A stretch of DNA of 64,000 nucleotides from Desulforamulus ferrireducens. Lineage in GTDB: Bacteria > Bacillota > Desulfotomaculia > Desulfotomaculales > Desulfotomaculaceae. The notes below the pieces were generated by a model. That model searched no databases, was not told the origin of the DNA, and saw only the letters and a program-made list of their open reading frames with translations. Shown here piece by piece: positions 1-64,000 of this stretch. Made by a program: the position numbers and the translations under genes. Numbering within the stretch: the first letter of the stretch is position 1; each line of letters starts with the position of its first letter. The stretch covers positions 124,001-188,000 of the forward strand of contig NZ_CP019698.1 of the NCBI RefSeq assembly GCF_002005145.1. Direction: 5' to 3'.

Positions 1-258
1 GTGGCAGATTTTTATGGCTTGCGTGTGGATGACCTAAAAAATAAAAAACGCACCCGTTCGGTTGCCTTTCCCAGACAAGTAGCCATGTACTTATCCCGGG
101 AATTAACTGACTTATCTCTACCTAAAATTGGGGATGCCTTTGGTGGTCGGGATCACACCACTGTTTTGCATGCCTGCGACAAAATTGTATCCGATTTACC
201 CATGGATCCAGTGCTGCAGGAAACCATTAAAGAACTGAAAAAACGCATCTGTGAATAA
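1..258 (+). CDS. dnaA: Chromosomal replication initiator DnaA, C-terminal part
   Basis: Partial gene: only the last 85 codons lie in the window, so the first base is not a start. The fragment is DnaA domain IV, the helix-turn-helix that binds DnaA boxes. The signature [17 protein letters not shown] is followed by the DnaA signature with [11 protein letters not shown], whose residues contact the box. It is followed by dnaN after a 228-bp gap, the usual order at a Firmicute origin. Identification is essentially certain; the AAA+ domain lies upstream of the window. Confidence 0.98.
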
Positions 259-486
259 TGTGATTAATCCAGGGATATTTTTGTTAACAATGTGGATTAT
301 TTAAAATAAGGTTTTTCATGATTTTGGGTTGTGTACAAGCTATTTAACTCTTGTCCACAGGTGGCAATGGTCATTTTTTGAGAAGAAATCTGGTCTCCCG
401 ATGTTTTAAACAAATTAACAGGCCTTATTATTACTACTAACTTAAAAATATATTAAATAAAAATAAAAATATAACGGGGGAAGGCT
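259..486. other. dnaA-dnaN intergenic region, candidate part of oriC
   Basis: A 228-bp gap with origin-like features. Near-consensus DnaA boxes, one mismatch each from TTATCCACA, lie at 291-299 (TGTGGATTA, reverse) and 351-359 (TTGTCCACA). A weaker one (TGTGTACAA) lies near 330-338. At 424-443 the top strand reads TTATTATTACTACTAACTTA; its complement is a run of TAG/TAA triplets, like the DnaA-trio element that follows DnaA boxes in Bacillus. An almost pure A/T stretch follows to about 475. The function is inferred from position and motifs. The region must also hold the dnaN promoter, which I could not place. Confidence 0.6.
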
Positions 487-1584
487 ATGAAAATAATCTG
501 TACCCGTCAAAACTTAATCCAGGGGGTAACCACTGCCCAACGGGCTGTTTCGACGAAAAATCCCTTACCCGTACTTTCCGGTATTTTGTTAACTGCTGCT
601 AACAATAAACTGGAATTAAAGGGTACTGACTTGGAGATGGGTATCCAATGTATTATTCCTTGCACAGTGCAGGAAGAAGGATCAATAGTTTTACCAGCTA
701 AATACTTAGGGGAGATCGTCAGACGTTTACCGGACACTCCCATCCAAATTGAAACCCAAGAAGGTATTAACGCCATTATTCGTTATGGTCAATCGGAGAT
801 TACCATTAACGGCTTTCATGCCGAGGAGTTTCCCAGTTTTCCCAATCCCCAAGGTAGAAATACCCTAGTAATACCAGAAGAAGAATTAAAAGAATACTTG
901 CGTCAAATTCTTTTTGCCACATCGCCAGATGAAAACCGTCCTATTTTTACAGGGGTTTTACTGGAAGTCAGCGACAACAAAATTAAGTTGGTAGCTACCG
1001 ATACCCATAGGTTAGCCTTAAAGGAAATTAACGTATCCTCTGATTTACAAGATATAAATGTAATCGTCCCTGGTAAAACTCTTAATGAGTTAGCCAGGGT
1101 TATCGGTGTTGCGGATAAAGAGGTAACCATTTCCATGGGAGATAATCAGGTTATTTTCGGCATGGAAGATACCCTCTTTATTTCTCGACTGATCGATGGT
1201 CAATTTCCCAACTACCGTCAGGTAATTCCCCAGGGCTATAAGACTAGAATTCGTGTCAAAACTAAAGAACTGTTAGAAGCAGTGGAAAGGGCGTCCCTAC
1301 TGGCCAGGGTTGGTACCCAAATTATTCGTCTAAGCATCGAGGAAGATAAGGTAATAATTACGGCCAATACCGAAGTAGGCAGAATTCACGAGGAAGTGCA
1401 GGTCTACTTACAAGGGGATGCCATGCAAATCGCCTTTAACGCCGTCTACCTAATTGATGCCCTCAGGGCTATTGGCAGTGATGATATTTATCTTGACCTT
1501 TCCGGCCCTTTAAGCCCTGGTATCTTGCGGCCCGTGGAGGGAGACGACTATTTATCCCTGGTTTTACCGGTACGCACAATCTAA
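487..1584 (+). CDS. dnaN: DNA polymerase III beta subunit (sliding clamp)
   Basis: 365 residues, normal clamp length. It forms the ring-shaped dimer that tethers DNA polymerase III to DNA and serves as docking platform for repair proteins. The N-terminus (MKIICTRQNLIQGV) and the PVLSGILL, FPNYRQVIP and VLPVRTI stretches are typical of three-domain clamps. The ATG at 487 follows a GGGGGAAGG ribosome site. It sits between dnaA and a small S4-domain gene 12 bp downstream, so dnaN-S4-recF-remB are probably co-transcribed. Confidence 0.97.
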   Translation: MKIICTRQNLIQGVTTAQRAVSTKNPLPVLSGILLTAANNKLELKGTDLEMGIQCIIPCTVQEEGSIVLPAKYLGEIVRRLPDTPIQIETQEGINAIIRYGQSEITINGFHAEEFPSFPNPQGRNTLVIPEEELKEYLRQILFATSPDENRPIFTGVLLEVSDNKIKLVATDTHRLALKEINVSSDLQDINVIVPGKTLNELARVIGVADKEVTISMGDNQVIFGMEDTLFISRLIDGQFPNYRQVIPQGYKTRIRVKTKELLEAVERASLLARVGTQIIRLSIEEDKVIITANTEVGRIHEEVQVYLQGDAMQIAFNAVYLIDALRAIGSDDIYLDLSGPLSPGILRPVEGDDYLSLVLPVRTI

Positions 1585-1596
1585 GGAGATGTTCCC

Positions 1597-1809
1597 TTGA
1601 CTGAGAAAATTAAAGTAAACGGTGAAATTCGTTTGGACCAATTTCTTAAGTGGGCCAAGGTAACCGGCAGCGGTGGCCAGAGTAAAATACTGATCCAGTC
1701 TTGTATGGTGAAAGTGAACCATGAGGTTGAAACCAGGCGGGGTAAAATGTTAAAGGCTAATGACTTGGTTGAAGTTGAAGGTGTTGGTAGTTTTTTAGTT
1801 GTGATGTGA
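1597..1809 (+). CDS. yaaA: S4-domain RNA-binding protein (YaaA/RlbA type)
   Basis: 70 residues, essentially a single S4 RNA-binding fold (IRLDQFLKWAKVTGSGGQSK, then VKVNHEVETRRG). This small protein sits between dnaN and recF in most Firmicutes, and the B. subtilis homologue is associated with ribosome assembly. It starts at TTG 1597, preceded by AAGGAGA at about 1583-1589, and ends 10 bp before recF. Function is inferred from synteny and the fold. It is unrelated to the E. coli protein also called YaaA. Confidence 0.9.
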   Translation: MTEKIKVNGEIRLDQFLKWAKVTGSGGQSKILIQSCMVKVNHEVETRRGKMLKANDLVEVEGVGSFLVVM

Positions 1810-1819
1810 GGGTGAAATT

Positions 1820-2935
1820 TTGCGGGTCCTTAATGTAACCCTAAAAAATTTTCGCAACTACGAAGAGGCATCCTTTGCACCCCACCAGGCCCTTAACATT
1901 ATTACCGGCCCCAATGCCCAGGGGAAAACCAACCTGCTGGAATCCATCTATTACACCCTCAGAGGTCGTTCCTTTCGGGCAGAAAGAGATAAGGACATTA
2001 TCCAGTGGCAAAAGGATACCACCACCATTCAGACCGGTGTGTTGTATAAGGCAAGAAAGATAGAAATTAAATGGAAAATAAAGGAAAATAATAAAAAACT
2101 GACCATTAACGGGGTAGACACACCCCGCGCAGAATTGGATCACTTTGGTGTGGTCCTATTCTGTCCGGAAGATCTCAATTTGGTTAAAGGATCACCCCAG
2201 GAAAGAAGAAAATTTCTCGATCACGATGTGGGGTCACTCAACCCTGGTTATGGTAAAACCTGGCGGCAATATGCCAGGGTGGTAACCCAAAGGAACAGCC
2301 TGCTCAAAGAAATTAGAGACAGGCGGGCATCCCAGGACATGCTGGAAGTCTGGGATGAACAATTATACCGTCACGGTGCCAGGGTAATTTACCTCCGGTT
2401 GCAGATACTTAAAAAACTTATACCCATTGCCCGTAATATACATCTGCAAATTACCTCCGGTGGCGAGGAATTACAGGCTAAATACTTGTCTTCTTTAGCT
2501 CTGGAACCTGGTTTAACCGAAGAACAAATATATCAAATCTTTTTAAAGACCGGGCAAAAAATGAGAGCAACGGAAATACAAAGGTGCCAAACCATGCTTG
2601 GCCCCCATAGGGATGATTTAGCCCTGTTCATTAATGGCATTGAAGCAAGGTCCTTTGGTTCCCAGGGACAGCAGCGGACGGTAACCTTGTCTTTAAAATT
2701 GTCGCAATTAGAATTGTGGTACAGAGAATTTGGTGAATACCCTATTTTACTTTTGGACGACGTACTGTTTGAGTTGGATAAAAGCAGGCAAGGCATGCTG
2801 TTAGAAAGAATTATTAATAAAGTCCAAACCTTCATTACCACCAGTTTTACCGGTGGCATAGAAGAAAATATTAAAGGTGCCGGGTTACTATGGCAAGTTA
2901 ATGCTGGTAATCTTGCCGCAAAGGAGGAGTTTTAG
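1820..2935 (+). CDS. recF: DNA replication and repair protein RecF
   Basis: 371 residues. RecF is an SMC-like ATPase that loads RecA at single-strand gaps together with RecO and RecR. Walker A is GPNAQGKTN at residues 30-38, the ABC-type signature SQGQQR lies near 280, and Walker B ILLLDDVLFELD near 309-320. All three are intact. The start is TTG at 1820. The stop TAG shares its last base with the GTG of the next gene, which suggests translational coupling. Confidence 0.96.
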   Translation: MRVLNVTLKNFRNYEEASFAPHQALNIITGPNAQGKTNLLESIYYTLRGRSFRAERDKDIIQWQKDTTTIQTGVLYKARKIEIKWKIKENNKKLTINGVDTPRAELDHFGVVLFCPEDLNLVKGSPQERRKFLDHDVGSLNPGYGKTWRQYARVVTQRNSLLKEIRDRRASQDMLEVWDEQLYRHGARVIYLRLQILKKLIPIARNIHLQITSGGEELQAKYLSSLALEPGLTEEQIYQIFLKTGQKMRATEIQRCQTMLGPHRDDLALFINGIEARSFGSQGQQRTVTLSLKLSQLELWYREFGEYPILLLDDVLFELDKSRQGMLLERIINKVQTFITTSFTGGIEENIKGAGLLWQVNAGNLAAKEEF

Positions 2936-3192
2936 TGTTTTTACACTTAGGTGGGGATGTAGTTGTTTTAAAAAAGGACATTATTGCAATATTGGATTCC
3001 CGTACCAAAAACTCGGCCACGACAAAAGAATTTATCGAGATTGCCAAGGATGAGGGTTTCATTAAACCCATTTCTAACCAAGAGAAAGAGAAATCCTTTA
3101 TTATTACCACCAAGGAAATTTTCGTTTCACCCATCTCCTGCACTACCTTAAAAAAGCGAGCCGATAATATTTTAGAAAACCAAGAGGATTAA
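2935..3192 (+). CDS. remB: DUF370 DNA-binding protein, RemB (YaaB) family
   Basis: 85 residues of the DUF370 family (MFLHLGGDVVVLKKDIIAIL). RemB of B. subtilis lies at this same locus and is linked to control of extracellular matrix genes. The start is GTG overlapping the recF stop by one base, and AAAGGAGG lies inside the recF end at a suitable distance. It is last in its transcription unit, with a strong terminator right after the stop. Family assignment is firm; the regulatory role is by analogy. Confidence 0.85.
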   Translation: MFLHLGGDVVVLKKDIIAILDSRTKNSATTKEFIEIAKDEGFIKPISNQEKEKSFIITTKEIFVSPISCTTLKKRADNILENQED

Positions 3193-3223
3193 TAAACCGT
3201 GCTTACACGGTTTATTCTTTTTA
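3191..3223 (+). terminator. Rho-independent terminator after remB
   Basis: A perfect 11-bp stem (AATAAACCGTG at 3191-3201 pairing with 3206-3216), a 4-nt loop and a CTTTTT tail. It ends the dnaN-remB unit. Confidence 0.9.
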
Positions 3224-3251
3224 GCATCCCTCCTCATGTTAAGGAACCTTC

Positions 3252-5234
<1,983 letters not shown>

Positions 5235-5247
5235 AAAGAGTGAACAT

Positions 5248-5279
5248 AAAGGCCGGAGCAATAACTCTCCGGTCTTTGT
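5248..5279 (+). terminator. Hairpin terminator after gyrB
   Basis: Stem AAAGGCCGGAG pairs with CTCCGGTCTTT (one G-U) around a short loop. The following T run is weak, so termination may be partial. Confidence 0.6.
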
Positions 5280-5314
5280 ATGTACCTCGAATAATCTGTC
5301 TAAAAAGCAAATAT

Positions 5315-5343
5315 TTGCGAAATATCAGGGGTTTTGTTATAAT
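5315..5343 (+). promoter_or_regulatory. Candidate sigma-A promoter for gyrA
   Basis: TTGCGA at 5315-5320, 17-bp spacer, TATAAT at 5338-5343. It would give a leader of about 120 nt before gyrA. Confidence 0.65.
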
Positions 5344-5469
5344 TTAATTTGGCAAAACTTGTAATAAACAAAGAAACTAAGAGTATAAAAGCTAAGGTAT
5401 TTTTATTCCAACAGTACCTGGGCTTTTCTTAGCCATTTTTGTGTAAAAATTAGCCGGAGGTATTCAAAT

Positions 5470-7908
5470 ATGGCTTCCCAGACTGGTAAGGTTATTCCCT
5501 TAGATATTAATAGCGAAATGCGAAATTCCTACCTGGACTATGCCATGAGTGTAATTGTTGGCAGAGCTTTACCGGATGTACGGGATGGCCTAAAGCCTGT
5601 ACATAGAAGGATACTTTACTCTATCCATGAGTTGGGCTTAACTCCAGACAAGCCCTATCGTAAAAGCGCCGGTATTGTTGGTAAAGTAATGCAGGATTAT
5701 CATCCCCACGGTGACTCAGCCATTTACGATGCCATGGTGCGTTTAGCCCAGGATTTTTCCTGTCGTTATCCTCTAATTCAGGGTCATGGAAACTTTGGTT
5801 CGGTAGACGGTGATTCCCCTGCAGCCATGCGTTACACCGAAGCCCGGATGGCTAAAATTACCCTGGAAATGCTGGCTGATATTGATAAAGAGACAGTAGA
5901 TTTTGTACCTAACTATGATAACCGTACCGAAGAACCAACCATTTTACCATCTAAAATTCCCAACTTGCTGATAAACGGTTCCTCTGGTATTGCGGTAGGT
6001 ATGGCCACCAATATTCCACCCCATAACCTGGGTGAAGTTATTGATGGGATACAAATGATGATTGATAATCCCAATACCACCCCAGATGACTTAATGAAGG
6101 TGATTAAAGGGCCAGACTTTCCCACCGCAGCTATTATCATGGGTAAAGAGGGTATTCGTCAGGCCTATCGCACTGGTCGTGGTACTATAAAAATACGTGC
6201 CCAGGCCACCATTGAGACAAAAGCTAACGGCAAACCGGTGATCATTGTTAACCAAATACCCTATCAGGTGAATAAAGCTAAGTTAGTTGAAAAAATTGCC
6301 GAACTGGTAAGAGATAAAAAAATTGAAGGCATTACCGATCTGAGGGATGAATCTGACCGCAGGGGTATGCGGATTGTTATTGAGCTTAAGAAAGATGCCA
6401 ATCCCAATGTGGTACTTAACCTGTTGTATAAGCATACCCAGATGCAAGAGAGCTTTGGTATTATTATGCTGGCTCTGGTGGATGGTCAACCTAAGGTATT
6501 AAATCTAGCCCAAATTATTTTTTACTACCTGGAACATCAGAAGGATGTAGTTACCCGTAAAACAAGGTATGAGCTGAAAAAGGCAGAAGCCAGGGCACAT
6601 ATTGTTGAGGGTTTAAGGATTGCTTTAGCCAACCTGGACGAAGTTATCCAAACCATCAGGGAATCCAAGAACACTGACAGTGCTAAGAAAAGCCTGGTGG
6701 AGAAATTCAACTTAACAGAAATTCAAGCTGAGGCCATTGTGGAAATGCGCCTGCGCAGCTTGACTGCTCTGGAAGTTGAGAAATTAGAAAAGGAATATAA
6801 AGAACTACTGGATAAAATTGCCTACCTTCGTTCTGTCTTGGCCGATGAGAAGATGGTTTTAGCAATCATTCGGGATGAACTGAATGAAGTAAAAAGAAAG
6901 TTTGCTGATCCCCGTCGCACGGTTATTAGCAATGAAGCTGCCGGTGATTTTGACATTGAAGACCTGATAGACAAGGAAGACATGGTGGTTACCATCACCA
7001 ATCAGGGATATATCAAGCGTATACACCTTGATACATATCGCAGCCAACGCCGCGGTGGTAAAGGTATTACAGCCATGGGAACCAAAGAAGAGGATTTTGT
7101 CAGACACCTCTTTATAGCCACCACCCATGACTTCCTAATGTTCTTTACTAACAAGGGTAAAGTGTACAGGCTCAAAGTACACGAGGTGCCTGAAGCCAGT
7201 AGAACTGCTAAAGGTACACCCATTGTTAATATTTTAAGTTTGGACAACGACGAATTTGTGACCACTGTTATCCCTATAAAGGAATTTACCGAAGATGCCT
7301 ATCTCTTTATGGCTACCAAATATGGCATAGTTAAAAAGACTCCCTTAATTGAATACAATTCCTCCCGCAGAGATGGATTAATTGCCATTAACCTGGATAA
7401 AGACGACAAACTGGTGGCTGTGGAGTTAACCAGAGGAGAAGAAGAAATTATCCTGGGAACGCGGGAAGGTATTGCCATTCGCTTCTCAGAAAAGGATGTC
7501 CGTCCCATGGGCAGAGGCACCAGAGGAGTAAAGGGTATAACATTAAACAATAACGATGTGGTTGTTAATATGGATGTGATCAGGGAAGGATCAGAATTAT
7601 TAACGGTCACTGCTAATGGCTATGGTAAACGTACACCTCTGTCAGAATATCGTTCCCAAACCCGTAGCGGTAAGGGCATCATAAATATTAAGACCACGAA
7701 ACGAAATGGTAATGTGGTGGGAGTGCTGGTAGTCAGCGAAGAGGATGAAATAATGATGATCAGTGCCGAAGGGATTATGATTCGTCTAAAAGCAAAAGAA
7801 GTATCTACCATGGGACGTAATACCCAGGGAGTAACTTTAATGAGAACTTCGGAAAACGATCATATTGTAGCTATAGCTAAAATTCACGAAGAACAAGATG
7901 AAGAATAA
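5470..7908 (+). CDS. gyrA: DNA gyrase subunit A
   Basis: 812 residues. GyrA cleaves and rejoins DNA. The active-site tyrosine is Y122 in AAMRYTEARM, and the region homologous to the quinolone-resistance segment (HPHGDSAIYDAMVRLAQ) is just upstream. The GyrA-box QRRGGKG near residue 525 opens the C-terminal beta-pinwheel and marks this as gyrase rather than ParC. The ATG follows GCCGGAGGT. The stop codon lies inside the terminator stem. Confidence 0.97.
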   Translation: MASQTGKVIPLDINSEMRNSYLDYAMSVIVGRALPDVRDGLKPVHRRILYSIHELGLTPDKPYRKSAGIVGKVMQDYHPHGDSAIYDAMVRLAQDFSCRYPLIQGHGNFGSVDGDSPAAMRYTEARMAKITLEMLADIDKETVDFVPNYDNRTEEPTILPSKIPNLLINGSSGIAVGMATNIPPHNLGEVIDGIQMMIDNPNTTPDDLMKVIKGPDFPTAAIIMGKEGIRQAYRTGRGTIKIRAQATIETKANGKPVIIVNQIPYQVNKAKLVEKIAELVRDKKIEGITDLRDESDRRGMRIVIELKKDANPNVVLNLLYKHTQMQESFGIIMLALVDGQPKVLNLAQIIFYYLEHQKDVVTRKTRYELKKAEARAHIVEGLRIALANLDEVIQTIRESKNTDSAKKSLVEKFNLTEIQAEAIVEMRLRSLTALEVEKLEKEYKELLDKIAYLRSVLADEKMVLAIIRDELNEVKRKFADPRRTVISNEAAGDFDIEDLIDKEDMVVTITNQGYIKRIHLDTYRSQRRGGKGITAMGTKEEDFVRHLFIATTHDFLMFFTNKGKVYRLKVHEVPEASRTAKGTPIVNILSLDNDEFVTTVIPIKEFTEDAYLFMATKYGIVKKTPLIEYNSSRRDGLIAINLDKDDKLVAVELTRGEEEIILGTREGIAIRFSEKDVRPMGRGTRGVKGITLNNNDVVVNMDVIREGSELLTVTANGYGKRTPLSEYRSQTRSGKGIINIKTTKRNGNVVGVLVVSEEDEIMMISAEGIMIRLKAKEVSTMGRNTQGVTLMRTSENDHIVAIAKIHEEQDEE

Positions 7909-7953
7909 TACAAAAGCTGCCTCATAGGGGGCAGCTTTTGTATTATTCTTCAT
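7898..7953 (+). terminator. Long inverted-repeat terminator overlapping the gyrA stop
   Basis: The arm 7898-7921 is exactly complementary to 7930-7953, giving a 24-bp perfect stem with an 8-nt loop. The gyrA TAA at 7906-7908 is inside the left arm. There is no long T run after the stem; the T-rich part is within the right arm, so a bidirectional or RNase III-type role is possible. Confidence 0.75.
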
Positions 7954-7957
7954 GGCA

Positions 7958-7987
7958 TTGACAAAGGATAATTCATCATGTTATATT
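7958..7987 (+). promoter_or_regulatory. Candidate rRNA promoter P1
   Basis: TTGACA at 7958-7963, 18-bp spacer, TATATT at 7982-7987, directly after the gyrA terminator. It is the first of two tandem promoters before the rRNA operon. Confidence 0.6.
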
Positions 7988-8034
7988 AACATTCGCCGGT
8001 CAGCTTTGTCTCGACAAAAAATCGAAATTACTGA

Positions 8035-8063
8035 TTGACCGAGCATTAAAACAGTGCTATTAT
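8035..8063 (+). promoter_or_regulatory. Candidate rRNA promoter P2
   Basis: TTGACC at 8035-8040, 17-bp spacer, TATTAT at 8058-8063. Tandem strong promoters are usual for rRNA operons. Confidence 0.7.
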
Positions 8064-8071
8064 AAAAAAGT

Positions 8072-8504
8072 GTCATGAAGAACACAATCAATTGGACAGA
8101 TTACCAAAAACTTGCACTTGCATGAAGGTGTGAGACATGGTAAGATAAAATTCCGGTCGCGAGGCCGGAAAACACAAAAAGTAGTTTGGCTCGTCAGAAG
8201 CGAGCATGGCAAGGAAGCAACGACTGAGCGCGCGGAACGTATATTAATACGTGAGCACGTGAAGGAGGCGGCTGACGAAGCCAGGCGAAGCTTATCACGA
8301 GACAAACCATGGTCTTTGAAAACTAAACAGGGATGATGGATGAACAACAGGTCAAGCAAAAGTCAAGCGGTGACGCTTGAAACTATGATGACCACAAACA
8401 TCCTCGTCAAGCGTTATGTAACGCTAGCGAGTAATTCCAATAATGAATCCCCTAAAGGGGACGAGAGAACAAGAGCTAATCAAGCTCCTGAAATATTTAA
8501 TATT
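8072..8504 (+). other. Pre-16S leader with 16S processing stem (5' arm)
   Basis: About 430 nt of structured leader without a convincing gene. The segment 8310-8331 (TGGTCTTTGAAAACTAAACA and two further G) is complementary, with two imperfect positions, to 10183-10204 in the spacer beyond the 16S gene. Together they form the long stem that brackets pre-16S rRNA for RNase III cleavage. Small hairpins such as GCTCGTCAGAAGCGAGC lie upstream. Confidence 0.7.
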
Positions 8505-10124
<1,620 letters not shown>

Positions 10125-10126
10125 AG

Positions 10127-10150
10127 ATTCTCGAAGTTCGATATTCGAAC
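10127..10150 (+). repeat. TTCGA-family repeat in the 16S-23S spacer
   Basis: The tract ATTCTCGAAGTTCGATATTC directly follows the 16S 3' end. It belongs to the same degenerate family as the insertions in the 16S and 23S genes and the tract after 23S. Confidence 0.75.
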
Positions 10151-10182
10151 AGAGAAATCCAAGGTCGATCATTCATCATCTA

Positions 10183-10204
10183 CCTGTTTAGTTTTGAGAG
10201 ACCA
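10183..10204 (+). other. 16S processing stem (3' arm)
   Basis: The segment CCTGTTTAGTTTTGAGAGAC (plus CA) pairs with 8310-8331 in the leader, allowing one mismatch and one G-U. It is the expected RNase III processing site flanking pre-16S rRNA. Confidence 0.7.
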
Positions 10205-10205
10205 A

Positions 10206-10282
<77 letters not shown>

Positions 10283-10296
10283 TCTCAATACAATAT

Positions 10297-10372
10297 GGGG
10301 GCATAGCTCAGCTGGGAGAGCACCTGCCTTGCAAGCAGGGGGTCAGCGGTTCGATTCCGCTTGTCTCCACCA
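10297..10372 (+). tRNA. tRNA-Ala (TGC)
   Basis: Acceptor GGGGGCA pairs with TGTCTCC (two G-U). The anticodon arm is CTGCCTTGCAAGCAG with anticodon TGC, and CCA is encoded. It is the usual partner of tRNA-Ile in the 16S-23S spacer. Confidence 0.97.
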
Positions 10373-10408
10373 TTTACCCTTAAGGGGTAACGCCCTTTAG
10401 GGTTTGTT

Positions 10409-10426
10409 CCTTGAAAACTGAACAGC
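10409..10426 (+). other. 23S processing stem (5' arm)
   Basis: CCTTGAAAACTGAACAGC is complementary to GCTGTTCAGTTTTCAGGG at 13600-13617, with a near-perfect match. It is the expected stem that brackets pre-23S rRNA. Confidence 0.75.
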
Positions 10427-10495
10427 GAACAAGTAAAGCGTCGTAAATTACAATTTTGCAGGAAACTCAAAACATGAGTAACCGAGCAAGAAATT

Positions 10496-13543
<3,048 letters not shown>

Positions 13544-13573
13544 AATTCGAAGTTCGAGATTCGAAGTTCGAAC
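13544..13573 (+). repeat. TTCGA-family repeat after 23S rRNA
   Basis: Tandem TTCGAAGTTCGAG-type units begin directly at the estimated 23S 3' end. This is the fourth member of the family within this operon. Confidence 0.75.
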
Positions 13574-13599
13574 TGCTAAAACGACGAGATTACTTAATA

Positions 13600-13617
13600 G
13601 CTGTTCAGTTTTCAGGG
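13600..13617 (+). other. 23S processing stem (3' arm)
   Basis: GCTGTTCAGTTTTCAGGG pairs with 10409-10426 upstream of 23S. It is the expected processing stem of pre-23S rRNA. Confidence 0.75.
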
Positions 13618-13654
13618 AATGCGTAATTTTTGAATGAAGATAAGACCCCAAAAA

Positions 13655-13691
13655 GCCGACGGCCGATGGCTGAAGGCCGATGGCCAATCAA
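13655..13691 (+). repeat. GGCC-type short repeats in the 23S-5S spacer
   Basis: The pattern is GACGGCCGATGGCTGAAGGC followed by CGATGGCC. It resembles the repeats at 24530-24606 and 24748-24830. No coding potential is supported. Confidence 0.5.
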
Positions 13692-13762
13692 GAAAGTTAA
13701 AGAACCGCAATTTAAGGCAACTTGCCTAGAAAACAGCACACTATCACAATTGCACAAAAATT

Positions 13763-13878
13763 TCTGGTGGCGATACCGGAGGGGGTACACCTGTTCCCAT
13801 CCCGAACACAGCAGTTAAGTCCTCCAGGGCCGATGGTACTTGGGGCGCAAGCCCCTGGGAGAGTAGGTCGTCGCCAGA
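13763..13878 (+). rRNA. rrf: 5S ribosomal RNA
   Basis: The ends TCTGGTGGCGAT and GTCGTCGCCAGA pair as the terminal helix. The internal CCCATCCCGAACACAGCAGT is the conserved loop B/C region. Length is about 116 nt. It is last in the rRNA operon, with a terminator 10 nt downstream. Confidence 0.97.
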
Positions 13879-13887
13879 GTAAGTTTT

Positions 13888-13927
13888 AAAGCCCAGTAGT
13901 TATATACAAACTGCTGGGCTTTTGTTA
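13888..13927 (+). terminator. Terminator of the rRNA operon
   Basis: Stem AAAGCCCAGTAGT pairs with ACTGCTGGGCTTT and is followed by a T-rich tail (TTTTGTTATTTTG). Confidence 0.9.
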
Positions 13928-14083
13928 TTTTGTTATATATGTAGGTGTAAGCAGTTGGGCAGCAACTTATATTCTTGATCTTTTAATACATACCTATTGA
14001 TCGAAGGACTGACACAAAAGGAATACCCTTAAGTACAGGGTGGGGATAATATTAAGGTAATGTTATGTAAAGGAGTAATACAT

Positions 14084-14905
14084 ATGCAATCTTTACAATT
14101 TTTAGCAGTATCTGTGACCCAGGAGTTAGATTTAAACCAATTTGCCAGGCACTTTGGCATTGAGAAAAAGTTTAAGTGGGAAGATATCTTAACCCTTAAA
14201 GACAATCAATTAAAGGGTATTATCAGCGATTATCATAATAAAACCGTTTATATATTTCATTTCGGCTGCCTGGTAAGTATAAATTGTACCAAACATGACT
14301 TATCCGATTTGTATAATTACCTATGCAAGATTGATAACTCTCTGGTGAAAAACCAAGATCTTTTTAAGTACATCGACTCTTATCGGGTGGAAATTAATAG
14401 CGATAAAGAGTTAGAAGTGTATCATAACTACATGGTTGCCCCGAAGTTATTGGAATATTATCCACAAATGATTGCCATTGTCCTGGCTAGATCTGTGGCC
14501 TTGGATAGAATTGAAGATAATATTGAAAAGGTATCTGATGATATCGAAAAAATTATAGAGTATTTGGACCAAGGTAATTTAAATATAGGGGATAATAAAC
14601 TGGCTAAACTGTCAGCAGGAGTACTGCGCTATAAGTACAACACCATCTCTTACGTTATGGTATTGGATAAACCGGACATTACTTGGTACAAGGAAGACGC
14701 AGAAATATTGTTTTTACAACTATCCGATCTTTTTGAACTACAGGAGAGATACGAGAAATTAAGACACAAAACCGAGACAATTATGGATATTACAGAGGTA
14801 TTCACCATACTTACCCATGCAAAAAGAGGCGCTAAATTAGAGTGGATGATTATCATTTTGATAGCCTTTGAAATTGTACTTTCTCTGGTGGAAAAATTAT
14901 TTTAA
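14084..14905 (+). CDS. RMD1/RMND1 family (DUF155) membrane-anchored protein
   Basis: 273 residues from the ATG at 14084, chosen for AAGGAG at 14069-14074; an earlier in-frame ATG at 14060 lacks a site. The body resembles the DUF155/RMD1 family: an N-terminal alpha/beta part, then LARSVALDRIEDNIEKVSDD and helical segments. A single C-terminal membrane helix (WMIIILIAFEIVLSLVEKLF) ends the protein. Eukaryotic members are mitochondrial proteins needed for translation; the bacterial role is not established. It stands alone between the rRNA operon and an HD-GYP gene. Confidence 0.7.
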   Translation: MQSLQFLAVSVTQELDLNQFARHFGIEKKFKWEDILTLKDNQLKGIISDYHNKTVYIFHFGCLVSINCTKHDLSDLYNYLCKIDNSLVKNQDLFKYIDSYRVEINSDKELEVYHNYMVAPKLLEYYPQMIAIVLARSVALDRIEDNIEKVSDDIEKIIEYLDQGNLNIGDNKLAKLSAGVLRYKYNTISYVMVLDKPDITWYKEDAEILFLQLSDLFELQERYEKLRHKTETIMDITEVFTILTHAKRGAKLEWMIIILIAFEIVLSLVEKLF

Positions 14906-14980
14906 TTTTGCCAAAGTGTATTAAAACAGGATATGTTGGTCTTTAGGAGAATTTATTAGGTAAAATTAGCTAGGTGGGAT

Positions 14981-16201
14981 ATGTTGATGGATAGTTATAT
15001 AACTAATTACTATAAACTATTGAGTTCCCTTAGTTTGGCCATGGATTTTAGTTCCCGAGGACTGTTGCGTCACCACCAGAGGGTAGCATTGATTGCCCTG
15101 CAAATTGGCAGGCTTTATGGTTTGAACCAGGATCAAATGGAAAAACTCTTTACCGCTGCCATATTACATGACGCGGGTTCCAGCACCTGGCAAGAAAAGC
15201 AACAATTACTGGAGTATTCTGCCATTGAAACTCTTAGCCATTGCCAAAAAGGGTTTCAGTTATTTCATAGGCACCCAATCTTTCATAATATTGCTGAAAT
15301 CATCTTATATCACCATGAGAGATGGGATGGATATAATTCTACCCTAACAAAAACAGATATACCCATTGAAAGCCGGATTATTCACCTGGCGGATCGCATT
15401 GATGTCTTAATCAAGGAAGATGCATATATCCTTGGGCAAAAGAAACATATCTGCCAAACTATTACCGCCGGCAGTGGCAAACTGTTTGATCCCCTTTTAG
15501 TTGAGGCCTTTAGTGATTTAAGCGAAAGGGAATGTTTTTGGCTAGATCTGCATTCGGAATTTGTTAACGAAGTATTATCCCATCATTGCCCGGTATCTAC
15601 CAAACGGTTGGGTATATTAGAGATAGCATCGGTGGCACAAACCATGTCCAAGGTCATTGACTTTAAAAGCCCTTATACCAGAAAACATTCTGCAGGTGTT
15701 GCTCAGATGAGCTATTTTCTTGGGCAAAAAGCAGGTTTTACCCCGGAGCATTGTGATATCCTGAAGGTAGCTGGTTTATTACACGATTTAGGGAAATTAG
15801 GTATACCCGATGCCATCTTAGATAAACCAGGTAAACTTACAGCAGACGAATTTGATATTATGAGAAAACACACTTACTATACCTATCACATCCTCAATAT
15901 GGTGGATGGCTTTGAAACCATTAATCACTATGCCTCATGCCATCATGAAAAACTAAATGGCAGAGGTTACCCCTTCAAGTTAGATGGGCAGGAACTAAAA
16001 ACAGGGGCAAGGATAGTGGCAGTGGCAGATATATTTACAGCCCTGACGGAGGATCGTCCTTATCGCCCTGCCTTGGACAAGAAACTGGTTATGGGTATCA
16101 TAAGTGACCAAGTAAAATTAGGTCACCTTGATGGAGAGTTAGCAGCTTTATTATTAACTAATTATGAAGAAGCACAATATATTCGGCAAAGTAATGCCTA
16201 A
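14981..16201 (+). CDS. HD-GYP domain protein, probable cyclic-di-GMP phosphodiesterase
   Basis: 406 residues with two HD-type halves. The N-terminal half has HHQRVALIALQIG and AAILHDAG, then YHHERWDGY. The C-terminal half is a full HD-GYP: KHSAGVAQMSYFLG, GLLHDLGKLGIPD, and CHHEKLNGRGYPFKLDG with the GYP triad. HD-GYP enzymes hydrolyse cyclic di-GMP. No sensor or receiver domain is visible, so its input is unknown; the first half may be a degenerate duplicate. The start is ATG 14981 or 14987 after AGGTGGG. A strong terminator follows. Confidence 0.85.
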   Translation: MLMDSYITNYYKLLSSLSLAMDFSSRGLLRHHQRVALIALQIGRLYGLNQDQMEKLFTAAILHDAGSSTWQEKQQLLEYSAIETLSHCQKGFQLFHRHPIFHNIAEIILYHHERWDGYNSTLTKTDIPIESRIIHLADRIDVLIKEDAYILGQKKHICQTITAGSGKLFDPLLVEAFSDLSERECFWLDLHSEFVNEVLSHHCPVSTKRLGILEIASVAQTMSKVIDFKSPYTRKHSAGVAQMSYFLGQKAGFTPEHCDILKVAGLLHDLGKLGIPDAILDKPGKLTADEFDIMRKHTYYTYHILNMVDGFETINHYASCHHEKLNGRGYPFKLDGQELKTGARIVAVADIFTALTEDRPYRPALDKKLVMGIISDQVKLGHLDGELAALLLTNYEEAQYIRQSNA

Positions 16202-16210
16202 TAAAAATAA

Positions 16211-16258
16211 AAAACCCTCCACAGAGGTAGCTAACTGCTCCTGTGGAGGGTTTTAAAT
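16211..16258 (+). terminator. Terminator after the HD-GYP gene
   Basis: A perfect 14-bp stem: AAAACCCTCCACAG (16211-16224) pairs with 16241-16254. It is A-rich before and T-rich after, so it may also terminate the small minus-strand gene opposite. Confidence 0.9.
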
Positions 16259-16268
16259 TTAATATATT

Positions 16269-16394
16269 TTAATAGGTCCAAGTGGGAACAGGAAACTCTG
16301 TGTGTTTTGGCTCGGAAGAAAGAAAGTTCTTATAAACAAAGCGACCGTAAATGGTTAAATAGATGAGGGCGCCACCGAAAAATAGATATAGCAT
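16269..16394 (-). CDS. Small single-pass membrane protein (41 aa)
   Basis: The gene reads MLYLFFGGALIYLTIYGRFV at its start, then a polar tail ending PVPTWTY. The start is chosen because AAAGGAGGG lies about 6 bp upstream on the minus strand; a longer in-frame reading lacks such a site. One hydrophobic helix fills the first half. I recognise no family. The good ribosome site and the bordering terminator make it likely to be expressed. Confidence 0.6.
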   Translation of the reverse strand: MLYLFFGGALIYLTIYGRFVYKNFLSSEPKHTEFPVPTWTY

Positions 16395-16722
16395 CAAAAT
16401 CCCTCCTTTGACATTTTGTATTGTGTATATTGTATACAAAAAGTTGTATTTGTTCAAGATATCACAATTAAAAATTTTCCATAATATGTGATGCACTTTT
16501 GGGTATTCTAACATCCTAATGTATTGCCGGCAACTTACCCTAATATTTCAGGTGCTAACAGTAAATAAATGTAAATACAAGCTATGATAAACAAGTAAAA
16601 AAATTTTTAGTGAAAAGACTTTTTTTGGCAGCTAGCAAACATAAATAAAACAATATGGTATTTGGAAATATATGGTAGAATATCATTGACGCTAACTTGG
16701 CGGCGTTCAGGAGGTGAACACT

Positions 16723-17016
16723 ATGAGGTTTGTCAACCTGAACAAACTGGGTAAGTGGTTAATTGTAGTGGCAGTAATGGTGTCCTTTATGTTTGGCAGC
16801 CTGGTAGAGAATAAATTTCAGGTGGTGCAAAATGTACAGGGCGTAGTGGAGAATATACATACTGCCATATTACCACCCAGCAACAAAATTAAAGAAAGGT
16901 TTGATGTCTACTACAGAGAAGCAGAAAAGACCTACAATGCTATTAAAATCGGTACAGTTATCAGTTTGGCCATTCTGATAAGTTCGCTGCCCAAACAAAA
17001 AAACCGGGGGCCATGA
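16723..17016 (+). CDS. Small membrane protein of unknown function
   Basis: 97 residues from the ATG at 16723, following AGGAGGTGA at 16709-16717; the GTG at 16714 falls inside that site. There are two hydrophobic segments: WLIVVAVMVSFMFGSL near the N-terminus and VISLAILISSL near the C-terminus. A soluble linker contains an EAEKTYNAI segment that could be helical. No family is recognised. It stands alone before the serine block. Confidence 0.6.
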   Translation: MRFVNLNKLGKWLIVVAVMVSFMFGSLVENKFQVVQNVQGVVENIHTAILPPSNKIKERFDVYYREAEKTYNAIKIGTVISLAILISSLPKQKNRGP

Positions 17017-17061
17017 AAGGGAGGATAGATTACCGGTTCGACAATTTTTAATAATCCATTC

Positions 17062-17090
17062 TTGACAAACAATTGTCTCCTGTGTAAAAT
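17062..17090 (+). promoter_or_regulatory. Promoter of the T-box/serine operon
   Basis: TTGACA at 17062-17067, 17-bp spacer, TAAAAT at 17085-17090. Transcription would begin near 17097, giving a leader of about 340 nt. Confidence 0.8.
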
Positions 17091-17096
17091 CATTAA

Positions 17097-17398
17097 CATG
17101 ACATATGGAAATCCAGAAACCCTAAGAAGGGGAAAAGTAATTTGGGTCTTTCTTGCAGAGAGCCGGTGGTGGCTGCGAACCGGTAGAGGACACAAGTGAA
17201 TTCCTCCCCGGAGGGGATCTGCCGAAACACAGCGAGATAAGAGAGAAGGCTGTTATTAGGTAGATACGGGAAGACACCCGTTATAACAATTGAGTGGATT
17301 AGAATAGTTTTTCTAATCAACTAGGGTGGCAACGCGGGAGATATACCTCTCGTCCCTATCGGACTGATCATCCGTTAGGGGCGGGAGGTTTTTATATT
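17097..17398 (+). promoter_or_regulatory. T-box riboswitch leader, probably serine-responsive
   Basis: The T-box core AGGGTGGCAACGCGG at 17323-17337 is followed by a terminator. Its stem pairs CCTCTCGTCCCTATCGGA with TCCGTTAGGGGCGGGAGG, then a T run at 17389-17393. T-box leaders sense the charging of a specific tRNA and open transcription when it is uncharged. A candidate specifier is TCC (Ser) at 17202-17204 within GTGAATTCCTC; the overlapping TTC (Phe) cannot be excluded without folding stem I. The genes below, for serine synthesis, make Ser the likely ligand. Confidence 0.88.
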
Positions 17399-17440
17399 TT
17401 CCACCCCGGCGGGCAAAAAATTTTTTTGGAGGGATTACAG

Positions 17441-18598
17441 ATGATGAAAGACAAAAAGTATCTTTTGATTCCGGGCCCTACACCGGTGCCCCCTCGGGTG
17501 ATAGAAGCAATGTCTCGCCCCATCATAGGGCACCGCAGTGCGGAGTTCCAAACATTGATGGAGAGGGTTACTGGCAAACTAAAGAAAGTATTTCAAACAG
17601 AAAATCATGTTCTTATTATGGGTAGTTCCGGTACCGGTGGTCTGGAAACTGCGGTGGCTAACCTGGTGAATGCCGGGGATAAGGTATTGGCCCTATCCTG
17701 TGGTAAATTTGGTGAGCGTTTTGCTGAGTTGGCCCGTATATACGGTGCAGAAGTAGATTTTGTGGACTTTGGTTGGGGTTATGACATTGATTTGCGGGTG
17801 GTAGAGAAAAAGTTAGCGGCCGACCCGAACATTAAAGTTGTTTTTGCCACGCAAAATGAAACTTCCACCGGGGTGCAAAATGATATTGAGGGTTTAGGTA
17901 AGATAGTGGCTCAACACCAGGCCGTGTTGGTTGTGGATGCTGTCAGTGGCCTAGCAGCCATTGATTTAAAAACAGATGAATGGCATGTGGACGTTGTGGT
18001 CAGCGGCTCGCAAAAAGCCTTAATGTTACCTCCGGGTCTGGCTTTCATAAGTGTAAGTGACAAGGCTTGGGAAAAAATTGAGAAAAATACCAGTCCCAAA
18101 TACTATTTTGATTTGCTCAAGGCCAGAAAAAGTATAGCTAAGTGGAATACCGCCTATACCACACCTGTTTCCATGGTCTATGGTTTGGAAGCAGCCCTGG
18201 ATATGATTTTGGAAGAGGGTTTAGAAAATGTTTTTGCCCGTCACAAATTGTTAGCCAAAGCAACCAGAGCGGCTATCCAAGGTTTGGGCTTAGAGCTCTT
18301 AGCCCCCGATGAATGTGCCTCCATGGCGGTAACTGCGGTGCAGTCTCCCATGGTGGTGGATGCTGATACCCTAAGAAAAGTACTGTTGCGGGATTACGGG
18401 GTTACCTTTGCCGGTGGCCAAGATATCATGAAGGGTAAGATTTTCCGTATTGCCCATATGGGTTATGCCGATAAATTTGATGTAATTACAGCCATTGCCG
18501 CTTTGGAAATGGCCCTGGGTAAGGTAGGTTATAAGGCTGAGTTAGGTGCCGGTGTGAGAGAGGCACAAATGGTATTTGTGGGAGGGGAACACGCATAA
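17441..18598 (+). CDS. Class V aminotransferase, probable phosphoserine aminotransferase
   Basis: 385 residues from the ATG at 17441, after GGAGGG. PLP enzyme of the alanine-glyoxylate/serine-pyruvate aminotransferase group. The N-terminus IPGPTPVPPRVIEAM and the PLP lysine K192 in SGSQKALMLPPG are typical. Sequence alone suggests serine/alanine-glyoxylate transaminase. The T-box leader and the overlap of its stop with serA suggest it supplies the second step of serine synthesis, 3-phosphohydroxypyruvate to phosphoserine, as known for some bacteria lacking classical SerC. That role is inferred from context. Confidence 0.85.
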   Translation: MMKDKKYLLIPGPTPVPPRVIEAMSRPIIGHRSAEFQTLMERVTGKLKKVFQTENHVLIMGSSGTGGLETAVANLVNAGDKVLALSCGKFGERFAELARIYGAEVDFVDFGWGYDIDLRVVEKKLAADPNIKVVFATQNETSTGVQNDIEGLGKIVAQHQAVLVVDAVSGLAAIDLKTDEWHVDVVVSGSQKALMLPPGLAFISVSDKAWEKIEKNTSPKYYFDLLKARKSIAKWNTAYTTPVSMVYGLEAALDMILEEGLENVFARHKLLAKATRAAIQGLGLELLAPDECASMAVTAVQSPMVVDADTLRKVLLRDYGVTFAGGQDIMKGKIFRIAHMGYADKFDVITAIAALEMALGKVGYKAELGAGVREAQMVFVGGEHA

Positions 18599-20178
18599 TG
18601 AAAGTACTGGTAATGGATGGCGTAGCCGAGGAAGGTTTGGCGCCTTTAAGACAACAGCAAGATATAGAAGTGGTTATCGGCGAAAAGATGACCGAGGATC
18701 AACTGGTAGAGGTTATTGGCGAATATGATGCTTTAATTGTACGCAGTGCCACTAAGGTAACCTCCAGAGTGGTGGAGGCTGCTAAAAAATTAAAGGTAGT
18801 TGGCCGGGCTGGGGTAGGTGTAGATAACATCGATCGTAATGCCTGCACCAATAAAGGTATTGTGGTAGTAAATGCACCGGATGGCAATACCATCGCTGCC
18901 GCAGAACATACCATGGCCATGATGTTAGGGTTGGCCAGGAAGATTCCCGCTGCCTGTGGTAAATTAAAGAATGGTTGCTGGGATAAAAAGTCCTTTCTGG
19001 GTGTTGAATTAAGGGGCAAAACTTTGGGTATTATCGGCCTTGGCCGTATTGGTTCAGCGGTGGCTAAACGGGCTCAGGCTATGGAAATGCAGATTATTGC
19101 CTACGACCCCTATATTTCCGAAGAACACGCCAGAAAAATGGCCATAGAAATTGTTACCCTGCCGGAATTATATAAACGGGCGGATTTTATCACTGTTCAC
19201 ATGCCCAAAACAAAAGAAACTTACCATATGATTAATAAAGAAGCCTTCGAACAAATGAAGGAGGGCGTACGTATTATCAACTGCGCCCGGGGCGGAATTG
19301 TGGATGAAGCAGCCCTTTATGAATATATGGTAGCCGGTAAAGTGGCCGGGGCAGCCCTGGATGTTTTTGAAACAGAACCCTGCACCGATAGCCCCTTGCT
19401 GCAGTTGGATAACTTCATTGCTACCCCTCACCTGGGTGCATCCACCCAGGAGGCCCAAATTAACGTGGCTGTGGATGTGGCAGAGGAAATTATCGCAGCT
19501 CTGCGGGGAGACCTGGTGAAAAACGCTGTTAATATGCCCTCCATGAGTCCCAAATTATTGGCCAAAATTCGTCCTTTCCTGGACCTGGCCGAAAAGCTGG
19601 GTAAATTCCAAGCCCAGATGCTCAATGGCCGCATCGAGAAGGTGGAGGTTGTCTATAGCGGGGAATTAGCCAGATACGATGTTAACCCCCTTACCACTAT
19701 TTTACTAAAAGGACTCCTGGACCCCATTCTGCAGGAAAACGTCAACTTTGTTAATGCCACCCTGGTGGCCCGTAACCGGGGCATCACAGTGGTACAAACA
19801 ACCACGGAAAATGGCGAGGACTATAATAATTTAATTAAGGTAAATGTTTACACCGACAAAGGCAAAAGAATGTTGGCCGGCACCCTGTTCCAGGGCAATG
19901 ATATGAGAATTGTTAATATTGATGGCTTCCGTATCAACGCAGCCACCACTGGACATATGCTGGTGGTTCCCCATATTGACAAACCCGGTATTGTAGGTAA
20001 AGTGGGTACCATTGTGGGGGATAAAGAAATCAATATCGCTGGCATGCAGGTGGGACGTGTTGAACTGGGCGGTACAGCCATTATGGTGATGATGGTGGAT
20101 AATATTGTGCCTGAGTGTGCCTTAGAAGAAATGGTTAAGATAGATGGTGTACTGGAAGTAAAAATGGTCAGTTTATAA
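18598..20178 (+). CDS. serA: D-3-phosphoglycerate dehydrogenase
   Basis: 526 residues, the long form. It oxidises 3-phosphoglycerate to 3-phosphohydroxypyruvate, the first step of serine synthesis. NAD-binding GLGRIGSAVAKRA is near residues 147-159, CARGGIVDE near 230 carries the catalytic arginine, and PHLGAST near 278 the histidine. An intervening domain and a C-terminal ACT domain (VPHIDKPGIVGKVGTI) follow, the usual site of serine feedback. The ATG overlaps the aminotransferase TAA, so the two are coupled. Confidence 0.96.
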   Translation: MKVLVMDGVAEEGLAPLRQQQDIEVVIGEKMTEDQLVEVIGEYDALIVRSATKVTSRVVEAAKKLKVVGRAGVGVDNIDRNACTNKGIVVVNAPDGNTIAAAEHTMAMMLGLARKIPAACGKLKNGCWDKKSFLGVELRGKTLGIIGLGRIGSAVAKRAQAMEMQIIAYDPYISEEHARKMAIEIVTLPELYKRADFITVHMPKTKETYHMINKEAFEQMKEGVRIINCARGGIVDEAALYEYMVAGKVAGAALDVFETEPCTDSPLLQLDNFIATPHLGASTQEAQINVAVDVAEEIIAALRGDLVKNAVNMPSMSPKLLAKIRPFLDLAEKLGKFQAQMLNGRIEKVEVVYSGELARYDVNPLTTILLKGLLDPILQENVNFVNATLVARNRGITVVQTTTENGEDYNNLIKVNVYTDKGKRMLAGTLFQGNDMRIVNIDGFRINAATTGHMLVVPHIDKPGIVGKVGTIVGDKEINIAGMQVGRVELGGTAIMVMMVDNIVPECALEEMVKIDGVLEVKMVSL

Positions 20179-20189
20179 GTGTAGTTGTG

Positions 20190-20226
20190 AGAGGTTAGTG
20201 GTGGGAAGACTCACCCTAGCCTCTTA
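20190..20226 (+). terminator. Hairpin after serA
   Basis: AGAGGTTAG pairs with CTAGCCTCT (one G-U), with an inner GGTGGG/CTCACC segment. It lacks a good T run, so it may be an RNA-stability or weak termination element. Confidence 0.45.
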
Positions 20227-20264
20227 ACTATCTCGAGAAATTTGAGAAGCTGGTAACCCCTGGT

Positions 20265-20294
20265 TTTACAAAGATGTATACAATGTAGTATAAT
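20265..20294 (+). promoter_or_regulatory. Candidate serS promoter
   Basis: TTTACA at 20265-20270, 18-bp spacer, TATAAT at 20289-20294. No T-box is seen in the short leader before serS. Confidence 0.65.
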
Positions 20295-20346
20295 ACTAGA
20301 GGTAAAAATTGTAGTATTATAGCAGTCTTACTAATTTATGTACTAA

Positions 20347-21648
<1,302 letters not shown>

Positions 21649-21674
21649 TACCAATAATAGCTTAATAAATCGAA

Positions 21675-21703
21675 TTGACAACCTGATTTTGCTATGATAT
21701 ACT
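21675..21703 (+). promoter_or_regulatory. Promoter of the tRNA-Ser pair
   Basis: TTGACA at 21675-21680, 17-bp spacer, TATACT at 21698-21703, about 50 bp before the first tRNA-Ser. Confidence 0.75.
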
Positions 21704-21754
21704 CTATCTTGCTTGGGAAATTGAGATGTCCCAATGCTGTACTCCTTCGAGTAT

Positions 21755-21844
21755 GGAGGGATGTCCGAGCGGTTGAAGGAGGCGGTCTTGAAAACCGTTG
21801 AACTCATGCGGGTTCCGTGGGTTCGAATCCCACTCCCTCCGCCA
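21755..21844 (+). tRNA. tRNA-Ser (TGA)
   Basis: Acceptor GGAGGGA/TCCCTCC, anticodon arm CGGTCTTGAAAACCG with anticodon TGA, long class II variable arm, T-loop GGTTCGAATCC, encoded CCA. Confidence 0.97.
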
Positions 21845-21860
21845 AGCAAGATATAGTTAT

Positions 21861-21954
21861 GGAGAGCTGGCCGAGTTGGCTGAAGGCGCTCGCCTGCTAA
21901 GCGAGTATACGGGGTAAACCTGTATCGAGGGTTCGAATCCCTCGCTCTCCGCCA
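21861..21954 (+). tRNA. tRNA-Ser (GCT)
   Basis: Acceptor GGAGAGC/GCTCTCC, anticodon arm CTCGCCTGCTAAGCGAG with anticodon GCT, long variable arm (TATACGGGGTAAACCTGTAT), encoded CCA. It lies 16 bp after the first tRNA-Ser. Confidence 0.97.
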
Positions 21955-21972
21955 TAAGGAAGTAGAAAAAAT

Positions 21973-22004
21973 AATGCTTGAGGCAACTCAAGCATTGTTT
22001 TTTT
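21973..22004 (+). terminator. Terminator after the tRNA-Ser pair
   Basis: A perfect 10-bp stem AATGCTTGAG/CTCAAGCATT with a GCAA tetraloop and a run of seven T. Confidence 0.93.
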
Positions 22005-22230
22005 ATTTATAGTCGAGTATACAAAAATGAAAAGGCTAGTATATAAATAAAGTTATCTAAAAATGCATGTTTGAGTGTTGTGATAAAAGCAGTTAGAACC
22101 TAAGATAATATTATATCTAAGATCTAAGAGTGTAGAAAAACTCCAATTTTTTTTAAAGACGTTTCTTAGGAACTTTTTGTTCTGCGGGTTACAGCGAGAC
22201 ATCTTTTATAAAATCGGACTTTGTCTAAGG

Positions 22231-22257
22231 AAAAGACCTCTTAGAAAGAGGTCTTTT
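22231..22257. terminator. Symmetric hairpin, possible bidirectional terminator
   Basis: AAAAGACCTCTT and AAGAGGTCTTTT form a perfect 12-bp stem with a 3-nt loop. A and T tracts on both sides would work on either strand. Confidence 0.6.
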
Positions 22258-22282
22258 CAACTAATCCATATTCGCATTTCTG

Positions 22283-22410
22283 CGGAATACTAATGTGCTA
22301 ATATAATATGTGTTTTTCATATAAAAAGAACCGTAAAAGACGAAAAAACCGCATAAGCGATTTTTTCGGAATACTAATAATTTGCGCAGCTTTTGCTACG
22401 GAATACTAAT
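22283..22410. repeat. Three copies of CGGAATACTAAT after small hairpins
   Basis: The 12-mer CGGAATACTAAT occurs at 22283-22294, 22367-22378 and 22399-22410. Each copy is preceded by a short GCG/CGC self-complementary segment (CGCATTTCTGCG, CCGCATAAGCG, GCGCAGCTTTTGC). The rest of 22006-22487 holds no gene I can support. The function is unknown, and the spacing (84 and 32 bp) is not that of CRISPR. Confidence 0.55.
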
Positions 22411-22487
22411 GTCTCTAAGATTATTATAATAGTTTTTCCAATAGGGTCAAGCTTTATTTAGTTAATTTTTATTAAAATTTAGTACTT

Positions 22488-23021
22488 TTAACTTCTTTTT
22501 AGTGCTTTTAAACAGTATAATCTCTTCAATTCGTTATTGATGGCTTTCCAATCTTTTTCTGTGATTGAAACGGTTTTGCCTGCTTTTCTCTTTGGTTTAT
22601 CAATCCGATTTTTACTAATTACCCTTAACTGCTCCACAAGTGCAGTTGAGTTTTCCTCTTCTAAATCAATGTGATACCAATAACCATCGCCAAGTCTCTG
22701 ATTAGTTAATGGAATGATAGTACATATTTCTGAATTTTTCTCAGTTCGAACTACCAAAACTGGACGATGTTTATCCTCCTCACTCCCGATATTTGCCCCT
22801 AGGTAAGCCCAGTAAATACAGTTATTTAATATAAAAAATCCATGATTAATTCTTGGTCTATATCTTAGCTCGGATTTTTTCTTTGTCCATCTTGCAAATT
22901 CTAAAGCGTCTTCGGCATCTTGTTCCAATAATAGGGTCCGGGTTGAACTAAGTTCATCGTCAACAACTTGTAATATTTCTGGAGAATCCTTTAGCTTTTT
23001 ATTCTTTGATTTTCCTTCCAA
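22488..23021 (-). CDS. MazF/PemK-like protein with N-terminal extension
   Basis: 177 residues from a TTG at 23021, chosen because GGGAGGTGA lies just upstream. Residues about 55-150 look like a PemK/MazF endoribonuclease fold: GFFILNNCIYWAYLG, the RPVLVVRTE strand, TIIPLTNQ and ALVEQLRVISKNRI. The N-terminal 55 residues are polar and predicted helical, which is unusual since MazF starts at the first strand. No antitoxin gene adjoins it. Either the extension acts as a built-in antitoxin or this is a solitary derivative. RNase activity is unproven. Confidence 0.65.
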   Translation of the reverse strand: MEGKSKNKKLKDSPEILQVVDDELSSTRTLLLEQDAEDALEFARWTKKKSELRYRPRINHGFFILNNCIYWAYLGANIGSEEDKHRPVLVVRTEKNSEICTIIPLTNQRLGDGYWYHIDLEEENSTALVEQLRVISKNRIDKPKRKAGKTVSITEKDWKAINNELKRLYCLKALKRS

Positions 23022-23136
23022 AAGCTCACCTCCCAACTATCTTTTTTGTTCGACAAAGTAATATCAGTTCCTTCAGATTACTGTGTTAAAGGGGAAGGTA
23101 TTACTAATAAAAAACTTTTTTTACTCAAATAAGGTA

Positions 23137-23160
23137 GGGGGTGATTTTTTATCACCCCCC
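23137..23160. terminator. Hairpin GGGGGTGAT/ATCACCCCCC
   Basis: A short stem with a TTTTTT loop at 23137-23160, between two minus-strand genes. Confidence 0.5.
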
Positions 23161-23165
23161 GGGCT

Positions 23166-23215
23166 GAAGACAAACGCCACTCTAAGTCTTTTGGCTTAAA
23201 GTGGCGTTTGTCTTC
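23166..23215 (-). terminator. 16-bp perfect hairpin downstream of the CBS protein gene
   Basis: GAAGACAAACGCCACT at 23166-23181 is exactly complementary to 23200-23215, and the loop folds further (AAGTC/GGCTT). It starts 7 bp after the stop of the minus-strand gene. It has no clear U tract on that strand. Confidence 0.6.
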
Positions 23216-23222
23216 AAAAATG

Positions 23223-23948
23223 TTAGTGTTTGTTTTGATTTAATAAACGTATTACTTGCAAGTAATTGATTGACCCAATCATGCGGCCTTTGCTATCCAG
23301 TACCGGTAAGGCGGTAAGTCTTTGGTTCAGCATTTTATTAGCCACCGTGTGGATGTTTTCTCCCAAATGAACGTACTCGTCTGGGGCATAAACCTGATCC
23401 TTTTTTACTTCCTGCAGAGTAAACAAGTCTTGCTCACACTCAAGTTTTTCACAATAGCTTTTAAAGCCCCGCAAATAAGATTCCATGGTAACATACCCCA
23501 GGGGCTTACCATCCGGGTCCACATCAGAGATAATGTAATCTTCGGTTAGCTGGCGATATACCTCAGTATTATGCAATTGGATGTTACCGGTGTCATCCAC
23601 CACCTGTTTTATGCCGCCCATACCCAAGGTTATTTCGTTTTCCGATACACCCACATCAACTTGTAACTGCTCTTTGTTAAATAGTAATCGAAAACTTGAG
23701 CCAAAGACAATAACCAGGCAAATTATTGAAAATACCACCACACCAAGAAATATTTTAAACATAGAATCATGGATGGTGCCGATTAATTGAATTAAATGTT
23801 CTGCGGAAGCGGATGTGTTGTTGAGGTTATCGTCCAGTTGGTAGATAGGCATTTGAATTATGGTATAAAAGAAGGCAAAGAGAAAAATTAAAATACAAAG
23901 CACAACTAAAATAACCGAGATGGAATTGCTTAACTTGGGAGAACTCAT
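23223..23948 (-). CDS. Two-pass membrane protein with C-terminal CBS domain
   Basis: 241 residues. Two membrane helices lie at residues about 10-32 and 65-88 (VILVVLCILIFLFAFFYTII and MFKIFLGVVVFSIICLVIVF). The cytoplasmic remainder contains a CBS-like unit: HLGENIHTVANKMLNQRLTA, LPVLDSKGRMIGSINYLQVI. CBS units usually bind adenosyl nucleotides. A GAGGTGAAT site precedes the ATG. No transporter domain is present, so it is probably a sensor or a regulator of a membrane partner; the role is unknown. Confidence 0.65.
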   Translation of the reverse strand: MSSPKLSNSISVILVVLCILIFLFAFFYTIIQMPIYQLDDNLNNTSASAEHLIQLIGTIHDSMFKIFLGVVVFSIICLVIVFGSSFRLLFNKEQLQVDVGVSENEITLGMGGIKQVVDDTGNIQLHNTEVYRQLTEDYIISDVDPDGKPLGYVTMESYLRGFKSYCEKLECEQDLFTLQEVKKDQVYAPDEYVHLGENIHTVANKMLNQRLTALPVLDSKGRMIGSINYLQVIRLLNQNKH

Positions 23949-23999
23949 AGATTCACCTCTTTAAAAAACAAATAAACTTTGTTTAACAGTTAATAACAG

Positions 24000-24029
24000 T
24001 TGATTTTAGGGCAATATTTGTTATATAAT
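24000..24029 (+). promoter_or_regulatory. Candidate promoter for the tRNA-Arg cluster
   Basis: TTGATT at 24000-24005, 18-bp spacer, TATAAT at 24024-24029, about 60 bp before the first tRNA. Confidence 0.55.
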
Positions 24030-24094
24030 AGACTTCGCGGCAGACAAGCAGTGAATTAAGCTGTTACTGTAGCATATGTTAATTAATCCAAAGT

Positions 24095-24171
24095 GTGCCC
24101 GTGGCTCAATTGGATAGAGCACCTGACTACGGATCAGGAGGTTAGGGGTTCGAGTCCCTTCGGGCACGCCA
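24095..24171 (+). tRNA. tRNA-Arg (ACG), copy 1
   Basis: Acceptor GTGCCCG/CGGGCAC, anticodon arm CTGACTACGGATCAG with anticodon ACG, encoded CCA. The A34 must be deaminated to inosine by TadA, whose gene is at 29859. Confidence 0.97.
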
Positions 24172-24229
24172 TATTTACTAGCTTGACAACTGTTTTATAT
24201 TGTGGTAACATTACTATTGCTTTGAATAT

Positions 24230-24306
24230 GTGCCTGTGGCTCAATTGGATAGAGCACCTGACTACGGATCAGGAGGTTAGGGGTTCGAGTCCCTTCAGGC
24301 ACGCCA
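24230..24306 (+). tRNA. tRNA-Arg (ACG), copy 2
   Basis: Identical to copy 1 except for acceptor pair GTGCCTG/CAGGCAC, where a C-G pair became T-A on both sides. It is a recent duplication with a compensatory change. TTGACA with a weak TAACAT 17 bp later (24183-24211) may be its own promoter. Confidence 0.97.
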
Positions 24307-24355
24307 CAATAGTTGTTAGTTCTAAGAAAAATTGGGGCTAACAACTTATTTATAT

Positions 24356-24432
24356 GCGCCCGTAGCTCAGGTGGATAGAGCAGCGGTTTCCTAAACCGCG
24401 TGTCGGTGGTTCGAGTCCTCCCGGGCGCACCA
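24356..24432 (+). tRNA. tRNA-Arg (CCT)
   Basis: Acceptor GCGCCCG/CGGGCGC, anticodon arm GCGGTTTCCTAAACCGC with anticodon CCT, encoded CCA. It reads AGG codons. Confidence 0.96.
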
Positions 24433-24443
24433 ACTGAGATTAG

Positions 24444-24470
24444 GCACTGCCAGGAATGGCGGTGCTTTTG
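24444..24470 (+). terminator. Terminator after the tRNA-Arg cluster
   Basis: GCACTGCCA/TGGCGGTGC stem with a GGAA tetraloop, then TTTTG. Confidence 0.85.
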
Positions 24471-24529
24471 TTGTTTCTTGGCCAGTGGAAAGATGGACTG
24501 TTGTGCAATTTAGAGATGATGTGCAACTG

Positions 24530-24606
24530 GCTGTCGGCCATCGGCCATCAGCCGTCGGCCTTCGGTAAAAATTGGCCATTGGTCTTTGGCCGTTAGCCAT
24601 TGGCTT
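24530..24606. repeat. GGCC-type degenerate repeat tract 1
   Basis: Repeated units of the type CGGCCATCGGCCATCAGCCG and then TTGGCCATTGG, TTTGGCCGTTAGCCATTGGC. ORFs across it are low complexity and not credible genes. Tract 2 at 24748 is largely the inverted form. Confidence 0.6.
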
Positions 24607-24747
24607 AGTTGGATTAAACATGGTACTCGTGGTACATTCCCCTGAAGAATTATTTGAACCCCCACGCTATGGGGGTTGGTGCAAAGCGACAGAGGGAGTT
24701 TGGCAAGGGTTTATACCCAACTCCCTCCATCGGTGAGGTTCTCAAAA

Positions 24748-24830
24748 AGGCCAATGGACAAAGGCTAAAGGCCAAGAGCCAAAAGCCAATGGCTTACGGC
24801 CTATGGCCTAAGGCCAAAAAGCGCCTAAAA
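24748..24830. repeat. GGCC-type degenerate repeat tract 2
   Basis: Units such as AAGGCCAATGGACAAAGGC and AAAAGCCAATGGC, CCTATGGCCTAAGGCC. It can pair with tract 1 over parts of its length. The stretch 24471-24832 otherwise holds no gene I can support. Confidence 0.6.
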
Positions 24831-24870
24831 AAGGGAAGTGTCGCATTACCGCAGTTACGCGACACTTCCC
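24826..24870 (-). terminator. Terminator of carB
   Basis: On the minus strand GGGAAGTGTCGC pairs with GCGACACTTCCC and is followed by a U run (AAAAAA on the plus strand at 24827-24832). Confidence 0.88.
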
Positions 24871-24886
24871 ATGCTTATTTCTTCCA

Positions 24887-27800
24887 CTAGAAATTTTTCT
24901 CTTTAATTTCCCTGTGATACTCCTGCAGGGATTTCAATGGAGCCTTATGTGTACTATTTTCAATATAAGTAGCAATACCCTTGGCACTGGCCAGGGCTGC
25001 GGCCACGGTGGTGATATATGGTACTTTATACTTGATAGCCGCCTTGCGAATATAGGAGTCGTCATGCTGACCCCGTTTACCAAAGGGGGTATTAATCACC
25101 AGGTGAATCTCATGGTTGGTAATGCCATCCACAATATTCGGGCGACCTTGATAAATTTTGTTAATTACCTGTGAGGCAACACCATGTTCCTTGAAGAAAC
25201 GGTGGGTTCCCTCGGTGGCTTTAATGATGAAGCCAAGCTGGGCAAAGATCCTGGCAGCTTCCAAGGCAGCGGCTTTATCCTGGTCGGTGACACTAATTAA
25301 CACGGTACCTGAGGTGGGCAGTGGTAACTGGGTAGCTTCCTGGGCTTTGTAGTAAGCCAACCCGAAGGAATCGGCAATTCCCAATACTTCACCCGTTGAG
25401 CGCATTTCCGGCCCCAGAACCGGGTCTACCTCCGGGAACATGTTAAAGGGGAAGACGGATTCCTTGACGCCAAAGTGAGTAATTTTCTTAGGACTTAGTT
25501 TATTTATCGAATATTGGCCGCCGGTTGCCTTGGCCATCATTATTTCTGTGGCAATACGGGCCATGGAGATATTACAAACCTTTGATACCAAAGGAACAGT
25601 GCGGGAAGCCCGGGGATTGGCTTCTAAAACGTAAACCCGATCGTCGGCTATGGCGTACTGCATATTCATCAGCCCCACCACCTTGAGCTCCTGGGCAATC
25701 TTCTTGGTGTACTCCTCAATGGTTTTGATATGTTTGGCCGGAATACTGGTGGGGGGTATCACACAGGCGGAATCCCCGGAGTGGATACCAGCCAATTCAA
25801 TATGCTCCATGACTGTGGGGACAAAGGCATCGTTGCCATCGGCAATGGCGTCTGCCTCGGCTTCAATGGCATCCTTGAGGAAGCGGTCAATTAGTATGGG
25901 TCTTTCCGGAGTAACCCCAATGGCCTTGGCCATGAACTGACGCAGCATTTCCTCATCGTGAACAACTTCCATGCCGCGACCACCCAAAACATAGGAAGGA
26001 CGCACCATTAAAGGATAACCAAGGCGGTTGGCGATGACTAAGGCATCTTCCAGGGTCACGGCCATAGATGCTGCCGGCATGGGTATGTCCAGTTTCTCCA
26101 TAATCCTGCGGAACTGGTCACGGTCTTCGGCTAAATCAATGGTTGCCGGTGAGGTACCAAGGATTTTTACCCCGGCTTGGGCCAACTCGCCGGCAATATT
26201 TAAGGGAGTCTGACCGCCAAATTGCACAATGACACCCAGGGGTTTTTCCTTTTCATATATGCTTAACACATCTTCCACCGTTAGTGGTTCAAAGTATAGT
26301 TTGTCGGAGGTATCATAGTCGGTGGAGACTGTTTCCGGGTTGCAGTTGACCATCACTGTTTCATAGCCTAAGTCCCGCAGGGCAAAGGCAGCATGGACAC
26401 AGCAGTAGTCAAATTCAATGCCCTGGCCAATGCGGTTGGGACCGCCACCCAGGATCATCACCTTTGGCCGGTCGCTGTAGGTGATTTGATTGGGAGCGTT
26501 GTAAGTGGAATAATAGTAAAAGGCGTTTTCCACACCGCTGACCGGAACGGCCTCCCAGCCTTGTACAATGCCCAAGGCGATGCGGCGCTGACGGATTTCA
26601 GCCTCCGGTAGATTTAACAGCATGGCTAAATAGCGATCCGCAAAACCATCCTTTTTGGCCTGGGCCAGCAGCTCATCGGGTAGGTGGCCGTCTTTATATT
26701 TCAGGATTTCTTCTTCCAACTGGACAAGCTCCTGCATTTGCTGGATAAACCAGGGTTTAATGCGGGTTAGATTATAAAGCTGCTCTATATCGGCACCTTT
26801 ACGCAAGGCTTCATACATAATAAACTGCCGTTCGCTGGTGGGTTCTGCCAGCATGGCCAGTAATTCCTCCAAGGACCGCTGATGGAAATCCTTGGCGAAG
26901 CCCAAGCCGTAGCGATTGATTTCCAGAGAACGAATGGCCTTTTGGAAGGCTTCCTTATAGTTTTTGCCGATGCTCATTACTTCACCAACAGCCCGCATCT
27001 GGGTGCCCAGCTTGTCCTCGGAACCGGGAAACTTTTCAAAAGCCCAGCGGGGGAATTTAATGACCACATAATCCCCAGATGGAGTGTATTTATCCAGGGT
27101 ACCTTCCCGCCAATAGGGGAGTTCGTCCAGGGTTATGCCCACCGCCAGCATGGCAGAAATCAAAGCAATGGGGAAACCGGTGGCCTTGGAAGCCAGGGCA
27201 GAGGAACGGGAGGTGCGGGGATTAATTTCGATAATCACAACCCGGCCGGTTTTGGGATCATGGGCAAACTGAACGTTGGTGCCACCAATAACCTCAATGG
27301 CTTCCACAATGGCATAGGCATATTTTTGCAGGCGTTCTTGCAGTTCCTGACTAATGGTGAGCATGGGGGCAGAACAAAAGGAATCGCCGGTGTGTACACC
27401 CATGGGGTCAATATTTTCGATGAAGCAGATGGTGAGAAATTGGTTTTTGGCATCCCGCACCACTTCTACTTCTAACTCTTCCCAACCCAAGACCGATTCT
27501 TCAACCAGCACTTGGCCCACCATACTGGCAGCAATACCGCGGGCGGCAATGGTTCTTAATTCCTCAACATTATAGACTAGGCCGCCCCCGGTGCCGCCCA
27601 AGGTATAGGCGGGGCGGATGACCACAGGATAGCCCAACTCCTGGGCAATTTTTTCGGCTTCTTCCACACTGTAGGCCGGTTTACTGAGGGGCATTTCAAT
27701 ACCCAACCTGGCCATGGTTTCCTTAAAGGCAATACGATCTTCGCCCCGTTCAATGGCGTCCACCTGTACCCCGATTACTTTAACCGAATATTTTTCTAAT

Positions 27801-28120
27801 ACACCGGCCTTATGCAGTTCGGAACACAGGTTGAGAGCCGATTGACCGCCCAAATTTGGCAACAGGGCATCTGGTCGCTCCTTAGCAATAATATCTGTCA
27901 GGCTTTTGACGTTTAACGGTTCTATGTAGGTGGCATCGGCAATTTCCGGGTCTGTCATAATAGTGGCCGGATTAGAATTGACCAACACAATCTGGTAACC
28001 CAATTGACGTAACGCCTTGCAGGCCTGGGTTCCCGAATAGTCAAACTCACAAGCTTGTCCAATGACAATCGGACCAGAACCTATAATTAGTATTTTCTGA
28101 ATGTCGGTTCTTTTTGGCAT
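24887..28120 (-). CDS. carB: Carbamoyl-phosphate synthase large subunit
   Basis: 1077 residues, full length. It makes carbamoyl phosphate for pyrimidine and arginine synthesis. Two homologous ATP-grasp halves are visible: the first begins with ILIIGSGPIVIGQACEFDYS, the second with VMILGGGPNRIGQGIEFDYC. Both keep the EINPRTSRSSALASKATG / EANPRASRTVPLVSKVC glutamate sites. The C-terminal MGS-type domain (LISVTDQDK onward) is the allosteric site. The ATG follows GGAGGG. The small subunit carA is not next to it; an IS256-type element lies about 80 bp upstream instead. Confidence 0.97.
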   Translation of the reverse strand: MPKRTDIQKILIIGSGPIVIGQACEFDYSGTQACKALRQLGYQIVLVNSNPATIMTDPEIADATYIEPLNVKSLTDIIAKERPDALLPNLGGQSALNLCSELHKAGVLEKYSVKVIGVQVDAIERGEDRIAFKETMARLGIEMPLSKPAYSVEEAEKIAQELGYPVVIRPAYTLGGTGGGLVYNVEELRTIAARGIAASMVGQVLVEESVLGWEELEVEVVRDAKNQFLTICFIENIDPMGVHTGDSFCSAPMLTISQELQERLQKYAYAIVEAIEVIGGTNVQFAHDPKTGRVVIIEINPRTSRSSALASKATGFPIALISAMLAVGITLDELPYWREGTLDKYTPSGDYVVIKFPRWAFEKFPGSEDKLGTQMRAVGEVMSIGKNYKEAFQKAIRSLEINRYGLGFAKDFHQRSLEELLAMLAEPTSERQFIMYEALRKGADIEQLYNLTRIKPWFIQQMQELVQLEEEILKYKDGHLPDELLAQAKKDGFADRYLAMLLNLPEAEIRQRRIALGIVQGWEAVPVSGVENAFYYYSTYNAPNQITYSDRPKVMILGGGPNRIGQGIEFDYCCVHAAFALRDLGYETVMVNCNPETVSTDYDTSDKLYFEPLTVEDVLSIYEKEKPLGVIVQFGGQTPLNIAGELAQAGVKILGTSPATIDLAEDRDQFRRIMEKLDIPMPAASMAVTLEDALVIANRLGYPLMVRPSYVLGGRGMEVVHDEEMLRQFMAKAIGVTPERPILIDRFLKDAIEAEADAIADGNDAFVPTVMEHIELAGIHSGDSACVIPPTSIPAKHIKTIEEYTKKIAQELKVVGLMNMQYAIADDRVYVLEANPRASRTVPLVSKVCNISMARIATEIMMAKATGGQYSINKLSPKKITHFGVKESVFPFNMFPEVDPVLGPEMRSTGEVLGIADSFGLAYYKAQEATQLPLPTSGTVLISVTDQDKAAALEAARIFAQLGFIIKATEGTHRFFKEHGVASQVINKIYQGRPNIVDGITNHEIHLVINTPFGKRGQHDDSYIRKAAIKYKVPYITTVAAALASAKGIATYIENSTHKAPLKSLQEYHREIKEKNF

Positions 28121-28181
28121 ATGTTCCCTCCATTTAGATTAAAGAAGCAATTATTATTAGTTGATAATAGTTTATAGGTGT

Positions 28182-28187
28182 ATTATA
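28182..28187 (-). promoter_or_regulatory. Candidate -10 box of carB
   Basis: TATAAT on the minus strand. The matching -35 position would fall at about 28205-28210, inside the IS end, and reads TATAAG, which is poor. The IS may have replaced the native upstream promoter part. Confidence 0.4.
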
Positions 28188-28308
28188 TCAAAAAAAGTTA
28201 AGTCCTTATAATTGTGTAAAAAGGTTTTCTGAAAAATAAAGGGAGCCATTACCAAATTCCTCAGTTAGAATAAAGGTGTGAACAATACCTAAAGAGAGGA
28301 GATTTGAA

Positions 28309-29538
28309 ATGGCTCAATATCAGATTACCGTAAATCAGGAACTTTTGCACCGTTTATTTTTAAGCGATAACAAAGATTCCGGTGTAGCAGCTCTGCTGGA
28401 ATCCGTATTGAACCAAATTTTGCAGGCTCAGGCTACCGAGCAACTAGAAGCCGAACCATATGAGCGCACTGAAGAAAGGAAGGGGTATCGCAATGGGACT
28501 TATCCACATAAGCTAACCACTCGCGTCGGCACCCTTACCCTGAGAATTCCTCGGTTTCGCAATGGCAAATTCTCCACAGAACTGTTTGCCAGATACCAGC
28601 GCAGTGAACAAGCTCTGGTACTGGCTCTAATGGAGATGGTAATCAATGGGGTCTCAACCCGTAAGGTGAGCCAAATCACCGAAGAACTTTGTGGAACCGA
28701 GTTTTCCAAATCTACCGTTTCCGAACTGTGCAAGAAGCTAGACCCGGTAGTACATGGCTGGAACAATCGGAATCTGCATGATATGCGCTACCCTTTTATC
28801 CTTGTGGATGCCCTTGTTCTCAAGGTTCGTGAAGAAGGGCGTGTTCGCGCACGTAGTGTGATGATTGCCATTGGTGTTAACACTGATGGTTACAGAGAAA
28901 TTCTCGGATTGATGCTGGGTGATAGTGAATCTGAGTCCAGTTGGGGCGAATTCTTTACCTGGTTAAAATCCCGTGGCTTACGGGGTGTTGATATCATTGT
29001 TTCAGATAATCACGGTGGGTTGGTGAAGGCCGTACGCAGCCATTTTCAGGGTGTTACCTGGCAACGTTGTCAAACCCACTTCATGCGCAACATCCTAGAT
29101 GTTACCCCAAAGTCAATACAGGATGAACTCTATCCACATCTAAGAGCTATTCTAGATGCACCGGACGTAGATACCGCCCGTGTGTTATTAAATCAAACCC
29201 TAGAGGCTTATGAGAACAGGGCTCCAAAGGCCATGAAGGTGTTGGAAGATGGCTTTGATGATGCTACAGCTATTCTTATTTTGCCAGAACGTTATCGCCG
29301 TCGGTTGCGTACCACAAACGGTGTAGAACGCCTTAACGAAGAAATTAGGCGCAGGGAACGAGTTATTCGCATTTTCCCCAACCGCGAGTCCGTGATCCGT
29401 CTAGTAGGTGCCCTCCTTATGGAGTTTGATGACAAATGGGCCAGTGGTAGAAAGTATCTGGATATGAGTGAATACCTGCAATGGCAGGAATCTCAGAGAC
29501 AAGCCCGTGCTTTTTCTAAAGTAACGCCAATTCGGTAA
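28309..29538 (+). CDS. IS256-family transposase
   Basis: 409 residues, normal length (mutator-type transposase). It catalyses cut or copy movement of the IS. Features include EERKGYRNGTYPHKLTTRVG near residues 55-75, the first acidic residue in PFILVDALVLKVRE, IIVSDNHGGLVKAVRSHFQG for the second, the TWQRCQTHFMRNIL signature of the family, and TTNGVERLNEEIRRRERVIR near the C-terminus for the glutamate. AGAGGAGAT precedes the ATG. The gene looks intact, so the copy may be active. Confidence 0.95.
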   Translation: MAQYQITVNQELLHRLFLSDNKDSGVAALLESVLNQILQAQATEQLEAEPYERTEERKGYRNGTYPHKLTTRVGTLTLRIPRFRNGKFSTELFARYQRSEQALVLALMEMVINGVSTRKVSQITEELCGTEFSKSTVSELCKKLDPVVHGWNNRNLHDMRYPFILVDALVLKVREEGRVRARSVMIAIGVNTDGYREILGLMLGDSESESSWGEFFTWLKSRGLRGVDIIVSDNHGGLVKAVRSHFQGVTWQRCQTHFMRNILDVTPKSIQDELYPHLRAILDAPDVDTARVLLNQTLEAYENRAPKAMKVLEDGFDDATAILILPERYRRRLRTTNGVERLNEEIRRRERVIRIFPNRESVIRLVGALLMEFDDKWASGRKYLDMSEYLQWQESQRQARAFSKVTPIR

Positions 29539-29547
29539 ATTAACCTG

Positions 29548-29668
29548 AACACCACCTAAATAACCAAACCATCGGAGCCAGGCGGCTGTCAAGGGGCCGC
29601 GAAGCGGCGGCGAAGCCTTTACCCTTGACGGGCGACTGGGGAGATGGATAATTACAATGGTGGTGTTC
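29548..29668. repeat. Nested inverted repeats between transposase and IS right end
   Basis: Outer arms GAACACCACC (29548-29557) and GGTGGTGTTC (29659-29668), middle arms CCATC/GATGG, and an inner pair GTCAAGGG/CCCTTGAC around a GC-rich loop with CGCGAAGCGGCGGCG. It forms a strong cruciform or RNA hairpin. Similar GTCAAGG/CCTTGAC hairpins occur in the IS3 element and in the 343-bp element farther on. Confidence 0.65.
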
Positions 29669-29796
29669 AAGGTTACCTAGCTGAGGAATTTTACACATAA
29701 ATTAGGACTTGATCTCAAAAAAAAGGAAAAGCATGAGTTATTATGCGAAAGTATACATAAAAATTATCCTTGTAATGTTTAACAATACAACAGTTG

Positions 29797-29825
29797 TTGA
29801 GAATTGACTGCACTTGTGTTATAAT
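29797..29825 (+). promoter_or_regulatory. Candidate tadA promoter
   Basis: TTGAGA at 29797-29802, 17-bp spacer, TATAAT at 29820-29825. Confidence 0.6.
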
Positions 29826-29858
29826 AACCTTTGCTTGTGACTTATATTGTAAGGGGTT

Positions 29859-30317
29859 ATGTCATTGTCCCATGCTTCTTACATGCGGGAAGCGTTGCTG
29901 GAAGCCCGTAAGGCTTATGAAAAAGGGGAAGTACCCATTGGCTGTGTAGTGGTGGTGGATGGACAAATTATTGGCCGGGGGCACGACCTCAGGGAAAGTC
30001 TCTGCGATGCATCTGCCCATGCCGAAATACTAGCCATGCGTGAAGCAGCCAAGAATCTAGGGGACTGGCGGCTAAATCAGGCCACCCTCTATGTAACGGT
30101 GGAACCCTGCGCCATGTGTGCCGGTGCCATTGTGCAGTTTCGGGTCAAGCGGTTGGTCTATGGCGCACCCAATGCCAAATCCGGCTCCATCGATACCATT
30201 TTAGATATCGTCCACCAGCCCAGGTTTAATCACCGGGTAGAGGTGATCGCCGGTATTTTGGAAGATGAGTGCAAGGTTATTATCCAGCAGTTTTTTAAGG
30301 AATTAAGAAATAAATAA
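29859..30317 (+). CDS. tadA: tRNA-specific adenosine deaminase
   Basis: 152 residues. Converts A34 to inosine in tRNA-Arg(ACG), two copies of which are encoded at 24095 and 24230. The zinc-site signatures are intact: H54-A-E56 in SAHAEILAM, and P83-C84-x2-C87 in VEPCAMCAG. The ATG follows AAGGGG. tRNA-Ser(CGA) follows 3 bp after the stop. In many Firmicutes tadA is followed by the SRP RNA and dnaX; here that neighbourhood is interrupted by mobile DNA. Confidence 0.95.
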   Translation: MSLSHASYMREALLEARKAYEKGEVPIGCVVVVDGQIIGRGHDLRESLCDASAHAEILAMREAAKNLGDWRLNQATLYVTVEPCAMCAGAIVQFRVKRLVYGAPNAKSGSIDTILDIVHQPRFNHRVEVIAGILEDECKVIIQQFFKELRNK

Positions 30318-30320
30318 TAC

Positions 30321-30414
30321 GGAGAGTTGGCCGAGCTGGTCGAAGGCGCTCGACTCGAAATCGAGTAGACTGTGATGAGCGGTCTCTAGGGTTCGAATCC
30401 CTAACTCTCCGCCA
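30321..30414 (+). tRNA. tRNA-Ser (CGA)
   Basis: Acceptor GGAGAGT/ACTCTCC, anticodon arm CTCGACTCGAAATCGAG with anticodon CGA, long variable arm, encoded CCA. Its last 66 nt are repeated with one inserted T at 33918-33984, marking it as an integration site. Confidence 0.97.
30349..30414 (+). repeat. Attachment-site copy (left) in tRNA-Ser(CGA)
   Basis: 66 nt from the anticodon arm to the CCA of the intact tRNA. It matches 33918-33984 except for one inserted T. The pair looks like attL/attR left by an element integrated into the tRNA 3' part. Confidence 0.75.
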
Positions 30415-30420
30415 AGTAAA

Positions 30421-30462
30421 CCCAGATATTCCAAGGTTTTGCGGGATGTCTGGGCTTTTTTA
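30421..30462 (+). terminator. Terminator after tRNA-Ser(CGA)
   Basis: Imperfect stem CCCAGATATTCC with GGGATGTCTGGG, followed by CTTTTTT. Confidence 0.8.
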
Positions 30463-30687
30463 TGTCCTTTTCTTGGTGGGAAAATAATCCTCTGTATAAA
30501 TTATTGTCAATGGATGGAGGTTATTTTAGGGTGATTTGTATATGACATGGATAATTCATTAGTGCTATTCAGTATTATTTGGTTTTGTCAACACAAAAGT
30601 TGACCACTTGTGATAAAGTAAAAGTTGACCGGCCCCGATATTAAATGGTAAAGTGACAGATAATTCTTCCTACAATAGCACTTATCA

Positions 30688-31464
30688 TTATTCATTATTA
30701 AGTTGTTGAGATGTGTTTGCTATGGATCTTTGCTGCAGGGTTTCACGAAAACGATAGCTTTCGCCGTTCATTAGATGGATATCAGCCCTGTGGGTTAAAC
30801 GATCAATCAAGGCCTCGGTCATGCGCACATCTCCAAAAACCTCGGGCCACTTTTCAAAGTCCAGGTTGGTTGTAACAATGATGCTGCCAAGCTCATGCCT
30901 GGTTGAGCAAAACTGAAATAATAGTTCAGCACCGGTTTTACTAAATGGAATATAGCCAAGTTCATCCAATATTACCAGTTCGTCACGCATCCACTCCTTT
31001 TCCAGCTTTAGTAAACGGTGTTCTTCGCGGGCGGTTACTAACTCCTCCACCCAGCGGGCGGCTTGATAAAATCTTACCTTGCGGCCTTGCTGACAAGCAG
31101 CCAAGCCAAGGGCAGTGGCTAAATGAGTCTTTCCTGTTCCGGAATTACCCATGAAAATTATGTGACGTTTTTCTTCTATGTATTGGCCCTGGGTTAAAGC
31201 CAATATACGGGTTTTGCTAACACTGGGTATCAGACTGAAGTCAAAGGTTTCCAGGTTTTTAACCTGTGGAAAACGTGCCTGCTTTATCCTGCGGGCTACG
31301 GTGTTTTCTTCTCGCTGGTCTAGTTCATATCGCAGTAAAACACTTAAAAATTCCAAGTGGTTAAAATCCCTGTCCTGTGTTTCCCGCAGCAGATCGGACA
31401 GTGCCTTGGCTGCTGCCGGCAGTCTTAACTCCTTTAGATAATGGGAAACCGTCATTATGTTCAT
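30688..31464 (-). CDS. istB: IS21 helper ATPase IstB
   Basis: 258 residues. A DnaC-like AAA+ ATPase that helps the IS21 transposase choose targets. Walker A is GNSGTGKTHLATALG near residues 105-119, Walker B is LVILDELGYIPF, and the RLTHRADIHLMNGESYR end is typical of IstB. Its ATG overlaps the istA stop by 4 bp, the usual arrangement. It appears intact. Confidence 0.95.
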   Translation of the reverse strand: MNIMTVSHYLKELRLPAAAKALSDLLRETQDRDFNHLEFLSVLLRYELDQREENTVARRIKQARFPQVKNLETFDFSLIPSVSKTRILALTQGQYIEEKRHIIFMGNSGTGKTHLATALGLAACQQGRKVRFYQAARWVEELVTAREEHRLLKLEKEWMRDELVILDELGYIPFSKTGAELLFQFCSTRHELGSIIVTTNLDFEKWPEVFGDVRMTEALIDRLTHRADIHLMNGESYRFRETLQQRSIANTSQQLNNE

Positions 31465-32987
31465 GCCCCAACACCACCTTTAAGCAAGCTGGCATAACGG
31501 TGCAGCTGGGTAGGGGCTATTTGACTTGGCGTTATGCTTACCGGTGTTCGGGCAATGCTTTCCGGTTTTGAAGGTGGCCTGTCGATAATATCCGCCAATT
31601 GTTCTACCTCTGCCGGCAACAGCCTGCTTTGTTCCAGTGCCAGAATTAAGGCGCTGCTTAATATGTGGACAGGATAGCGGCGCAGCAGTAACAATACATT
31701 TACAAAACGCCGGTCGCCTTCTGCCGGGTCAATTCGCTGTACAGCCTGATGGTACTGGGCAAAGGGGGCGGGAAGATTAGCCTGCCGTACCGGTTTGGCT
31801 TGGCCAACAGAGCGAGGTTTTCTTTCTAGTAGTTTTAGGTAATGTTCCAGCCGGAACTTTTGTTTGCCTGCCTCGTAACATCGTTCATGGGTAGCCAGCT
31901 TGGTTTGTTGATAGTAGATTTCAATTTTATCTACATAGCCTTTGACGGTAACCATTTTACCTGTGTACTCAGTGGGCACAGAATACTGGTTTCGGTCAAA
32001 CTGCACCAGGCTAAAGCGGTTTACTTTTGCCTCTTTTCTAGTGCAGCAGTCAAATGTATGAACAGAGAGGGGTAACAGCTTGTCCTGTTCAAGTGTAAAG
32101 GCTTCCCAGAAACTTTGCCGATTGCGGCCCCTTGGTTTTGTGTTAAGTTTCCGGCAGCGTCCCTCGATCCAGTTGTTAAGGGCATCTATCGTAGGAAATT
32201 CAGGTACCGGTGTAAAAATGTGCCACTTAACATAGCGAGCCAAGCTCTCAACGCCGCCTTTTTCATTACCCTTGGCACGGTTACAAAAGTCACTGTCAAA
32301 ACCATGATGGGCGCGAAACTTGATAAAAGCATCCTGTTCTTCCCGTTTACGACCTATCAGCATACGTTTAACGGCGGTCTTTAGATTATCATAAAGAATG
32401 CTTTGCGGGACCCCATTGAAAAATGCAAACGCCTTTTCGTGAGCATCGAAAAATGCTTCTTGCCTCTGATGTGGATAAAATCTGACGTAGAAAGCTTTGC
32501 TGTTGCTGAAGCGTATTAGAAATACATCGCCGTTAATATCCCGGCCGTTGATTTTAACCGTGGCAGGAGTCCAATCACATTGGGCACGGCCAACCGGATC
32601 ATGTTCCAGGGGAACATATGTTTCGGCACGTTCGATATTCAGTTGTTGCTTAATTTCCCTGACCCAGCCCCGGACGGTTGAATCACAGCCGGTAAAGCCT
32701 TTCTCTTCTTGAAGGCGTTCAAAGATACGGCTGGCGGTGTAACGTTGTTTGGGTGGAGCATTAAGGTTTTCAACTATCCATTCGCGGATAATTGGTAAAA
32801 ACTGTTCCTTAAGCGGTGCGGGTGGGGAAACTTTTCGTTTGTAACGTGTGACCTCTTCCACAGAACCATAAAGTATTTTGCGGATGGTCTGCCGGGCAAG
32901 ACCAGTTTCTCTAGAAATTTGTCTTATTGATTTGCGTTCCTTGATGTGAAGATCTTTGATATACTTATAAGTGTCCACCTTGATCAT
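31461..32987 (-). CDS. istA: IS21 transposase IstA
   Basis: 508 residues. DDE transposase with an N-terminal helix-turn-helix (SIRQISRETGLARQTIRKIL), an rve-type core beginning HDPVGRAQCDWTPATVKING (first aspartate), LYDNLKTAVKRML for the second, and the glutamate near GNEKGGVESLARYVKWH. The C-terminal beta-rich part includes VPTEYTGKMVTVKGYVD. Length and order match a complete IstA, so this IS21 copy may be functional. Confidence 0.95.
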   Translation of the reverse strand: MIKVDTYKYIKDLHIKERKSIRQISRETGLARQTIRKILYGSVEEVTRYKRKVSPPAPLKEQFLPIIREWIVENLNAPPKQRYTASRIFERLQEEKGFTGCDSTVRGWVREIKQQLNIERAETYVPLEHDPVGRAQCDWTPATVKINGRDINGDVFLIRFSNSKAFYVRFYPHQRQEAFFDAHEKAFAFFNGVPQSILYDNLKTAVKRMLIGRKREEQDAFIKFRAHHGFDSDFCNRAKGNEKGGVESLARYVKWHIFTPVPEFPTIDALNNWIEGRCRKLNTKPRGRNRQSFWEAFTLEQDKLLPLSVHTFDCCTRKEAKVNRFSLVQFDRNQYSVPTEYTGKMVTVKGYVDKIEIYYQQTKLATHERCYEAGKQKFRLEHYLKLLERKPRSVGQAKPVRQANLPAPFAQYHQAVQRIDPAEGDRRFVNVLLLLRRYPVHILSSALILALEQSRLLPAEVEQLADIIDRPPSKPESIARTPVSITPSQIAPTQLHRYASLLKGGVGA

Positions 32988-33099
32988 CCTTTTCTACCTG
33001 CCTTTGCTGTTGTCTTGTCAACTCCAGCATAGCAGGTTTGATGGTCAGGGTGGTCAACTTTTTCTTTAGCATTTTCTTTTCTGGTGGTCAATTTTTATT

Positions 33100-33201
33100 C
33101 TAGCAAATACAAAGCTGCTTAAGGATGAAACTTTTATTAATGGACTAGCTAATGAAATTGCCTACGGGCTTATTATTGCCCTAGGCCTGGAAAGGGGTTA
33201 A
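33100..33201 (+). pseudogene. C-terminal remnant of a phage-type gene, possibly an amidase
   Basis: An open frame enters from the IS21 end and reads LKDETFINGLANEIAYGLII, ALGLERG, stop. This ending is reminiscent of phage-type N-acetylmuramoyl-alanine amidases, whose C-terminus often has an ANAI-type helix. The rest of the gene is missing, lost when IS21 inserted or by later deletion. The family call is tentative. Confidence 0.4.
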
Positions 33202-33204
33202 GAT

Positions 33205-33360
33205 ATGAAACCACTATTTGATAGATTAGTATCCCGTAAGTCGATCATGTCCCTGGTGGCAGCCGCCGTGGCCGGAGCGAAGGTATATTACCCTGACCTG
33301 CCGGAGGATGCTATTTATGCCATTGCCTGTATTGGCTATGTTCAGTGGAAGGTGCTGTAA
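33205..33360 (+). CDS. Small phage-like protein (51 aa)
   Basis: Begins MKPLFDRLVSRKSIMSLVAA and ends IACIGYVQWKVL. The ATG follows AAGGGG, 3 bp after the amidase-like remnant, like small proteins next to lysins in phage lysis modules. One short hydrophobic stretch lies at residues about 16-25. No family is recognised. It is probably a leftover of the element integrated at tRNA-Ser(CGA). Confidence 0.5.
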   Translation: MKPLFDRLVSRKSIMSLVAAAVAGAKVYYPDLPEDAIYAIACIGYVQWKVL

Positions 33361-33548
33361 GCAGCCCAGTTGGCGAAGTGGGCGGCATATAAAACTATAT
33401 CTACCAATGTACTGGAAAACAATAATAACAACTTACTTGACAAAGGCATAGTATTTTAGCAAATCACTTTCATCAAAATTTGTAAAGCAAAATCAGCTAT
33501 ACTTTTTTTCTTTCTGGGTGGTAAAATTTTTTTAGCAAGATTGAGTAT

Positions 33549-33674
33549 ATGCGAGAAAGGCTGGCATTGCTGGTTATAGAAAAAGGTTCAAAGCATCCAG
33601 ATGTAGTACGTGCAAGCAAAATGCTAGATGCTGAGATAGTGAAATATCAAAAAGCCAAGAATAGTGCCTCTTAG
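33549..33674 (+). CDS. Spo0E-like sporulation regulatory peptide
   Basis: 41 residues: MRERLALLVIEKGSKHPDVV then RASKMLDAEIVKYQKAKN. The length, two-helix pattern and the S-x-x-L-D core (SKMLD) match Spo0E-family aspartyl-phosphatases, which dephosphorylate Spo0A and delay sporulation. No good ribosome site is seen before the ATG; the in-frame codons upstream (to 33525) would add KIEY, so the N-terminus may be incomplete. It lies within the degraded integrated element. Confidence 0.55.
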   Translation: MRERLALLVIEKGSKHPDVVRASKMLDAEIVKYQKAKNSAS

Positions 33675-33917
33675 GCTGGGCAAGCTAATAAGACCTAGTG
33701 TGGGTAAAAATTTTATATCTATAAGCCTGGCCCATTGCCGAGTTTTAACTTTCCAATAAAGCCGGGGCTTTTCTGCTTCTGTAGCTTTATCATTGTGCCT
33801 TACTGGTCTTAAAGACCACAACAACCATACCATCACACATAAATTTCACAAAAAAATTTAATAGATTGTGAAATGATACGATAAAATTTGATAACCATAT
33901 ATCTGATAATACACTCA

Positions 33918-33984
33918 CTCGACTCGAAATCGAGTAGACTGTGATGAGCGGTTCTCTAGGGTTCGAATCCCTAACTCTCCGCCA
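33918..33984 (+). repeat. Attachment-site copy (right): partial tRNA-Ser(CGA)
   Basis: 67 nt matching the 3' two thirds of tRNA-Ser(CGA) at 30349-30414, with one extra T in the variable arm. It lacks the acceptor 5' strand and D-arm, so it is not a functional tRNA. The 33675-33917 stretch before it holds no gene I can support. Confidence 0.8.
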
Positions 33985-34002
33985 CATGCATATAAGCAAA
34001 GG

Positions 34003-34039
34003 GATTCTCGCTGTTGAAGGTGAGAATCCCTTTTTCTTT
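34003..34039 (+). terminator. Terminator directly before the group II intron
   Basis: AAAGGGATTCTC pairs with GAGAATCCCTTT and is followed by TTCTTT. The intron 5' end GTGCGCC starts immediately after. Some group II introns target DNA just downstream of terminators. Confidence 0.8.
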
Positions 34040-34694
34040 GTGCGCCTGGCATGGGCGTTATCTATAGGGTGAAAGTCCCGAATGGCGAAGGTAGCAGTAG
34101 CTATAGCTTAAGACAAGGGTGTCTATCGCGAGGTAGAATCTGAAGGAAGTCGGCGGCAAACCTCTGGCCCGAGGACCACGAACTCCAGGTGAGGCTAGCG
34201 ACAGTTGGATGAATCTGCAAAGCAAGATAAAGTCCATGCTACCAAAGGCTGTCGAGAGTAAATGGAGCGGGTAGATGGAGGGAAAGATAACGTTCTTACC
34301 CGGGGAGGCCTGCCGGAAACGCCAATTAAATTGGTAACCCATGTAGAGATGCATGGCTGAATCGGCAGGAGTCAGCAGAGGCCATAGTACCTGCGAAGAG
34401 ACGTCTGAGCAGGGAAGGGCTGAACATGATTGTGAGGGAAGTTCATGGGGAATTCGAGAGATAAGCAAAGACAGCAGAAAATCCCAAAAGGGAACTACCT
34501 TCAGGAGGAAGCGGTGAATACGCAGGGGACTGGAGGAGGGCCGAGTTTATCACCGGCACGAACCAAAGAAACGACCCGCGAAGAAAGTTGTACAAAGATA
34601 CAACGAACTTCGTTCCACAACATGAACCGCCGTATACCGAACGGTACGTACGGTGGTGTGAGAGGACGGGAGTTAATCGCTCCCTCCTACTCAA
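34040..34694 (+). mobile_element. Group II intron lacking its reverse transcriptase
   Basis: The 5' end GTGCGCC and early domain I (TAGGGTGAAAGTCCCGAATG) are typical of bacterial group II introns. Near the 3' end domain V is seen as GAACCGCCGTATACCGAACG followed by GTACGTACGGTGGTG, then a domain VI hairpin (GACGGGAGTTAATCGCTCCC) with the branch-point A region and the end CCTACTCAAT. The total of about 655 nt leaves no room for the usual 1.2-1.8 kb protein gene. The catalytic RNA core may still be complete. Confidence 0.82.
34445..34560 (+). pseudogene. Remnant of the intron-encoded protein start
   Basis: The frame MGNSRDKQRQQKIPKGNYLQ EEAVNTQGT resembles the start of group II intron reverse transcriptases. 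It then runs into the 3' ribozyme domains with no RT motifs (no YADD). This suggests an internal deletion of nearly the whole coding region. Confidence 0.45.
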
Positions 34695-35380
34695 TTGTGT
34701 TGGTATTTGGTTACGGGTCACAGTGTAGCCAAAGGAGGTTACAAATCTTAATTTTTTATTAACTCAACTTTTCAAAAATACAGAAGGTGGTATAATTAGA
34801 AATTAATTTTATTTAGTTGAGCCTTTTGCAATTTTGTAATCCCGTAAATACCAAGGTTTCTAGGAGCATAAAAAAGGACTTCACCCCAAATACGGAGAAT
34901 TTTCCAAGTGACCAAACCCGAAAAATCCATAAAAGGAAGTGAAGTCACTTTGTATATTCTCCAACAAAACCTATTTTCCTTTGAACAATGGTTGGAAATT
35001 GAATCAGAATACCGGCTAGAACCTTTTTTTAGTGTATTGGACTTACGTCCGTATTCTCAAGCGCTTTGCTCTGATACGAAACGGGGAAGAAAGCCCGAGA
35101 ACCGAGAGGCTATTCTTAGAGCGCTCCTCGTAGCACCTTTCGAAAATATCTCAGAATTCACCGCCCTTCGAGAACGCCTGGTCAGCGATATTCGTTTTCG
35201 GTATCAGTGTGGTTTCGAACTCGCTAAGCGGGTTCCTTCAATCTCTACATTCAGTCGGGTATTTGGTCAGATTATGGAAAAAGAAATAGCCCAAAAGTTA
35301 TTTAATGACTGGAATTGTCAAATTCAGTTTAGTCCCTAAACTCGTAATTCTGGCCTAGGTGATAAACAACACCTTCTGTG

Positions 35381-35444
35381 AAGTCAAGGGTAAGGTGGAG
35401 ATTTTTCAGCGGTTTATGCTGAAAAATACTACCTGACCTTGACG
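35381..35444. repeat. Long hairpin at the 3' side of the IS3 orfB
   Basis: Outer arms GTCAAGGGTAAGGT and ACTACCTGACCTTGAC and an inner perfect ATTTTTCAGC/GCTGAAAAAT. A second hairpin GGTCTTGC/GCAAGACC follows at 35470-35499. They probably terminate transcripts reaching the IS end. Confidence 0.65.
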
Positions 35445-35513
35445 AACTTGATTAAATATAATGAGAAGCGGTCTTGCGACGGTTTTCAGGAGCAAGACCT
35501 TAACTGCCACAAT

Positions 35514-36383
35514 TTATATTGCTTTGGGTAACTGCTCCCTATAATATTGAGAACGCTTAACCAGAGGCGGATAACCCCCGTTGGTAGTATAAATCCTTTT
35601 GTGGTTATAATAAATTTCTATAAATCGGAACACCATGCTTTTAACTGTAGCCATGCTCAGCATCTCTGTTTTAACCTTATAAATAGTTTCTTTTTTTAAT
35701 GTGGCAAAAAAGGACTCCATTCGGGCATTATCAAAGCATTTTCCTGTATTGCTCATGCTCTGTACTGCGCCATAGCTTGCCAATACTTCACGATAAGCAT
35801 TGCTGGTATACTGACTCCCCCTATCGCTATGAAAAATCATTCCGGATGCCTGGTATTTCTTAGCGGCGGAGGTGAAGGCATCTACACAAAGCTGTGCTTT
35901 CATGTGATCAGCCATTTTTAATCCCACTATTGTCCCATCAAAACAGTCCAGTATGGCTGCCACATAAAGTTTACCTTCAGCTGTTGGAATTTCTGTAATA
36001 TCCCCTAACCACTTTTGATTGGGCTTAGATGCTGTAAAGTCCTGTTGTATCAGATTCTCACTTGCTTGGGCCGCCGGGTCTGCTTTGGTTAGTCCTTTAG
36101 GATGTCGTTTTTTCTTAAGCATTAGATGGTGCTTCTTGCAAAGCTTAAGAATCAAATAATAGCTGCCCTTATAGTCATGATGGAGCTTTAGATCCAGATA
36201 AATCCTATAAGCCCCATAATCTGGATTGTCTGCACGAATCTGACGGATCTTAGCCAAAAGCTCATCGTATTTATAGGGCTTGGACTGTCTTTTAAGCCAT
36301 TTATAGTACCCGGCCTCACTGATGTTTAATACCTTGCACATGGTTTTTATACTGTGCTTTGTTTTTTCTTTGATTTTTTGCAT
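35514..36383 (-). CDS. IS3-family transposase OrfB (integrase core)
   Basis: 289 residues. DDE integrase-core part of the transposase: an HTH_21-like start (YGAYRIYLDLKLHHDYKGSY), KWLGDITEIPTAEGKLYVAA for the first aspartate, IFHSDRGSQYTSNAYREVL for the second, DNARMESFFATLKKE for the glutamate. The frame lies at -1 relative to OrfA and extends upstream of the first ATG, so the working product is probably an OrfAB fusion made by frameshifting. It appears intact. Confidence 0.93.
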   Translation of the reverse strand: MQKIKEKTKHSIKTMCKVLNISEAGYYKWLKRQSKPYKYDELLAKIRQIRADNPDYGAYRIYLDLKLHHDYKGSYYLILKLCKKHHLMLKKKRHPKGLTKADPAAQASENLIQQDFTASKPNQKWLGDITEIPTAEGKLYVAAILDCFDGTIVGLKMADHMKAQLCVDAFTSAAKKYQASGMIFHSDRGSQYTSNAYREVLASYGAVQSMSNTGKCFDNARMESFFATLKKETIYKVKTEMLSMATVKSMVFRFIEIYYNHKRIYTTNGGYPPLVKRSQYYREQLPKAI

Positions 36384-36412
36384 CCAAACCCACTGAAATA
36401 TTTCTCGTGCAG

Positions 36413-36700
36413 CTACCTCTTTTGGCTCTCTGCGAAAAAACCTAATGCCTTTTTAAGAATGTCATTGGCGGCTTCAAGTTCTTTGATCCTTTTTTCCATA
36501 GCCTTAATTTCGGCAATTTTGGGATCGATCCGTTTATGTCCGCTACCCACAAACGCTATCGAGCCATGCTGCTTTATCTGGCCTTTCCATGTGTATAGTG
36601 TAGTTACCGGTATTCCCAACTGTTCTGAGGCTGCCTTATTACCTATTTCGTTGGACAATTTGACGGCTTCTTCTTTGAACTCTTTGTCATAAACTCGCAT
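36413..36700 (-). CDS. IS3-family OrfA (helix-turn-helix)
   Basis: 95 residues. The DNA-binding part is VKLSNEIGNKAASEQLGIPV TTLYTWKGQIK (HTH), followed by a leucine-rich coiled-coil tail (MEKRIKELEAANDILKKAL). Near its 3' end the minus strand reads GGTTTTTTCGC, a likely -1 slippery site that would join it to OrfB. AAGGAGGAT precedes the ATG. Confidence 0.92.
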   Translation of the reverse strand: MRVYDKEFKEEAVKLSNEIGNKAASEQLGIPVTTLYTWKGQIKQHGSIAFVGSGHKRIDPKIAEIKAMEKRIKELEAANDILKKALGFFAESQKR

Positions 36701-37218
36701 CTGGAATATCCTCCTTCTTAATAGTGATTATTACCAGTTTTACGAGTTTACTGACTTAACTAAAATGATACTACTCCAGACTTAGTACAACAGTGTTTAG
36801 ACGAAAAGATTATAGTGGCTGATACCATTGCAATTGACAGTACGGCAATTGATGCTTATGAGAAAAAGCAACCCAAGTCTAAAAGCCAAGAAACAGGTAA
36901 TGCAACTTGGGGAGCCAAATACGATACGTTTAGAAACAAAATTACCTGGTTTGGCTACAAGATTCATTTAGCTGTTGATACATCAAGCGAATTACCTATA
37001 GCCCTTGAGGTTACGCCTGCAAATATTAATGACGGCGATATGGGGCCTACGCTGATTGAGAAAGTAGCGGCACAAATCCCTGAAGGAAGGTTAAAATATG
37101 TCATTGAGGATTCAGGCTACGATCAACAAAAGAACTATGAAGCTGCGAAAGCCCAGAGAGCGCAGGCAATTATCCCTTTAAACTTAAGGAATGCCCAGGA
37201 ACCACCGGAAGGGTTTTC

Positions 37219-37561
37219 TGTAGATTCTCAAATTAAAATGGCTGGAAATTTTCCAATTTAGCCAGATTAAATAATCTGAGAACAAGAAACTATTCTCAAA
37301 TTAATTTGGAAAAGTAATGGGGTCGTTCATCGGAGCGAAGCGTAGATCCTTGACATGGAGAATGCCCGTGTTAGCCTCTATGGCAAGGGGCACCAGGCGT
37401 AGCAGGGTTGCCTCTTATGCCCCTTGAAACACGGGTGCGAGGCTCCATGTCAAGGACGACCTGATACCACACCATCATAATTTGAGAATTTTAAGCATTA
37501 TATGTGCCATCTCAGATTATTTAATCTGAAAATTTTTTCGTAATTAATTTGAGAATTGACA
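37219..37561. mobile_element. 343-bp non-coding inverted-repeat element (MITE-like)
   Basis: Ends TGTAGATTCTCAAATTAA and, on the other strand, TGTCAATTCTCAAATTAA. Farther in both arms share CAGATTAAATAATCTGAGA. It is flanked by GTTTTC at 37213-37218 and 37562-37567. Deleting the element and one GTTTTC restores the transposase frame, so this is a true insertion. The centre holds a large hairpin: TCCTTGACATGGAG/CTCCATGTCAAGGA, CCCGTGTT/AACACGGG and CAAGGGGCA/TGCCCCTTG. No protein is encoded. Confidence 0.85.
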
Positions 37562-38193
37562 GTTTTCATTTAATGGAACTCCCAAGTGCTCTATGGGTTA
37601 TGAAATGGTATATTGGGGTTGCGATAAAAACTTCCTTAAGTTTCGATGTCCACATGCACTGGGTAAAGTGGATTGTCCCAATGGAATGGCTTGGTGCTCC
37701 TCTTCAAACTATGGGATGGTTGTAAAGATAAACGTAAAGGACGATCTAAGGCGTTTTTCCCTGCCCCATAGAGGAACTAAGCGATGGGAAGAGCTATATG
37801 ACAAAAGAACTTCTGTGGAACGTTGCAATTCTAGGCTTAAGGAGAATCTTACTGCGAATGACCTCCATATAAGGGGAATTAAAAAGGTTACGGCATATAT
37901 TTACCTTAATGCCATAGTGCTATTAGCAACGGCTTTAGCATCCAAAAAAATAAACTGCTCACCCCAACAAAAAGTAGCTTAAAGCACTTAAAAAATCGGG
38001 TCGATCCAAAAATTCTGTACGTCTAACCATTCATTTGGAATAAAATGTAAATAGGGTTAGGGACAGGTCATTTTTTAATAAAAACCAAACAAAAGTGTCT
38101 TTAGATTGCCTTGTTTTTTTAAAAAAAAGCCAATTATGCAAAAGGCTCAGTTATTTAATTATTTTATAAGTAGCAATGATGGGGGTAATAAAT

Positions 38194-38751
38194 ATGCTAA
38201 ATAAGTTGTCGATTAAGCTCACGGTTATTTTGGTGTCTGTTGTTAACTTAGTGTTCTTGGGATTTGCTTGCGGTTCAGCAGTCTACATGTTTAACCACAG
38301 TTCCCATGTTGCCCAGGAGGTTAGTAATCAAGAGTATGCTGCCGCTAATCATACAAATGAAATGAGGTTAGCAATTAGCCAGGTATGGCAGTTTCTTACT
38401 GATGTAAGTGCTACAGGTGATCGTGAAGGTTATCAAGAAGTAGATGAAAATGTTAAAATTTTTAAGGAATCATTAGAGGAGCTAAAGAAACTAGATCCTA
38501 ACTCAGTCCAACAATTAGACGATGTAGATAACAGCTTTAATGAATTTCTTAAGGTAGGCAGAGAAATGGCAGAAGCCTACGTAACAGAGGGTAGAGATAG
38601 TGGCAATGTCCTGATGGAGAAATTCGACCAAGCAGGTGAAACGTTAATAGAATCCTTGACAGAAGTTTCATATAAATATCAGACCGGTTTTAAAAATGAT
38701 TTAATGGGTCTTTCAAGGGATTTAACCTCCAGTAAAATTGGTTCATTGTAA
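38194..38751 (+). pseudogene. Truncated methyl-accepting chemotaxis protein (sensor part only)
   Basis: 185 residues from the ATG at 38194, which follows GGGGGT. An N-terminal membrane helix (LTVILVSVVNLVFLGFACGS) is followed by a four-helix-bundle-like extracytoplasmic region (EMRLAISQVWQFLTDVSATG onward), as in 4HB chemoreceptors. The second membrane helix, HAMP and signalling domains are absent; a stop occurs 23 bp before the IS30 end. It is probably the remains of a chemoreceptor broken by mobile DNA, though a free sensor protein cannot be excluded. Confidence 0.65.
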
Positions 38752-38771
38752 AATTAAATGCAACGGGTGAA

Positions 38772-39926
<1,155 letters not shown>

Positions 39927-40069
39927 AAAGGGCTACGCCTTTTGGGGCTCCGCCCCAAACCCCGGGGGATTTTTATGGGATCCAGGTCCCGAGGGTGGCT
40001 TTGAAACAAGTTAATACAAAATGTCTTCCATTAAATGTTATTAAGGATTTCTCGCTTTAAATGTTGCAT

Positions 40070-40384
40070 TTAATATTGCAATCTATGGAAATTCGTAGCA
40101 GTTACATCCAGACGTCCAGTGTTATCAGTTCTTATATTCTGTATGTTGCCTTGAGCGTCCCGACCGCAAATACTAACGTTATCCAGCCCACAGGATAAGT
40201 TACGGATATCTAAATTCGTAGCAGTTACATCCAGACGTCCAGTATTGTCGGTTCTTATATTTTGTATATTGCCTTCGGCGTCCCGCCCGCAGATACTCAC
40301 ACTGTCAGTTCTGCAATTTAGTGGTCGCTGTGCAACGCTACAACTTGAACTGATAACATCGACCCTGGGGTATTTACCAGACAT
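40070..40384 (-). CDS. Small protein with two near-identical 41-residue repeats
   Basis: 104 residues. The unit beginning (D/N)VSICGRDAxGNIQNIRTD and continuing NTGRLDVTATN occurs twice with a period of 41 residues (123 bp), and the DNA copies are also very similar. GGATGTGAT precedes the ATG at 40384. The G-x-D-x-x-G-N and D-x-x-G-x-L-x-V patterns recall repeat proteins of spore or phage surfaces in Clostridia, but I do not recognise a defined function. It is flanked by IS30 and IS1380 elements. Confidence 0.55.
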   Translation of the reverse strand: MSGKYPRVDVISSSCSVAQRPLNCRTDSVSICGRDAEGNIQNIRTDNTGRLDVTATNLDIRNLSCGLDNVSICGRDAQGNIQNIRTDNTGRLDVTATNFHRLQY

Positions 40385-40647
40385 AAGATCACATCCTTTG
40401 ATAATCTCAGTACCTTAATCCTGAAATATTCATAGCCATAATAGGCCATGGAAATTTTGTAACAAAATGGTGTTAAGATATATCTTGCTTTCTCATGTTG
40501 GCCCTGTAACCTGTTGTAAAAAACACGCACAAGGCATTGACATGGTATACGATGTAAGAGATGCATAAAACTGGATGATTTGAAGCTATAGCTGCCCCTT
40601 GTTTCTTAATTACGGCTTAAAACTAGTTTTTTTAGTAATTTATTTAT

Positions 40648-41964
40648 TTACGAAAAACAAGGCAAGCTGCTTATATTTTGCAAGGTTTGTATAAATGAAT
40701 TTTGGTATATATAAGAGCTGCATAACTTCCAGGTCCAGTAGCGAGCGGAACGTACCAGTTTCCCTGCAATTTTGATTAATTTCAACCGCAGTGTCTCCAT
40801 TCGGTTTGGTTTCATTGGTTCAGGCAAGCACAACCTGCGAAACCAGTTGTTAAAGTTGTATGCCAACATGGATAACTGCAGTTTTACTGCATTGGATTCA
40901 AAGTTAGTGCTGCTCATTTTGTGACAAGCGAATCCATTTTTGGCTTCCTTAATAAAGTTTTCCATATGCCCACGTTGACAGTAAAAACGAACGATATTAC
41001 GCGGTTGTAGTTCCATGTTTGTCACGATAAACGTGAATTCAAAGAACAATTGTCCAGCAGGCCGTTCCATTTTGACAACAACGCGGCGGGCACGATCCCA
41101 ACTACTGGCTTGATACAGAAATTCCCGGTAGTGGACTTGCCTTTCATGTAGTCTTTCAGGGTTTAATACTTGGTCCGCCATGGAATGTGCAACAGATTGA
41201 AGACGAGCATTGGCTTTTAAGCGAATTACATATTTATGACCCTTGTTTTCTACTAGTTTAAAGAGTTCCGGAACGGCAAAACCACTATCTGCGCGCAAAA
41301 CAATTAAAGGATTGCTAACCCAAGTCTCATACCTTTTAAGGAGTGGACCGACAAATCGCACCACCTGACGAGAAGTATATACGTTGCCAGCACGAAGCTC
41401 GGCTTTAAGGCAATCACCTGTCAGTCCGTCAAAACAAAATAGAGGGTGAAACCCCCGCTCTTGATAATGAGAATTGAAGTTTGCTCCATATTGATTACCG
41501 TAAGCAGTAAAGCCGGAAGAATCAAGATCCATAACAAACTGGTCTTGGGGTTTAAGCATATATACTCGCTTTTGTAAGATCTCATTAATATGTTCCAATG
41601 ATTTTGCAGTTGCAATATTTGCTTTTTCATTGAACCGGGAGATTGTTGGCTGCGAGGCCAAGCGCTTTTTTCCCAGTATAGCGGTGAGTAGGGGTTCTTC
41701 GCTTAAGTCATCCGCATGATCATCAGCGTGATAACCAGCAAGATGTTGATAAAGCTTTTGGATAACCACATCACTATTAGGATGATCTCGGTGCATAACA
41801 GGGTCATCAACTACCAGCATTTTTTCAACAGTTTCTGAAAGGCCGAGTTTATAATCAAATTCCTTATACAATAACAACCCTGCATCTGAAGTTAGGTCGC
41901 CACCATTAAAATTAACTTTTATTCGGGAGTTGAAGTTCATGCTATATTCCTGTACACTTTTCAT
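40648..41964 (-). CDS. IS1380-family transposase
   Basis: 438 residues from the ATG at 41964, chosen for AGGAGGACT upstream; a longer reading to 42039 has no site. Family features: DLTSDAGLLLYKEFDYKLGL near the start, FVMDLDSSGFTAYGNQYGAN for the first aspartate, LIVLRADSGFAVPELFKLVE for the second, and QRGHMENFIKEAKNGFACHK for the glutamate. It appears complete. I could not define the terminal inverted repeats, so the IS extent is open. Confidence 0.92.
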   Translation of the reverse strand: MKSVQEYSMNFNSRIKVNFNGGDLTSDAGLLLYKEFDYKLGLSETVEKMLVVDDPVMHRDHPNSDVVIQKLYQHLAGYHADDHADDLSEEPLLTAILGKKRLASQPTISRFNEKANIATAKSLEHINEILQKRVYMLKPQDQFVMDLDSSGFTAYGNQYGANFNSHYQERGFHPLFCFDGLTGDCLKAELRAGNVYTSRQVVRFVGPLLKRYETWVSNPLIVLRADSGFAVPELFKLVENKGHKYVIRLKANARLQSVAHSMADQVLNPERLHERQVHYREFLYQASSWDRARRVVVKMERPAGQLFFEFTFIVTNMELQPRNIVRFYCQRGHMENFIKEAKNGFACHKMSSTNFESNAVKLQLSMLAYNFNNWFRRLCLPEPMKPNRMETLRLKLIKIAGKLVRSARYWTWKLCSSYIYQNSFIQTLQNISSLPCFS

Positions 41965-42370
41965 AAGAAGAGTCCTCCTTTGGTAAAGGTTGGTTTGCAC
42001 AACACCATTACAATACCAAAGTTTGGGCTCTTTTTCCATGCTTTCATTTCACTTAATGGGTGATATGCTAAAGGCTTATTAATTCTTATTGCACTAAGGT
42101 TTTAAAGCTCAACAGATTTTTTATATGAATATTTCAGGTTAATATATTCATAAATTTTCCGATTGCTACATATTTCCTTATTTATTAAAGAGATGCTTTG
42201 GAAACGTTTTATAGTTTGGATCAATATATTTATTAAGGCGCGGTCTGTTTATTTAACACAAGCCATATGGATCTGGACATGGGCACTATTTAATGTAAAC
42301 TGATAATCAACAACACCTTGATTTTGGTCAAAGATTAGAGAATTCTTCTGTGGTTGAAAGGAAAATTAAA

Positions 42371-43573
42371 ATGCTGGAAATCAAAGGTAAATATAATACC
42401 GCCATAGTTTACACAAAAAATATTGAGTCAACTGCAATTAAGCAGATCGAAACCCTATGTGATCAGGAGTTTGTCCAAGACAGTAAAATAAGGATTATGC
42501 CCGACGTACACACTGGGGCAGGGTGTACCATAGGCACCACGATGACCATCAAGGATAAGGTGGTGCCTAATCTGGTGGGTGTTGATATCGGTTGTGGGAT
42601 GGAAGTTATCAAGCTGGAAAATCGCAAGATTGATCTGCAAAAGCTGGATAAGCTGATTTATGAAAAGATACCCTGTGGCTTTAATATCAGGGAGAAGGAA
42701 CATCCCTTTAATGATGACATAGACCTCAACAAACTTAATTGCAAAGGACAAGTAAACCTTGCCAGGGCAAGACGGAGTATCGGAACCTTGGGTGGGGGCA
42801 ATCACTTTATTGAGGTCAACGAGGACAGCGAGGGTAATTTATATATTGTGATTCACTCCGGCAGCCGCCATCTGGGCCATGAGGTTGCCAACCTCTATCA
42901 GGAGGAAGCCTTTAGGTCCCTCAATAAGAATAGCAAACTTGAACTGGACGCCTATGTCCAGGAGCTTAAAGAAGCAGGACGTAAAAAGGAGATAAAGAAA
43001 GAACTGAAAAGAAAAAAACAAGAGGTACTGACCGATATTCCTAAGTCCCTGGCCTATGTGTCAGGAAAACTTTTTGCTGATTACATCCACGATATGAAAA
43101 TAGTACAGTATTTTGCTGAGCTTAACCGTAAAGCCATGATCCAGGAAATAGTCAAAGGAATGAAACTAAAGGTAATTGAACAGTTTACCACCATCCATAA
43201 CTATCTTGATCTGGAAACAATGATTCTAAGAAAAGGTGCCGTTTCTGCCCAACGGGGAGAAAAATTATTAATCCCCATAAATATGCGGGATGGTAGCCTT
43301 ATTTGCATCGGCAAAGGGAATGCCGACTGGAATTTTTCTGCTCCCCACGGGGCTGGGCGAATCATGAGCAGGAAACAAGCCCGTCAGTCCTTTACGCTCT
43401 CTCAATATAAAGACACCATGGCAGGTATCTTTACCACCTCGGTGAACAAAGAAACCCTTGACGAATGTCCCCTGGCCTATAAGCCAATGGAAGAAATTAT
43501 CAATAATATCGGGGACACCGTGGATATTATTGAGATAATCAAACCCATTTATAACTTTAAGGCAGCGGAATAA
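42371..43573 (+). CDS. rtcB: RNA ligase RtcB family protein
   Basis: 400 residues from ATG 42371, after AAAGGA. RtcB joins 2',3'-cyclic phosphate and 5'-hydroxyl RNA ends with GTP and Mn. Metal-site segments are visible: MPDVHTGAGCTIG, VGVDIGCGME, LGGGNHFIEV and IHSGSRHLGHEVA. APHGAGRIMSR carries the histidine guanylylated in known RtcB enzymes. Neither archease nor RtcA is adjacent. The 330 bp before it (42040-42370) contain no gene I can support apart from a doubtful 36-codon frame. Confidence 0.9.
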   Translation: MLEIKGKYNTAIVYTKNIESTAIKQIETLCDQEFVQDSKIRIMPDVHTGAGCTIGTTMTIKDKVVPNLVGVDIGCGMEVIKLENRKIDLQKLDKLIYEKIPCGFNIREKEHPFNDDIDLNKLNCKGQVNLARARRSIGTLGGGNHFIEVNEDSEGNLYIVIHSGSRHLGHEVANLYQEEAFRSLNKNSKLELDAYVQELKEAGRKKEIKKELKRKKQEVLTDIPKSLAYVSGKLFADYIHDMKIVQYFAELNRKAMIQEIVKGMKLKVIEQFTTIHNYLDLETMILRKGAVSAQRGEKLLIPINMRDGSLICIGKGNADWNFSAPHGAGRIMSRKQARQSFTLSQYKDTMAGIFTTSVNKETLDECPLAYKPMEEIINNIGDTVDIIEIIKPIYNFKAAE

Positions 43574-43623
43574 AAGAAGATATGCAGGCCACTAAAAATG
43601 CTTATGATGAAACATAAACATAA

Positions 43624-43655
43624 AAAAGGACTTCGCTTTGGGACGAAGTCCTTTT
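43624..43655. terminator. Terminator between rtcB and the helicase gene
   Basis: AAAAGGACTTCG and CGAAGTCCTTTT form a perfect 12-bp stem. A and T runs on both sides fit a shared terminator for the convergent genes. Confidence 0.88.
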
Positions 43656-43724
43656 ACTATTTAAACATTGTATCAAACCTACCCCAAAATCCTGCCATGC
43701 ATTGGTGTTAGCAGCATTTCCCTA

Positions 43725-46364
43725 TTATTTACCCAGATAATTCAAAATAGCCGAAGCTAAGCTGTAGCCCCGTTCCTTACTGCCATAAACCAGTCCTCTG
43801 GCAACCATTGCCTCCAAGCGCAACAAGAAGAATTGCCTGTCGATGTCCAACAGGTCAGCGGCGAGCTGGAGCAATTGATGGTTAACGGGGCTAATCTCTG
43901 GTTGTTGCCGGTGGAGAGCGGCGATGAGGGCCAGCAGCATTTTTTCCTTTTCCACCAGACTTTTAACCTGTGTAGGGGCGGTTGGTTGTTTGAGTTGTAC
44001 AAAAAACTCCGGATATTGTTCCAGGGCAGTCATGGCTTGCTCACGCAGTAAGTTATACTGCCTTTCTGTTTCTCGGGCCTTTCTGCGTAAATCTTGGACA
44101 CCCGGTTGGTCTGTTGATGGAGTTTTTATTGATTGCAAGGGTGCCTGTTGGTCTGCCGGTTGCCTCAGGAAAGCTGCCAGTAGAATAATGGCACCTTCTT
44201 TATCCAAAGCAAAATTTTTTTGCTCACACTGAGGGATATGAATACAAGAAGGGCAGCCGTTTTGGCAAGGGCAATCTGCCACCAGGTCTAGACAACGCTC
44301 CAAAATACTTGGCAGGGACTCCAGGGAATTTTCGGCCAGACCGACGCCGCCCTGAAAATCATCATAGATATAAATGCGTCCGGAATGATCCTGATACTCA
44401 TAATGGCTGCCTAAATCGCTCCGTTCGCAGAGAATTTGCCAGGGAATTACCACCCGTAATAGGTGCTCAATGGCGTGCAGGGCTGCCTGGTGTCTTCGTT
44501 GGGGCAGCGCAGACAGAGGCAGATCCAGCCAAATGCCGGAGGTTGCCAGTTCCAATGGGGGCAAATCATGGTCCAGGGGTTGCTCATCCCAGCGCAAGGT
44601 TGCAGGGTTATATAATTTTAAAGCCAAGGTGTGGCGGAGAACGGTCAATTCCCCACCGTAGGCTATGCCACTGCCGATACGATTGCTTGTGCTGGCCTTA
44701 ACTCCGTATATCCTCACATCAATCACTGGTTGGGTGCGACTGCCGAGCAGGTTGTTGGGCAGTGGTTCCAAGTACACGGTTTTACTTTTAATATCCACCT
44801 GTCTAACTCTAAAATCTTTGCCTAAACTGCTTACAATTGCGCCGGGGTAGGCAGTAATAAGAACATCCTGGTAGGTGGTTTGTTCAATAATTTGGCCTGA
44901 GGTAAGTTTAAGCAGGTAACGCTCCTGATCACCCCGCAGCCCAATTTTTCCCGGTTGCCCCACTGGTAGGTAGCCCTTCACTGGCAGGGAGGGGTCCTGT
45001 TGCAACTTACCGTTACGGCGGAGAAACTGGACGGCATTGTAGTAGGCTTCCTTTTCCCAGTAGTTTAAATCTTCCTTTACCAGGGGTAACTCCTGAGCTG
45101 CTATGGGCAGATGGTCAGCCATAAATTGCAGTCGGTGGGGGTTGACGATGGCCTTTTCGCTGGGTTGAGCAAAAAAGAATTCCGGGTGGTTAACCATATA
45201 GCGGTCCAAGGGATCATCCGAGGCCACCAATACCACCAGGGATTTTTGGCGGCTACGGCCCACGCGGCCGCTTTGTTGCCAGGTAGAAGCAATGGAACCA
45301 GGAAAACCACAAAGGATACAAACATCCAGGTCGCCAATATCAATCCCTAATTCCAGGGCATTGGTACTGATGACACCGGCCAGCTTGCCGCTAAAAAGCT
45401 GCTCCTCCAGTTCCCGACGTTTTTCTGGTGTATAGGTACCCTTATAGGGAGTGACCTGAGAAGCTATTGTTGGTTCTTCCATTGCCAAACGACGGTAGGT
45501 GGACTCCACAATGTTTTTGGAACGGCCAAACATAATCACCCGGTGTTTTTCCCGTATGAATCGTGCCAGCATTTGGGCAGCATCAAAATGAGCCAGCGAC
45601 TGTGGTTGGTAAAAGACCATCGTTTTTTCACCGGTAGGACAGCTGTCCCCGGTAATCAGGGTGATGGGCAGGCCTGTTAGCCTTTGGGCAAAGTCCTCGG
45701 GGTTGGCGATGGTGGCTGAACAGAGAATAAATATTGGGTTGGCGCCATAATAAGTGCAAAGTCTCCTGAGACGACGAAATACTTGGCATACGTGGTTACC
45801 AAAGATACCTCGATAGGTGTGAGCTTCATCCACCACCACATACCTTAAATATTTAAAAAAATTAGACCAGTGACGATGCCTGGGCATTATGGTGGCGTGG
45901 AGAAAGTCCGGTGTTGAAAAAATCAATTGAGCGTTATTTAACAGAAAACTACGTTCGTTAAAGGGAGTATCACCATCACAGACGGCCAATTGCGGTGGTG
46001 CAGCGGGCCAATGGATGGTGTTGACATTCTTTTGCATAGCTTGCAGTTGATTTTGTCCCAACGCCTTGGTCGGGGTTAGATAAAGGGCTGTAGACAGAGG
46101 GCTTTGAGCAAAGGTATTTAAGATGGGTACAGTGTAAACCAGGCTCTTACCGCTGGCGGTGCTGGTACAAATCATAATGTTTTTGCCTTCTAGAATAGTT
46201 TTAACGGCCTTGGCCTGATGCTGGTAAAGTTTTTCAATACCGCCAGTTTTTAACCCTTGTACCACAATGTCGGATATGTCCGCTGGAAAATCAGCAAATT
46301 TCGGTGTTTTGGCTGGCAATGTTGTTTGTGAAATAATGCCACCTTGATTAAGTAAGCGATACAT
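43725..46364 (-). CDS. mrfA: DEAD/DEAH-box helicase of the MrfA/YprA type
   Basis: 879 residues. Superfamily 2 helicase: Walker A is CTSTASGKSLVY near residue 66, then VVVDEAHTYRGIFG (DEAH) near 173, ILCSATIANP, TNALELGIDIGDLD and QQSGRVGRS for the later motifs. A Cys-rich DUF1998-type zinc site (DCPCQNGCPSCIHIPQC) lies near residue 700. B. subtilis MrfA repairs mitomycin-induced damage with the exonuclease MrfB. Here a C-terminal helical extension of about 160 residues follows, and no MrfB gene adjoins. The symbol is by family resemblance. Confidence 0.85.
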   Translation of the reverse strand: MYRLLNQGGIISQTTLPAKTPKFADFPADISDIVVQGLKTGGIEKLYQHQAKAVKTILEGKNIMICTSTASGKSLVYTVPILNTFAQSPLSTALYLTPTKALGQNQLQAMQKNVNTIHWPAAPPQLAVCDGDTPFNERSFLLNNAQLIFSTPDFLHATIMPRHRHWSNFFKYLRYVVVDEAHTYRGIFGNHVCQVFRRLRRLCTYYGANPIFILCSATIANPEDFAQRLTGLPITLITGDSCPTGEKTMVFYQPQSLAHFDAAQMLARFIREKHRVIMFGRSKNIVESTYRRLAMEEPTIASQVTPYKGTYTPEKRRELEEQLFSGKLAGVISTNALELGIDIGDLDVCILCGFPGSIASTWQQSGRVGRSRQKSLVVLVASDDPLDRYMVNHPEFFFAQPSEKAIVNPHRLQFMADHLPIAAQELPLVKEDLNYWEKEAYYNAVQFLRRNGKLQQDPSLPVKGYLPVGQPGKIGLRGDQERYLLKLTSGQIIEQTTYQDVLITAYPGAIVSSLGKDFRVRQVDIKSKTVYLEPLPNNLLGSRTQPVIDVRIYGVKASTSNRIGSGIAYGGELTVLRHTLALKLYNPATLRWDEQPLDHDLPPLELATSGIWLDLPLSALPQRRHQAALHAIEHLLRVVIPWQILCERSDLGSHYEYQDHSGRIYIYDDFQGGVGLAENSLESLPSILERCLDLVADCPCQNGCPSCIHIPQCEQKNFALDKEGAIILLAAFLRQPADQQAPLQSIKTPSTDQPGVQDLRRKARETERQYNLLREQAMTALEQYPEFFVQLKQPTAPTQVKSLVEKEKMLLALIAALHRQQPEISPVNHQLLQLAADLLDIDRQFFLLRLEAMVARGLVYGSKERGYSLASAILNYLGK

Positions 46365-46424
46365 GTTGACTCACTCCAAAAAAGAACTAGGGGAATGAGT
46401 TCGCCACAGGGCGGGAATATCCTA

Positions 46425-46577
46425 TTAGAACTTGCCGGTAGGCATATTGGGATGAACCGGATCTCTTTCGATGGTTCTTGATGCCGGCTCAGAAAGATCT
46501 TTAACCAAAGGAATATGACAACTGGTACACTTGCTTATCCCTGCGGTAAATTCACTTTTGCACTTGGGACAAAACAT
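46425..46577 (-). CDS. Small zinc-ribbon protein (50 aa)
   Basis: Starts MFCPKCKSEFTAGISKCTSC and ends PNMPTGKF. Two C-x2-C pairs (C3/C6 and C17/C20) form a likely zinc ribbon. GGAGG lies 7 bp before the ATG, so it is probably a real gene. Its function is unknown. It lies 60 bp upstream of the helicase gene in the same direction and may be co-transcribed. Confidence 0.7.
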   Translation of the reverse strand: MFCPKCKSEFTAGISKCTSCHIPLVKDLSEPASRTIERDPVHPNMPTGKF

Positions 46578-46835
46578 ATTTATTCCTCCTACAAATTCTT
46601 AATGCGTCCAATTGGGCTGAAATAACGCATTTACTCCTTCGATTTATTAATGAAGGAGTTTTTATTTGAACAAAGCCATGTTGTTAAACGGCAGAGGTTT
46701 GCGGTACTTGCTCCCGTTAATAAGTTACAAAATTCTTTAGCATATATTACAAATTCCAGAATCAGCTGGGTTCAGGCATTAATTTGTATTAAGCTAGAAT
46801 ATATTTATTTATGTTCTAGAATGGGAGGTGCCGCC

Positions 46836-47999
46836 ATGCCCCTAAAACAGTTTAGGGATTCGGAAGGTTGTTTCTCTTACTTAATCTATTGTGAACAGGA
46901 AAGGGTAGCTGCCGTAGTTGATGCCAACCATGAGATTGATTTGTACCTAGCGGCTATCAAGGATTTAGGACTCTCCTTAAGCTACGCCGTAGATACCCAT
47001 ACCCATGTGGATCACGATAGTTTATCCGGGGAGTTGGCAAAGCTGACCGGGGCCAAGGTGCTCATGCACCCGTCCTATGTGGAGCAAAGAAAACTGGGGG
47101 CGGCTTTTACCGGGAATAAAGCCATTGAAAAACACCTGGCCCACAATTCACAAATTTCTGTGGACATTACCCCCCAAGATGGGGAAATAATCAAATTGGG
47201 CAAGGTTGAAATAAAGGTTCTTTACACCCCCGGGCATACCCTGGATAGTATCTCCTTAGTGGTTGATGGCAAAGTCTTAACCGGCGATATTCTAATGATT
47301 GGCAGCTGTGGACGCTCGGACTTCCCCGGTGGCAGTAATGAAGATATGTACCATAGTTTATATCATAAACTGCTGCCCCTGGGCGAGGACTACATCATCT
47401 ATCCGGCCCATGATTATCATAAAAATATTAATACTGTTATGGGCTATGAATTAGTTAATAACCCCTTCCTCAAACATAGCTCTAAGCAGGAATTTGTTAA
47501 ATTTGCCGAGGAATCCTTTGCTAAATTACCCAGCTTTAGTTCCGGGGAGAAGATTCAATGTTCTCTCACGCCGGCTTCACAGACACCTGCACAACCTGCT
47601 CCACCCACCACAACCAGTCCGCTCATGGGCCAGATGTGCAGTGCCATGGAATATTACTTTAGAACCATCCCCCAGCACTGGAATCTGGTAGATAGCACGG
47701 AAATGGTAGAAATCATAACTAAAGGCGATCAGCAAGTCTTAATTTTAGATGTTAGACAGCCAGAGGAATATAAAGAGGGGCACATACCCGGGGCTATTAA
47801 CTTACCGGTGCGCGAATTGCCGGTAAGGGTTAAAGAACTGCCGACGAATCTTGAACTACCAATTATTACGGTATGCCATAGCGGAGCCAGATCCGCCTAT
47901 GCTGCCATGTTTCTCCGAGGGTATGGTTATTCCCATGTAAGAAGTCTGGATTTAGGTATGCACAGGTGGAAAGAGTTGGGCTTGCCCATCACAGCGTAA
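46836..47999 (+). CDS. Metallo-beta-lactamase fold protein with rhodanese domain
   Basis: 387 residues from the ATG at 46836, after GGGAGGTG; a 62-codon extension from 46650 lacks a site. The N-terminal MBL domain has the metal motif THTHVDHD (H55, H57, D59, H60), TPGHTLDSISL and PAHDY, resembling persulfide dioxygenase (ETHE1 type) hydrolases. A Pro/Thr-rich linker near residues 250-270 leads to a rhodanese domain (LILDVRQPEEYKEGHIPGAI) with active-site C347 in VCHSGARSA. It probably handles glutathione-like persulfides or sulfane sulfur; the substrate is inferred. Confidence 0.85.
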   Translation: MPLKQFRDSEGCFSYLIYCEQERVAAVVDANHEIDLYLAAIKDLGLSLSYAVDTHTHVDHDSLSGELAKLTGAKVLMHPSYVEQRKLGAAFTGNKAIEKHLAHNSQISVDITPQDGEIIKLGKVEIKVLYTPGHTLDSISLVVDGKVLTGDILMIGSCGRSDFPGGSNEDMYHSLYHKLLPLGEDYIIYPAHDYHKNINTVMGYELVNNPFLKHSSKQEFVKFAEESFAKLPSFSSGEKIQCSLTPASQTPAQPAPPTTTSPLMGQMCSAMEYYFRTIPQHWNLVDSTEMVEIITKGDQQVLILDVRQPEEYKEGHIPGAINLPVRELPVRVKELPTNLELPIITVCHSGARSAYAAMFLRGYGYSHVRSLDLGMHRWKELGLPITA

Positions 48000-48047
48000 A
48001 TTAGAGCGGCAAATCTTGCTCAACGGACTGATAAATAATGGTTTATT

Positions 48048-48084
48048 TATATCACCTCAAGGCTATCCGGGGGTGATTTTTTAT
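48048..48084 (+). terminator. Terminator after the MBL-rhodanese gene
   Basis: ATCACC with GGGTGAT around a 20-nt loop, followed by TTTTTTATT. Confidence 0.6.
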
Positions 48085-48098
48085 TGCCATTTTTCAAA

Positions 48099-48154
48099 AA
48101 TATACCTGCATTTTCAAGGTTTTTTCTAAATTTTGTTGAAAATGCAGGTATATT
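48099..48154 (+). promoter_or_regulatory. 19-bp perfect inverted repeat before the histidine kinase
   Basis: AATATACCTGCATTTTCAA at 48099-48117 is exactly complementary to 48136-48154, with an 18-nt T-rich loop. It lies just upstream of the ribosome site AAGGAGG (48159-48165), so it could be an operator, a leader hairpin or a terminator/attenuator. Confidence 0.6.
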
Positions 48155-48171
48155 GGTTTAAGGAGGAAAAG

Positions 48172-49710
48172 GTGTTGGGTAGTCCGGGTAGGTACAGGAT
48201 AAAATGCCGCCAAAAAAGAGTTTCTCAGCGACTTAAATATAAAGAAAACTATCAGCTAATTATTGAAAATCAAAATGAGCTTATCGTCAAAGCAGACCTT
48301 GAGGGTAGATTATTATTTGTCAGCCAAACTTACTGCGATACCTTTCAAAAAACAAGAGAAGAACTTATAGGTCAAAAATATATGCCCTTGGTTCATCCAG
48401 ATGATAGGGAAATTACGGCCAAGGCTATGGAAGCCTTATTTCACCCCCCTTATACCTGTTATGTTGAGCAAAGGGCGTTAACCAAAAATGGTTGGCGTTG
48501 GTTTGCTTGGTCCGATAAAGCTGTGTTAGATAAGGATAACAATGTTGTAGCTATTATCGGGGTGGGACGGGACATAACAAATCGCAAAATTGCAGAGGAA
48601 AGATTGCGGCAGTATCAAGATTGTTTGGAAGATCTGGTCAGGGAACGCACCAAGAGATTAGAGGAAGAAATAAATGAACGCAAAAAAGCGGAAGAAAGGT
48701 TTGCCAAGGCCTTTCATGCTAATCCCAATCCCATGGGCATTTGCCGCTTCAGCGATGGGATAATGGTAGATGTTAATGAAGCCTTCCTAAAACATTCTGG
48801 TTATGAAAAAAGTGAGTTATTACAGAAGTCCGCCTTGGCATTAAATATTTGGGTGGATAGACACCAGTTTGCCAGGATTCTTCAAACACTAAAAACTAAA
48901 GGAAGAGTAGAAAACGAAGAGGTTTTATTACGAAATAAGGCTGGGGAAATACGAACAATCATCTACTCCGCAGAAAGGATAAGCATTTCAGGAGAAAATT
49001 TTGTCTTGTTTTCTGTAACTGATATAACAGAAAGAAAGCAAAAAGAGCTAGTTATGCGACGGCTGGAACGCTTGAGTTTAATCGGCAGCATGGCAGCGGG
49101 TATAGCCCATGAAATTAGGAACCCCATGACCACAGTGCGGGGCTTTTTGCAGTTAAACATGTCCAAGTTGGCATCAGAGAGGGATAAGGAAATCTTTAGG
49201 TTAATGATAGCAGAGTTAGATCGGGCAAATGAGATCATCACCAATTTTTTGGCTCTGGGTAAGGATTGTTCACTGCCTAAGCAAACAAAAAATTTAAATC
49301 AGGTAATTATGGAACTCTACCCCTTAATACAGGCGGATGCCCTTAATTCCCATATGAACATTAGCCTGGATTTAGGGGATATTGCGGAAATCAATATTAA
49401 TGAAAATGAAATAAAACAGTTAATCTTAAATTTGGTTCGCAATGGTTTGGAGGCCATGGACCAGCCGGGAGAGGTAAAAATAATAACCTATATGAAAAAC
49501 AATCAAGTTATTTTGGCGGTACGGGATCAAGGAAAAGGCATCAAAAAAGAAATGCTTTATATGTTAGGAACACCGTTTTTTACCACCAAGGCAGAGGGAA
49601 CAGGGTTAGGACTGGCCACTTGTTATAGTATTGCAGATCGGCATAATGCCACCATTGAGGTAACCTCGGATGAGCAGGGGACAACCTTTTACGTACTATT
49701 TCCTCTTTAA
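48172..49710 (+). CDS. PAS-domain sensor histidine kinase
   Basis: 512 residues from GTG 48172, after AAGGAGG; the upstream frame runs through the inverted repeat. There are no membrane helices. Two PAS domains (residues about 25-140 with FVSQTYCDTFQKTREEL; about 170-290 with DVNEAFLKHSGYEKSEL) are separated by a coiled coil (RERTKRLEEEINERKKAEER). The dimerisation domain has H313 in AGIAHEIRNPMTTVRGF, and the ATPase domain has NLVRNGLEAM and KGIKKEMLYMLGTPF. The H-box resembles sporulation kinases feeding Spo0A. No response regulator adjoins, so it is an orphan kinase. Confidence 0.88.
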   Translation: MLGSPGRYRIKCRQKRVSQRLKYKENYQLIIENQNELIVKADLEGRLLFVSQTYCDTFQKTREELIGQKYMPLVHPDDREITAKAMEALFHPPYTCYVEQRALTKNGWRWFAWSDKAVLDKDNNVVAIIGVGRDITNRKIAEERLRQYQDCLEDLVRERTKRLEEEINERKKAEERFAKAFHANPNPMGICRFSDGIMVDVNEAFLKHSGYEKSELLQKSALALNIWVDRHQFARILQTLKTKGRVENEEVLLRNKAGEIRTIIYSAERISISGENFVLFSVTDITERKQKELVMRRLERLSLIGSMAAGIAHEIRNPMTTVRGFLQLNMSKLASERDKEIFRLMIAELDRANEIITNFLALGKDCSLPKQTKNLNQVIMELYPLIQADALNSHMNISLDLGDIAEININENEIKQLILNLVRNGLEAMDQPGEVKIITYMKNNQVILAVRDQGKGIKKEMLYMLGTPFFTTKAEGTGLGLATCYSIADRHNATIEVTSDEQGTTFYVLFPL

Positions 49711-49881
49711 TATCTGCATAAACCATCACCCAGACAAAACAGCCGCCTACTAACCTGTCAATATATTGAACAAGCAGGAATTCAACAAAATTTGTGGAAT
49801 TTTGAATTAGTTAATCAGTATCAAATGCTGACAGGGCCATAACTCTTAATAAATATATTATTTAAGGAAGGAGCGATTGGG

Positions 49882-50436
49882 TTGACAGAACAATTAAAGG
49901 ACATTGGTGCCCGTTTATCCATGCTGCGTGAGTCCATGGGGCTAACCCCGGAGAAAATAGCAGCGGCATTGGATGTTCCGGTGGAGGACTACTTGCTTTA
50001 CGAAGCCGGGGAAAAGGATTTTTCCTTTAGCTTTCTTTATAACGTAGCAGGTATTTTAGGTGTGGACGTGGTGGATCTCATCAGCGGTGAGACACCAAAG
50101 TTATCCCTGTGTACAGTGGTAAGGGCAGGGGGCGGCTATGAGATTAACCGCAGAAAGGCTTACGATTATAAACATTTGGCCTTTACCTTCCGCAACAAAA
50201 AGGCTGAACCCTTTATGGTGACGGTGGAACCTAAGGGTGATATCATACCTGAGCGCCATGCCCACGAAGGACAGGAGTTTAATTACATGGTGGCAGGGTC
50301 GATGGACTTTTATCTTGGTGATATGGTTTACACCTTGAACGAGGGCGACAGCGTCTACTTCGATTCGTCGGTTCCTCATGCCATGAAGGCCAATGGTGAC
50401 ACCCCGGCGAAGTTTCTGGCCATTGTCATGAAATAA
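49882..50436 (+). CDS. XRE-type HTH regulator with cupin domain
   Basis: 184 residues. N-terminal helix-turn-helix (GARLSMLRESMGLTPEKIAA ALDVPVEDYLLYEAGE, residues about 8-65), C-terminal cupin with HAHEGQEFNYMVAG and GDSVYFDSSVPHAM. Such proteins usually bind a small ligand in the cupin and control the adjacent operon. The start is TTG 49882 after AAGGAAGGAG. It ends 14 bp before the acyl-CoA synthetase, so it probably regulates that gene in response to its substrate or product. Confidence 0.88.
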   Translation: MTEQLKDIGARLSMLRESMGLTPEKIAAALDVPVEDYLLYEAGEKDFSFSFLYNVAGILGVDVVDLISGETPKLSLCTVVRAGGGYEINRRKAYDYKHLAFTFRNKKAEPFMVTVEPKGDIIPERHAHEGQEFNYMVAGSMDFYLGDMVYTLNEGDSVYFDSSVPHAMKANGDTPAKFLAIVMK

Positions 50437-50450
50437 AGGAGGAACCGCAC

Positions 50451-52136
50451 ATGCTTATGTATGAAAGATTTATCGGCAGACACCGGGATGACTTTGTCAC
50501 CCTGGAGGATTTATATAAGAACTATTCCATTAAGTGTTCGGATGATTTTAATTTCGCTTATGATGTGCTGGATCAACTGGCGGCAGAAAAACCGGACAGC
50601 CTGGCTATGCTCTGGGTGAGCAAGCATGGCGAAGAAAAGAGAATTACCTTTGGCGAGATGAAACGCTGGACGGACAAAACAGCCAATTATTTTAAGTCAC
50701 TGGGCATTAAAAAAGGTGATTTTGTCCTGCTGGTATTGAAAAGAAGCTATTTATTTTGGTATGCCATACTGGCTCTGCACAAAATCGGTGCGGTGGCTGT
50801 CCAGGCAACCCATCTCTTAACGACTAAAGATTACGTCTATCGCTGCCAGAAGGCTGGCATAAAAATGGCGGTAATTACCGGCGACGGCAATTGCACCGAG
50901 GAATTTGACAAAGCAGCTCCGGAATGTCCCACTGTCCAGCTAAAGGTTGTTACCGGAGGCAAGGCAGCGGGGGAAGGTTGGCTGGATTTTGAGGCCGGTA
51001 TCGCTGCTGCCTCGGAAGACTGGCAGCGTCCTACGGGGGAAGAGGCAACCAAGATTTCGGATATTATGATTGCCGCTTTTTCCTCTGGTACCACCGGCTA
51101 TCCCAAGATGGTGGCCCACGACCATTCCTATCCCCTGGGTCATATCATGACCGGTGTCTTTTGGCATAGGGCGGAGCCGGGCGGTTTGCATTTCACCATT
51201 TCCGACACCGGCTGGTTAAAATCCCTGTGGGGTAAGCTTTACGGCCAGTGGTTCGCCGAATCTGCGGTCTTTACCTATGATTTCGATACCTTTAGTGGGG
51301 CGGATATTTTAGAAAAACTAGCCAAATACCGCATTACCACCTTTTGTGCCCCACCAACAATGTACCGGTTTATGTTAAAAGAGGATGTTGCCAGTTATGA
51401 TTTGTCGGCTTTAAAACACTGCTGCACAGCAGGGGAAGCCTTAAATCCCGAAGTTTATAATCAGTGGAAGAAGGCCACCGGTCTGCGTATTTTTGAGGGC
51501 TTTGGACAAACCGAAACAACCCTCTCCTGTTCCACGTTGTATCCCTGGGTGCAACCAAGACCCGGTTCCATGGGGTTGCCTACTCCCGGTTATGACCTGG
51601 TTGTGGTAGATGAAAATGGTAACGAGGTGGATCCGGGGGTGACCGGAGAGATTTGTTTAAGAGCCGAAAGTATGGCCAGCAGACCCAAGGGTTTGTTTAT
51701 GGGCTACTATAAGGATGAAGGAAGTACCCAGAGGGCCTGGCATGATGGCTTGTATCATACGGGGGACACGGCCTACCGGGACGAACTGGGCTTTCTCTGG
51801 TATGTGGGCAGAAATGATGATATCATCAAATCCTCCGGCTACCGCATTGGGCCCTTTGAGGTGGAGTCGGCTCTGGCAGAGCATCCCGCTGTATTGGAAT
51901 CGGCGGTAACCGGCGTTCCTGATCCCATCCGGGGGTTTGTTGTCAAAGCTACCATCGTGCTGTCTCCAGGTTACGAACCCAGTGAAGAACTGGTGAAGGA
52001 ATTACAAAACCATGTTAAAAAGACCACCGCTCCCTACAAATATCCCCGGGTGATTGAATTTGTATCGGAACTGCCCAAAACCATCAGCGGAAAAATTCGG
52101 CGGGTGGCCATTCGGGAAAAAGATATGCGGCGATAA
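50451..52136 (+). CDS. AMP-forming acyl-CoA synthetase
   Basis: 561 residues, ANL superfamily. Makes acyl-CoA from a carboxylic acid, ATP and CoA. The P-loop is AAFSSGTTGYPKMVAHDHS near residue 205, GFGQTETTLS near 350, then LYHTGDTAYRDELGFLWYVG and GRNDDIIKSSGYRIGPFEVE; the C-terminal lysine lies in KTISGKIRRV. Overall it most resembles medium-chain/benzoate-type (MACS) synthetases rather than acetyl-CoA synthetase; the substrate is not fixed by the sequence. AAAGGAGG precedes the ATG. It is coupled to the cupin regulator upstream. Confidence 0.88.
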   Translation: MLMYERFIGRHRDDFVTLEDLYKNYSIKCSDDFNFAYDVLDQLAAEKPDSLAMLWVSKHGEEKRITFGEMKRWTDKTANYFKSLGIKKGDFVLLVLKRSYLFWYAILALHKIGAVAVQATHLLTTKDYVYRCQKAGIKMAVITGDGNCTEEFDKAAPECPTVQLKVVTGGKAAGEGWLDFEAGIAAASEDWQRPTGEEATKISDIMIAAFSSGTTGYPKMVAHDHSYPLGHIMTGVFWHRAEPGGLHFTISDTGWLKSLWGKLYGQWFAESAVFTYDFDTFSGADILEKLAKYRITTFCAPPTMYRFMLKEDVASYDLSALKHCCTAGEALNPEVYNQWKKATGLRIFEGFGQTETTLSCSTLYPWVQPRPGSMGLPTPGYDLVVVDENGNEVDPGVTGEICLRAESMASRPKGLFMGYYKDEGSTQRAWHDGLYHTGDTAYRDELGFLWYVGRNDDIIKSSGYRIGPFEVESALAEHPAVLESAVTGVPDPIRGFVVKATIVLSPGYEPSEELVKELQNHVKKTTAPYKYPRVIEFVSELPKTISGKIRRVAIREKDMRR

Positions 52137-52160
52137 ACATCTATAATAATCAGCATGGAT

Positions 52161-52194
52161 TCGTGCCGCTTCAGGTGCGAATCCCTTACTGTTT
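52161..52194 (+). terminator. Hairpin after the acyl-CoA synthetase
   Basis: GGATTCGTGCC pairs with GGTGCGAATCC; no strong T run follows. Confidence 0.5.
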
Positions 52195-52278
52195 CTAGTT
52201 TATATTGTATACTTCCCTGCTTAGCCTTGTTTCTTTTGTTTGCAAAATTTATAATATTATGAGTATTTTGCTAGGTAG

Positions 52279-55839
<3,561 letters not shown>

Positions 55840-55848
55840 AGAATAACC

Positions 55849-55884
55849 TAAGGTCGTAGCAAATCGCTGCGGCCTTAAGTTATT
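55849..55884 (+). terminator. Terminator after the pyruvate oxidoreductase gene
   Basis: TAAGGTCGTAGC pairs with GCTGCGGCCTTA (with G-U pairs), followed by a T-rich stretch. Confidence 0.75.
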
Positions 55885-55989
55885 TTAAAGAAATAGTTAT
55901 ATTAGCCGTTAATTGAGCATTGTCAAGTCAGTACTTTATGTGTTACAAAGAAGCTTAGTAGAAAATACTCACACAAAGGAGAAATTAAA

Positions 55990-57108
55990 ATGAAAAAAGT
56001 TATCTCCGGGGTTATTACCGGCTGCTTAGTTTTGGGACTCACCACCGGTGCCTGGGCTGCTACCAATAATATTAACTTCCCCCTTGACACTTATAAATAT
56101 ATTGTGAACGGTCAGGAACGAGCTATGGATAGCGCTGCTTTCATTGAAGACGGCAGAACCTATGTCCCCTTTCGTTATCTGGGCTATAGCCTGGGGGCCG
56201 GTGAAGAAGATGTTTATTTTGACCAGGAGAGAAATGTTGCTGTCATTAAGCTAAATGGCCGCACCATTGAGGCCACCCTGGGGAGCCCGGTGCTTAAGGT
56301 GGATGGAGAAGATGTACAAATGGATGTGGCGCCCCTCTTGCGTCAGGGCAGGGTCTATCTGCCTGCTCGCTATATTGCCGAAGGGGCAGGTTATGACGTA
56401 ACCTTTGATGTTGTCACCAACAGTGTCTTACTCTCGCAAGAAGTGGCCCAGGATCAGGCCATAGTTTACACAAAGGAAATCAAGCAGGAAAACGATACAT
56501 TAATCGTAAATATGAAAATACCGGTTATTAATGGTTTGCGAAATACTGAGCTGCAGGAAACTCTCAATCAGCAATTCCTCTCACAAGCCCTGGAAGCCCA
56601 GGAAAACTATCAGCGTCGGGCCCAGGAGGATAAACTGACAGCGGCAGCAGAGGGTTATCCCTTTAGGACGCACTCCTTGTATAAGAGCTACGAAGCCATC
56701 ACTACCAAAGGAGTACTTTCCCTGGTGCTTTTAACCAGTGATTTTACCGGTGGCGCCCATGGCAGTAACTTTAGGGAAATTATCAATATCGATGTCCAAA
56801 ACGGCAGGTTATTAACTCTGTCAGATCTTTTTAAGGATAATGTTGATTACAAACAAATTATCAATCCCGAAATTACCAAACAAATCATTAGCAAAGAAGA
56901 AAATGAGGAGCAGTTCTTTTTCAAAGGAGAAGAAGGGTTTAAAACCATCGCTGATAACCAATCCTTCTATATTAAGGGAGATAATCTGGTAATTTGCTTT
57001 AATCAGTACGATATTGCGCCCTATGTCTCTGGTATGCCGGAATTTCCCATCCCCATTAGCTTATTAAAGCCTTATCTTAAGGAAGATATTTTGTCGTTAG
57101 TTCAGTAA
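55990..57108 (+). CDS. Exported stalk-domain protein with DUF3298-like C-terminus
   Basis: 372 residues. A signal peptide (MKKVISGVITGCLVLGLTTG AWA) is followed by a copper-amine-oxidase N-terminal type stalk domain: AFIEDGRTYVPFRYLGYSLG and LRQGRVYLPARYIAEGAGYD, residues about 35-155. A DUF4163/DUF3298-like module ends it (SDFTGGAHGSNFREIINIDV, LSDLFKDNVDYKQI, VICFNQYDIAPYVSGMPEF), as in RsiV or PdaC. It is probably an extracytoplasmic, cell-wall-associated protein; the activity is not evident. ACAAAGGAG precedes the ATG, and it is transcribed alone. Confidence 0.75.
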   Translation: MKKVISGVITGCLVLGLTTGAWAATNNINFPLDTYKYIVNGQERAMDSAAFIEDGRTYVPFRYLGYSLGAGEEDVYFDQERNVAVIKLNGRTIEATLGSPVLKVDGEDVQMDVAPLLRQGRVYLPARYIAEGAGYDVTFDVVTNSVLLSQEVAQDQAIVYTKEIKQENDTLIVNMKIPVINGLRNTELQETLNQQFLSQALEAQENYQRRAQEDKLTAAAEGYPFRTHSLYKSYEAITTKGVLSLVLLTSDFTGGAHGSNFREIINIDVQNGRLLTLSDLFKDNVDYKQIINPEITKQIISKEENEEQFFFKGEEGFKTIADNQSFYIKGDNLVICFNQYDIAPYVSGMPEFPIPISLLKPYLKEDILSLVQ

Positions 57109-57136
57109 GGTTTACTTCTATGATTGCCAAAGGGTA

Positions 57137-57174
57137 AAGGGATTCTCACCAATAAGGGTGGGAATCCCTTTACT
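57137..57174 (+). terminator. Terminator after the stalk-domain protein
   Basis: AAAGGGATTCTCACC pairs with GGTGGGAATCCCTTT, followed by ACTTTT. The stem resembles that of the terminator at 34003. Confidence 0.85.
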
Positions 57175-57299
57175 TTTAGGCAAATTGTCGAATGATTGTG
57201 GAAATATAATGGAGGATTACTTGAGATTATGACAAATTATTAGCAAAAATAAATCTATTGCTAGAGGGCTTTAGCGAGGGGTTAGGGGAGTGACCCAGG

Positions 57300-58181
57300 A
57301 TGAGTGAAGTACTAAAAAAGCAGTTGGGAGATACCTATTGTTTTTGTTCCCGTAGATTTCTAGAAGTCTCCATTGCCTACAGTTGTTCCCTGTTTTGCAT
57401 TGTTAAATCACGGTTTCCTATAGATATAGAACCAGGGCTACATGGTCACGAAAGCTATGAGTTTTTGCTTCCAATTACCACGATGCCCCAGGGTAAAATA
57501 GAAAAAGAGGTGTGGGATTTTCAACCAGGCAAGGTATATCCTTTTAGCTCCTGCCAAGTCCACGGAGTACATAAGCTAATGAAGGGCGTAGAACTGATGT
57601 CCATCATGGTGGAGCAAAATTTAATGGATGATTTAACCTATGCCATTATTGGTAAAACAGGTCTAACCATCAACAATAGTTCTTTTAACCTGTACCCAGA
57701 GCTAAAGCTATTAATTCGTAACTTTATCAAAGAATCCACCAACAAGCAAGCGGGGTATGATTTTGTACTGGAGAGTCTAAGGACGCAAATCCTGATCAAC
57801 CTTATTAGAAACATTAAGGGTCCCCTGGCTTCCCACCTGGAAAAAGGGCAAAATATCTTAAGCAATCATCATATTAACAGAGTTATCGAAATGATCAGGG
57901 CCTATTACAATCGGGATTTTACTCTGGATGATTTAGCCAGGGAAGCTAATTTAAGCCAATATCATTTTATTAGGGCATTTAAAAACCAAACAGGACAAAC
58001 ACCCCATGAATTTTTAATGAATATTAGAATTGAAAAGGCCAAGGAGTTAATGTCCAAGGATCTGAACATTACTGATATATGCTTACAATGTGGCTTTAAT
58101 AACCACAGTCATTTTACTACGGTATTTAAAAAGAAGGTGGGTTTAACCCCCACCCAATATCGAAAAGTATTACAGAGTTAA
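57300..58181 (+). CDS. AraC-family transcriptional regulator
   Basis: 293 residues. The N-terminal 180 residues are a cupin-like sensing part (PGLHGHESYEFLLPITTMPQ, FQPGKVYPFSSCQVHGVHKL). The C-terminal 100 residues hold two helix-turn-helix units: FTLDDLAREANLSQYHFIRA and LNITDICLQCGFNNHSHFTT with the family ending FKKKVGLTPTQYRKVL. It lies upstream of an alpha/beta hydrolase in the same direction, with a terminator between. Its regulon is unknown. Confidence 0.88.
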   Translation: MSEVLKKQLGDTYCFCSRRFLEVSIAYSCSLFCIVKSRFPIDIEPGLHGHESYEFLLPITTMPQGKIEKEVWDFQPGKVYPFSSCQVHGVHKLMKGVELMSIMVEQNLMDDLTYAIIGKTGLTINNSSFNLYPELKLLIRNFIKESTNKQAGYDFVLESLRTQILINLIRNIKGPLASHLEKGQNILSNHHINRVIEMIRAYYNRDFTLDDLAREANLSQYHFIRAFKNQTGQTPHEFLMNIRIEKAKELMSKDLNITDICLQCGFNNHSHFTTVFKKKVGLTPTQYRKVLQS

Positions 58182-58208
58182 TTAACTCGATGATTTCCCT
58201 TAAGATAA

Positions 58209-58236
58209 ACATGGTTCTGCCGTGTTTATTTTTTTG
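58209..58236 (+). terminator. Terminator after the AraC-type gene
   Basis: AAACATGG pairs with CCGTGTTT (one G-U), followed by ATTTTTTTG. Confidence 0.7.
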
Positions 58237-58350
58237 TTGCCTAATATCTCTATGGAGCAACAGCCCCGGAAATATTTTGGCTGGATTTTATTAGCGAGGT
58301 TATATACTATTAAGAAAACCTTGTTCCGGCGGGGAGAGGAGGGAATCATC

Positions 58351-59262
58351 ATGTTGAGTGCCTTTGATTACCAGGGCAAATATGTTGAGGTAGCAGGCTA
58401 TCGGTTACATTACCTGGATGAAGGTTCGGGAGAAACCCTGTTGTTTTTACATGGCAACCCCACCTGGTGTTATCTATATCGTCATCTCATTGGCGAACTA
58501 AGGAAAAATTATCGTTGCATTGCCCTTGATTTTTTAGGCTTTGGTCTTTCGGAAAAACCTGTTGAAGCTGATTACAGCCTGTCAAAGCAAATAGACCGAC
58601 TGGCCATATTTATCGAAAAATTGAACCTGAGCAATATTACTTTATGTTTGCATGATATCGGAGGTATTGTGGGATTGGCTTGGGCTGCAGAACATAAAAG
58701 CCTGGTCAAGGGGCTTATCATTATGAACACGGTTAGTTGTGTGCCAGAGGTCTTTGGCCAGGGGCGCTATCTGCCGCCTTGGTCCTACCTTGCTCTATGG
58801 CCCTTACGCCTGCCCCTGCTGGGGGAAATCCTGGTGCAGGGTTTAAATCTGCTGCAGAGAGTGGTTATGCCCTTAGCTTTTAAAGACAGGAGTAAATTTA
58901 ATCAGCAAGTTCGCCAGGGTTATGGCTATCCCTATGGAACTTGGGCCAAGCGCTATGGGCAACTGTGTACCGTCAAACAAATCCCTATTTTAAAATCTGA
59001 CCCGGCGTACCAGCTAATTTTAAAAACCGGTCAAAGGTTAGTTGGTTGGCCAGTTCCTACCCAAATTATCTGGGGCCTGCGAGACCCCTCCTCTCCCAGG
59101 CACCTGATTCCCAACACCGAACGACTCTTTCCTAATCATCGTAAGTCTTTACTGCTGCCAGAGGCAGGACACTTTCTCCCCGAGGAACAACCAGAGGCAG
59201 TTACCAAGAAAATTAAAGAATTTCTCAGTTCAATTGGTCATGAGCAACAGGAACACCATTAA
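58351..59262 (+). CDS. Alpha/beta hydrolase, haloalkane dehalogenase-like
   Basis: 303 residues from the ATG at 58351, after GAGGAGGG; a longer reading from 58222 crosses the preceding terminator. The oxyanion motif is LFLHGNPTWCYLYRH, the nucleophile is D102 in CLHDIGGIVGLAW (Asp in place of Ser, as in haloalkane dehalogenases and epoxide hydrolases), then a cap domain and a final histidine in EAGHFLPEEQPEA. The HGNPTW and HDxGG pattern favours the dehalogenase group; the substrate is unverified. Its last 33 bp overlap the end of the convergent gene below. Confidence 0.8.
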   Translation: MLSAFDYQGKYVEVAGYRLHYLDEGSGETLLFLHGNPTWCYLYRHLIGELRKNYRCIALDFLGFGLSEKPVEADYSLSKQIDRLAIFIEKLNLSNITLCLHDIGGIVGLAWAAEHKSLVKGLIIMNTVSCVPEVFGQGRYLPPWSYLALWPLRLPLLGEILVQGLNLLQRVVMPLAFKDRSKFNQQVRQGYGYPYGTWAKRYGQLCTVKQIPILKSDPAYQLILKTGQRLVGWPVPTQIIWGLRDPSSPRHLIPNTERLFPNHRKSLLLPEAGHFLPEEQPEAVTKKIKEFLSSIGHEQQEHH

Positions 59263-61704
59263 ACCATAACTGGCAGCAGCCAAGGGATAAGCCAATGATG
59301 GGGATACCTTGACTTTACTGTTTTTATAAACCTTAAACAGACATAGTAAACTACCTGCCAGCCCGGCGGTAAGTACAAATAGCTGGATCAGAGTGGAGAG
59401 ATCAAGCAGGGGAATACTCTCCCCTGGGCCAGAGATTCTAATTAGTTGGTATAAATGCAGGCTGGTATTATGATCCAATTGGTAGGCCAGGTGCCCACCG
59501 GCAATTAAGGGAATAAAAGCAAAGAAGAGTCGCACATAGGGCACCATTTTTTTGGCGGAGGGGGATTTAGCCTGAAACCGCAGGCTAAAGTAAATAATAA
59601 CTAGGAAGAGCAGCCAGTAAATAACATTAAAGATTAACCCCCATTTGGTAGGGAAAATTGCTTGGATCATATGCAGTGTAAAAAAGGGCAGCAGCATCAA
59701 CCCAAAGGCAGCTACCACTGCGGCCATACCCCAGTGAACGTTGACCAGAGACCATATTTCCCTGGCCGGTGGACGGAGACTTAGTTTCACCGCATTATTG
59801 GGGCAATTTTTAAAACACCGGAAACAAAGCTTGCAATTAATGCTGCTATCGATATACATGACATGCTGGGTTAAGGGACAACCGGGCAGGCGTCCTCCCT
59901 TATAACAGTTATAGGTTTGACACTTATTTTGACACACCTCGGTATTGGCACGTAATTCCACCGGTGATAGGGTTGAGCAAACGGCAATTACCGCCCCCAG
60001 GGGACACATATATTTGCACCAGGCATCTCCTTTAAAAAGAACCGCAGCAACAATGGCTAAAACTGTGAGGGAGAGAAAGAGCAGTCCGGTGAGCAAGGGT
60101 GAAGTCCGCAGGGAAAAGATCTCTTCAAACCAAAAAATCAAACTATATAAGAAAATCACCGTGACATAATAGTATTTACTAATAAAGGACACGGGTTTAT
60201 TTAAACATACCAGCCTTTGGCAAAGGTTGGCCAGGAAAGAAAAGGGGCAAATGGAACAGGCCATACGGCCAAAGAAGATAGAGGTTAAGATGATTACTGG
60301 CCCAACATAAAACCAGACCAGGGAATTAAGCTGGCTGGCAGTTTCCCTGGGGGCCCAGAAACAGCCGGCCATAATCAAGAGAAACAAACAGCTTACCAGA
60401 AACTGCACACTAACCGGCCAGGTTCCCGAATAGATTAGTTTTTTCACTGATTGCCAGCGGAACAGGTCATAGCCGGGGAGGTTCTGGTTGATTTCACCAA
60501 TAATAATGGCTTCCGCATCAATTTTATTTTGATCCGAAAGTGCCAGGGCCCGGTCGATAATCCCGGCCAATTCCTTAATATTCCCTTGCCGATAATCATG
60601 GGAGAGCAGTTTTTCAAAGGCATCGTTGGTCAGATAAGCTTTCTTCTTACTGCCATATTTTTTTTGCTTTTCGGCCAGAAAATGATCCACCAAATCGGGA
60701 ATATCTCTTTTTCTCTCCCGCAGGGGCTTTAGATAAATGGCATTGAGAAAAAGAGCCTGGCAATCAATAGCCGGAAATCTCCGGGCCATGTATTCCTGGG
60801 GGTTTTTTAAGGTGGTGGCCAGGATTAGCCGCACCTCCCGGGAGGTTTCCAGATAATGAATCACCCGTAAAAAGGCATTGTCGGTTAGCGACTCCACATT
60901 ATTGAGCATCAGGGTGCCGCCCCGGGCTAACTCCAAAAAACCAAACCTCACCGGGGCAGTATCTGCCGTGTTGCTGCCGAATATCTTAACTGCTTGATCG
61001 TCCTCCACCAGTTCCTCACACTCAACCACAATAAAGGGCTGTTGTTTATTGGGACCCTGCCTATGGATGGTGTTGGCCACTAATATTTTACCGGTACCTT
61101 CCTCACCAATAATAAACACTGGTTCCAAGTCACGGGCTCGTTCATTTATTTGATGGCGTAAGGCTTTAATAAACCTACTTTTACCCACCAATTTTTTTAG
61201 GGAGTATTTGGACTCGGTAATAAACTTGGCCAGGGCCAATTCTTTATTTTTTCCCTGCATAATTTCCTGATTTATTCTTTTAATCTCTGAGGAAAGGGCC
61301 GCTACCACCTTTTTATTAAGCTGGGGAGTGAGGCTAATTAGTTGCTGGAACTGGTCTTTGTCGAAAAGCAGTAGTTGACTCTTCTTCAGTGCGGTAATGT
61401 TAATCAGGGAGGGTTCCCCGGTTAAGAGGCAGACCTCTCCATAGTAATCGCCAGGGGATAAAGTTTGGGCTATCTTTTTATCGATATCAAGCTCAGTGGA
61501 AAGCTCTAACTTGCCAGTGCAAAGGATAAAGAAATAATTAATGGTCTCTCCTTGCTTTACCACTGGCTCATCAGCCCGAAAGGTTTTCAGAGTACCCAGT
61601 TGTATAATTTGGTTCAGGTATTCCTGGCTAAGGTGACTAAACATGGGGTGTCTTTGCAAAAGGGTGTAAATATTACTCTTGGTACAGGTCTGTACTGCAG
61701 CCAT
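59230..61704 (-). CDS. Fusion of Crp-type sensor, degenerate NtrC-type AAA+ and membrane polyferredoxin
   Basis: 824 residues from the ATG at 61704, after GGGGGTGG. Residues about 15-125 are a cyclic-nucleotide-binding/Crp-type domain (PGDYYGEVCLLTGEPSLINI). About 175-410 resembles the sigma54-activator AAA+ fold: a changed Walker A GEEGTGK, no GAFTGA loop (SNTADTAPVR there), GGTLMLNNVE where Walker B usually reads FLDE, and PLRERKRDIP. Instead of a DNA-binding helix-turn-helix, several membrane helices follow from about 423, with CSICP, CKYMCPLGA and CKLCFRCFKNCPNN near 620 as in NapH/CcoG-type ferredoxins. It probably links redox sensing to membrane electron transfer. Confidence 0.85.
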   Translation of the reverse strand: MAAVQTCTKSNIYTLLQRHPMFSHLSQEYLNQIIQLGTLKTFRADEPVVKQGETINYFFILCTGKLELSTELDIDKKIAQTLSPGDYYGEVCLLTGEPSLINITALKKSQLLLFDKDQFQQLISLTPQLNKKVVAALSSEIKRINQEIMQGKNKELALAKFITESKYSLKKLVGKSRFIKALRHQINERARDLEPVFIIGEEGTGKILVANTIHRQGPNKQQPFIVVECEELVEDDQAVKIFGSNTADTAPVRFGFLELARGGTLMLNNVESLTDNAFLRVIHYLETSREVRLILATTLKNPQEYMARRFPAIDCQALFLNAIYLKPLRERKRDIPDLVDHFLAEKQKKYGSKKKAYLTNDAFEKLLSHDYRQGNIKELAGIIDRALALSDQNKIDAEAIIIGEINQNLPGYDLFRWQSVKKLIYSGTWPVSVQFLVSCLFLLIMAGCFWAPRETASQLNSLVWFYVGPVIILTSIFFGRMACSICPFSFLANLCQRLVCLNKPVSFISKYYYVTVIFLYSLIFWFEEIFSLRTSPLLTGLLFLSLTVLAIVAAVLFKGDAWCKYMCPLGAVIAVCSTLSPVELRANTEVCQNKCQTYNCYKGGRLPGCPLTQHVMYIDSSINCKLCFRCFKNCPNNAVKLSLRPPAREIWSLVNVHWGMAAVVAAFGLMLLPFFTLHMIQAIFPTKWGLIFNVIYWLLFLVIIYFSLRFQAKSPSAKKMVPYVRLFFAFIPLIAGGHLAYQLDHNTSLHLYQLIRISGPGESIPLLDLSTLIQLFVLTAGLAGSLLCLFKVYKNSKVKVSPSLAYPLAAASYGLMVFLLLMTN

Positions 61705-61825
61705 TAACCCACCCCCTTTATACAATAGTTCTGGCGTTAAATTTAATATATTTTACACTAAATGCATAATTTGTGTGGTAAAATTTAGATTTTTTTCGTT
61801 CCATTGATTTTGTCCAGGTTGGTTA

Positions 61826-63298
61826 TCATTTAGTGATATAAGCCACCCGCCCGTAGTCGCTCCAATCTACATGATAACCGAAGCCGGTAAATACCGCCCT
61901 CAGGGGAAGATAGGTTCTGCCCTCTACCATTACCGCAGCCGTATCCATGGGCACTATCCGACCGTTGACACTAAGATCGCTTTGGCCGATGGTTATTTTC
62001 ACCACGTCACCATCCTTGACAGCCGTAATGGTTTTTGTTTTCCCGTCATAGGTTACCACTGCACCTATGGTTTCCAGAGGTTTCCGCACAGGCACCAGGA
62101 TGCGGCCCGCTTCGTCAATGAAGGGCCTGCCGTCTGCAACGCTAAGCCAAAGGGGTTGCTGATGGATGACCAGAAGAATATTATTCTCACATACCTCCCT
62201 GAGATTTTGGCCTGGTCCGACCTGTTCTGTTAACTTGCCCACAGTTTGTCCGATCATAGCTATGGCGCTGGTTTCGTCCTTGGTGTCTTCATTAATGTCA
62301 AAGATCATTACCCCGCCGGCCTTGCGCATGGCCAGCAAGGTCTTTTCCCGCAGGGTGGGCAGTCCGTTATAATAGGACTCCAGCGGTTGGGTGGCCACAT
62401 AGTCCCGGTAGGCATTTTCCCGGTCCAGCGCAATTAATTCTCGATACTGCAACCAGCTTGGGCGCGCATAAAGGGGCATACCCAACACAATTTTTTCCGG
62501 GGCAAGACCACGATTGAGCCAGTAGTCGACGGACAGATCTCCGAAGAAAATGGGGCTGTGGTGTACATCGCTTTGCAGGTCGTAACACATGAGGTTGATA
62601 AAATCCAGAGCTTCCGCCGCTTGATCCGTAATGGCGGCAATGGCTTCCCACCCATTAAGAGGGTCTCTGGTGCCGTTTACGGAAGCCGACAAGCCCATGC
62701 CCTGCGCTGCCAGTTTGGCTTTCAGCAGCAACACTGTCTGTTCATGGCTCTCTGAACTGGTATATGTAGGAGATTCCCAATCCAGGTCATAACCGTCGAT
62801 ATTATACTCCTGGGCATAATCCACCAGACCCTGAGTAAATTTTTCCAGCAGTTCCGGGTCAGCTGCTATCCTTTCAAAGTTGTTCACCACTGGTTCGCCT
62901 TGATGGGTATAGCCGCCCACGGCAACAAAAATCTTTACCCCCGCAGCGTGGCCTTTCTCCACCAACTCCCGCAGTTTATCCGGCTTTGCCAGGGGAATAA
63001 AGCTCCCATCGGCCTGGGGAATCAAAAAGCCATAGATAATGTGGGTGTATACCGGCAGTTGTAGATCAGCCACCGGTTGGTCAAACAAATCCCCGGAATA
63101 ATAGCCCACCACGCGAAAACCGTGATATTTTTCCAGGCTGCCCTTGGCCTGCTTGTGTGGTTGGGCCGTCTGAGCTTGAGCTGCTGTGCTCCCGAAAGCC
63201 GTAAGAGTTAAAGTAACAGCCCAAAACAGCACCAGCATAATATGGCCGCAACTTTTAAGGTTTCTCAGAACCCCTTTTCCCTTGCTATTTTTATCCAT
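61826..63298 (-). CDS. Exported GH18-type glycosidase with C-terminal stalk domain
   Basis: 490 residues. A signal segment (VLFWAVTLTLTAFGSTAAQA) follows a charged N-terminus. The glycoside hydrolase 18 barrel spans about 58-345, with the catalytic DGYDLDWE (D168, D171, D173, E175), VVGYYSGD, KIFVAVGGY and the MCYDLQ strand. The C-terminal 110 residues are a copper-amine-oxidase N-terminal type stalk domain (GRPFIDEAGRILVPVRKPLE, MVEGRTYLPLRAVFTGFGYH). GH18 enzymes of this kind often act on peptidoglycan or spore cortex; chitin is possible. GAGAGGGAG precedes the ATG. Confidence 0.88.
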   Translation of the reverse strand: MDKNSKGKGVLRNLKSCGHIMLVLFWAVTLTLTAFGSTAAQAQTAQPHKQAKGSLEKYHGFRVVGYYSGDLFDQPVADLQLPVYTHIIYGFLIPQADGSFIPLAKPDKLRELVEKGHAAGVKIFVAVGGYTHQGEPVVNNFERIAADPELLEKFTQGLVDYAQEYNIDGYDLDWESPTYTSSESHEQTVLLLKAKLAAQGMGLSASVNGTRDPLNGWEAIAAITDQAAEALDFINLMCYDLQSDVHHSPIFFGDLSVDYWLNRGLAPEKIVLGMPLYARPSWLQYRELIALDRENAYRDYVATQPLESYYNGLPTLREKTLLAMRKAGGVMIFDINEDTKDETSAIAMIGQTVGKLTEQVGPGQNLREVCENNILLVIHQQPLWLSVADGRPFIDEAGRILVPVRKPLETIGAVVTYDGKTKTITAVKDGDVVKITIGQSDLSVNGRIVPMDTAAVMVEGRTYLPLRAVFTGFGYHVDWSDYGRVAYITK

Positions 63299-63331
63299 AC
63301 TCCCTCTCCTCTCCCTAAGTAGCTTAAAACA

Positions 63332-63363
63332 AAAGGGCCGCTCCTCTCGGAGGGCGGCCCTTC
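63332..63363 (-). terminator. Hairpin between the last two minus-strand genes
   Basis: AAGGGCCGC with GCGGCCCTT and an inner TCC/GGA form a strong GC-rich stem; on the minus strand it is followed by TTTTG, so it ends the upstream gene. Confidence 0.8.
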
Positions 63364-63366
63364 AAA

Positions 63367-64000
63367 TTATTGCTCACTTACCTTGTCTCGATACTGTTTA
63401 ACCTCATCGGTTAACACATAGTTATTTTTAGCCAGTAGATCCAGGTAACCGCTCAACATCTTTAAATATTCACTATGACGGGGGTTTTTCACCGCAGCTA
63501 GATAGCTTTTCTTTGCTTCAGGGTCAATGGTATTTGTTTCATAGCTAAAAAGTGGGGTGTTGTTTAAGCCATATAGGGTATATACCACATATTGCTGGTA
63601 CAGCTTCTTTACTTCTGCCGCTTTAACAGAATCCTTGTGAGTGGTCAGAAATTTTTCTTGGTTTTGTGCTCTCTTGAGCACCTCATCCCAACTGATAACA
63701 AGGGCTGCATCCTTAGCCGGAACCTGCTGTGATTCCACAGACATGATTTCAATATAGTCCTTTCTGTCGGCTGTCACATAGGGGCTAAATTTTTCATAAA
63801 ACTCGTAGTCTATGATGGGAAAAAAAGTTCCTTCGGCAGTTTCCACTTTATAACCGTTCTTTGTTACCTTTTCTAAAAAGGTTTTTAATTCTGCATCCTG
63901 AATGGCGGACGGATCAGTTATCCCTTGATAATTGTTGGCCTGGTAGTGGTTGGCCAGTTTACTTTGCCAAGCACCCTCCATAAACAGAGCTTCAAACTGC
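63367..64000 (-). CDS. Hypothetical protein, 5' end outside the window
   Basis: At least 211 residues. The frame continues past the window edge: QFEALF precedes the internal methionine at 63981, so the start is not here. The sequence is rich in helices and charged residues (FLEKVTKNGYKVETAEGTFF, YVTADRKDYIEIMSVESQQV, LKMLSGYLDLLAKNNYVLTD). I recognise no family. It precedes the GH18 gene in the same direction but a terminator separates them. It could be a secreted protein like its neighbour; the N-terminus needed to judge that is missing. Confidence 0.6.
   Translation of the reverse strand, partial: QFEALFMEGAWQSKLANHYQANNYQGITDPSAIQDAELKTFLEKVTKNGYKVETAEGTFFPIIDYEFYEKFSPYVTADRKDYIEIMSVESQQVPAKDAALVISWDEVLKRAQNQEKFLTTHKDSVKAAEVKKLYQQYVVYTLYGLNNTPLFSYETNTIDPEAKKSYLAAVKNPRHSEYLKMLSGYLDLLAKNNYVLTDEVKQYRDKVSEQ

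Follow-up and report, generated by a model that had tools for sequence, protein, structure and literature searches.

A conserved fusion of a Crp-like sensor, an NtrC-type AAA+ domain without GAFTGA and Walker-B motifs, and a NapH-like membrane domain

Introduction

Bacterial enhancer-binding proteins (bEBPs: NtrC, NifA, PspF and other proteins with the PF00158 domain) have an N-terminal sensor, an AAA+ domain with a P-loop and a lid, and a helix-turn-helix (HTH) DNA-binding domain. Homologs that lack the GAFTGA loop, and with it the contact to sigma54, are soluble DNA-binding regulators; we know of none with a membrane Fe-S domain. Documented examples are VpsR, TyrR, DhaR, HupR and YplP (PMC3162934).

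A second group of described proteins resides in the membrane. NapH, NosR and RdhC have in common a core of four transmembrane (TM) helices with two Cys-Pro motifs and are thought to draw electrons from quinol (PMC5928378), and the ferredoxin-type clusters of NapH are placed at the cytoplasmic face (PMC5449189).

Here we describe a gene of Desulforamulus ferrireducens in which parts of both kinds are joined. The fusion architecture is certain, and each of its modules is either a member of a known family or similar to one. In open-access papers we found no description of the fusion; it is a conserved family of about ten bacterial phyla that, as far as this literature shows, is undescribed.

Results

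Gene and domain layout

The window (the whole stretch of 64,000 nucleotides that was analyzed) contains at 59230-61704 of the minus strand a single uninterrupted ORF of 824 aa, counted from ATG. The ATG at 61704, with AAAGGGGG ahead of it, was the preferred start; the alternative TTG upstream, at 61725, would extend the product to 831 aa, and the stop is at 59230. The features of the locus are as follows.

59230..61704, minus strand: whole fusion gene (ORF and ortholog comparison)
61336..61587, minus strand: CNB domain, Crp-type (Pfam PF00027, 1.6e-17)
61213..61326, minus strand: linker helix between CNB and AAA, 38 residues, aa 127-164 (AlphaFold model)
60772..61191, minus strand: AAA+ core, NtrC/bEBP-type, aa 172-311 (Pfam PF00158, motif census, Foldseek to NtrC1 1ny5/1ny6)
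61087..61107, minus strand: Walker A GEEGTGK, intact, aa 200-206 (motif census, conservation)
60898..60903, minus strand: Asn-Asn at the position of the Walker-B acidic pair, aa 268-269 (motif census)
60508..60720, minus strand: AAA lid, aa 329-399 (Pfam PF25601)
59233..60414, minus strand: membrane half, nine predicted TM helices, aa 431-823 (AlphaFold, NCBIfam TIGR02163, loop charges)
60244..60258, minus strand: CX2CP motif, CSICP, aa 483-487, predicted cytoplasmic face (invariant Cys)
60001..60018, minus strand: CX3CP motif, CKYMCP, aa 563-568 (Cys conservation)
59803..59934, minus strand: CX3CX4CX8CP and CX2CX2CX3CP motifs, aa 591-634, predicted cytoplasmic side (conservation, loop charges)
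58351..59262, plus strand: haloalkane-dehalogenase-like alpha/beta hydrolase, convergent partner gene (co-occurrence with the fusion)

The Pfam domains follow one another in the order cNMP_binding (1.6e-17), Sigma54_activat (1e-16), AAA_lid_14 (2.7e-14) and, weakly, Fer4_5 (2.7e-5); the second and third (PF00158 and PF25601) confirm a bEBP-type AAA+ fold with its lid. The preliminary description had read the gene as a Crp-like sensor joined to a sigma54-type AAA+ domain and a membrane Fe-S domain, and the uninterrupted ORF, the Pfam order and the orthologs agree with it. It was also right in stating that membrane helices with cysteines replace the DNA-binding domain: the Pfam scan of the fusion detected no HTH or other DNA-binding domain, and TM helices come after the lid.

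Structure prediction, which had been proposed as a check, supported this layout. The AlphaFold model, made from an alignment of 65 relatives, had a mean pLDDT of 90.1 and a pTM of 0.73, and ran from the CNB domain through the 38-residue helix, the AAA core and the lid to nine TM helices (a count read from the helix list). The linker helix sits where Crp has its dimerization helix.

Full-length orthologs were present in Desulforamulus at 72, 71 and 47% identity, and in more distant relatives from the same taxonomic order at 30-37%. We conclude that the fusion is not the product of a frameshift, named earlier as the result that would refute it, because congeners carry it at full length, the source genome is a single contig of 3.24 Mb, and 76 compared fusions from about ten phyla have the three-part order in common.

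Loss of catalytic motifs in the AAA+ domain

In the window protein, Walker B reads LMLNNVES where the canonical form is hhhhDE, the arginine-finger segment reads LFLNA where YYRL is canonical, and the lid has GNIKEL versus GNVREL, with the sensor-II Arg changed to Lys. We compared these positions in 74 aligned fusions that had been chosen by similarity to the window protein, so that remote members in which the motifs are intact may have escaped. GAFTGA was absent in the window protein and in 74 out of 74 fusions, and none of the 74 had the Walker-B Asp-Glu. At the arginine-finger position Arg was found in 7 of the 74 fusions and another residue in 67, at the sensor-II position Arg was found in 6, and the position of the P-loop Lys held Lys or Arg in 70. 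Six control canonical bEBPs from the same contigs, placed in the same alignment, kept all motifs (GAFTGA in 6/6). By eye, the same losses were seen in both cyanobacterial members and in eight further Bacillota members.

On the other hand, P-loop residues G200, E201, G203 and T204 rank among the most conserved positions of the AAA domain. The dN/dS ratio for two close relatives was 0.13 in the AAA part and 0.14 in the membrane part; for the window protein and that of D. aeronauticus it was 0.11 and 0.10, respectively, with dS near saturation. In a Foldseek search the AAA model matched NtrC1 best (1ny5, E 1.5e-13; 1ny6, TM 0.85 by target length). VpsR (7v2b) and the DhaR model, two of the homologs that, like the fusion, have no sigma54 contact loop, were among the best matches of the AAA domain.

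The motif losses, the retained P-loop and a dN/dS of about 0.1 thus point to a maintained pseudo-ATPase, a retained domain that has lost catalysis. ATP hydrolysis should be lost; nucleotide binding may survive, since Walker A is intact and highly conserved. The domain had been called dead, and lacking both the GAFTGA loop and the Walker-B acidic pair. The two absences hold for the window protein (with Asn-Asn for the pair) and for the aligned fusions alike; the word dead fits the lost catalytic motifs and does not fit the conserved GEEGTGK.

Compared with bEBPs, therefore, the fusion has the AAA+ fold, the lid, the P-loop and an N-terminal sensor; it differs in having no GAFTGA, Walker-B acids, arginine finger or HTH, with a membrane Fe-S domain instead. 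As for its own expression, regulation of the fusion gene by sigma54 was considered and rejected: no -24/-12 site was found, at the stringency used, in the 350 bp ahead of 69 fusion genes.

The membrane half

Twelve cysteines, arranged as CX2CP, CX3CP, CX3CX4CX8CP and CX2CX2CX3CP, are conserved throughout the fusions and the stand-alone paralogs of the membrane half, each at 98-100% by weight. The NCBIfam model TIGR02163 (NapH/MauN) matched the membrane half at 3.4e-9 with 36.6 bits, below its cut-off of 213.05, and the NapH-like core corresponds to the first four of the nine predicted TM helices. Loop charges place the Cys motifs on one side together with the sensor and AAA domains, predicted to be cytoplasmic. 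The fusion therefore has the NapH-type combination of two Cys-Pro motifs and two ferredoxin-type [4Fe-4S] motifs at the cytoplasmic face, the side being assigned from loop charges.

A TM core with two Cys-Pro motifs is also found in NapH/MauN, NosR and RdhC/PceC (PMC5928378, PMC5449189), and two ferredoxin-type clusters in NapH and NosR. Unlike NapH, the fusion has CX2CP as its first motif, nine rather than four TM helices, a signaling front end and no NapG or FMN partner. Among solved structures phmmer found no relative of the membrane half and the best Foldseek match in the PDB had an E of 1.4, while VIA on the modelled half gave middling helical-bundle scores at most. The term membrane polyferredoxin used previously was correct as to a membrane Fe-S domain; with two ferredoxin-type motifs plus CX2CP and CX3CP, a NapH-like membrane ferredoxin is the better name.

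The stand-alone paralogs (446-461 aa) have the same membrane half with all 12 cysteines, no CNB or AAA domain, and neighborhoods of their own, with a His-rich small protein and MgtE/HtrA. These neighbors were uninformative as a guide to function. Ordinary separate halves had been named as a finding that would speak against the fusion; stand-alone membrane halves do exist, but alongside the fusions and not in place of them.

Distribution

The search for the same domain order in other genomes, also proposed in the preliminary description, produced the 76 fusions mentioned above. In the survey of the class, 12 of 113 genomes carried the fusion (one copy was truncated); in a sample of the phylum it was found in about 14 of 398 genomes by hand count, four of them with two copies; and at least 80 loci came from scanning 84,980 species genomes. 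The phyla among the matches listed were Bacillota, Thermodesulfobacteriota, Nitrospirota, Planctomycetota (mostly anammox), Armatimonadota, Elusimicrobiota, Riflebacteria, Acidobacteriota and Chloroflexota; some fusion-bearing MAGs were labelled Myxococcota or Pseudomonadota, and Cyanobacteria are an additional phylum, by way of two plasmids. MAGs were assigned by the label in their record titles. Carriers include anammox bacteria, sulfate reducers and Geobacter.

In the tree of AAA domains one branch separated the fusions from the control bEBPs. Against this single-branch picture of a single fusion origin, the membrane-half tree requires at least two changes of state.

The sensor domain and its exchange

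The CNB domain of the window protein scored 63.6 bits with PF00027 (cut-off 27.5). Proteins that bind cyclic nucleotides have an Arg in the phosphate-binding cassette. The cassette of the window protein, GEVCLLTGEPSLIN, has Ser at this position, and among 72 CNB-type members the Arg was present in 21 and missing in 51. The ligand of the window protein may accordingly, to judge by this residue, be something other than a cyclic nucleotide.

In two members, L065 (Planctomycetota) and L092 (Chloroflexota), HisKA-HisKA-REC takes the place of the CNB domain, and the AAA and membrane parts are kept. Each has two HisKA-like stretches and a receiver that retains its Asp. Since the two are far apart on the membrane-half tree, the sensor has probably been exchanged twice.

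Neighboring genes

The hydrolase gene overlaps the 3' end of the fusion gene by 33 bp. We observed the hydrolase in four of nine Desulforamulus genomes, exactly those with the fusion and always adjacent to it, and in 6 of 113 genomes of the class. Each of these six also has the fusion, either next to the hydrolase gene or in one operon with it (chance figure 4e-7, phylogeny ignored). In genome G005 the pair was flanked by entirely different genes, and so hydrolase and fusion seem to move as one unit. Haloalkane dehalogenases have a Trp after the nucleophile Asp. The motif of this hydrolase is HDIGG, with an Asp nucleophile and no Trp after it, which makes dehalogenation doubtful.

For a hydrolase in a sensing module there is a precedent in RsbQ-RsbP of B. 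subtilis, a pair of an alpha/beta hydrolase and a PP2C (PMC3183031). The likeness lies in the Desulfotruncus operon (L049), which holds an alpha/beta hydrolase, PP2C, RsbW-like and STAS genes and the fusion; the hydrolase is haloalkane-dehalogenase-like and a PAS domain is lacking, so that this is a parallel only. There the PP2C, which has HAMP and in which no PAS was found, comes after the fusion and is followed by the RsbW-like and STAS genes. A PP2C gene also comes after the fusion in a Desulfohalobiaceae MAG (L113); in the window there is none beside the hydrolase.

In each of four anammox genomes (L084, L093, L099, L111) the gene directly ahead of the fusion encodes a CHASE2-class III cyclase, and one Bacillota genome (G091, L148) has such a cyclase gene divergent from the fusion; by eye, the catalytic motifs of these cyclases look intact. 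Because of the missing cassette Arg, these neighbors are no proof of cyclic-nucleotide binding. Desulfomonile and a Geobacter MAG each have an NtrC-type bEBP gene beside the fusion. On both cyanobacterial plasmids cysK is directly 3' of the fusion, with psbA and petC nearby, and one plasmid has DsrE and rhodanese genes near it; this context hints at sulfide or redox stress.

No electron-transfer partner gene recurred near the fusions, whose neighbors were housekeeping or signaling genes, and a fixed operon partner of this kind was therefore rejected. Redox partners, which the preliminary description had suggested looking for, did not recur; what recurs are signaling genes of the input type.

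Discussion

Our preferred reading, which we hold tentatively, is that the fusion is a one-component, signal-gated membrane redox protein in which a bEBP domain that has lost catalysis acts as the relay. The N-terminal input (Crp-like, or HisKA-HisKA-receiver in two relatives) would switch state on a small ligand or on phosphorylation. The AAA+ domain, with its fold and P-loop and without hydrolysis, would relay this change by nucleotide-bound oligomerization or conformation to the NapH-like membrane domain that replaces the DNA-binding domain and the sigma54-contact loop. By way of [4Fe-4S] clusters at the cytoplasmic face, the membrane domain would link the quinone pool to a cytoplasmic partner, so that electrons could move between the two. 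In this scheme we infer the cluster content, the quinone reaction, nucleotide binding, the oligomer, the ligand and the direction of signaling.

Support for the reading comes from the exchange of the N-terminal sensor, the input-type neighbors and the invariant Cys ligands. In bEBPs the signal enters at the N-terminal domain, which favors an output role for the membrane half. Against it count the weak resemblance of the membrane half to NapH, with no match in the PDB, and the fact that an electron carrier should have a stable redox partner, and none recurs. Of the earlier proposal that an activator scaffold was rebuilt as a regulatory module for electron transfer, the scaffold and the domain replacement are established by the data, which also show a widespread, maintained family; regulation of membrane electron transfer is the best-supported reading of what the module would do.

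The signal could also run in reverse, the redox state of the membrane being read out via the soluble part. The protein would then be a sensor of the quinone pool or of sulfide, whose AAA and CNB domains signal to a PP2C/anti-sigma, cyclase or NtrC-type partner. This would account for the SpoIIE/PP2C genes next to the fusions L049 and L113, the RsbW-like and STAS genes of L049, the bEBP genes in Desulfomonile and the Geobacter MAG, and the plasmid islands with cysK, psbA and petC (DsrE/rhodanese in one). However, the part that has been exchanged lies at the N-terminus, the site of input in bEBPs, a constant downstream partner is absent, and to our knowledge CNB and REC have no role as output domains; we regard the reverse direction as rather unlikely.

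Improbable, in our estimate, is a membrane redox maturation or activation factor in the manner of NosR, NapH or CcoG, which would provide the electrons needed to assemble or repair a metal or sulfur enzyme, the front end setting only the time. The CXnCP and two ferredoxin-type motifs common with NapH and NosR (PMC5928378) and the cyanobacterial linkage to cysK agree with such a role, but genes of nos, nap, cco, rdh or metal enzymes are not recurrent beside the fusion.

A membrane-held inhibitor of transcription, whose dead AAA subunit enters genuine bEBP rings and poisons or sequesters them, would explain why the AAA fold and lid are retained and why canonical bEBP genes adjoin the fusion in Desulfomonile and Geobacter. 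It is very improbable: such a gene is adjacent in few of about 70 loci, the 69 fusion genes had no sigma54 promoter ahead of them at the stringency used, and the invariant cysteines are left unexplained. An origin by frameshift, chimeric assembly or pseudogene decay can be dismissed with near certainty. Three defining AAA motifs are indeed gone, and in one relative, G033, the gene is cut short and contains in-frame stops, yet the full-length uninterrupted orthologs in many genomes rule out a frameshift or misassembly and the dN/dS of about 0.1 rules out a pseudogene.

Returning to the signal-gated redox protein, we advance with due reserve the possibility that the fusions are an undescribed, widespread class in which an AAA+ domain without catalysis, sigma54 contact or DNA binding serves as a transducer from exchangeable sensors to a membrane Fe-S domain, for direct control of electron flow in respiration at the post-translational level. 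If gating were demonstrated, the fusion would merit a class of its own. The annotation of one cyanobacterial member as a 'nitrogen assimilation regulatory protein', given to a protein without the sigma54-contact loop, the catalytic residues or a recognized DNA-binding domain, would then need correcting. If the reading is true, bacteria of about ten phyla, mostly anaerobes, would gate membrane electron flow by second messenger or phosphorylation; electron flow would be controlled without a transcription step, by the ATPase of a transcription activator turned into a protein relay.

Genes around the fusion

Three genes in the vicinity of the fusion gene (minus strand) in the window were noted.

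57300-58181, plus strand: AraC-family regulator gene, upstream of the hydrolase gene
58351-59262, plus strand: alpha/beta hydrolase resembling haloalkane dehalogenases; its gene converges on that of the fusion
61826-63298, minus strand: protein with GH18 and copper-amine-oxidase-N-type domains, directly upstream of the fusion

Within the class, all six genomes that carried the hydrolase gene also had the fusion, and no carrier was found outside the fusion-bearing genomes. The hydrolase motif is HDIGG, with no Trp behind the nucleophile; in haloalkane dehalogenases, Trp is usual at the next position. The AraC-family protein is a possible regulator of the hydrolase gene. A homolog of the GH18 gene was also located upstream in a related MAG (L003).

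Relatives in other genomes

Directly before the fusion, three Desulfobulbales-type genomes had a gene for a small protein of 155-164 aa, apparently a membrane protein, with no Pfam match for the two of three examined.

L066:1299-1763
L073:3357-3824
L083:2177-2668

We also observed a small His-rich protein gene preceding the stand-alone membrane paralog in two related genomes (L010:974-2802, L009:1076-2811); the one examined had no Pfam match. The truncated relative at locus L007 (genome G033, C81), with in-frame stops and the N-terminal half missing, is a decayed copy.

Two cyanobacterial plasmids (L152, L153) have fusion-cysK with psbA and petC close by; one of them also has DsrE/rhodanese genes nearby. 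The setting has the appearance of an island for sulfide or redox stress.
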